This document shows, piece by piece, positions 1-38,628 of a stretch of DNA of 38,628 bases; the first letter of the stretch is position 1, and each line of letters begins with the position of its first letter. The position numbers and the translations under genes were made by a program. Source of the DNA: Alphaproteobacteria bacterium (GTDB lineage Bacteria; Pseudomonadota; Alphaproteobacteria; SMXQ01); the NCBI GenBank assembly GCA_004356985.1, contig SMXQ01000124.1:1-38628 (forward strand). Reading direction: 5' to 3'. The notes below the pieces were generated by a model, which was not told where the DNA came from, did not search any database, and saw nothing but the letters and a program-made list of their open reading frames with translations.

Positions 1-83
1 CCGGGGAACAAAACTTCCGGCACACCGCCGCCAAACGCGGCCAGGGCAACGATAAGAATGCCCAATGTGTGAAACCACTTCAT
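1..83 (-). CDS. Partial CDS, probable BamA N-terminus (signal peptide)
   Basis: Only the first 27 codons are inside the window; the gene runs off the left edge. It starts with ATG at 83, nine bases after an AAGG ribosome-binding sequence that overlaps the rseP stop codon. The visible peptide begins MKWFHTLGILIVALAAFGGG, a Lys followed by a hydrophobic stretch, as in an export signal. In alphaproteobacteria the gene directly after rseP in this operon is usually bamA, the beta-barrel assembly protein of the outer membrane. The BamA call therefore rests on gene order plus a signal-like start; no POTRA or barrel sequence is visible. Confidence 0.55.
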   Translation of the reverse strand, partial: MKWFHTLGILIVALAAFGGGVPEVLFP

Positions 84-92
84 CGCCACGCC

Positions 93-1226
93 TTAGGACA
101 GCAAGCCCTTGAAAAAATCCGTGATGGCATCGAACCGAGACAAATCCTGGACGGTCACGAATAAGAACAAGGAAGCCAACAGCCCGAGACCGATCCTAAA
201 TCCGTACTCCATGATCCTGTCGCTGAGGGGGCGGCCCCGGATGGCTTCTATCCCGTAAAACATAAGATGGCCGCCATCCAGCATGGGAATGGGAAACAGA
301 TTGATCAGGCCGAGGTTCATTGAAAGGACCGCCAGGAACCAGAACAGCCTACCCAAGCCAAGCTCGGCCACCTGGCCGGAAATCTGGGCGATGAATATCG
401 GTCCTCCCAAACCGTCGGCGGACCGTGCGCCGATGATGATCTGACCCACCGCCTTCAAGGTAAAGACGGAAATGCGCCAAGTGTCCAGGACCGCGCGATA
501 GACGGATTCCACGGGTCCGTGGCGGACATAATTGGGACCGGCACGCGACACCCCCAGGAGCCCGATTTTGGTTTCGTTTCCGAACCGATCGACGACCGTG
601 TGGTGCTTGGGGACGGCCTTGAGGGTGACCTCCCGCCCATCCCGGCGGACAACGATGATCAATTCCCTGCCCGGGGCCATGCGCACGATCATCTGAACAT
701 CCTCGAACCGTTCGATAGCCTGGCCATCGACCATGACGAACCTGTCGCCGGGCTTCATGCCCGCCGTTTCCGCCGCGCTTCCGGGTTGGACGACGCCCGC
801 CACCGGCGGCGTGAAGGGCTGGCCATCGGTGGCGAAGAGCACCGACAGCACGACGATGGCCAGCAGGAAATTGGCGAGCGGTCCGGCAACCACGATGGCG
901 GCACGCTGTCCCAACGTTTTATGTTGGAACGAGACGCTTTTGTCCTCTTCAGTGAGTTCGACCTGGTCCTCGTCGCCAGCGCCGCTCATGGTTTCGCCGA
1001 ACATCTTGACATACCCGCCGAGCGGCAGAAGGCTCACCTTCCACCTCGTCCCCGACCGCGAAGTCCAACCGAACAGTTCCGGCCCAAAACCGATGGAAAA
1101 AACCTCGATTCGGACGCCGTTGGCGCGCGCCACCGCGTAATGCCCAAGTTCATGGAAGAAAACGATGACGGTGAGAATGAACAGGAACGAGGCTCCGTTG
1201 GTCCATACCAAATTTAAAATTTCCAT
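93..1226 (-). CDS. rseP: RIP metalloprotease RseP (site-2 protease)
   Basis: Membrane-embedded zinc protease of the S2P/M50B family, which cuts transmembrane anti-sigma factors and signal-peptide remnants in the inner membrane. The protein is 377 residues from the ATG at 1226. The zinc motif HELGH lies at residues 25-29 in the first membrane segment. A GPLANF motif at about 115 starts the second segment, a PDZ domain spans about 135-205, and the third zinc ligand is in NLFPIPMLDGG (LDG at 316-318). Only one PDZ is obvious, as is common in alphaproteobacteria. An in-frame TTG at 1259 would add 11 residues; the ATG fits family N-termini better. It lies 73 bases after dxr and just before the presumed bamA, in the conserved envelope operon. 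Confidence 0.95.
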   Translation of the reverse strand: MEILNLVWTNGASFLFILTVIVFFHELGHYAVARANGVRIEVFSIGFGPELFGWTSRSGTRWKVSLLPLGGYVKMFGETMSGAGDEDQVELTEEDKSVSFQHKTLGQRAAIVVAGPLANFLLAIVVLSVLFATDGQPFTPPVAGVVQPGSAAETAGMKPGDRFVMVDGQAIERFEDVQMIVRMAPGRELIIVVRRDGREVTLKAVPKHHTVVDRFGNETKIGLLGVSRAGPNYVRHGPVESVYRAVLDTWRISVFTLKAVGQIIIGARSADGLGGPIFIAQISGQVAELGLGRLFWFLAVLSMNLGLINLFPIPMLDGGHLMFYGIEAIRGRPLSDRIMEYGFRIGLGLLASLFLFVTVQDLSRFDAITDFFKGLLS

Positions 1227-1299
1227 CAAATTTCGGGCCCTTCCATGGCCTGAGCGCAAGACGACGCGCCTTACCTTATTGCTTTCCCTTGCCGGAATC

Positions 1300-2490
1300 C
1301 TAAGCCGTCATCGACCCAAGGAATTCCCGAGCGATCCGCCGGGCTTCGTTATCGATGTCGACCACATCCGCTATCGACGCGATCCCGGCCTCGGGCCCCT
1401 TCTCCAGGACTTCGGTCACCACGCGCATAATGTCGAGAAAACCGATCTCGCCGGCGAGAAATCCCTGGACCGCTACCTCGTTGGCGGCGTTGAGGACTGT
1501 AGGGGCGGCTTGCCCGGTTTTCAAGGCTTCTCTTGCCAGGGAAAGGGCGGGAAACCGCTCTGAATCAGGCGCTTCGAAGGTCAACGATCCGATCGCCGCG
1601 AGGTCCAGACGGGCCGCCGGCGAGCCCTGCCTTTTGGGCCAAGCCAAGGCATAGGCGATGGGCGTGCGCATGTCGGGGACGCCAAGCTGGGCAAGCACGG
1701 AACCGTCGTTGTAAGCGACCAGAGAATGCACCACCGATTGGGGGTGGATCAGGACATCGATACGGTCTTCGGGAATCGGGAACAGGTAGCTCGCCTCGAT
1801 CACCTCCAGGCCCTTGTTCATCATGGTCGCGGAATCGACGGAAATTTTATCCCCCATGTCCCAATTGGGATGGGCCACGGCCTGCTTGGGGGTGGCCTTG
1901 GCCATGGCCTCGAGGTCCAATTTCCAGAACGGGCCGCCCGACGCCGTGAGGATGATGCGGTCGACGGCTTCGACGTTGTCGAAATCGAATACCTGGAAAA
2001 TGGCGCTGTGTTCGGAATCCACCGGCAACAGGGTGGCGCCGGCGCTTTCCACCTCCGACATCATCAACGATCCCGCGCAAACCAGGCATTCTTTGTTGGC
2101 AAGCGCCACCGTCACACCGCGCCTGACGGCGGCAAGGGTCGGCGCGAGACCGGCCGCACCGACAATCGCCGCCATCACCCAGTCGGCGGGAAGGCTTGCC
2201 GCCTCGACCAGCGCGTCGGCACCGGCCGCGACCGCGATATTGGTCCCGGCCAAGGCTTCCTTGAGATCACCGAACAGGCTTTCATCGCCGATCACCACCA
2301 TCTGCGGCCGCAGCTCACGGGCTTGAGAGGCGAGCAAGTCCACGTTGGTGCGCGCCGTCAAGGCTTCCACCGAATAGGCGTCCGGCGCGCGGCGCAAGAG
2401 ATCGACCGTATTGCGCCCGACCGATCCGGTGGACCCCAGGATGCTCACCCGGCGGGGACCGGTGTCGTGATCGTGCAAGGTTACCGCCAT
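1300..2490 (-). CDS. dxr: 1-deoxy-D-xylulose 5-phosphate reductoisomerase
   Basis: Converts DXP to 2-C-methyl-D-erythritol 4-phosphate with NADPH, the committed step of the MEP isoprenoid pathway (cytoplasm). The 396 residues match the usual family length. The NADPH-binding GSTGSVG is at 19-25, NKE at 132-134, and the metal-binding residues Asp158, Glu160 and Glu229 are present in VDSEH and MMNKGLE; the active-site stretch [12 protein letters not shown] is at 209-220. The ATG at 2490 overlaps the end of cdsA by 10 bases, implying translational coupling. Its product feeds the undecaprenyl chain made by UppS, encoded two genes upstream. Confidence 0.97.
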
Positions 2491-3326
2491 ATGGTCTCAC
2501 CGCTTCCCATCCAAAGCTGGACGCCGGCCACGAAGGGGAAGGCCGTCATCAAGCCGTCCACGCGGTCCAGGACGCCGCCATGGCCGGGAATGATAGTGCC
2601 GAAATCCTTAACCTCAAAATGGCGCTTCAACCGGGATTCAAGCAAGTCTCCGCCCTGGGCCACCAGGCTCACCAGGACACTGAGCGTGACGAAGCGTCCG
2701 TTCAAGGGCGTAAATCCCATCCCTCCCGCCGCGGCGGCGAGCGCGGCGGCGGCAATCAGGCCCCCGAACAGCCCCGACCAGGTCTTGGAGGGGCTCACCG
2801 ATGGCGCCAGCTTGGGGCCGCCGAGCAGGTTTCCCGCGAAATAGGCGCCGATGTCCGTCACCCAGACCACCGCCAACACCCAGAACAGGATTTTCGTGCC
2901 GTAATCGATGTCATGGGCGAGCCACGTCACGGCGATAATGGGGATGGTGATATAGGCCAGGCCGAGGGTTAAGATCACGTCGTCGGCGCGGCGCCTGAGG
3001 CCGGTCAGGGTTGCCACCGCGATCCCGCCGGCGGCGAGGATGACGAAAGCGGGCAGCAGGCGGCCGAGGGTCGCCGCGACGCCGGCCAACACCACGGCGC
3101 CCAGAAAGACCACGGCGGCGGGATTGGGGGAGGCCGCCCAGGGGGGGGCGTCCACGCCGCGCGTCAAGCAGACATCGACCCATTCCTTGGCCATCAGACC
3201 CGCCACCGCGAGCAGCATGGCGGCCAGCCAGGCGCCGCCCGCCCAGACCGCCGCCAAAGCCACCGGGATAAGCACCGCGGCCGAAAGGCAACGCAACGTG
3301 AGCACATCAAATCTGCCCTCAGCCAC
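2481..3326 (-). CDS. cdsA: Phosphatidate cytidylyltransferase (CDP-diglyceride synthase)
   Basis: Makes CDP-diacylglycerol from phosphatidic acid and CTP in the inner membrane, the branch point for phospholipid synthesis. The 281-residue protein is strongly hydrophobic, with about seven to eight membrane segments. It carries the family signature near the C-terminus: SPSKTWSG, then a [11 protein letters not shown] stretch and [20 protein letters not shown]. The start is GTG at 3326, inside the end of uppS, with an 8-base overlap. The gene has conserved neighbours uppS upstream and dxr downstream. Confidence 0.95.
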
Positions 3327-4050
3327 GCGATGCGCCGTACCGTCGTTCGCGCCGGCCGAACTCGGTGATGGCCGTCACTAGATTGGCCTTCGAAAAATCC
3401 GGCCACAGGATGTCGAGAAACACGAATTCCGAATAGGCCGATTGCCACAACAGGAAATTCGATATCCTCTGTTCCCCCGAGGTGCGGATGATGAGATCGG
3501 GGTCGGGCATCCCCGCGGTGGACAACCAGCCGGAAAACCGTTCTTCGGTGATGTCTTCGGCGTCGAGCCGGCCCGAAGCCACCTCCTCCGCCGCACGCCG
3601 TGCCGCCGCCGTGATTTCGCTGCGCCCGCCGTAATTCAGCGCGACGGTGAAGTTCAAACGATTGTTGTCCCGGGTGAGCGATTCACCCTCGTCGATCAGG
3701 CCGATGATTTCCGCCGAAAACGCACTGCGCTCCCCGACCACGCGGAAGCACACATTGTGCTTGTGCATGTCGGCGATTTCGCTCCGCAGATAGCGTGCCA
3801 GAAGGGCCATGAGATCCTTGATCTCGGTCTCCGGCCGCTTCCAGTTTTCCGATGAAAACCCGAACAGGGTGAGATATTCGATGCCCAGTTCCAAGGCCGC
3901 CTCAACGGTGCGCCGGACCGCGTCCGCGCCTTCCCGGTGGCCCACGGTCCTGGGCATTCCCCGCGCCTCGGCCCAGCGGCCATTACCATCCATGATGATG
4001 GCGACATGCCGCGGCGGCGCATTGGTTGGCGGGGTCGAAATCACCATCAT
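3319..4050 (-). CDS. uppS: Undecaprenyl diphosphate synthase (cis-prenyltransferase)
   Basis: Condenses isopentenyl diphosphate onto farnesyl diphosphate to make the C55 lipid carrier for peptidoglycan and other surface polymers. The protein has 243 residues, normal for the family. The catalytic Asp21 lies in HVAIIMDGNGRWA; the FGFSSENWKRP motif and the C-terminal RTSGEQRISNFLLWQSAYSE signature, which binds the diphosphate, are intact. It starts at the first of two adjacent ATGs (4050), one base into the frr stop codon (TGATG junction), so the two genes are very likely coupled. Confidence 0.97.
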   Translation of the reverse strand: MMVISTPPTNAPPRHVAIIMDGNGRWAEARGMPRTVGHREGADAVRRTVEAALELGIEYLTLFGFSSENWKRPETEIKDLMALLARYLRSEIADMHKHNVCFRVVGERSAFSAEIIGLIDEGESLTRDNNRLNFTVALNYGGRSEITAAARRAAEEVASGRLDAEDITEERFSGWLSTAGMPDPDLIIRTSGEQRISNFLLWQSAYSEFVFLDILWPDFSKANLVTAITEFGRRERRYGASRG

Positions 4051-4613
4051 CAGATCTGCCTGATCTCTTGTTCCTTTTGGCTAAGCGAAGCGTCGATGCG
4101 TTTCACGTAATCATCGGTCAATTGCTGGACCTCATCGCCCCAGGCATGTTGTTCGTCCTGGGAAATATCCCCGCCCTTCTCCATTTTCTTGAGCCTGTCC
4201 ATGCCGTCCCGCCGCACGTTGCGAACCGAGACTCGGGCCTGTTCCGCATAGCGGTGGGCGACCTTCACCAGTTCTTCGCGCCGTTCGGCGCTAAGCTCGG
4301 GAATCGGCACCCTCAGAACCTGGCCTTCGGTCGCCGGATTGAGGCCAAGATCGGATTCCCGGATCGCCCGATCGACCGCCTGGGCATTGCCCTTGTCCCA
4401 GACGTTGACCATCAGCAGCCGAGCCTCGGGGACGCTCACGGTAGCCACTTGGTTGAGCGGCATTTTCGATCCGTAGGCATTGACCACGATGCGGTCAAGC
4501 AGGCTTGCCGAGGCGCGGCCGGTGCGCAAACCGCCGAATTCCTCGTCGAGCACCGAAACGGCGCCCTCCATGCGGCGCTTGATGTCATCAATATCCGGTT
4601 CGGCCATGGTCAT
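4050..4613 (-). CDS. frr: Ribosome recycling factor
   Basis: Splits post-termination ribosomes together with EF-G. It is 187 residues, near the usual 185, with the typical RRF sequence: [10 protein letters not shown] in the first helix, the [14 protein letters not shown] stretch, and the C-terminal three-helix-bundle segment with [11 protein letters not shown] and [17 protein letters not shown]. Two in-frame ATGs (4613 and 4607) follow a GGAGG; the second has the better spacing (9 versus 3 bases), so the protein may begin MAEPD. The first ATG overlaps the pyrH stop codon (ATGA). The pyrH-frr pairing is conserved across most bacteria. Confidence 0.96.
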
Positions 4614-5350
4614 TTTCCTCCCACTTCACCCTTTTCGTTGATTACGGTGAAACGCCCCCGATGGTGCACCACATCGTCGAGAGCCCCGGAATTGTGGACC
4701 GAAAATACCAGTATCGGGATATTATTTTCCCGCGAGAGAGCGATCGCCGCGGCGTCCATGACCTTCAGATCGCGTGCCAGAACCTCGTGGAAACTCAGGG
4801 CTTCGAAGCGTTCCGCGCCGTCATCGATTAAAGGATCGGACGAATAAACCCCGTCCACCTGGGTCGCCTTCAAAAGCACATCACAGCCCAATTCCGCCGC
4901 CCTGAGCGCGGCCGCGGTGTCAGTGGTGAAATAGGGATTTCCCGTGCCCGCCGCACAGATCACGATGCGGCCCTTTTCCATGTGCCGGATGGCGCGGCGC
5001 CGGATATAAGGCTCGCACACTTCGCGCATGGATATGGCCGACAGCACCCGGGTCGGCGCGCCGGCCGCTTCCAGGGCGTTCTGCATGGCGATGGCGTTGA
5101 TCACGGTGGCCAACATGCCCATGAAATCGGCACTGGCGCGTTCGATTCCCTGGCTTGCCCCGCCGATGCCGCGGTAGATATTGCCGCCGCCGATGACCAA
5201 GCCGATTTCGATTCCCTGGGCGTGGACCGCCCGAATCTCTCCGGCGATCCGGTGCAGCATGTCCGATTCAAGCCCGTATTCCTGGCCGCCCATGAGGGCT
5301 TCGCCGGATAATTTCAGAAGAATCCGGCGGTAAGGGGCATCGTCGGACAT
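4610..5350 (-). CDS. pyrH: UMP kinase
   Basis: Phosphorylates UMP to UDP in pyrimidine nucleotide synthesis; bacterial enzymes of this amino-acid-kinase type are hexameric and controlled by GTP and UTP. From ATG 5350 the protein is 246 residues. It opens with the ATP-binding [13 protein letters not shown], followed by [12 protein letters not shown], and later [19 protein letters not shown] and [13 protein letters not shown], all hallmarks of the family. A TTG at 5368 would add six residues; the ATG followed by SDDAPYRR is preferred. It lies between tsf and frr, the usual place. Confidence 0.97.
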
Positions 5351-5383
5351 GGCTGGTCTCATCCCCAATGGTGGCGAATGCGG

Positions 5384-6310
5384 TTAACCGCCGAGTTGTT
5401 GGGCGACTTCTGCGGCGAAGTCCTTCTCTTTGCGTTCGATCCCCTCGCCCAACTCGAAACGAACGAAACCGGCGATGGCCACGGCGGCGCCAACGTCCTC
5501 GGCGGCGGCCTCGACCAGCTTCGCCACCTTGGTCTCGCCGTCGACGACGAATACCTGCTCGGCGAGAACGACCTCCTGGTAGAATTTGCGGAGCCGGCCC
5601 TCGACCATCTTGGCGATGATGTCGTCGGGGCGGCCCGATTCCTTGGCCTGGTCCGTCAGCACCGCGCGTTCCCGTTGCACCACTTCTGCATCGAGGTCGT
5701 CGATGGCAACCGAGCGCGGATTGGTCGCCGCCACGTGCATGGCAAGCTGCTTGCCCAGCGCCATGAGTTTTTCCTTGTCGCCAGTCGATTCCAGGGCCAC
5801 CAGGACGCCGATCCTACCCAATCCAGGGGTCACCGCCGCATGGACGTAGCAGGCCACCACGCCGTCGCTGACCGCCAAGCCCCGGGTGCGCCGCAGGGTC
5901 ATGTTTTCACCGAGGACCGCAATCATATCGGCCAATTTTTCGGCAACCGGCTTGCCGGCGCCGGGGAATTCGGCCGCGGCCAACCGCTCGAGGTCGCCAT
6001 CCACGCCCAGCGCGGTTTCGGCGACGGCGGCGACGAATCCCTGGAAATCCTCGTTGCGGGCGACGAAATCGGTCTCGGAATTGACCTCAACCACGACGCC
6101 CCGGCCGGCGGCGAGGGCGCAGGCGACGAGCCCTTCGGCGGCGACCCGACCGGCCTTCTTCGATGCCGCCGCAAGCCCCTTGGTGCGGAGCCAATCCACC
6201 GCCGCCTCGATGCCGCCGCCGGATTCGGTCAGCGCCTTCTTGCAATCCATCATGCCGGCGCCGCACTTGTCCCGAAGCTCCTTCACCAGCGCCGCTGTAA
6301 TCTCCGCCAT
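5384..6310 (-). CDS. tsf: Translation elongation factor Ts
   Basis: Nucleotide-exchange factor for EF-Tu. The 308 residues fit the long bacterial form. The N-terminal UBA-like segment contains KELRDKCGAGMMDCKKAL, and the EF-Tu-contacting motif SETDFVARN is present near residue 80. The two core subdomains follow, with VAATNPRSV and the C-terminal module. The ATG at 6310 is preceded by AAGGACG. It lies 53 bases downstream of rpsB, the standard rpsB-tsf pair, and is probably co-transcribed with it; the short gap is AT-rich. Confidence 0.97.
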   Translation of the reverse strand: MAEITAALVKELRDKCGAGMMDCKKALTESGGGIEAAVDWLRTKGLAAASKKAGRVAAEGLVACALAAGRGVVVEVNSETDFVARNEDFQGFVAAVAETALGVDGDLERLAAAEFPGAGKPVAEKLADMIAVLGENMTLRRTRGLAVSDGVVACYVHAAVTPGLGRIGVLVALESTGDKEKLMALGKQLAMHVAATNPRSVAIDDLDAEVVQRERAVLTDQAKESGRPDDIIAKMVEGRLRKFYQEVVLAEQVFVVDGETKVAKLVEAAAEDVGAAVAIAGFVRFELGEGIERKEKDFAAEVAQQLGG

Positions 6311-6363
6311 ATCTTACGTCCTTACCTTAACTACCGTATCTATAGTATTGAATTTAGGCGATT

Positions 6364-7365
6364 CTATGAATCCTTTTGGCCCGCATCATCGGCTGCCGGC
6401 TGGCCCGCCTCGGCCCCTTCGGAGGCCGCCTCCCGCCCCGCCGCGGTTTGATCGGCCGCGGCGCCATCGGCCGGAGCGGCGCCATCGGCCGGGACAGGTG
6501 CGGCCTGCGCGCCGTCTTTGGCGCCCTCTTTGACACCCTCTTTGGCATCACCCGTGGCGTCTGTGGCGGCGTCTGTGGTGGCGGTTGCAGGCGGATCGGC
6601 CATGGCCTCGACCAATTCAAGGTCTTCCACCGGCGCCTCTTCGGCGGCGCCGACATCGACGCCGCGCGCCGTCATTTCCTCTCGAATGCCGTCGAGAACC
6701 GCATCGGCCATGAGGTCGCAATAAAGGTCGATGGAACGGATGGCGTCGTCGTTTCCGGGAATCGGGTAATCGATGTTTTTGGGATCCGAATTGGTGTCGA
6801 CGATGGCGGCGATGGGGATGCCCAGCTTCACCGCCTCGGCGACGGCGATGTCTTCCTTGTTGGTGTCCACCACGAACAGGATATTGGGCAAGGCGCCCAT
6901 TTCCTTGATGCCGCCCAGCGCCCGGTCGAGCTTGTTCTTCTCCCGGGTGAGCTGCAGCAATTCCTTCTTGGTGAGGCCGGTGGATTCCTCGCCCGCCAGC
7001 TGCTCTTCCAGCACCTTCAGCCTTTTGACCGACGCGGTCACCGTATTCCAGTTGGTCATCATGCCGCCGAGCCAGCGGTGATTGACGTAGTATTGGCCGC
7101 AGCGCCGCGCCGATTCGGCGATCTTGGCCGTCGCCTGGTGCTTGGTGCCGACGAACAACACACGCCCGCCGCCGGCGACGATGTCGCGCACCGCCTGCAG
7201 GGCCGCGTAAAGCATCGGCACGGTCTGCTGCAGATCGATGATGTGAACGCCGTTTCGATCACCGTAAATATAGGGCCCCATCTTGGGGTTCCAGCGGCCC
7301 TTACGGTGACCGAAATGAACGCCAGCTTCCAGCAACTGACGCATGGTGAAGGTGGGGATCGCCAT
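6364..7365 (-). CDS. rpsB: 30S ribosomal protein S2 with long acidic C-terminal tail
   Basis: Small-subunit protein S2, needed for S1 binding and translation initiation. The true start is ATG 7365 ([20 protein letters not shown]); a longer in-frame reading up to 7485 has no family similarity. Residues 1-241 are a complete S2 core, including [15 protein letters not shown], the [10 protein letters not shown] stretch and [13 protein letters not shown] near residue 150. Residues about 242-333 are a low-complexity tail rich in Ala, Asp, Gly, Pro and Glu, as seen in many alphaproteobacterial S2 proteins. A GGAG ribosome-binding site precedes the start; two hairpins lie just above it. Confidence 0.96.
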
Positions 7366-7548
7366 GGTATTTATTCTCCGGTTATGCCTCCGCGGGAGGT
7401 GAGCCCGGACGAACCGGGCACCGGATCGACGGCCCAGGCCGCCTTTTCCCGCGTGCGAATTTAATCGGCGCTTGAATACCGCCAAGGGGCTTGAATTGCA
7501 AGGATTATCGAGCGGGCACGGCGACTCCGACGCACCCTACCCTGGACG
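7366..7548 (-). promoter_or_regulatory. rpsB leader with two stem-loops
   Basis: This gap between the dnaE stop and the rpsB start should carry the operon promoter and leader. Two GC-rich inverted repeats stand immediately upstream of the rpsB ribosome-binding site: CCTCC/GGAGG around a three-base loop (7387-7399) and GCCCGG/CCGGGC around five bases (7403-7419). Leaders of rpsB in other bacteria bind S2 for autogenous control, so a similar role is possible. A weak promoter-like pair (TTGGCG and TAAATT, 16 bases apart) lies farther up; I do not regard it as established. Confidence 0.35.
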
Positions 7549-10500
7549 CTATATTTCCCGCACCTCGGCGATGCCGGGCACCGCGCGGAGATCGGCGATT
7601 GCCGCCGGAGAGACCGCGTAGCGTCCGGGAATCTCGATTTCCACCTCCTCGCCCGATTCCAGGCCGATGATGAGGTCGACCTCGCCCTTGCCGCCGGCGG
7701 CGTGCGCCATGATATCGCGCAACCGCTCCAAGGCCTCCGCCGCGCTGACCGTTACCTTGAGGCCCGGCGCGGCATGGGCGATGGCCGCGTCCAGGGGCTC
7801 GATGGCCTGGGCGGTGAGCCGCATTCCCTCGCCCTCGCGGCGCGCGTCGGCGCTCACCAACACGTTGGTTCCGGCCTCCAGGAGGTCGCGGGAACGGCCG
7901 AGAATTTCCGAGAAGACGGTGAGCTCGAAGATGCCGGAAGGGTCCGACATTTGGACGAAGGCGAAGCGGTTGCCGCGCGCCGAGGTCCGTTCCTTTTTCG
8001 AGATCACCGTCCCCGCGAGCTTGAGGCGGACATCCCCACCGGCCCCGAGTTGGCCGAGAAGCGCCGACGCGCGAACCACGTGGAGGCGTTCCAGTCTGCT
8101 GCCATAGGCGTCGAGAGGATGGGCCGACAGGTAGAACCCGATGGCCTCGAATTCATGGCGCAGGCGTTCCATGGCCGGCCACGGTGCCACTTCCGCGTAA
8201 CGTGAGGCCGTGGTCTCGCGGTCGCTTTCGCCGTCGAACAGGCTGCCTTGGCCGCTCGCCCGTTCGCTGGCCGCCGCCTGGGCGCGCTGGGTCAACTCGC
8301 CGACGCTGGCCAGCACCTGGGCGCGGTTGGGGTTGAGCCCATCGAAGGTCCCGGCCGAAACCAGGTTTTCGACCTGCCGCTTGGTGACGACTTTTTGATC
8401 GCAGCGGTCGGCGAATTCCAACAGGGTTGCAAAGGGCCCGCCCTTATCCCGCTCCGCCACCAGCGACTCCATGGCCGCGACCCCCACGCCCTTGACGGCG
8501 CCCAGGGCGTAACGGATGGCCCGCGCGCCGGCCACCACTTCCACCGCGAAACGCGCCGTCGAAGCATTGACGTCGGGCGGCAGCAGGGCGATGCCCAGGC
8601 GGTCGAGCTCCTGGCGAAAGATATTCAGCTTGTCGGTGTTGCCCATGTCGAGGGTCATCGAGGCAGCCATGAATTCCACCGGGTAATTGGCCTTGAACCA
8701 GGCCGTCTGGTAGGCGATCAGGGCATAGGCCGCGGCGTGGGACTTGTTGAAGCCATAGCCCGCGAACTTGTCCACCTGCTCGAAGATGTGCCGCGCCGTG
8801 TGCCCCTCGACGCCGCGCGCCACGGCGCCGTCGATGAAGGTCTGGCGCTGGCGGTCCATCTCCGACTTGATCTTCTTGCCCATGGCGCGGCGCAGGATGT
8901 CGGCGCCGCCGAGCGAATAGCCCGAGAGCTCCTGGGCGATTTGCATCACCTGCTCCTGGTAGATCATCACACCGAAGGTTTCCTTGAGAATTCCCTCCAG
9001 GGACGGGTGCAGGTAATCCGGTTTTTCCCGGCCGTGCTTGCGCGCGATATAGCGCGGGATGTTGTCCATGGGGCCGGGGCGGTAGAGCGCCACCAGGGCG
9101 ATGATGTCCTCGAAACAATCGGGTTTGAGGTTGCGCAGCACGTCGCGCATGCCCGAACTTTCCAACTGGAAGACACCGATGGTCTCGCCCTTGGCCATCA
9201 TCGCGTAGGTGGCGGGATCGTCGAGCGGCAGGCTTTCGAGGGCGACGGCGGCTTCGCCGTCCCCGGCGCGCCGCCGGTTGACCAGCGCCAGGGTCTCGGC
9301 CAGCACCGTCAGCGTCTTGAGGCCGAGGAAATCGAATTTCACCAGGCCCGCCGCCTCGACGTATTTCATGGAAAACTGGGTGACCTGCATGTCGGAACGG
9401 GGATCGCGGTAGAGCGGCACCAGTTCCGACAAGGCGCGATCGCCGATCACCACGCCGGCGGCATGGGTCGAGGCGTGGCGGTAGAGTCCCTCGAGCTTGA
9501 GGGCGATATCCATCAGCTTGGCGACGGTTTCATCCTCGTCGCGCATGGTTTGCAGCAGCGGTTCCCCGTCGATGGCCTTGGCCAGGGTCACCGGGTTGGC
9601 CGGGTTGTTGGGCACCAGTTTGCAGATGCGGTCGACCTGGCCGTAGGGCATGGCGAGCACCCGGCCGACATCGCGCAGCACGGCGCGGGCCTGGAGCTTG
9701 CCGAAGGTGATGATCTGGGCGACCCTGTCGGCGCCGTATTTCCGCTGGACGTAGGCGATCACCTCGTCGCGCCGGTCCTGGCAGAAATCGATGTCGAAAT
9801 CGGGCATCGTTATGCGCTCGGGATTGAGGAACCGTTCGAACAGAAGGCCGAAGCGCAAGGGATCCAGATCGGTGATGGTCAGCGCCCAGGACACCACCGA
9901 ACCGGCCCCCGAACCGCGTCCCGGCCCCACCGGGATGCCCGCCTCCTTGGCCCAGCGGATGAAGTCGGCGACGATCAGGAAATAACCGGGAAAGCCCATG
10001 GCTTCGATCACCCCCAGCTCGAATTTGAGCCGTTCGCCATAGGGCCGGGCGGCGGCTTTGCGGGCCGCTTCATCCATGGAATCGGCGAACACCGCGCCGC
10101 TCAGCCGCGCCTCCAACCCCGCCTCGGCCTGGGCGCGAAGCTCTTGGGCCTCGCTCCTTCCGGCCCCGGCGAAGGGCGGCAGGATGGGCGCGCGCTCCGG
10201 CGACGCGAAGGCGCAGCGCCGGGCGATGACCAGGGTATTGGCGATGGCCTCGGGCAGATCGGCGAACAAGGCCTTCATCTCGGCCGGTGTTCGAAAACGG
10301 TAGGTGGGCGTCAGGCGGCGACGCTCGGGATCGGCGACGTGGACGCCTTCGGCGATGGCCAACAGGGCGTCGTGGGCCTCGAACATTCCGACTTCGCTGA
10401 AAAAGACTTCGTTGGTGGCGACCAACGGCAGGTCGTGGGCGTAAGCCAAGTCGATCATCGCCTCTTCGATGCTCTCTTCGTCGGCGACCCCGTGGCGCAT

Positions 10501-11049
10501 CACCTCCACGTAAAGCCGGTCTCCGAACAGGCCCATGAGGCGGGCCAGCGCCGATTCCGCCTCCTCGGCCCGGTTCTCCAGCAGATGCCGCCCGACGGTG
10601 CCCTCGGGCCCCGCGGTCAGGGCGATCAGGCCGGCGTTCATGTGGTCCAACGCCGCAAGGGAAACCTGGGGCGTCTCTCCCGCGGGGGTCTCCAAATGGG
10701 CCTTGCTCACGAGCTCAAGGAGATGGCCGTAACCCACCTCGTCCTTGACCAACAGCACCAGCTTGTCGGGTTCCGGCCGGCGCTGGCCGGCGCCATTGGC
10801 CGGGGCCGGCCCGGCATCGGCGCCTTCCCTGGCGATGGCGAGTTCGCAGCCGATGATGGGCTGCACGCCGGCGCCGATCATGGTGGTGGAGAACTCCAGC
10901 GCGCCGAACAGGTTGCGGGTATCGGTCACGGCGAGGGCCGGCATCCGGTGGCCGCGGCAAAGCTCGGCCAACTGGGGAATTTTGATCGCGCCTTCGAGCA
11001 GAGAATAGGCCGAATGGACCCGGAGATGGACAAAATCGGCGTGGGCCAT
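7549..11049 (-). CDS. dnaE: DNA polymerase III alpha subunit
   Basis: Replicative polymerase subunit of 1166 residues, the normal length for DnaE1. An N-terminal PHP domain begins HADFVHLRVHSAYSLLEGA. The polymerase core has SGAGSVVSWALTITDLDP and the catalytic pair in MPDFDIDFCQD (about residues 415-425). The fingers and tau-contact region contain FGVMIYQEQVMQIAQELSGY and GYGFNKSHAAAYAL. An OB fold is near residues 990-1070 (LAGTVISKKERTSARGNRFAF). The ATG at 11049 follows a strong GAGGAGA. It is separated from lolD by a 283-base regulatory gap, so it probably has its own promoter. Confidence 0.97.
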   Translation of the reverse strand: MAHADFVHLRVHSAYSLLEGAIKIPQLAELCRGHRMPALAVTDTRNLFGALEFSTTMIGAGVQPIIGCELAIAREGADAGPAPANGAGQRRPEPDKLVLLVKDEVGYGHLLELVSKAHLETPAGETPQVSLAALDHMNAGLIALTAGPEGTVGRHLLENRAEEAESALARLMGLFGDRLYVEVMRHGVADEESIEEAMIDLAYAHDLPLVATNEVFFSEVGMFEAHDALLAIAEGVHVADPERRRLTPTYRFRTPAEMKALFADLPEAIANTLVIARRCAFASPERAPILPPFAGAGRSEAQELRAQAEAGLEARLSGAVFADSMDEAARKAAARPYGERLKFELGVIEAMGFPGYFLIVADFIRWAKEAGIPVGPGRGSGAGSVVSWALTITDLDPLRFGLLFERFLNPERITMPDFDIDFCQDRRDEVIAYVQRKYGADRVAQIITFGKLQARAVLRDVGRVLAMPYGQVDRICKLVPNNPANPVTLAKAIDGEPLLQTMRDEDETVAKLMDIALKLEGLYRHASTHAAGVVIGDRALSELVPLYRDPRSDMQVTQFSMKYVEAAGLVKFDFLGLKTLTVLAETLALVNRRRAGDGEAAVALESLPLDDPATYAMMAKGETIGVFQLESSGMRDVLRNLKPDCFEDIIALVALYRPGPMDNIPRYIARKHGREKPDYLHPSLEGILKETFGVMIYQEQVMQIAQELSGYSLGGADILRRAMGKKIKSEMDRQRQTFIDGAVARGVEGHTARHIFEQVDKFAGYGFNKSHAAAYALIAYQTAWFKANYPVEFMAASMTLDMGNTDKLNIFRQELDRLGIALLPPDVNASTARFAVEVVAGARAIRYALGAVKGVGVAAMESLVAERDKGGPFATLLEFADRCDQKVVTKRQVENLVSAGTFDGLNPNRAQVLASVGELTQRAQAAASERASGQGSLFDGESDRETTASRYAEVAPWPAMERLRHEFEAIGFYLSAHPLDAYGSRLERLHVVRASALLGQLGAGGDVRLKLAGTVISKKERTSARGNRFAFVQMSDPSGIFELTVFSEILGRSRDLLEAGTNVLVSADARREGEGMRLTAQAIEPLDAAIAHAAPGLKVTVSAAEALERLRDIMAHAAGGKGEVDLIIGLESGEEVEIEIPGRYAVSPAAIADLRAVPGIAEVREI

Positions 11050-11060
11050 GGGGTCTCCTC

Positions 11061-11086
11061 GCGCGGGTCAAAGGCGCGGGTCAAAA
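11061..11086. repeat. 13-bp tandem duplication at the dnaE ribosome-binding region
   Basis: GCGCGGGTCAAAG (11061-11073) is followed immediately by GCGCGGGTCAAAA (11074-11086), identical in 12 of 13 bases. It lies about 12-37 bases upstream of the dnaE start and would be in the 5' untranslated region. It looks like a small local duplication. Confidence 0.7.
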
Positions 11087-11161
11087 TGCTCCGGGGTCAC
11101 CTCCCGGCGAGGCATATTGATTCCACACCCATGCCCGGGGGGCAACTCCATCTTGGGGATT

Positions 11162-11193
11162 TTTTCCACACATCCCCATTATCTTGTGGATAA
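11162..11193. promoter_or_regulatory. DnaA-box pair upstream of dnaE
   Basis: On the minus strand TTATCCACA (plus 11185-11193) is a perfect match to the DnaA-box consensus TTATNCACA. A second, facing site TTTTCCACA (plus 11162-11170) differs at one base. The perfect box immediately precedes GATAAT on the minus strand, which could serve as a -10 element for dnaE. The location 113-144 bases before dnaE suggests initiator-dependent control of polymerase synthesis. The consensus match is seen; the regulatory role is inferred. Confidence 0.45.
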
Positions 11194-11225
11194 AAGCCGT
11201 GCCTGGCGGCCGTCACAAAAAGATT

Positions 11226-11308
11226 GTCATGCCCCGGCTTGTCCGGGGCATCCATTTGGTGCGTTCACCGGATGAGCGAGAGATGCCCCGCATAAAGCGG
11301 GGCATGAC
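11226..11308. repeat. Pair of REP-like palindromes (ATGCCCCG hairpins)
   Basis: Two perfect hairpins with 9-base arms lie 31 bases apart: ATGCCCCGG/CCGGGGCAT with loop CTTGT (11229-11251) and ATGCCCCGC/GCGGGGCAT with loop ATAAA (11283-11305). The outer bases GTCATGCCCCG and CGGGGCATGAC also make the whole unit an inverted repeat. Elements of this kind are dispersed between genes in many alphaproteobacteria. Being just past the lolD stop they may also end or stabilise the lolD transcript, although no U-run follows. Confidence 0.75.
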
Positions 11309-11332
11309 GATAGATGGGGTCGGCACGACCAC

Positions 11333-12040
11333 TCAGGCGGCGGCCAGGCGCCCGTCGGCGAGGGTGACGGTGCGGTCCATGGCGGCGGCGAGAACCGGGT
11401 TGTGGGTGGCGATCAGGGCGGCGCGGCCGGTGTTCCTCATCACCTCGATGAAGACCTTGAACACTTGGTCGGCGGTCGCCGGGTCGAGATTCCCGGTGGG
11501 CTCGTCGGCCAGCAGGAGATCGGGTTGGTTGGCAAACGCCCGGGCGATGGCGACGCGCTGCTGCTCGCCGCCGGAAAGCTCTCCGGGCCGGTGGTCCAGT
11601 CTTTCGCTAAGCCCCACCAGGGCGAGAAGTTCGCGCGCCCGCGCCCGCGCCGCCGCCTTGCCCCTTCCCGCGATCAGGGCCGGCAGCATGACGTTTTCCT
11701 CGGCCGAGAACTCCGGAAGAAGATGATGGAACTGGAAGACGAAGCCCAGGCGATCGCGCCTGAGACGGGTGCGCGCGCCATCGTCGAGGGCGCTGACGGG
11801 CTGCCCCGCGAGCCATAGATCCCCCGAAGTCGCCTGTTCCAACAGCCCGGCGATATGCAGAAGGGTCGATTTGCCGGAACCCGACGGACCGGTGAGCGCG
11901 ACGATCTCGCCGGCACTAATTTCCAGGTCGACGCCCTTCAGCACATCGAGCCGGGCGGTACCTTGGCGATAGCCGTGGGCGATCCCCGCTAATTTGAGGG
12001 CGGGCGCCAACCCATCGCCGGGCCTGGCGGGCTCACTCAT
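11333..12040 (-). CDS. lolD: Lipoprotein-releasing ABC transporter ATP-binding protein LolD
   Basis: ATPase of the Lol system that extracts outer-membrane lipoproteins from the inner membrane. It has 235 residues with Walker A GPSGSGKST (51-59), the Q-loop in FVFQFHHLLPEF, the ABC signature LSGGEQQR (155-162), Walker B LLLADEPTGNLD with catalytic Glu180, and the switch His213. The FHHLLPEFSAEENVMLPALI stretch is typical of LolD rather than other MacB-like ATPases. Its start overlaps the permease gene by 8 bases. The gene is followed by REP-like hairpins. Confidence 0.95.
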   Translation of the reverse strand: MSEPARPGDGLAPALKLAGIAHGYRQGTARLDVLKGVDLEISAGEIVALTGPSGSGKSTLLHIAGLLEQATSGDLWLAGQPVSALDDGARTRLRRDRLGFVFQFHHLLPEFSAEENVMLPALIAGRGKAAARARARELLALVGLSERLDHRPGELSGGEQQRVAIARAFANQPDLLLADEPTGNLDPATADQVFKVFIEVMRNTGRAALIATHNPVLAAAMDRTVTLADGRLAAA

Positions 12041-13280
12041 AGCGCAGCGCCTCCACCGGATCGAGCCGTGCCGCGCGCAAGGACGGGTACAGGGTCGCCA
12101 GGAACGACAGCACCAGGGACATGATTACCACCACCACCACCTCGCCGGGGTCTATTTTCGCCGGAAGTTGGGACAGGAAATAGATCTCGGCGGAAAATAG
12201 GTCGGTCCCGGTCAGGCTCTCGATCCAGCCGCGAATGGTTTCGATGTTCGCCGCGAAGGCGATCCCGAGGACCGCCCCGATCGCCGTGCCAACGACCCCC
12301 ACCGAAGCGCCGGCCATGAAGAAGATCCGCATCACCGCGCCCTTGGTGGCGCCCATGGAGCGCAGGATGGCGATGTCGCGGCCCTTCTCCTTGACCATCA
12401 TGATCAGCCCGGAAATGACGTTCAGCGCGGCGACCAGGATGATCAAGGTGAGGATCACGAACATGACGTTCCGTTCCACCTTGATGGCCGTGAAGAAGCT
12501 GGAATTGACCTCCTGCCAGTCACGCAGGCGCACGCCCGCGCCCAACGCCCCGCGGATGGCCGCCTTGGCGGCGGCCACGGCGTCGACATCCTCGATGGTC
12601 ACGTCGATGACGCTGGCCCGCCCCTTCTGCCTGAAGAAGATTTCCGCCGCCGCGAAAGGCATGTAGATGAAATTGGCGTCGTATTCATACATGCCCACCT
12701 CGAACAACCCCACCACGCGGTAGGCCTTGGAACGCGGCATGGTGCCGAAGGCGGTGGCATTGCCCGACGGCGACACCAAGGTCAGCCGGTCGCCCACCTT
12801 CAGGCCGAACCGCCGGGCGAAACGGGTGCCGATGAGCACCGTGGAACGGCCCTTGAAATCAGCCAAGGCGCCGCTCTTGATGTTTTGGGCAATGATGCGC
12901 TTGCGGGCGAGGTCTTCGGGCCGCATGCCCTGAACCATGACTCCGGCGGCCTTATTGCCGATGGTCGCCATGGCCTGGCCGGTGACCAGCGGCATCGCCT
13001 CCTTGACCCCGTCCACTTTCTTGATCCGGGCGACGACGTCCAGGTAATCATCGAGCGGTTGCGGCGTGCCGTAGACGATGATGTGGCCGCCCACGCCGAG
13101 GATGCGGGTCAGCAGTTCCTGGCGAAAGCCGTTCATCACCGCCATGACGATGATCAGGGTGGCCACGCCCAAGGATATGCCGGCCAGGGAAAACCCGGTG
13201 ATCACGGAAATGAAGCCTTCCCGCTTGCGCCCCCGCAGGTAGCGAAACGCGACCGTTCGCTCGAAGGTGTCAAACGCCAT
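12033..13280 (-). CDS. lolC: Lipoprotein-releasing ABC transporter permease (LolC/LolE family)
   Basis: Inner-membrane permease of the Lol exporter, 415 residues. One membrane helix follows the N-terminal FERTVAFRYLRGRKREGFISVI motif of LolC/E proteins. A large periplasmic domain spans about residues 50-270, and three helices follow in the C-terminal FtsX-like domain, which contains VKEKGRDIAILRSMGATKGAVMRIF. Only one permease gene is present, so the exporter is presumably a homodimer, as usual outside gammaproteobacteria; the name lolC versus lolE is a convention. It sits nine bases after proS and overlaps lolD. Confidence 0.93.
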   Translation of the reverse strand: MAFDTFERTVAFRYLRGRKREGFISVITGFSLAGISLGVATLIIVMAVMNGFRQELLTRILGVGGHIIVYGTPQPLDDYLDVVARIKKVDGVKEAMPLVTGQAMATIGNKAAGVMVQGMRPEDLARKRIIAQNIKSGALADFKGRSTVLIGTRFARRFGLKVGDRLTLVSPSGNATAFGTMPRSKAYRVVGLFEVGMYEYDANFIYMPFAAAEIFFRQKGRASVIDVTIEDVDAVAAAKAAIRGALGAGVRLRDWQEVNSSFFTAIKVERNVMFVILTLIILVAALNVISGLIMMVKEKGRDIAILRSMGATKGAVMRIFFMAGASVGVVGTAIGAVLGIAFAANIETIRGWIESLTGTDLFSAEIYFLSQLPAKIDPGEVVVVVIMSLVLSFLATLYPSLRAARLDPVEALRYE

Positions 13281-13289
13281 GGCGCCGCC

Positions 13290-14621
13290 TCAGCCGCCCG
13301 CCGCGTCGGTCAGCCGGGCTACGGCCTGGTCCAGGGTCACGTTCTCATCGACGCTTCCATCCCGGCGCTTGAGCTCGACCTTGCCCTCCTTCAGGCCGCG
13401 CGGGCCGATCACCAGGCGCCAGGGAAGACCCACCAGGTCGGCATCGGCGAACTTGACGCCGGGCCGCCCGTCGCGGTCGTCGTACAGGACATCGACACCG
13501 GCCGCCAAAAGCTTGGCGTAAATATCCTCGCAGGCCGCGTCGCAATCGGCGTCACCGGCGCGCAGGTTGATCAGCGCCAGGTCGAACGGCGCCACCGCAT
13601 CGGGCCAGATGATGCCGTCTTGGTCATGGCTGGCCTCGATGATCGCCCCCACCAGGCGCGAGACGCCGATGCCGTAAGACCCCATCTCGACGGTGATCTC
13701 CTCGCCCTCGGGCCCGATCACCTTGGCGCCCAGGGGTTCGGAATACTTGGTGCCGAAAGTGAACACCTGGCCGACCTCGATGCCGCGCCCCTGGCGGCGC
13801 CGCGATTCCGGCACTTGGGCCTCGAAGGCCGCCGGGTCGTGGCGGTCCTCGGTGCGGGCATAGAATTGCATGGCGCCGCGCACCACCGCGTCCAGCTTCT
13901 CGGGATCGTCGTAATCGATTCCCTCCAGTTCCATGGGTTTGAAATCGGCATCCCAGAACACCCCGCTTTCGCCGGTATCGGCGAGAACGATGAACTCGTG
14001 GGAAAGGTCGCCGCCGATGGGTCCGGTCTCGGCTTCCATGGGAATGGCGTCGATCCCCATGCGCCGGAAGGTCTTGAGGTAGGCGACGAACATCTTGTTG
14101 TAGGAATGGCGCGCGGCCTGGGCGTCGAGATCGAAGGAATAACAGTCCTTCATGAGGAATTCGCGGCCCCGCATGACGCCGAAGCGCGGCCGCACCTCGT
14201 CACGGAACTTCCACTGGATATGGTAGAGCAGCTTGGGCAGATCGCGATAGCTGCGCAATGTGGAAGCGATTATATCGGTGAGCATTTCCTCGTTGGTGGG
14301 GCCATAGACCAGGCCGCGGCCGTGGCGGTCGGTGATGCGCAGCATTTCCGGGCCGTAATCGTCGTAGCGGCCCGAGCGCTGCCATAATTCCGCCGGCTGC
14401 AAGGTCGGCATCAGCATTTCCTGGCACCCCGCCCGGTCCTGCTCCTCGCGGACGATAGCCTCCACCTTGCGCAAGACCCGGAGCCCCAAGGGCAGCCAGG
14501 AATAGATGCCGGCGGCCATTTGCCGCACCATGCCCGCGCGCAGCATCAGGCGGTGGGAGACGATCTCCGCTTCCTTGGGGGTTTCCTTGAGGGTGGGAAG
14601 GTAAAAACTGCTGAGGCGCAT
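13290..14621 (-). CDS. proS: Prolyl-tRNA synthetase
   Basis: Charges tRNA-Pro (class II synthetase, cytoplasm). From ATG 14621 ([18 protein letters not shown]) it has 443 residues, the short alphaproteobacterial form that lacks the editing insertion of the E. coli enzyme. Class II motifs are visible: motif 2 in [21 protein letters not shown] (about residue 140) and motif 3 in [20 protein letters not shown]. The anticodon-binding domain ends the protein. A further ATG at 14654 would add 11 residues with no family similarity. The proS-lolC-lolD-dnaE order is common in alphaproteobacteria. Confidence 0.96.
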
Positions 14622-14727
14622 TCGTCCTGCCGTCCTTGGGTGCCGGTTCCGCATCCCGGTGGGCGCGGCGCAAAGACTTTAGGCAATGCCCCTGGAAACT
14701 GCAATGCGCGAAGGAGCCCCCGACCAA

Positions 14728-15189
14728 TCAGGGCGTCGGGCCGGAACCCCGTTTCTGGCACGCCCGCACCATGGCGTGGTGTTCCGCCGATGTCAGCGGT
14801 TCGCCGTTGAACCAGGCGCGGCCGTCCTTGATGCGAATGCGTGCCGTGCCGACCTTAACGTGATCAAGTTCATAGAGCTTGGAATTCGCCGGCAATCCAT
14901 AGCGTTCGCCCATATCAATCTGAACCGGGATATCGACCGTGTCCGGCATCTTCAGCCTGGGCCGGCCGCCGAGATCGGCGGGCACGACGGGCCGGCCACG
15001 CACATCGATTCCGGGCGCGTATTCGACGCCCGAAGCGGGGACATGGGCCACCAGGGCGCTGCAATCGGCTCGGGTGATGATGACGGTTTGCGCCGCCGCC
15101 GGGTTGGCCACCCAGCACAACAGCGCGACCAAAGCTGCCTTGATCCAAATTACCCGCCATGGGGGCCGAGCGGCATGCAACGGGTTCAT
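14728..15189 (-). CDS. Exported protein of unknown function
   Basis: From ATG 15189 the product is 153 residues with a clear signal peptide: a basic N-terminus, a hydrophobic core (WIKAALVALLCWVA) and a likely cleavage after NPAAA. An upstream ATG at 15237 would add 16 residues and bury the signal. The mature part has two Cys (in ADCSALVAH and RACQKR) that could form a disulfide, and the phrase VEYAPGIDVRGRPVVPADLGG, which I associate with conserved hypothetical proteins of Rhodospirillales but cannot name. It is probably periplasmic. It lies 106 bases upstream of proS. No function is proposed. Confidence 0.75.
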   Translation of the reverse strand: MNPLHAARPPWRVIWIKAALVALLCWVANPAAAQTVIITRADCSALVAHVPASGVEYAPGIDVRGRPVVPADLGGRPRLKMPDTVDIPVQIDMGERYGLPANSKLYELDHVKVGTARIRIKDGRAWFNGEPLTSAEHHAMVRACQKRGSGPTP

Positions 15190-15322
15190 GGCGCCATGAT
15201 CCCCGCATTGGGTTAAAAACTCTGTAAGGGCACTCATCCCTCAACCTGCGCGTCGAGCGGTTGAGACGACAACCCCAAGCGAATTTGAGAGCGTCGCCGC
15301 GCAGGCACGCACTCCGTTTTCT

Positions 15323-15976
15323 TCAGGGCCCAGGGTGCGTCGGCACGTCGGGTTCCCAATTGGGTGGGCTTACCTGTTCCGTGAAATCCGTGAAGTTGAT
15401 ATTAAAGGAAATGCTGATGCGGCGCTCGTTACTGGTGTTAACAGGGACCGAATGGGTCAGCCAAGAAGGAAATAGCAGCAACAGTCCCTCCTCGACCTCG
15501 CTATTCACGTAAACGTAGTTGTGTTCGTTAATCTTCTCGAAAACGGGGGTCAAGACATGGATTTGATATCGCGGGTCGTGGAACGTGATCCGGTGGCCGC
15601 CCTGCGGGACCGTGACGTAATAGACCGCGCTCAGAAAATTATTAGGGTGATTGTGCACATTGTGGCTGCTGCCCGGCGGGCCGATATTTGCCCAGCATCC
15701 AGTAATTTTCACGTCTTTGTGTTTTATGGAAAGGGCCCTGATTACCTCGTTGACGGCATTCATGAAATAGCCGTTTAGCTCCTCCATTTCGGGCAGGGTG
15801 TGCAAGTCATGCTCGGTCTGCCAACCGCCCGTGGGAATTTGGCCAGGTGCCGCAGCGATCAGCTGATCTAACTTATTTCGGAGCCTGGTGTTTATGGGGC
15901 CAGAAGAGTCCGCCGGTATCTGGAACGACCAAATCGTGGTCGGAAACAGAGGTAACGTTTTCTTGGTCTGAAACAT
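15323..15976 (-). CDS. Putative 2OG-Fe(II) oxygenase, TIGR02466-like
   Basis: A 217-residue protein resembling the small 2-oxoglutarate/iron oxygenase family TIGR02466. The jelly-roll signature is visible: CWANIGPPGSSHNVHNHPNN (His105, His108 and His110), then FLSAVYYVTVPQGGHRITF with HDPR (His133-Asp134), and near the end LLFPSWLTHSVPVN with His175 followed by Arg186, which would bind 2-oxoglutarate. Members are common in marine bacteria and phages; substrates are generally unknown. It is visibly AT-richer than its neighbours and has its own flanking gaps, which suggests lateral acquisition. Confidence 0.8.
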   Translation of the reverse strand: MFQTKKTLPLFPTTIWSFQIPADSSGPINTRLRNKLDQLIAAAPGQIPTGGWQTEHDLHTLPEMEELNGYFMNAVNEVIRALSIKHKDVKITGCWANIGPPGSSHNVHNHPNNFLSAVYYVTVPQGGHRITFHDPRYQIHVLTPVFEKINEHNYVYVNSEVEEGLLLLFPSWLTHSVPVNTSNERRISISFNINFTDFTEQVSPPNWEPDVPTHPGP

Positions 15977-16348
15977 CCGGCATGCACCCGATTAAAAGTT
16001 TCCGGCATGGTCGATAAAAAGCAGATGCGACCATTTGGTACAAGGACTAGTTATTGTTAATGCCAAAAAGCCAAAAACTCGAACCGGGCAGCAACCTGAC
16101 GTGAAATTGTAGCCTGAAGCCGTCCACACAAGACAGTAGGTTAACGGCATCTCGCCAGTCGGCCTGCCTCTCGGGGGGACTTCGGCCCCCTTCCTTTTTT
16201 TGCCACCCAAATTAGCGCCGGACGGGTCGTGACGGGCCGGGACGGGAATTTACGGTTGAAGGAACCGGCAACGGCCCATCAAGTCCATCAGACACCTGCG
16301 GACGCGGGCCGGAACCGCGTCACCACCACGCCGGGCATGAAACGCCCC
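15977..16348. other. Gene-poor stretch between the oxygenase gene and tag
   Basis: About 370 bases without a convincing gene. The first part is AT-rich and could hold the promoter of the oxygenase gene. A short minus-strand open frame (15992-16210) includes the terminator stem and has no recognisable domain, so I leave it out. At 16221-16246 GACGGG recurs three times at exactly 10-base steps. A plus-strand terminator (16173-16201) implies a transcript entering from the left, possibly a small RNA. Confidence 0.5.
16173..16201 (+). terminator. Intrinsic terminator on the plus strand
   Basis: A run of G (16173-16178), a loop ACTTCGG and CCCCC (16186-16190) make a five-pair GC stem, followed by TTCC and seven T. 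This is a good rho-independent terminator for rightward transcription. No plus-strand protein gene lies upstream, so the transcript it ends is unknown. Confidence 0.65.
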
Positions 16349-16900
16349 TCACCAACCGCCCGGCGGCGATGCCCGCATCCAGGCGGGGGGGAGCGCGGCG
16401 ATTTCCCGGCCCACGGGACAATCGGCATCATGGGCGCCCGGCAGGGTGCCGATGGACATGAAAAACTCGTTCACCACTTCGGGCCCCATGAACACGAAGG
16501 TTTTCCGCATGACTTTGACCCAATCGGCGAGGCGGATAGGATGGTTGGCCTCGATCCAGGCGGCCAGGCCGCCATGGCTTTCGCGGATAGCCAAGATGCG
16601 CCGGGCGTTTTCGATCACCGCCTCGATCTTGCGCCGGTTGCGGATGATGCCCGCATCGCCTAGCAGGCGCGCCACTTCGGGCGCCCCGTAGCGCGCCACC
16701 GTCGATGGGTCGAAACCCTCGAAAGCGGCGTGAAGCGCCGCGCGCTTTTTCAGGATCAACAGCCAGGACAGCCCCGCCTGGTTGATTTCTAGGGCCATCC
16801 GTTCCAAAAGCACGTCGTCGCGGTCCACCGGGCGGCCATATTCATGGTCATGGTGGGGACCATGAACCGGGTGCCCCTTGGCGATCGTGCAATAGCTCAT
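16349..16900 (-). CDS. tag: DNA-3-methyladenine glycosylase I
   Basis: Removes 3-methyladenine from alkylated DNA in base excision repair. From ATG 16900 the protein has 183 residues. The zinc-snap ligands of the Tag family are all there: Cys4, His17 (in HHDHEYGRP) and the C-terminal HDADC pair. The helix-hairpin core follows with GLSWLLILKKRAALHAAFEGFD, AGIIRNRRKIEAVIENARR and VMRKTFVFMGPEVVNEFFMSIG. The start overlaps the VOC gene stop by 4 bases (ATGA), so translation is coupled. A longer in-frame reading upstream to 17149 is out-of-frame sequence of the VOC gene. Confidence 0.93.
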   Translation of the reverse strand: MSYCTIAKGHPVHGPHHDHEYGRPVDRDDVLLERMALEINQAGLSWLLILKKRAALHAAFEGFDPSTVARYGAPEVARLLGDAGIIRNRRKIEAVIENARRILAIRESHGGLAAWIEANHPIRLADWVKVMRKTFVFMGPEVVNEFFMSIGTLPGAHDADCPVGREIAALPPAWMRASPPGGW

Positions 16901-17301
16901 GTGGAATAGAGCTTGCCGTCGGAAGGCCCCTTGAATTCCACCACGTTGCCGTCGGGGTCCTTGAAATAGATATTGGGCCCCCGTCCTTCGGCGCCATAGC
17001 CGGTGCCGGCCTTGACGATGGGCGCGCCGGCGGCCTCGAGCCGGCCGCGGATGGTTTCTTCGTCGTAAGGATCGATGCGAAAACAGAAATGCTCGAGGTT
17101 GCGGCCGGGCAGGTCCCGGTCGTCCACCGGCACGATATCGACCAGGCATTGGCCGGCCCTGAGCTGAATCATGCCGCTCTCGGTCTCACGTTCGATCTTG
17201 AGGCCGACCACATCTTGGTAAAATCCGGCCAACCGCGCCGTGTCTCCGGTCCGAAGGACCAGATGATCGATGAACTTGACTGAAAAATCGGGTGCGTCCA
17301 T
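16897..17301 (-). CDS. VOC-family (glyoxalase/dioxygenase superfamily) protein
   Basis: A 134-residue single-domain protein with two beta-alpha-beta-beta-beta modules. The start, FIDHLVLRTGDTARLAGFYQ, gives a metal His at about 13. Further probable ligands are the His in LEHFCFRID and the Glu in GNVVEFKG near the C-terminus; IYFKDPDGNVVEF is the classic VOC ending. The substrate cannot be deduced. In related genomes this locus may carry methylmalonyl-CoA epimerase, but the sequence here reads more like a glyoxalase- or fosfomycin-resistance-type VOC protein. The 4-base overlap with tag suggests joint expression. Confidence 0.85.
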   Translation of the reverse strand: MDAPDFSVKFIDHLVLRTGDTARLAGFYQDVVGLKIERETESGMIQLRAGQCLVDIVPVDDRDLPGRNLEHFCFRIDPYDEETIRGRLEAAGAPIVKAGTGYGAEGRGPNIYFKDPDGNVVEFKGPSDGKLYST

Positions 17302-17334
17302 TTCGGCACTCCTCGTTGGCTCGCCTGCCTTGGC

Positions 17335-17568
17335 TCACTCGCGGAAACTGACCAGGTCCGATTCGATAATCCAGTAAATCACCCCCCAGATCAATGTCGC
17401 AATGGCGGTGGTGACCGCGGCCTTAATCCACATCCTGGGGTGCTCCGGCGCGCTTTCCACGTGACCCGGTTCAACGGTTTCCGGCGCCCGGTTGCCGAAC
17501 GGCAGCACGGTGAACAGCACCAGCCACCAGACGATGACATAGACCATGGCTCCGGTGAAAAGGCTCAT
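17335..17568 (-). CDS. DUF1467 family small membrane protein
   Basis: A 77-residue protein with two predicted membrane helices: MVYVIVWWLVLFTVLPF near the N-terminus and a second from about residue 48 (IKAAVTTAIATLIWGVIYWII). The pattern of an FTVLPFGNR-like motif followed by a PEHPRMWIK linker matches DUF1467, a family almost confined to alphaproteobacteria and usually found next to the RNase J gene, as here (rnj ends 59 bases upstream). Function is unknown. Confidence 0.88.
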   Translation of the reverse strand: MSLFTGAMVYVIVWWLVLFTVLPFGNRAPETVEPGHVESAPEHPRMWIKAAVTTAIATLIWGVIYWIIESDLVSFRE

Positions 17569-17627
17569 CTGGGCGGTCCCGCCTGGTCAAGGGGGTGGCC
17601 GGGTGCGGCCCCCGGTCCAAGTCGCCA

Positions 17628-19304
17628 TCATAGCCGGAAAACGTGCACCTCGGTGACCGGCTTCTTGCCGATCAGGCGGCCGCAGACCCGCCTGACCGCG
17701 CGGCGGACCTCTTCGGCGGTCTCTTCGGTGCCGCGTTTGCGCTTGGCGGCCCGGGCCGTGATCCGCGCCACCTCGGCCTCGATTTCCGCGACCAAACCCG
17801 CGGCCTCTTGTTCCGAGGCGAGGCCGCGCAGGGTCACCCGGGGGGCCGGCAACCCGCCGTCCCCATGCACGCCGAGGGCCAGGGAGACGAAGGCAAGGCC
17901 GGAATAATTCATCCGCCGGCGCTGGGTCATCAGGCCGTCATCGAGAGCCACCAGCCGCTTGCCGTCGAGCCCCAACCGGCCCACGGTGACCTGGCCGACG
18001 ATCTTAGGCTGTCCGGGCGCCAGCCGCAGCGCCGCGCCATTGGTGACGATCCGCGCATCGGCCACACCCAAGGCGCGGGCAAAGGCGGCGTGTTCGATGA
18101 GATGGCGGTGGGTGCCATGCATGGGCACCGAGATCGAAGGGCGGACCCAGTCATAGAGCCGGGCGAGCTCGTCCCGGGCGGGATGGCCGGAGACGTGGAT
18201 GGGCGCGTCCCGTCCGGTCACGATCTCGACGCCGAGGGCCGCGAAGCGGTCTTGCATGGCGTAGATGGCGCGTTCGTTGCCGGGGATATCACGCGACGAA
18301 AACAGCAGCGCGTCGCCCTCCTCCAGCACCACGTTGGCGTGATCGTTTTGCGAAATCCGCGCCAGCGCCGCGCCGCGCTCGCCCTGGCTGCCGGTACAGA
18401 TGAACAGCACCTTGTCGCGCGGCAGGAAGCCCACGTCGTGCTCGGTGAGGAAGGGCGGCGTATGGGCCAGATAGCCGCAATCCCGGGCGATCTCGGTCAC
18501 CCGCCAAAGCGAGCGCCCCACCAGGGCGACTTGGCGGCCGTGGGCGGCGGCGGCCTTGGCGATGGATTCGATGCGCACCACGTTGGAGGCGAAACACGCC
18601 ACCGCGACCCGGTGGCGGAAGCGGCCCACCACCTCACACAAGGCCTCGCGCACGTCGGACTCGGAGCCCGAATCCCCATCCACGAAGACATTGGTGGAAT
18701 CGCAGACCATGGCGAGGACGCCGCCATCGCCCAGTTCGCGCAGCGCCTTCTCATCGGCGGTGGCGCCGATCAGGGGATCGGGATCGAGCTTCCAGTCCCC
18801 GGTATGGAGGATGCGGCCGTGCGGCGTGTCGATGGCAAGCGCGTTGGGTTCCGGAATCGAATGGGTGACGGTGATGAATCGCAGCCGGAAGGGCCCGAGC
18901 TCGATGGCGCCCTGCACGGGCAGCTCCTTGAGGGGCACCGCGTCGATCAGTCCCGCCTCGGCCAGCCTGGTGCGCACCATGGCCGCGGTGAAGGCCGTGG
19001 CGTAAACCGGACACCGCAGCCGCGGCCAAAGATAGGCGACGGCGCCCTGGTGGTCCTCGTGGGCGTGGGTCAGGACCATGGCGAGAAGGTCGTCGCCTAG
19101 ATCTTCAAGGAAGGCCGGGTCGGCGGTTATCACGTCGATACCCGGGGTGGTTTCGTCGCCGAAGGTGACGCCGCATTCGACGACGATCCATTTGCCCTGG
19201 CACCCGTAGGCGTACATGTTCATGCCGATTTCACCGGCCCCGCCGATGGGCAGGTAGACCAGTCCGTCCCGGGCCGCGTCGATGACGGTTTGGTGGGTGC
19301 TCAT
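17628..19304 (-). CDS. rnj: Ribonuclease J
   Basis: Metallo-beta-lactamase/beta-CASP ribonuclease with 5'-3' exonuclease and endonuclease activity; in alphaproteobacteria it helps to mature rRNA 5' ends and to turn over mRNA. From ATG 19304 it has 558 residues. The start is followed by LVYLPIGGAGEIGMNMYAYG; the metal motif HAHEDH is at 80-85, with His148 and Asp170 (HTGDWKLD) downstream. The beta-CASP part contains FICTGSQGERGAALARI and the GHPARDEL and MHGTHRHL motifs. The start overlaps the coaX stop by 4 bases. A longer in-frame reading to 19505 is coaX sequence in another frame. Confidence 0.96.
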   Translation of the reverse strand: MSTHQTVIDAARDGLVYLPIGGAGEIGMNMYAYGCQGKWIVVECGVTFGDETTPGIDVITADPAFLEDLGDDLLAMVLTHAHEDHQGAVAYLWPRLRCPVYATAFTAAMVRTRLAEAGLIDAVPLKELPVQGAIELGPFRLRFITVTHSIPEPNALAIDTPHGRILHTGDWKLDPDPLIGATADEKALRELGDGGVLAMVCDSTNVFVDGDSGSESDVREALCEVVGRFRHRVAVACFASNVVRIESIAKAAAAHGRQVALVGRSLWRVTEIARDCGYLAHTPPFLTEHDVGFLPRDKVLFICTGSQGERGAALARISQNDHANVVLEEGDALLFSSRDIPGNERAIYAMQDRFAALGVEIVTGRDAPIHVSGHPARDELARLYDWVRPSISVPMHGTHRHLIEHAAFARALGVADARIVTNGAALRLAPGQPKIVGQVTVGRLGLDGKRLVALDDGLMTQRRRMNYSGLAFVSLALGVHGDGGLPAPRVTLRGLASEQEAAGLVAEIEAEVARITARAAKRKRGTEETAEEVRRAVRRVCGRLIGKKPVTEVHVFRL

Positions 19305-20098
19305 GCGGGCCTGTTGATCCGATGATTGAGGACCAAGCCGGTCAGGGTCAGGTTGGGTTCGACGGCGTCGATGAGCTCGGTGCCGCCGGCCAGCAGCGGC
19401 GCCAACCCCCCGGTGGCGATCACGGTGAAAGAGGCGTCGCCGGTTTCCCCGTATTCCGCCCGGATTCGGTTGATAAGCCCTTCGACCAGACTCACATAAC
19501 CCCAATAGATGCCCGATTGCATGGCGCCGACGGTGTCGGTGCCGATCACCCGCTCCGGACGGGCGACCTCCACCGGCGGTAAAAGCGCCGCCGCGTCGTG
19601 CAGCGCGGACAAGGCCAGATCGACGCCCGGCGCGATGACGCCGCCGGCATAATCGCCTTGAGCCGAGACCACGTCGAAGGTCGTGGCGGTGCCGAAATCG
19701 ACGATGATCGACGGGCCCGGGTACAAGCTATGCGCGGCCAGGGTATTGACCAGGCGGTCGGCGCCCACTTTGGCCGGCTGATCGACCAGCACCTTGCAGC
19801 CAAGCACATTGCCGAGCGCCCCCACCACCACCGGGCCCACGCTGGTGGCCGCCTCGGCGAATTCGGCCAAGGCGCCCAGGGCGTCGGGCACCACGCAGGC
19901 GATGGCCGCGCCCTGGAGGTCGGCGCCGGACAGCTCCGCGGCCCCAAGCTCGTCGTCCAGGCGGGCCCGGTGCTCCGCCGCGCCGAGCCCGGATTCGGTA
20001 TCGAAGTGATAGACATGGCGGAAGGCGCCATGGGGCGGCTCGCCGTCGTAAAGACCGACGACGGTAGAGGTATTGCCGCAATCGATGGCGATCAGCAT
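19301..20098 (-). CDS. coaX: Type III pantothenate kinase
   Basis: Phosphorylates pantothenate, the first step of coenzyme A synthesis. The protein is 265 residues, of the ASKHA (actin-like) fold. It opens with the phosphate-binding MLIAIDCGNTSTVVGLYDG; GADRLVNTLAA (from residue 112) and DFGTATTFDVVSAQGDY (from residue 134) are the other family motifs, and GGVIAPGVDLALSAL follows. Type III enzymes need a monovalent cation and are not feedback-inhibited by CoA. It overlaps birA by 7 bases and rnj by 4, an arrangement typical of alphaproteobacteria downstream of nuoN. Confidence 0.96.
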   Translation of the reverse strand: MLIAIDCGNTSTVVGLYDGEPPHGAFRHVYHFDTESGLGAAEHRARLDDELGAAELSGADLQGAAIACVVPDALGALAEFAEAATSVGPVVVGALGNVLGCKVLVDQPAKVGADRLVNTLAAHSLYPGPSIIVDFGTATTFDVVSAQGDYAGGVIAPGVDLALSALHDAAALLPPVEVARPERVIGTDTVGAMQSGIYWGYVSLVEGLINRIRAEYGETGDASFTVIATGGLAPLLAGGTELIDAVEPNLTLTGLVLNHRINRPA

Positions 20099-20892
20099 GG
20101 TGCCTTCCCCGGCGAGGCATGGAAATAAACGTCGCCCGCTGTGACTTTTTTCATGCCTGCGGGGCCGAGGTCAAGGCAAAGGGCGCCGCTCTCGTCGATT
20201 GTGCGGAAGATGCCATCGAACCGAGTTCCCTCGATCTCGACGCTGATGCCCTCGCCGATGCCCTTTGCGCGCGCCAGCCAGGCTTCGCGCAAGGGCCCGA
20301 AGCCGTCATCCTGCCAGCAATGGTACCAGCGAAGAAACGCGGCGCAGAACGCGCCAAGCGCCACCGGCACCGGAACATCGAAGGCGCCTTCCGCGGAAAG
20401 ATCGGTCGCCGGATAACGCGTATGGGCGGGATGGCAGACCAGATTGATGCCGACGCCGAGAACAAGCGCATCACCCGCGCCGCGCTCGATCAGCAGCCCC
20501 GATGCCTTGCGGCCGCCGATCAGGACGTCGTTGGGCCATTTCAGGGCGATCCCGGCGTCGCGCCCCGTTTGACGCGCCCTGGCAACGCCCCCCATCAGCT
20601 CGGCGATGGCGTCGGCAATGGCCAAGGCGCCGGCAAAGCCCATGGCGCTCGCCGCACGCGGCCCGCCCCGGGGCCTCAGGATCAGGGAAAGGAACAGGTT
20701 GCCTTCATCGCTTTGCCACTTCCGGCCCCGGCGCCCGCGCCCCGCGCTCTGGCGGCGCGCGGTGACCACGGTGCCCTCGCCCGCCCCCCGGGCGGCCAGG
20801 TCCAGCGCCTCGTCATTGGTGCTGGCAACACCGTCCAGCGCGATCAAATGATAGAACGCCGGAAGCTCGATGTGGCACGCGCCTGTGGTCAT
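20092..20892 (-). CDS. birA: Biotin--[acetyl-CoA carboxylase] ligase
   Basis: Attaches biotin to the carrier domain of biotin-dependent carboxylases via biotinyl-AMP. It has 266 residues. Catalytic features are GRGRRGRKW (51-59), which binds biotinyl-AMP, the LKWPNDVLIGGRKASGLLIE stretch (Lys118 region) and VLGVGINL. There is no N-terminal helix-turn-helix, so it should be a ligase only, without the repressor role of the E. coli protein. It starts 32 bases after nuoN and may share its transcript. Confidence 0.95.
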   Translation of the reverse strand: MTTGACHIELPAFYHLIALDGVASTNDEALDLAARGAGEGTVVTARRQSAGRGRRGRKWQSDEGNLFLSLILRPRGGPRAASAMGFAGALAIADAIAELMGGVARARQTGRDAGIALKWPNDVLIGGRKASGLLIERGAGDALVLGVGINLVCHPAHTRYPATDLSAEGAFDVPVPVALGAFCAAFLRWYHCWQDDGFGPLREAWLARAKGIGEGISVEIEGTRFDGIFRTIDESGALCLDLGPAGMKKVTAGDVYFHASPGKAPC

Positions 20893-20924
20893 GGATCGAT
20901 CTCCGCGCCCTGGGGGGCAGGACG

Positions 20925-22373
20925 CTACCCCGCGAACAGGGACTTCGCGGCGGTCGCCGCCGCGCTCAACACCGGGCTCGGGACGATGAAGAAAAACGCC
21001 GTGAACAGGCCCGTGCCCGCCAACACGAACCCGACCTCGCGGCCCGGCAGGCGATCGAAACTTTCACCCGGTTCGTCGAAATACATGAGCTTGACGATGC
21101 GCATGTAATAGAAGGCGGCCACCACCGACGCCAGCACGCCGATCACGGCAAGACCGTAGAGCCCTGCCTCGACCGCCGCCAGGAAGACGTAAAGCTTGCC
21201 GAAAAATCCAGCCAGCGGCGGAATACCGGCCAGCGAAAACATGAATACGCCCATGGCCAAGGCCAGCAAGGGCCGGGTCTGAGCGAGCCCCGCGAGGTCG
21301 TCTATGTCGTTCACCATGCGGCCGTGAACGCGCATGCAGAGTATGCAGGCGAAGGCGCCGGCCGTCATGGCGAGGTAAATGGCGAGATAGATCAGCACGC
21401 CCTGTACCCCGGCCTGGGTTCCCGCGGCCAGCCCAACCAGCATATAGCCGACATGGCCGATGGAAGAGTACGCCATCAGGCGTTTGATATTGTGCTGGTT
21501 GATGGCGGCAAACGCGCCCAACACCATGGAAAGGATGGCGATCAAGACCACCACCTGCTGCCACTGGGCGGCGATCGGCGCGAACGGGCCCACCAACACC
21601 CGCACGAAGAGCGCCACGGCGGCGATTTTGGGCGCGATGGCGAAGAATGCCGTCACCGAGGTCGGGCTGCCCTCGTAGACATCGGGGGTCCACATGTGGA
21701 AGGGCACGGCGGAGACCTTGAAGGCGAGCCCAGCGGTGATGAAAACCAGGCCCACCAGCACGCCGAAGGACGAATCGCTGCCGCCCACCGCCTTGGCGAT
21801 TCCCTCGAAACCGGTGGTGCCGGCGAATCCGTAGACCAGGGACGCACCGTAAAGCAGCATGCCCGACGACAGCGCGCCCAGGACGAAATACTTGAGCCCG
21901 GCCTCGGGCGAGCGCAGGGAGTCGCGGCGGTAGGCCGCCAACACGTACAACGCCAAGGACTGAAGCTCCAAGCCGATGTAAAGGGCGATCAGATCGTTGG
22001 CGGAAATCATCATCATCATGCCGAGGCATGCGAACAGGATCAGGATGGGGTATTCGAAGCGCGCTAAATCTTCCTGTTCGATATAGGAAATCGACAGGAT
22101 CAATGCCAGGGCGGTCCCGGCCAGCGCCAGAATCTTGGCGTAACGCGAAAAGGCGTCGGCGATGAACATGCCGCCGAAGGCCTCGCCCGGGCCCGCCGAC
22201 GTCCCCACCACGACGATCCCGGCCACCACCGTCACGGCGACCGCGAACCAACCGATCGCCCGGGTATGGCCGTCGCCCCTGAAAACGCCGATCATCAACA
22301 GCGCCATGATCGAAAGCGCGAGGAAAACCTCGGGCAAAGCGGAAACCATTTGTTCGGGGATCCAGGCGGTCAT
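20925..22373 (-). CDS. nuoN: NADH-quinone oxidoreductase subunit N
   Basis: Antiporter-like, proton-pumping subunit of complex I in the inner membrane. From ATG 22373 (MTAWIPEQM) it has 482 residues and about 14 membrane helices. Typical features include the [18 protein letters not shown] segment with the conserved membrane Glu, a [14 protein letters not shown] motif, and the Lys in [16 protein letters not shown]. The start overlaps the nuoM stop by 4 bases (ATGA). It is the last nuo gene; birA follows after 32 bases. Confidence 0.97.
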
Positions 22374-23902
22374 GGGCTCACCCCCGTCACCAGCACCTGC
22401 GGCGGCGCCAGCCCCGCCGCCTTGAGCGCCGCCGCGTAATTGTCGGCGAGGTTCTGGGCCGAAACAGTGATCGCATCCAGGAACGAGGACGGATAGATTC
22501 CCATCCACAGCACCGCGATCACCAGGGGCGCGAATATGGCAATCTCGCGCCGGTCAAGATCGAGGATCGATTTCAGGTCGTCCTTGGTGAGGGCGCCGAA
22601 GATCACCCGCCGGTACAGCCACAACATGTAGGCCGCGCTCAAAATCACGCCGAGCGCCGCGCCCGCCGCCACCCAGGTGCTGACCTGGAAAATCCCCACC
22701 AGCACCAAGATCTCGCCGATGAAACCGCTGGTTCCGGGCAGGCCGATGGAGGCCAGGGTGAACACCATGAAGACCGCCGCGTAAGCGGGCATGCGGTGGA
22801 CCAGCCCGCCATACGATCCGATCATGCGCGAATGCATGCGGTCGTACACCACGCCGACGCAAAGGAACAACGCCGCCGAGACAACGCCGTGGCTCAGCAT
22901 CTGGAAGATGGCGCCCTCGATGCCCTGCACGTTGAAGGTGAAGATGCCGATGGTCACGAAACCCATATGGGCGACCGACGAATAGGCGATCAGTTTCTTC
23001 ATGTCCTCCTGGGCCAGCGCCACCAAGGAGGTATAGATCACGGCGATCAGCGACAGGGTGAAGATCAGCGGCGTGAAAAAGTCCGACGCCAACGGCATCA
23101 TGGGCAGCGAAAAGCGCAGGAACCCATAGCCGCCCATCTTCAACAGCACCCCGGCCAGGATCACCGAGCCCGCGGTGGGCGCCTCCACATGGGCGTCGGG
23201 CAGCCAGGTGTGCAGCGGCCACATGGGCACCTTGACCGCGAAAGAGGAGAAGAAGGCCAGCCACAGCCAAAGCTGCATCTCCCGGGAAAAGACGGTCTTC
23301 ATGAGCACCGGGATGTCGGTGGTGCCGGCGGTGTGATAGATCGCCAGAATGGCGATCAGCATGAGCACCGAGCCGGTCAGGGTGTAGAGGAAGAACTTAA
23401 AGGCCGAATAGACCCGGCGCGGCCCGCCCCAGATGCCGATGATCAGGAACATCGGGATCAGCACGCCTTCGAAGAACAGATAGAACAGGACCAGATCCAG
23501 CGCCGTGAACATCCCGATCATCAGGGTTTCCAGCACCAGGAAGGCGATCATGTATTCCTTCACCCGCACGGTGATCGTCGTCCAGCTCGCCAGCACGCAA
23601 AGCGGCGTGAGAAACGCCGACAGCAGCACGAAGAAGACGGATATGCCATCCACGCCCAAGTGATAGTTGATATTGAAGGCGGGGATCCAGGATGCGCGCT
23701 CCTCCAACTGGAAGGCCGCGGTCGTGGGGTCGAAACTGGCCCACACCATCAACGCCAATAGCAGGGTGATGAGCGATGTCCAGAGCGCCACGTTGCGCGC
23801 GTTGCGGGCGACCACCGCGTCCTCGCCGCGGATCAGGAAGATGAATCCCGCGCCCACCAGGGGCACGAAGATGGTCAGCGACAGGATGGGCCAGCCGCTC
23901 AC
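22370..23902 (-). CDS. nuoM: NADH-quinone oxidoreductase subunit M
   Basis: Second antiporter-like pumping subunit, 510 residues with about 14 membrane helices. Family marks are [18 protein letters not shown] (conserved Glu in helix 5), [32 protein letters not shown], and the Lys-containing [17 protein letters not shown]. The start is GTG at 23902, forming a GTGA overlap with the nuoL stop. The length and motifs are normal; nothing is missing. Confidence 0.97.
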
Positions 23903-25833
23903 GGCGCACCCCCCTCGAACATGAATAGGGTCACCAGGACGGCGACCCCCACCAGCATGGCGAAGGCATAGTGATAGATGTAACCGGACTGCAACCGTGC
24001 CGCCCTGCGGGCAAGGGCCATGGTCGCCGCGGCGATGCCGTCGGGGCCGACCCCGTCGATCAGGGAACCGTCACCGCCGAGCCACAGGCTGCGGCCGAGC
24101 CGCTTGGCCGGATTCACGAAAATGCGGTCGTAGAGTTCGTCGAAATACCATTTGTTGAGCAGGAACGAATAAAGCCAGGCGAAGCGCGCCGCCAGCACCC
24201 CGGGCAGGCCGGGATTGCGGATGTAGAAGACCCAGGCGACCATGATGCCGCCCAGCGCGACAACGATGGGCAACACCTTGACCCAGAGCGCCACGTTATG
24301 CGAATCGGCCTGCGCCGTGTGCGATTGGGCGACGAAGATCGACGTTCCCCAGAACTGGCCCTGGTCGCCGCCCGTGAACAAGCCGGCCAGCGCAACCCCC
24401 GAGACGATCGCGCCCACCGCCAGCACCATCATCGGCAGGGTCATGGTCTTGGGCGATTCGTGGACCTGGGACATCACCTCTTGGCCGGCCCGGGGCGCCC
24501 CGTGGAAGGTCATCATCAAAAGCCGCCAGGAATAGAAGGCCGTGAACGCTGCGGCGATCACCCCCATCGTAAAAGCGTAGTACCCCACCCCGGACCCGGC
24601 GGCGAAGGCGGATTCGATGATCAGGTCCTTGGAATAGAAACCGGCCAAGGGCGGCAGTCCCGCCAGCGCCAGGGAACCGATCCACATGAGGGCGTAGGTC
24701 ACCGGGATCTTGCGCGCGATGCCACCCATCTTGCGCATGTCCTGTTCATCCGCCATGGCATGGATGACCGCGCCGGCGCCCAGGAACAGAAGCGCCTTGA
24801 AGAAGGCATGGGTAATGAGGTGGAACATCGCCGCCGAATAGGCCGAAACCCCGATGGCGAAGAACATATACCCCAATTGCGAAATGGTGGAGTAGGCGAT
24901 CACCCGCTTGATATCGTTCTGCACCAGCGCGATCGAGGCCGCGAACAGCGCCGTCGATGCGCCGACGATGGCCACCACCGCCAGGGCGAACTCGGAATAT
25001 TCGAAGATTGGCGACAGGCGGACGACCATGAACACCCCGGCGGTCACCATGGTCGCCGCGTGGATCAGGGCGGAGACCGGCGTCGGGCCCTCCATGGCGT
25101 CGGGCAACCAGGTATGAAGCCCCAACTGGGCCGACTTGCCCATGGCGCCGATGAACAGCAGGAGACAGATGGTGGTGATCAGCGGCAGGTCCATGCCGAG
25201 GAAGACGAAGCGCTTGTCGGCCATTGCCGGCACCGCCTGGAAAACGGTGTCGAAACCGACCGCGTTGAATGCCATGAAGATCCCGAAAATCGCCAAAGCA
25301 AAGCCGAAATCGCCCACCCGGTTGACCAGGAACGCCTTGATGGCGGCAGCGTTGGCGGCGGGCCGGTCGTACCAGAAGCCGATCAACAGGTAAGACGACA
25401 GCCCCACCCCTTCCCAGCCGAAAAACATCTGCACGAAGTTGTTGGAGGTCACCAGCATCAGCATGAAAAAGGTGAACAGCGACAGATACGCAAAGAAGCG
25501 CGGGATCGACTTGTCGTGGGCCATGTAGCCGAAGGAATAAATATGGATCATGGAGGACACCACGGTGACCATCGCCGCCATCACCGCCGACAGGGTGTCG
25601 AAGCGAAGCGCCCAGCTCACCTCGAAATTGCCCGACACGATCCAGCGCATCACCTCGATGTCCCTGGGCGGGCCGGACAAGACCACCTGGACGCAGGCGA
25701 TCACCGCCAGCACCGCGGCCAGCAACAACGCGCCCGTGGTCGCCCAGCGGGCGGCGCGGTCGCCGATCCAGGGGCCCAACAGGCCGGCGGTCAGGGCGCC
25801 GAGCAGGGGAAGAAAAACAATCGCCGAATACAT
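23899..25833 (-). CDS. nuoL: NADH-quinone oxidoreductase subunit L
   Basis: Distal proton-pumping subunit with the long lateral helix, 644 residues. It shows [46 protein letters not shown] and the pump-channel [21 protein letters not shown] motif. The C-terminal amphipathic lateral helix and anchor helix are present at residues about 520-640. It starts at ATG 25833, seven bases after the nuoK stop. Confidence 0.97.
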
Positions 25834-25839
25834 CCGCGC

Positions 25840-26151
25840 CTAACCCCTGAGCCTGTTGATGTCCTCGACCGCGATGGAACCGCGGTTGCGGAAATAGACC
25901 ACGAGAATGGCCAGTCCGATGGCCGATTCCGCGGCGGCCACGGTGAGCACGAACATGGCGAACACCTGGCCCGCCAGGTCGCCCAAATGGGCGGAAAACG
26001 CCACCAAATTGATGTTCACGGCGAGCAGCATCAACTCGATGGACATCAGGATGATGATGACGTTCTTGCGGTTGAGGAAGATCCCGAACACGCCCAGGGT
26101 AAACAGGATCGCGGCAACCGTTAGGTAATGGCCAAGGGTGATCTCGAACAT
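25840..26151 (-). CDS. nuoK: NADH-quinone oxidoreductase subunit K
   Basis: Small membrane subunit (103 residues, three helices) at the root of the complex I pump module. It carries the conserved membrane Glu residues: one in [21 protein letters not shown] and one in [17 protein letters not shown], both part of the proton path. It begins one base after the nuoJ stop codon (TGACATG). Confidence 0.97.
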
Positions 26152-26152
26152 G

Positions 26153-26767
26153 TCAGATGCCCGTCCCCGTGGGCACGTTCTTGACCTCGATCACGTCCTC
26201 GCGGCGCAATTCCACCTGATCGCCGATCCTCTGGCGCCTGACGCCGGGCCGCGCGCGCAGGGTGAGGACGATGGCGCCCACCATGGCCAACAGGAGGATC
26301 ATGCCGGCGCCCTGGAACAGGTAGATGTACTTGGTATAGAGCAGCCGCCCCAGTGCCTCGGTATTGTGGACCTCGGCCAGGGCCGGCGCCTTGGCGGCGA
26401 GCAATCCCCCCGATTCCGGCGCCACCGCCCAGCTCGTCACGACGAAGATCAGTTCGATCAGGAGAACCGTGCCGATGAGCCCGCCGATGGGCAGGTATTG
26501 CAGGAATCCCTGGCGCATCTCCACCAAATTGATGTCGAGCATCATCACCACGAACATGAACAGCACCGCCACGGCGCCGACATAGACGATCACCAGGATG
26601 AAGGCGATGAACTCGGCGCCCATGAGGATGAACAGGCCGGCGGCGTTGAAGAAGGCGAGGATCAGAAACAGCACGGAATGGACCGGATTGCGCGCCGAAA
26701 TGACCATCACACCGGCGGCGATGGCGACCGAAGAAAAGCCGTAGAAGGCGATCGCCGACAGGATCAT
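26153..26767 (-). CDS. nuoJ: NADH-quinone oxidoreductase subunit J
   Basis: Membrane subunit of 204 residues with five helices. From ATG 26767 ([13 protein letters not shown]) a G-rich ribosome-binding sequence lies seven bases upstream. Helix 3 carries [20 protein letters not shown], the signature that includes the pi-bulge region of this subunit. A longer in-frame reading to 26980 lies over nuoI in another frame. It follows nuoI after 67 bases. Confidence 0.96.
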
Positions 26768-26834
26768 CGCGCCGCCCCCCTGCCCATGGGCGAGTTTGAT
26801 TTCATGGCGATATTCCCAGGCACTCTCACCTCCC

Positions 26835-27323
26835 CTAACGGTACGGCGCGTCCGCCGCCAGCCGCTGGGCGATTTCGTTTTCCCAGCGGTCGCCATTGGC
26901 GAGCAGTTTTTCCTTGTTGTACAGCAGCTCCTCATGGGTCTCCGTGGCGAATTCGAAATTCGGGCCCTCGACGATGGCATCGACCGGACAGGATTCCTCG
27001 CAGAAGCCGCAATAGATGCATTTGGTCATGTCGATATCGTAGCGGGTGGTGCGGCGTGAGCCGTCTTCCCGAGGCTCGGCCTCGATGGTGATGGCCTGGG
27101 CCGGGCAGATCGCCTCGCATAGCTTGCAGGCGATGCAGCGTTCCTCGCCCGTGGGGTAACGCCGCAGCGCGTGTTCCCCCCGGAAGCGCGGCGAAAGGAC
27201 ACCCTTCTCATAGGGGTAGTTGAGGGTGACCTTGCGCTTGAAGAAATATCTCAGCGTCAGCCACATGCCCGACAACAGTTCGCCCAAAATCATCGCCCGC
27301 ACGCCGCGAAGGATGGTCCCCAT
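26835..27323 (-). CDS. nuoI: NADH-quinone oxidoreductase subunit I
   Basis: Peripheral subunit carrying iron-sulfur clusters N6a and N6b, which pass electrons from NuoG towards NuoB. It is 162 residues with an N-terminal amphipathic segment and two 4Fe-4S motifs: Cys63, 66, 69, 73 ([12 protein letters not shown]) and Cys102, 105, 108, 112 ([12 protein letters not shown]). All eight ligands are intact. ATG at 27323; 34 bases separate it from nuoH. Confidence 0.97.
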
Positions 27324-27357
27324 GGCTAAGCCCTCCCCTTGTATGGCAATGCCGCGC

Positions 27358-28368
27358 TCATTGGGGCAGCCATCCGAAGGTGACCAGGGCGATCGACGTC
27401 ACCACCACCCAGAGCAATGAAAGCGGCAGAAATACCTTCCAACCGAGCCGCATCAGCTGGTCATAGCGATAGCGGGGGAAGGTCGCCCGCACCCACAGGA
27501 ACAGGAACAACACGAAGGATATCTTGGCCGCGAACCAGATCGGCCCCGGCACCCAGGTGAAGGGCGCGACGCCGAACGGCGCCAACCAACCGCCCAGGAA
27601 CAGGATCGTCGTCAACGCGCTCATCAGGATCATGTTGGCGTATTCGCCGAGGAAGAAGAGCGCGAAAGGCATCGACGAATATTCGACGTTGAAGCCCGCC
27701 ACCAGCTCCGATTCCGCCTCGGGCAGGTCGAAGGGCGCGCGGTTGGTCTCGGCCAACGTCGAGACGAAGAAGATCACGAACATGGGAAGCAGCGGCACCG
27801 CGAACCACACGGTCTGTTGCGCCATCACCACCTTGGTGAGGTTGAGAGAACCCACGCACAGCAGCACCGTGACGATGACGAAACCCATGGAAATTTCGTA
27901 GGACACCATCTGTGCGGCCGAGCGCAAGGCGCCCAGGAAGGCGTATTTCGAATTCGATGCCCAGCCCGCCATGATGACCCCGTACACGCCCATCGACGAG
28001 ATGGCGAAAAGGTAGAGGATGCCGACGTTGATATCCGCCAGCACCACGCCCTCATCGAAGGGAATGACGGCCCAGGCCACCAGGGCCAGAACAAAGGTCA
28101 CCATGGGGGCCAGCATGAACACCACCTTGTTGGCCCCGGATGGGATCACCGTTTCCTTGACGAACAGCTTCAACCCGTCGGCCAAGGGCTGCAACAGCCC
28201 GAACCACCCCACCACGTTGGGCCCCTTGCGCAGCTGCATGGCGGCGATGACCTTGCGTTCGGCCAAGGTCAAGTACGCCACGGCCACCAGAAGCGGCACC
28301 AATATGGCGAAGATCTTGGCGACGATAATGGCGCCGGGCCAAACGTAAAGCGACCAGAATTCAGCCAT
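27358..28368 (-). CDS. nuoH: NADH-quinone oxidoreductase subunit H
   Basis: Membrane subunit that forms the quinone chamber with NuoB and NuoD; 336 residues with eight to nine helices. Typical stretches are [39 protein letters not shown] and [21 protein letters not shown]. The start at 28368 overlaps the nuoG stop by 8 bases. Confidence 0.97.
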
Positions 28369-30424
28369 CGGTGCCCGTCTTCTCAGCCCCGCGGGCCAAC
28401 GATTCGGTGCATCGCGCCATGGTGACCGACGCCCGGCTGATGGGGTCGGTCATGTAGAAATTGTCGATGGTTGCCACGAAGGGCGCCCGGTCCATGTCGC
28501 CGGCGGCGCCGAAGGCGGCCCACGGGGCCCCCACCACCGCGTCAAGGGCGCCGAAGATGGCGTTGGACTCGACCATGCGGGCGCGCAAGGCGTCGATGGA
28601 ATCATAGGCAAGGGTCTTACCCAGGACCGCCGAGAAGGCGCGGATAATGGCCCAATCCTCCTTGGCCTCGCCCGGCGGGAAATGGGCCGCCAGGGCGCGC
28701 TGCACCCGGCCTTCGGTATTGACATAGGTGGCGTTCTTTTCGGTGTAGGCGGCGCCCGGCAGGATCACGTCGGCACGATTGGCGCCGGCATCCCCGTGGT
28801 GGCCTTGGTAGACCACGAAGGCATCGCCCAGGCCCGTCATGTCGATCTCGTCGGCGCCCAACAGCCAGACCAGGCCGATCTCCCCGGATTTGGCGCCGGC
28901 CAGGATGCCGCCGACATCGCGGCCCCCGTCGCCCGGCAGGACTCCGAGCTCCATGCCCCCCACCCGGCTCGCCGCGCGCTGCAGCAGGTTGAACCCGTTC
29001 CAGTCGTCACCGACACAGCCGAAGCGCTCGGCGACCGCGCGGGCGGCGAATAGGACCGCCGCCCCGTCGGCGCGCGCGACCGCGCCCGACCCCAAGATCA
29101 CCATGGGCCGCCGGGCGTCGTCCAGGCGCGCGCAAAATTCGTGGCGGCCCTCGGCGACGGCGCTGAGCGTCTCCGGCCCGGGCCCAAGATGGGTCGTTGG
29201 GTAGGTGAGGTCGGCATCCTCGCCGATGACGCCGATGGGGAATCCGCCGCGCGCCCAACGCCCGCGCAAACGGGTATTGATGATGGCCGCCTCAAAGCGC
29301 GGATTGGCGCCGATGATCAGGCAGGCATCGGCGGCGTCGATGCCGGCGATGGTGGAATTGAAAAGCCAGGCGGCCCGCGCGTCGCGCCCGATCTTGGCGC
29401 CGTCCTGGCGGCAATCGATGTGGGGCGAGCCCAGCGCCGCCATGAGGTCCTTCAGCGCCGCCATGGATTCGCAATCGCAGAGGTCGCCGGCGATGGCGGC
29501 GACGGCGGTGGGATCGAGTTCCTTGATGCGCCCGGCGATGGCGGTGAAGGCCTCGTCCCAGCTGGCGGCGGTGAGCTTTCCGCCGCGGCGCACATAGGGC
29601 CGGTCCAGGCGCTGGCGCATGAGCCCGTCATAGGCGAAACGGGTCTTGTCGGAGATCCATTCCTCGTTCACGTCCTCGTTGAGGCGGGGCAGGATTCGCT
29701 TGACCTCGGCGCCCAGGGTATCGACGCGGATGTTGGACCCCACCGCGTCCAGGACGTCCACGGATTCGGCCTTGCGCAATTCCCAGGACCGGGCGGTAAA
29801 GGCGAAAGGCTTGGAGGTGAGCGCGCCCACCGGGCAAAGGTCGATCATGTTGCCCGACATTTCCGAGGTGATCGCCTTGCCCACAGTGGTGACGATCTCC
29901 ATGTGCTCGCCGCGGCCGGTGGCGCCCAGTTCTTCGACGCCGGCGATTTCGGTGGCGAAACGGATGCAGCGGGTGCAGTGGATGCAGCGCGTCATCTCGG
30001 TCTTGATCAGCGGGCCGAAATCCTTGTCGGACACGGCACGCTTGTTTTCCGCGAACCGCGAGCGGTCCAAGCCGTAGTACAGCGCCTGGTCCTGGAGATC
30101 GCATTCGCCGCCCTGGTCGCAGATCGGGCAATCCAGCGGGTGGTTGATGAGAAGCATCTCCATCACTCCGCGCCGGGCCTTTACCACCATTTCCGAATTG
30201 GTCTTCACCTCCATGCCGTCGCTCACCGGCATGGCGCACGACGCCGCCGGCTTGGGCGGGCCGGGGGCGACCTCGACCAGGCACATGCGGCAATTGCCGG
30301 CGATGGACAGCCGGTCGTGGTAACAGAAGCGCGGAATCTCGACCCCCGCCTGTTCGCAGGCCTGCAGCACCGTGGTGCCGGGCTCGACCTCGATCTCGGT
30401 GCCGTCGATGGTGACTTTGAGCAT
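28361..30424 (-). CDS. nuoG: NADH-quinone oxidoreductase subunit G
   Basis: Largest peripheral subunit (687 residues), relaying electrons through several clusters. The N-terminal ferredoxin domain has Cys34, 45, 48 and 63 for a 2Fe-2S centre. Then come [18 protein letters not shown] (His and three Cys) and [10 protein letters not shown] for 4Fe-4S centres. The rest is the molybdopterin-oxidoreductase-like domain without cofactor-binding features. The ATG at 30424 has no strong ribosome-binding site. Normally nuoG follows nuoF directly, but here two extra genes intervene, with an 11-base direct repeat just before the start. Confidence 0.96.
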
Positions 30425-30427
30425 CAG

Positions 30428-30457
30428 GGATTACCAATGAGAATAAGGATTGCCAAT
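30428..30457. repeat. Short direct repeat between the inserted cassette and nuoG
   Basis: GGATTACCAAT (30428-30438) and GGATTGCCAAT (30447-30457) match in 10 of 11 bases and lie eight bases apart, exactly filling the gap between the small-protein stop and the nuoG start. They could be a scar of the cassette insertion or a regulatory site. Confidence 0.5.
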
Positions 30458-30458
30458 A

Positions 30459-30665
30459 CTATTTCTCGCCGCCACCAGACGAGCTTCCTGAACCTCCGCC
30501 CCCGCTCCCCGACTTGGGCTTCGAGGTCGGCGGAGTCGATGACCCAGACGTGGTCGGTTGATAACCCCCACTCTCAATGATGAGCCTTGTTCCAACGAGC
30601 CTATCAGTCCAACTTTTTTTGGGAGCAGAAGGTTTTGGCGGGGTCTTTATCGGCGTATCAGCCAT
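30459..30665 (-). CDS. Small Ser/Gly-tailed protein of unknown function
   Basis: 68 residues from ATG 30665, which has a strong AGGAGA seven bases upstream; the next upstream ATG (30725) is inside the preceding gene. The N-terminal 16 residues are rich in Pro and Lys, followed by a more ordered core KKSWTDRLVGTRLIIESGGY, and then a tail of Ser, Gly, Thr and Pro with poly-Gly/Ser runs. No membrane segment or signal is visible. It begins 22 bases after the DUF6338-like gene and looks like its partner. It is unrelated to any complex I subunit I know. Confidence 0.7.
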   Translation of the reverse strand: MADTPIKTPPKPSAPKKSWTDRLVGTRLIIESGGYQPTTSGSSTPPTSKPKSGSGGGGSGSSSGGGEK

Positions 30666-30687
30666 ACGTTGTCTCCTGGCGTTGTGG

Positions 30688-31278
30688 TTACTCGGGGTCA
30701 AACACCTTGATGTGCTTGTAGTCATCTGGCCTCAGAATAATTCCGGGACTACCGTTTAGTGGATTAATGAAATTACCCGAGAGATCGATTTCCCAAAGTT
30801 CTTCGATATAGATATGGCCTGGCTCCGGGTAGGCGCTGGCATAGGAATGAATATCGTATCGGCCACCCACGACGGTGCCATCTTTAAGTGTGAGTTGAAC
30901 CCAGCAGGCACTGCCTTTCTTGAAAAAATAATCCCAGGCCGTCTTTGGTTGCAGACCAATCCAGTGCCATTTTTCTGCAACGCGGAGGAGCCACACCATT
31001 AGAATTGGCCAGATCACGGGCATGACAATGAAACACACAACGACGATGCCCCAAGCCCGCGAGGGGTGAAGCGCCACGAACCCATCGACAAAAAGAAATT
31101 GTATTGGCCAAATGAGGATTACAAAGTTCAGCAAACTAAAGCAGATCGCTTCCAGAACCTTGTCACGCAGCAAGTGTGATTCTTGTGGCACCTTTAAACC
31201 ATAAACATACATGGAAATCGCGCCAGGCAACACGAACCCGGTGAATAGCAAGAGATACTCGATCTTCAACTCCGGCAT
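30688..31278 (-). CDS. DUF6338-like membrane protein inserted in the nuo operon
   Basis: 196 residues. Three or so hydrophobic segments occupy the first half (YLLLFTGFVLPGAISMYVYG, a segment near 45-70, and WGIVVVCFIVMPVIWPILMVW). A soluble C-terminal domain of about 85 residues is predicted to be beta-rich, with CWVQLTLKDGTVVGGRYD and IYIEELWEIDLSGNF, reminiscent of a small SH3/Sm-like barrel. I associate this architecture with DUF6338, whose function is unknown. The gene is AT-richer than nuoF and nuoG on either side. It starts 12 bases after the nuoF stop with a GGGGG ribosome-binding run that belongs to the nuoF end. Confidence 0.78.
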   Translation of the reverse strand: MPELKIEYLLLFTGFVLPGAISMYVYGLKVPQESHLLRDKVLEAICFSLLNFVILIWPIQFLFVDGFVALHPSRAWGIVVVCFIVMPVIWPILMVWLLRVAEKWHWIGLQPKTAWDYFFKKGSACWVQLTLKDGTVVGGRYDIHSYASAYPEPGHIYIEELWEIDLSGNFINPLNGSPGIILRPDDYKHIKVFDPE

Positions 31279-31290
31279 AATGGCCCCCGC

Positions 31291-32583
31291 CTACGCCGCG
31301 CGGCCGCCCTTGGCGGCCTGGGTGGTTTCGATGCGCTTTTCGATCTCCGGCCGGAAATGCCGGATCAGGCCCTGGATCGGCCAGGCCGCCGCGTCCCCCA
31401 GCGCGCAGATGGTATGGCCTTCGATCTCGGTGGTCACTTCCAGAAGCATGTCGATTTCCGATAGTTCCGCCCGGCCTTGCACCAGGCGTTCCATCACCCG
31501 CCACATCCAGCCCGTGCCCTCCCGGCAGGGCGTGCATTGGCCGCAGCTTTCATGCATGTAGAATTTCGACAGCCGGGCGATGGCGGCGATGATATCGGTG
31601 GACTTGTCCATGACGATGACCGCCGCCGTGCCCAAGCCCGACTTCACGTCCTTCAGGGCGTCGAAATCCATATGCACGGTTTCGCAGATCGACTTGGGGA
31701 TCAACGGCACCGAAGAGCCGCCGGGAATCACCGCCAGCAGATTGCCCCAGCCGCCGCGCACCCCCCCGGCATGCTTTTCGATCAGCTCTTTCAAGGGGAT
31801 GCCCATTTCTTCTTCCACATTGCAGGGCTCATTGACGTGCCCCGAGATGCAGAACACCTTGGTGCCGGTGTTGTTGGGCCGGCCGAGACCGGCGAACCAC
31901 GCGGCGCCACGGCGGAGGATCGTCGGCGCGACGGCGATGGTCTCGACGTTGTTGACCGTGGTCGGGCATCCGTAGAGTCCGGCGGCCGCGGGAAACGGCG
32001 GCTTCAGGCGCGGCTGGCCCTTCTTGCCCTCGAGGCTTTCGAGGAGCGCCGTTTCCTCGCCGCAGATATAAGCGCCGGCGCCGCGGTGGAGGTAAAGGTC
32101 GAAATCGAAGCCCGAACCGCAGGCATCGGGGCCGATCAGGCCGGCCGCGTAGGCCTGGTCGATGGCCGCCTGAAGGTTCTCGGCCTCGCGATAAAACTCG
32201 CCGCGGATGTAGATATAGGCGGCATGGGCGTTCATGGCGGAAGAGGCTAACAAAGCCCCTTCCACCAGCTTATGGGGGTCGTTGCGCATCATGTCCCGGT
32301 CCTTGCAGGTGCCGGGTTCGCCTTCGTCGGCGTTGATGACCAGGTAATTGGGCCGTCCGTCCTTGGAATCCTGGGGCATGAAGGACCATTTCACCCCCGC
32401 CGGAAAACCCGCGCCGCCGCGTCCGCGCAGGCCCGATTCCTTGATCTCCTCGATGATCCAGGCCGCGCCCTTGGCCATGATGGCCTTGGTCCCGTCCCAG
32501 TCGCCGCGGGCGCGGGCGCCGTCCAGCCGCCAATCCTCGAAGCCGTAGAGGTTGGTGAAGACGCGGTCCTTGTCGGCAAGCAT
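31291..32583 (-). CDS. nuoF: NADH-quinone oxidoreductase subunit F
   Basis: NADH-binding subunit with FMN and cluster N3, 430 residues. [10 protein letters not shown] (54-63) binds NADH; a second Gly-rich stretch, [23 protein letters not shown], contacts FMN. The 4Fe-4S ligands are in [12 protein letters not shown], with the fourth Cys in [12 protein letters not shown]. It starts one base after the nuoE stop. The C-terminus is complete and ends in GRAA before the inserted cassette, so the insertion did not break the gene. Confidence 0.97.
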
Positions 32584-32584
32584 C

Positions 32585-33190
32585 TCAGCCCTCCCCCGGG
32601 GAATCTTGGCCCCGGAGAGTCTTGGCGCCGGAGACCGGCTCGGTGCCCCGGCGCGCCGATTGCGGCCCCGGCGTGAGGGCCGTCCCGGCCTTGACGGCCT
32701 CGACCAGGGCGACGGCGCTTTCGGGGCTCAAATCCTCGTAGTAATCGTCGCCGATCTGCACCAAGGGCGCGTTGACGCAGGCGCCCAGGCATTCCACCTC
32801 ACGCAGGGTGAAGGCGCCGTCCGCGCTGGTCTCTCCCAAGGCGATGCCCAGCGCGCCTTCCAAGGCGGCGACGATCCCCGCCGACCCGCCAAGCCAGCAG
32901 GGCGTGGTGGTGCAAACATTGATGCAGGTGCGCCCCACCGGATCGAGGTCGAACATGGTGTAGAAGGTCGCCACCTCCCATACCCTGATCTCGGCCATCT
33001 CCAGCAGCTCGGCAACGGCATGGACAGCCGCCCGGGGCAGCCAGCCGGTCTGGCGCTGGGCGAGATCGAGCAGCGGCAACACCGCGCTTTGCTGGCGGCC
33101 TTGGGGATACCTGGCGATGATCGCCTCGGCGGTTTTCATGTTTTCGTCGTTAAAGGCGAAGCTGACCGGCTGTTCCATGATCTCGCTCAC
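32585..33190 (-). CDS. nuoE: NADH-quinone oxidoreductase subunit E
   Basis: Thioredoxin-like 2Fe-2S subunit (cluster N1a) that partners NuoF. I take GTG 33190 as start: it overlaps the nuoD stop (GTGA) and has GGGGAG about nine bases upstream, giving 201 residues; ATG 33178 is the alternative. Ligands are Cys93 and Cys98 in CTTTPC and Cys134 and Cys138 in CLGAC. Other family marks are [11 protein letters not shown] and the [15 protein letters not shown] stretch. The last 30 residues form a charged, variable tail. Confidence 0.95.
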
Positions 33191-34365
33191 CGGTCGATCT
33201 CCCCGAAAACGATATCCAGCGAGCCGATGATCGACACCACGTCGGCCAGCATGTGGCCCTTGCACAGGAAATCCAGCCCCTGGAGATGGGCGAATCCCGG
33301 CGCCCTGATCTTGCAGCGGTAGGGTCGATTGGTGCCGTCGGACACCACGTAGACGCCGAATTCGCCCTTGGGCGCCTCGACGGCGGTGTAGGTCTCGCCC
33401 GCCGGCACGTGATAGCCCTCGGTATAGAGCTTGAAGTGGTGGATCAGCGCTTCCATGGAGTGTTTCATCTCGGCCCGCGGCGGCGGAACGATCTTATGGT
33501 CGTCCACGGTCACCGGCCCGCCGGGCATGTCATCGATGCATTGGCGCATGATCTTGAGGCTCTGGCGCATTTCCTCCATGCGCACGAGATAGCGCGCGAA
33601 GCAATCCCCCGTCTTGCCCACCGGCACGTCGAAATCGACCCGGGCGTAGGCATCATAGGGCTGGGCCTTGCGGAGATCCCAGGCCACGTCGGAGCCCCGC
33701 AACATGGGCCCCGTGAAACCCCAGTCGATGGCCTCGCGGGCCGAGCACACGCCGATATCCACCGTGCGCTGGCGGAAAATGCGGTTGTCGCTCAGAAGCC
33801 CCTCGACGTCGTCGAGATGGGCGGGGAAGGAATCGCAAAAGGCGAGGATGTCCTCGGTCAAGCCATGGGGCAGGTCCATATGCACCCCGCCCGGCCGAAA
33901 ATAGGCGGCGTGAAGGCGCGCGCCCGAGGCGCGTTCGTAGAATTCCATCAGCTTCTCGCGCTCTTCGAAGCCCCAAAGCAGCGGCGTCATGGCGCCCAAG
34001 TCCAACGCCATGGTGGTGATGGAGAGAATGTGGTTGAGGATGCGGCTGATCTCGGCGAACAGCACCCGGATGTACTGGGCCCGGGGCGGCGGGACGATGC
34101 CCAGAAGCTTTTCCACGGCCAGCGCGAAGGCGTGTTCCTGGGACATCGGCGCGACGTAGTCGAGACGGTCGAAATAGGGCACCGCCTGGAGATAGGTCTT
34201 GTATTCGATCAACTTCTCCGTGCCGCGGTGAAGCAGGCCGATATGCGGATCGGCCCGCTCGACGATCTCGCCGTCCATCTCCAACACCAGGCGCAGGACG
34301 CCGTGGGCGGCGGGATGCTGGGGCCCGAAATTAAGCGCGAAATTCTGGATCTGGGATTCAGCCAT
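33187..34365 (-). CDS. nuoD: NADH-quinone oxidoreductase subunit D
   Basis: 49-kDa subunit lining the quinone site, homologous to hydrogenase large subunits. From ATG 34365 (MAESQIQN), which follows GGAGAGG, it has 392 residues; an in-frame ATG at 34377 is possible. The quinone-site loop [18 protein letters not shown] and the [26 protein letters not shown] stretch are intact; the C-terminus ends [13 protein letters not shown] as in other bacteria. The start overlaps nuoC by 8 bases. Confidence 0.97.
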
Positions 34366-34999
34366 TGCCCTCTCCATTGCCGTCGCCGCTCCCCGGCATG
34401 GCCTGGCGCATGGCCTCGGCCCCTTCCCAGGGACTCAGGAAATCGAAGTTGCGGAATTCCTGGTCGAGCTTGACCGGTTCATAGACGACGCGTTTCTGCT
34501 GCTCGTCATAGCGCACCTCCACATAACCCGTGAGGGGAAAATCCTTGCGCAGCGGATGCCCCTCGAAACCGTAATCGGTGAGGATGCGGCGCAGGTCGGG
34601 ATGGCCGGAAAAAAGCACGCCGAAAAGATCCCAGGTTTCCCGTTCCCACCAGCCGGCGGCCGAATAGACCGCCGTGACCGACGGCACCGGCGTCACCGCA
34701 TCGGTGGTAAGCTTGACCCGCACGCGGTGGTTCTGGCGCATGGAAAGCAGGTGGTAGACGACCTCGAACCGCTCTTTGCGGTCGGGATAGTCGACGCCGC
34801 AGATATCGATCAACTGATGCATCTGGCAACTGGTGTCGTCGCGCAACGCCGTCAATATCTTGACGATCGGCTCGCGCCGGACGGAAACGGTCAATTCCCC
34901 ATTGACGAGAACGACGCCGAGCACGTCGTCGGGCAGCAGCACTCGGATGTAGTTCCCCAACTCGTTGAGGGCTTCAAGGCGTTCGCTTTGTTCGTCCAT
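34358..34999 (-). CDS. nuoC: NADH-quinone oxidoreductase subunit C
   Basis: 30-kDa peripheral subunit that docks NuoD. From ATG 34999 it has 213 residues; a TTG at 35017 would add six. The 30-kDa signature is [37 protein letters not shown], followed by a tyrosine-rich end and a short Gly-rich tail. Ribosome-binding sequence is weak at both starts, so the exact N-terminus is uncertain. Separate nuoC and nuoD genes are normal for alphaproteobacteria, unlike the E. coli fusion. Confidence 0.94.
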
Positions 35000-35041
35000 G
35001 AATTCTTGGTCTGCCAATTCCCGGTTGGGCCGGCGTTGGGT

Positions 35042-35593
35042 TCAACGCATGAGGGTGCCGGTACGGCGAATTTTCTTTTGCAGCTGGAGGATGCCGTAGA
35101 GCAATGCTTCGGCCGTCGGCGGACAGCCCGGCACGTAGATATCGATGGGCACGATGCGGTCGCAGCCGCGCACCACCGAATAGGAATAGTGGTAATAGCC
35201 GCCGCCATTGGCGCAAGACCCCATGGAGATCACCCAGCGCGGCTCGGCCATCTGGTCGTATACCCGGCGCAGCGCCGGCGCCATCTTGTTGGTCAGCGTG
35301 CCGGCCACGATCATCACGTCGGACTGGCGCGGGCTCCCGCGAAAGACGATCCCGAACCGGTCGAGATCGTAGCGGCTGGCCGCGGTCTGCATCATCTCCA
35401 CCGCGCAACAGGCGAGGCCGAAGGTCATGGGCCAGAGCGAACCGGTCCGCGCCCAATTCACCAGGGCATCGACTTTGGCGACGATGAATCCCTTCTGCTG
35501 GAATTCCTCGGATACCCCGCGCAAGACCCGGTCCTGCTCGGTTTTCGGCCCCGATGCACCGCCCAGCGCGGCGCTGTCACCGGTGACGGTCAT
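35042..35593 (-). CDS. nuoB: NADH-quinone oxidoreductase subunit B
   Basis: Carries cluster N2, the last electron carrier before quinone. From ATG 35593 (AGGTG seven bases upstream) it has 183 residues. The four ligands are adjacent Cys62-Cys63 ([10 protein letters not shown]), Cys127 ([11 protein letters not shown]) and Cys157 ([14 protein letters not shown]). The N-terminal 20 residues are variable. A TTG at 35608 would add five residues and is less likely. Confidence 0.97.
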
Positions 35594-35623
35594 GGCGGCA
35601 CCTGGCAATGGCGCAAGATCGGG

Positions 35624-35989
35624 TTATTCCCACTCCAGCGCCCCTTTCTTCCATTCGTAAATGAAACCGATGGTCAACACGGCCAGAAATATCATCATGG
35701 ACCACAGGCCCAGTTGCCCGATGTCGCCCAGCGCGACCGCCCAGGGAAACAGGAAGGCGACCTCCAGGTCGAAGATGATGAACAAAATGGCGACCAGGTA
35801 AAACCGCACGTCGAAACGGCCGCGCGCGTCCTCGAAAGGATCGAAGCCGCATTCATAGGGTGAAAGCTTTGCCTGGTCGGGCTTCTGCTGGGCGACGATC
35901 AGCGACGCGGCCAGCATCAAGACGGCCATGGCGACGGCGATGCCGAGAAAGATCAGAATGGGAAGGTATTGAACGAGAAGTTCCTGCAT
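35624..35989 (-). CDS. nuoA: NADH-quinone oxidoreductase subunit A
   Basis: First gene of the complex I operon; a 121-residue membrane subunit with three helices. The loop with [23 protein letters not shown] contains the conserved Cys that is exposed in the de-active state of complex I, and [12 protein letters not shown] is the second signature. The ATG at 35989 lies 160 bases after the tRNA-Asp gene. A TATAGT element (minus strand, plus 36069-36074) could be the -10 of the nuo promoter, but I see no matching -35. Confidence 0.97.
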
Positions 35990-36150
35990 CTCACCAACCC
36001 CAAGCCCCGTGAAACAATCGAAGAAGCGGCGCCTTGACCAAGCCGGAGAGCCATCCTGGCGCCGCTACACTATAAACTTAAGGACGGCATGAATAGTAAA
36101 CAATGCCTCATCGCCAACAAACGGTGAAATTCCCCTGCAAGGCCCGGAAA

Positions 36151-36227
36151 TGGCGGGAGTGACGGGACTCGAACCCGCGGCCTCTGGCGTGACAGGCCAG
36201 CGCTCTAACCAACTGAGCTACACCCCC
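36151..36227 (-). tRNA. tRNA-Asp (GTC)
   Basis: A 77-base cloverleaf including an encoded CCA. Acceptor GGGGGTG pairs with CACTCCC (one G-U). The D-arm is GCTC/GAGC, the anticodon arm CTGGC/GCCAG with loop CTGTCAC and anticodon GTC (plus 36191-36193), and the T-arm GCGGG/CCCGT with loop TTCGAGT. In alphaproteobacteria a tRNA-Asp often lies just upstream of nuoA, so this marks the edge of conserved gene order. Confidence 0.97.
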
Positions 36228-36271
36228 TCAAGGGGCTCTCCGGCACGGCGTGAGCGACGCTGAGAGGGCTT

Positions 36272-36300
36272 GATGTATCTCCTGGCCCGGTCCATGTCAA
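36272..36300 (-). promoter_or_regulatory. Sigma70-type promoter for tRNA-Asp
   Basis: On the minus strand a perfect -35 TTGACA (plus 36295-36300) is followed after 17 bases by TACATC (plus 36272-36277), an acceptable -10. Transcription would start about 40 bases before the tRNA. This is the clearest promoter in the window. Confidence 0.65.
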
Positions 36301-36461
36301 GGCGCCATGGCCTGCCCTGAGACCGTGCGCCAAAGCCTTTGTGAAGGCCTCAGCTCTGCCCCGCCACGGCCACGAAGTGATCGACGAATTCGTGGTGTTC
36401 GCCCCTGGCTGATTGGGCGGGGGTACAAACGGCCACCTACCCAAATTTCAATCCAAGTCCT
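36301..36461. other. Non-coding stretch upstream of the tRNA promoter
   Basis: No gene could be recognised between the tRNA promoter and the first palindromic repeat. One plus-strand frame is open to a stop at about 36420 (ending DEFVVFAPG), which might be the tail of a destroyed gene, but I cannot match it to a family. The hupB and lon genes that often precede this tRNA in the class are not here. Confidence 0.4.
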
Positions 36462-36507
36462 GTTAACCTGATGTCTGCTTGTAGCCATAAGCGGACATGA
36501 GGTTAAC
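36462..36507. repeat. Palindromic repeat copy 1 (extended)
   Basis: A 46-base inverted repeat with 19-base arms around the loop GTAGCCAT. The inner core is ATGTCTGCTT/AAGCGGACAT (one G-T pair); the outer ends are GTTAACCT/AGGTTAAC, perfect, with a single G-G mismatch between. It is the longest of four related palindromes in the last 2.2 kb. Confidence 0.85.
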
Positions 36508-36541
36508 AAGCCCGAGGGCCGATCATCTCGCCGTTAAGGTT

Positions 36542-36569
36542 ATGTCTGCTTTTAGCCAGAAGCGGACGT
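36542..36569. repeat. Palindromic repeat copy 2
   Basis: ATGTCTGCTT, loop TTAGCCAG, AAGCGGACGT. Same core and same orientation as copy 1, which ends 35 bases to the left. Its right arm runs directly into the transposase remnant, and its ATG gives that remnant an artificial start codon. Confidence 0.85.
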
Positions 36570-36763
36570 TGGCCTTGCCGAAGGAGGTGGAACACTGGTC
36601 GCTAACCACGCTACGGGAAAAGCTGGTGAAGATTGGAGCCAAGGTCGTCCGCCATGGCCGCTATGTTACTTTCCAATTGGCCGAGGTTGCCGTGCCAAGA
36701 AGCTTGTTCCAGAAAATCTTGGGCCTGATTGATGATCTACGACGAAGACCCGTTCCGGCGTAG
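36563..36763 (+). pseudogene. IS1380-family transposase, C-terminal remnant
   Basis: The frame starting in the repeat (ATG 36542) reads into RTLALPKEVEHWSLTTLREK, then LVKIGAKVVRHGRYVTFQLA and EVAVPRSLFQKIL, ending with a stop at 36763. From memory this is the end of IS1380-type (DDE group 1) transposases, where LRTLALP precedes HWSLTTLREKL. Everything before Arg-Thr-Leu, including the DDE catalytic core, is missing, so the gene is dead. The family call is by recall and needs a search. Confidence 0.7.
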
Positions 36764-37082
36764 GCCGAGGGAACCGACGGCGAGGTGAAAAGTGCGGGAG
36801 AGGTACGCCTGGATGGCGGAAAATATGGGAAAATGGCCTTCCGGGCACGGCCAACTCACCAAAATCGGACTATCGGAGGCAGCGGAGGGGAACCATTCCA
36901 GCGACGGTGCAATTTGGGTATGATCGTCATGGATTTGAAAGCTATCTGGGAAATGTCGGTTTAAATAGTTCGTGGGTGTGTTGCAGTCCCCTGTTCGCCG
37001 TGCCAATCCTGGGATGACGCTCGACCCGGCCTTTTTCCAACCCCGCCAGTGGGCGGAGCAAATCACTATTGGGAGATCTTTC
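36764..37082. other. Former IS flank and upstream region of the SPFH gene
   Basis: About 320 bases without a gene. The first 200 probably are the non-coding 3' end of the degraded insertion sequence, ending perhaps near 36963; I could not define a terminal inverted repeat. The last part holds the SPFH gene's leader, with GGGAG seven bases before the ATG at 37083. Confidence 0.4.
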
Positions 37083-38036
37083 ATGACCTTTATCAGCCCC
37101 TTTGCCTTATTCGCCGTGGTCCTGGTCGTCCTGGCCCTTGTGGTGATCTTCCTTGCGGTCAAGATCGTTCCCCAAGGATTCGAGTACACCGTCGAACGTT
37201 TCGGCCGCTACACCCACACCCTGCGGCCCGGGCTTAATTTCATCGTGCCCCTGGTCGACCGCGTGGGCGCCAAGCTGAACATGATGGAACAGGTGCTCGA
37301 CGTTCCCAACCAGGAGGTCATCACCAAGGACAACGCCATGGTGGCCGTCGACGGTGTCGTCTTCTCCACGGTCGTGGACGCGGCCATGGCGGCCTATCAG
37401 GTCAGGGACCTTCAGAATGCCATCCTCAACCTCACCACCACCAATATCCGAACGGTGATGGGTTCCATGGATCTGGACGAGCTGTTGTCCCAGCGCGACC
37501 GGATCAACGCACAACTCTTGAAGGTCGTGCACGAAGCGACGACGCCTTGGGGGGTCAAGGTCACCCGCATCGAGATCAAGGACATTTCGCCGCCGGCCGA
37601 ACTGGTCGACGCCATGGCCAGGCAGATGAAGGCGGAGCGCGACAAGCGGGCCGAGATTCTGACCGCCGAAGGCCAGCGCCAGAGCCAGATCCTCAAGGCG
37701 GAGGGTGAAAAGCAGGCCGCCATCCTGGATGCCGAAGGGCGCCGCGAGGCCGCCTTCCGGGACGCCGAGGCGCGGGAACGCGAAGCCGAGGCCGAGGCCA
37801 AGGCCACCACCATGGTGTCCGAGGCCATCGCCGCGGGCGACGTGCAGGCCCTCAACTACTTCGTTGCCCAGCGTTACATAGAGGCGCTTAAGGACATCGC
37901 CTCCGCCGACAACACGAAGGTGGTGATGATGCCGCTGGAGGCCTCCAGCCTGATCGGCTCCATCGCCGGGATCGCCGAACTGGCCCGCGTATCCTTCGGC
38001 GGGCCGAGCGCCGATGGCGGTTCAGGGATTAAGTGA
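37083..38036 (+). CDS. SPFH/band-7 membrane protein, QmcA/stomatin-like
   Basis: The only clear plus-strand gene. From ATG 37083 it has 317 residues; an in-frame reading from 36972 adds 37 residues of unrelated sequence. One N-terminal membrane helix (about 4-27, [20 protein letters not shown]) is followed by the SPFH domain ([35 protein letters not shown] to about 190). A charged Ala/Glu coiled coil follows with repeated [21 protein letters not shown] units (about 195-270) and a C-terminal oligomerisation segment. Such proteins form large cages in the inner membrane, often around FtsH or with an NfeD partner. No nfeD gene follows; a palindromic repeat does. Confidence 0.92.
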
Positions 38037-38064
38037 ATCGGGTTTAAGTAGCCTGCCTGTCTCT

Positions 38065-38092
38065 ATGTCCGCTTCTGGCTATAAGCGGACAT
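38065..38092. repeat. Palindromic repeat copy 3
   Basis: ATGTCCGCTT, loop CTGGCTAT, AAGCGGACAT: perfect 10-base arms. Judged by its loop it is inverted relative to copies 1 and 2, so the pair brackets the IS remnant and the SPFH gene. It stands 29 bases past the SPFH stop and might stabilise its mRNA 3' end; no U-run follows. Confidence 0.88.
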
Positions 38093-38141
38093 TAAGAGGG
38101 GTATCGGAATTATCTGTTTTCGGTGTAGACGCCTCTGGCCC

Positions 38142-38336
38142 TTACTCCGGGGCAAGATCGTAGTCATCGCGCAAGGTACGCACCGAGATTAGCTTGTGCT
38201 CCGTGGCATCGTCGACCTTCATGATTTTGACGTGGGGGATACCGTGCACAGAAGTGAATTTCATAACCTCCCACACAATGCCATTCTGTTTAAAGCGCTG
38301 CCCGGGCGGTATGTCGGAGTGTGCATCACGTGCCAT
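38142..38336 (-). CDS. Small hypothetical protein
   Basis: 64 residues from ATG 38336 (MARDAHSDIPPGQRFKQNG). It reads like a single compact beta-rich domain: IVWEVMKFTSVHGIPHVKIMKVDDATEHKLISV and an acidic C-terminus. The pattern of an aromatic strand followed by a charged strand suggests a small SH3-like fold; I do not recognise a family. It follows the zinc-ribbon gene after 14 bases, and the two probably form one transcript. No good ribosome-binding site is seen, so coupling to the upstream gene would be needed. Confidence 0.55.
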   Translation of the reverse strand: MARDAHSDIPPGQRFKQNGIVWEVMKFTSVHGIPHVKIMKVDDATEHKLISVRTLRDDYDLAPE

Positions 38337-38350
38337 GCTGCTGACGGGGA

Positions 38351-38545
38351 CTACTTCTTGGAGTGCACATGCCACTGGGGCAGGGAGCCCATGCGCCACG
38401 ATGACGAGTGCTTGCATTTGGGGCAGATGCGCTCGCCCGCCCACTCGCTGGTGAACGGCTGCCGGCAAGCCAGGCAGTTGCGCACCTTGGGGTCGTGCTC
38501 GCGTTCAGGCTCTGGCTTCAGTTTGCTATAGTGAGGCAAAATCAT
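38351..38545 (-). CDS. Small zinc-ribbon protein
   Basis: 64 residues from ATG 38545, with GGAAGGGA just upstream. The centre holds two CxxC knuckles: CLAC and CPKC separated by 16 residues (NCLACRQPFTSEWAGERICPKCKHSSSW), which should bind one zinc. The N-terminus is charged (KPEPEREHDPK). Similar small proteins occur in alphaproteobacterial genomes and phages, but no function is known to me. It lies in the repeat-rich accessory patch between copies 3 and 4. Confidence 0.7.
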   Translation of the reverse strand: MILPHYSKLKPEPEREHDPKVRNCLACRQPFTSEWAGERICPKCKHSSSWRMGSLPQWHVHSKK

Positions 38546-38608
38546 GATTCCCTTCCGACAACCACGCCAGTATTAGACACCCAAAAGGCTGATTTTGGTA
38601 GGGTGGTT

Positions 38609-38628
38609 ATGTCCGCTTTGGGTCATAA
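38609..38628. repeat. Palindromic repeat copy 4 (cut by the window edge)
   Basis: ATGTCCGCTT, loop TGGGTCAT, then AA at the last bases; the right arm should continue as GCGGACAT outside the window. Its loop resembles copy 3 more than copies 1 and 2. Confidence 0.75.

Follow-up and report, generated by a model that had tools for sequence, protein, structure and literature searches.

The window, meaning the whole stretch of 38,628 nucleotides that was analysed, derives from a draft genome of 2.69 Mb in 169 contigs and carries a two-gene cassette within the complex I (nuo) operon. On the minus strand, nuoF (31291-32583, 430 aa, intact) is followed by a gene for a DUF6338 membrane protein (30688-31278, 196 aa, intact), a 68-codon open reading frame (ORF) rich in Pro, Gly and Ser (30459-30665, minus strand), and nuoG (28361-30424, 687 aa, intact), with gaps of 12, 22 and 34 bases between successive genes. 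An earlier note on this DNA had placed the cassette between intact nuoF and nuoG with these junctions and all genes on one strand, and this description was exact. Its reading of the larger product as a DUF6338-like membrane protein was likewise borne out by the match to Pfam family PF19865 (139.1 bits, E=1.9e-40; residues 8-195 against profile positions 7-202 of 205). For membership the score must exceed the curated cut-off, 26.5 bits, across the length of the family, and the window protein lies far above it.

A Pfam search of both proteins matched no family to the 68-aa partner. The ORF, which lies 22 bases past the DUF6338 stop, contains the motif GGYQP; with a GYxP/Pro-rich small ORF directly downstream of DUF6338 on the same strand, the window pair is an instance of the two-gene module described here. 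The earlier note gave the length of the small protein correctly and took KKSWTDRLVG as its core. The length stands; the core does not, as the conserved segment is RLIIExGG(Y/F)xP followed by a Pro/Gly/Ser tail. In the window this segment reads RLIIESGGYQP (30555-30587, minus strand), and its counterparts in related loci are RLIIERGGFRP (L105), LIIEKGGYRP (L096) and RIEKGGYVP (L097).

The composition of the cassette differs from that of the operon around it. Its GC content is 0.49-0.52 against 0.60-0.68 in the surroundings, confirming that it is AT-richer, and GC3 is 0.574 in DUF6338 and 0.551 in the small ORF, against a minimum of 0.777 in the nuo genes (156 windows of 591 nt). A site search of the region found no promoter- or terminator-like site belonging to the cassette; the only terminator-like site falls within nuoG, at a frequency no higher than expected by chance, and an Rfam search of the region returned sub-threshold chance matches only. 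Because the gaps are tight and no such site of its own was found, the cassette probably uses the transcription of the operon and is expressed by read-through. Two further features were observed in the window: an imperfect direct repeat, ATTGGCAATCC / ATTGGTAATCC, at 30425-30458 just ahead of nuoG, and an 88-aa ORF on the plus strand (36497-36763) that, judged by eye, resembles the C-terminus of a transposase from an insertion sequence.

Among 11 genomes of the window's order, DUF6338 is present in the window's own genome and absent from the 10 relatives, and nuoF is directly followed by nuoG in all nine relatives with a readable junction. In the closest relative (L003), whose NuoF is 95% identical and whose NuoG is 94% identical over the first 491 residues, the junction is empty and the spacer reads GCGGGGGC-ACCCAGGGGAAAAA. 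The first eight spacer bases after the nuoF stop (GCGGGGGC) are common to both genomes; the remaining 14 (ACCCAGGGGAAAAA), which included the former nuoG ribosome-binding region, are missing from the window, where 858 new bases stand instead (30425-31282, minus strand). Both nuoF and nuoG keep an even level of identity to L003 right up to the junctions, giving no hint of gene conversion beside the insert. A repeat search at the insert found no target-site duplication, terminal repeats or transposon ends, and no recombinase or target-site duplication accounting for entry into the operon was found.

The pair is foreign to this operon, since nuoF and nuoG are adjacent in relatives and its GC3 lies far below that of the nuo genes. 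The horizontal acquisition proposed in the earlier note is thus supported by absence from the order, an empty site in relatives and foreign composition; the pair very probably reached the nuoF-nuoG junction horizontally, and its recent arrival in this operon is well supported. The note's own alternative, an old operon member shared by the order, is not supported, as close relatives are without the pair and GC3 differs.

The pairing itself was surveyed across DUF6338 loci gathered by family search and by profile search of genome contigs, plasmids, phages, viral contigs and E. coli genomes. A small ORF (28-120 codons) that begins close to the DUF6338 stop and carries a strict GYQP/GFRP/GWQP-type motif follows DUF6338 in 33 of 46 loci, against a background of 1.1% at 10,360 random positions in the same DNA scored with the same motif, which was derived from the survey data. 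A looser motif gave 41 of 46 loci against 9.6%, and 34 of 39 in a smaller set of loci. In unrelated loci, then, DUF6338 recurs with one kind of small protein directly after it, and the pairing is almost certainly conserved. Typical partners are MSDTKRSYKEDGYTPIEKGYQPKNDLANNGFQPSKQTSQPAPPPKKP from an E. coli prophage and, in Scalindua, a protein containing ...EKGYQPTQGNIDTSKPPQGGSGV.... Some DUF6338 copies stand alone or have no recognisable partner (L088, L091), and a divergent DUF6338 subfamily (L072-L074, L090, L095) also has small Pro-rich ORFs downstream. A second Pro-rich partner type was seen after DUF6338 in L072, L073 and L074, comprising ORFs of about 40 aa of the form MAKEP...KPPPPPPPPKKK.

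Close pairs among the relatives of the partner give dN/dS values of 0.05-0.31, demonstrating purifying selection. This conservation and selection remove the doubt, raised in the earlier note, that the small frame is a gene at all. An assembly chimera or a spurious small ORF, which the fragmentation of the draft might suggest, is hardly credible, given that independent genomes hold a related pair at the same junction and that the small ORF is conserved and selected.

Proteins probably of this type have been seen before. Mass spectrometry identified Pro-rich small proteins whose genes lie with a DUF6338 gene in the Pseudomonas stutzeri Pstu14405_12030 operon (PMC10433244), which provides independent evidence that such partners are translated. 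The same study found no conservation of the three P. stutzeri partners outside that species and regarded them as possible de novo genes, whereas in our survey, which did not include those three sequences, DUF6338 is followed by a GYxP/Pro-rich partner in several phyla. The P. stutzeri proteins likely belong to the GYxP family, and the conserved partners speak against reading partners of this kind as de novo genes. A peptide-based antimicrobial or signalling system could also be considered, in which the small Pro-rich proteins would be the product and DUF6338 an exporter or immunity protein: one to three divergent partners lie in tandem at a locus (L014, L097), the P. stutzeri study detected the small proteins but no DUF6338 protein, and biosynthetic clusters and antimicrobial proteins were named as possibilities (PMC10433244). 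However, the surroundings of the pair have no recurring export ATPase, protease or modification enzyme, the partners are hydrophilic and they show no obvious leader peptide, which leaves this explanation distinctly improbable.

DUF6338 is patchily distributed, scoring above the cut-off in 15 of 385 genomes of the class and 20 of 399 genomes of the phylum. Carriers include Pseudomonadota, Thermodesulfobacteriota, Planctomycetota, Ignavibacteriota and others, as assigned in tree listings, together with phages and plasmids. Scanning genome contigs with the window DUF6338 protein alone found no relative; a four-sequence alignment of closer members recovered 20 loci in the genome-contig scan.

Several settings lie among defence or mobile genes. 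On a Proteus conjugative plasmid the module follows tnsE of a Tn7-like element and precedes TIR and caspase genes, and on Acinetobacter plasmids it lies 10-14 bases past an E1-E2/JAB gene. In a Magnetococcales BREX-2 operon (L106:4783-5560), DUF6338 and its partner lie between pglW and pglX, overlapping the pglW stop, and are possibly an unreported optional BREX-2 component. A Klebsiella phage and E. coli prophages also carry the module, the latter with a TIR-domain gene nearby in two cases.

Other copies occupy housekeeping operons and lie on the operon's own strand. The nuoF/nuoG slot is filled in the window, L096 and L105, and in L108 (labelled Candidatus Symbiobacter) the module follows nuoF, with nuoG no longer adjoining. 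Further slots are nuoK/nuoL (L067), glyA/nrdR (L101 and L103, with a four-base overlap between the partner and the nrdR start), grpE/dnaK (L111, L084), guaB/rsmB (L100) and the position before argH (L109, L112). These make six distinct housekeeping slots when guaA is left out; in L099 the module lies downstream of guaA, and a BrnT/BrnA toxin-antitoxin pair comes directly after it (L099:6909-7440). We claim no slot frequency, because the loci are a biased sample. Searching the orders of two other carriers revealed no additional nuo case, and further module copies stand alone, outside such operons. The nuo operon of L108 (a region also covered by L069:1320-7160) is fragmented, with two foreign genes between nuoE and nuoF and about 200 bases of palindromic repeats after nuoF. 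The motif GGTAATCCC from the window repeat also occurs in these palindromic repeats, possibly by coincidence.

In a tree of 36 DUF6338 proteins, all four nuoF/G copies fall into a single clade (98/96), and the nuoK/L copy sits on a long branch in a distant group; the nuo operon was therefore probably entered at least twice. Since the four nuoF/G copies share a clade across distant alphaproteobacterial lineages, a single entry into the slot may have been passed down in them, and the pair could be an old nuo operon member lost from most lineages. Against this, the window's relatives have neither the pair nor a remnant, the composition is foreign, the other three occupants of the slot have a broken DUF6338, and a separate lineage sits in nuoK/L; we consider such an origin quite improbable. 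The nuoF/G slot may have been filled a single time with later losses, or the module may be passed on through flanking homology. The damage comprises an in-frame stop in L096, a frameshift in L105 and the loss of the 5' part in L108, with the partner ORF intact in each, as it is on a Pantoea isolate plasmid with a frameshifted DUF6338. This asymmetry is suggestive only and not significant, as length alone predicts it (591 versus about 200 bases).

The pair shows no conserved association with nuo genes such as would mark a complex I subunit or accessory gene: the nuo operons of relatives lack it and most copies lie outside nuo. A role in complex I assembly or as an accessory factor, which presence inside the nuo operon in five genomes might suggest, is very improbable in view of the many non-respiratory operons, phages and plasmids that carry the module. 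More generally, the tie to respiration entertained in the earlier note found no support, since the module also sits in BREX-2, prophages, grpE/dnaK, glyA/nrdR and elsewhere.

An AlphaFold2 model of DUF6338 built from 12 sequences (mean pLDDT 78, pTM 0.50) comprises three long helices and a C-terminal beta-barrel. In the window, the predicted membrane helices span residues 6-29, 37-62 and 72-103 by the model's secondary structure (codons at 30970-31263, minus strand), and the barrel about residues 113-193 (30700-30942, minus strand). The top Foldseek PDB hits for the barrel are nearly all Sm/LSm domains (spliceosomal, archaeal and LSm14), the best with E 0.025 and probability 0.99. Among ten DUF6338 members, none matched Pfam LSM and one touched SM-ATX, at E 0.053 only; alignment with the Hfq profile was not significant, and sequence searches found no solved structure. 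As the Hfq and MscS profile comparisons were not significant, the barrel may tentatively be called Sm-like by fold resemblance, homology not being implied.

This resemblance would also suit a membrane-anchored Sm-like regulator that binds RNA or peptides in normal physiology rather than conflict, for instance in membrane stress or the local control of mRNA, with the Pro-rich partners as ligands. Both the Foldseek and SM-ATX matches and the frequent housing of the module in growth operons fit such a regulator. Patchy presence, carriage by phages and plasmids and frequent breakage instead mark an accessory gene, and the regulator appears improbable.

By a modest balance of probability, we favour the view that the cassette represents a widespread, horizontally mobile two-gene module of conflict type that uses the nuo promoter. 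Its larger component would be DUF6338, in which three membrane helices carry an Sm-like barrel, and its smaller component one or several short, disordered, Pro-rich GYxP proteins; the window copy would have been spliced recently into the nuoF-nuoG spacer and be expressed by read-through from the nuo promoter. For function and mechanism, we infer the following from genomic context and modelling. The BREX-2, E1-E2/JAB, TIR/caspase and prophage settings suggest that the module may act in conflicts with phages or mobile elements, in the manner of abortive infection, exclusion or toxin-antitoxin systems, rather than in respiration; we hold this role with slightly less than even confidence. LSm14-type LSm domains bind short linear peptides, and the Foldseek hits include a solved case of this, 6f9w. 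The barrel is on this ground proposed to hold the GYxP/Pro-rich segment of the partner, which would thereby restrain the membrane protein, a mechanism that we regard as doubtful. Also rather unlikely is the broader proposal of an undescribed conflict system in which an oligomeric membrane protein with cytosolic Sm-like barrels is restrained by disordered Pro-rich microproteins, spreading without mobility genes of its own inside housekeeping and defence operons and on their promoters.

What is newly recognised is the identity of the pair as a conserved DUF6338-GYxP module, which is real and not part of complex I. An anonymous domain and an easily unannotated frame thus become a defined, testable two-gene module, itself well supported, across several phyla, phages and plasmids. 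Its presence in at least six core-metabolism and chaperone operon slots, with no visible mobility genes, poses the question of how cassettes of this kind get into operons and what keeps them there. Our literature searches found no report of operon-dwelling DUF6338 pairs and nothing on point concerning operon-hitchhiking cassettes and PF19865.

No model in PADLOC 2.0, NCBIfam or PHROGs matches either protein, and the PADLOC result sets aside identity with a known anti-phage system. In MscS-type channels an Sm-like beta domain comes after three helices, an arrangement resembling the one predicted for DUF6338; however, DUF6338 has no sequence or profile similarity to them and no room for the C-terminal cage domain, and comparison with a profile of 16 MscS-type sequences (hhalign probability 0.1) speaks against an MscS channel. 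Toxin-antitoxin modules such as BrnT/BrnA are alike in being two small co-oriented genes that are mobile, patchy and often broken, and the DUF6338 module is also found beside toxin-antitoxin and defence genes. The module differs in that its partner lies downstream and matches no DNA-binding domain family, and in that no known toxin-antitoxin family matches. With Pfam DUF6338 (PF19865) the relation is one of identity, the larger window protein being a clear member; to that entry, which gives no function, the present analysis adds a putative Sm-like barrel, a partner and an operon-dwelling habit.
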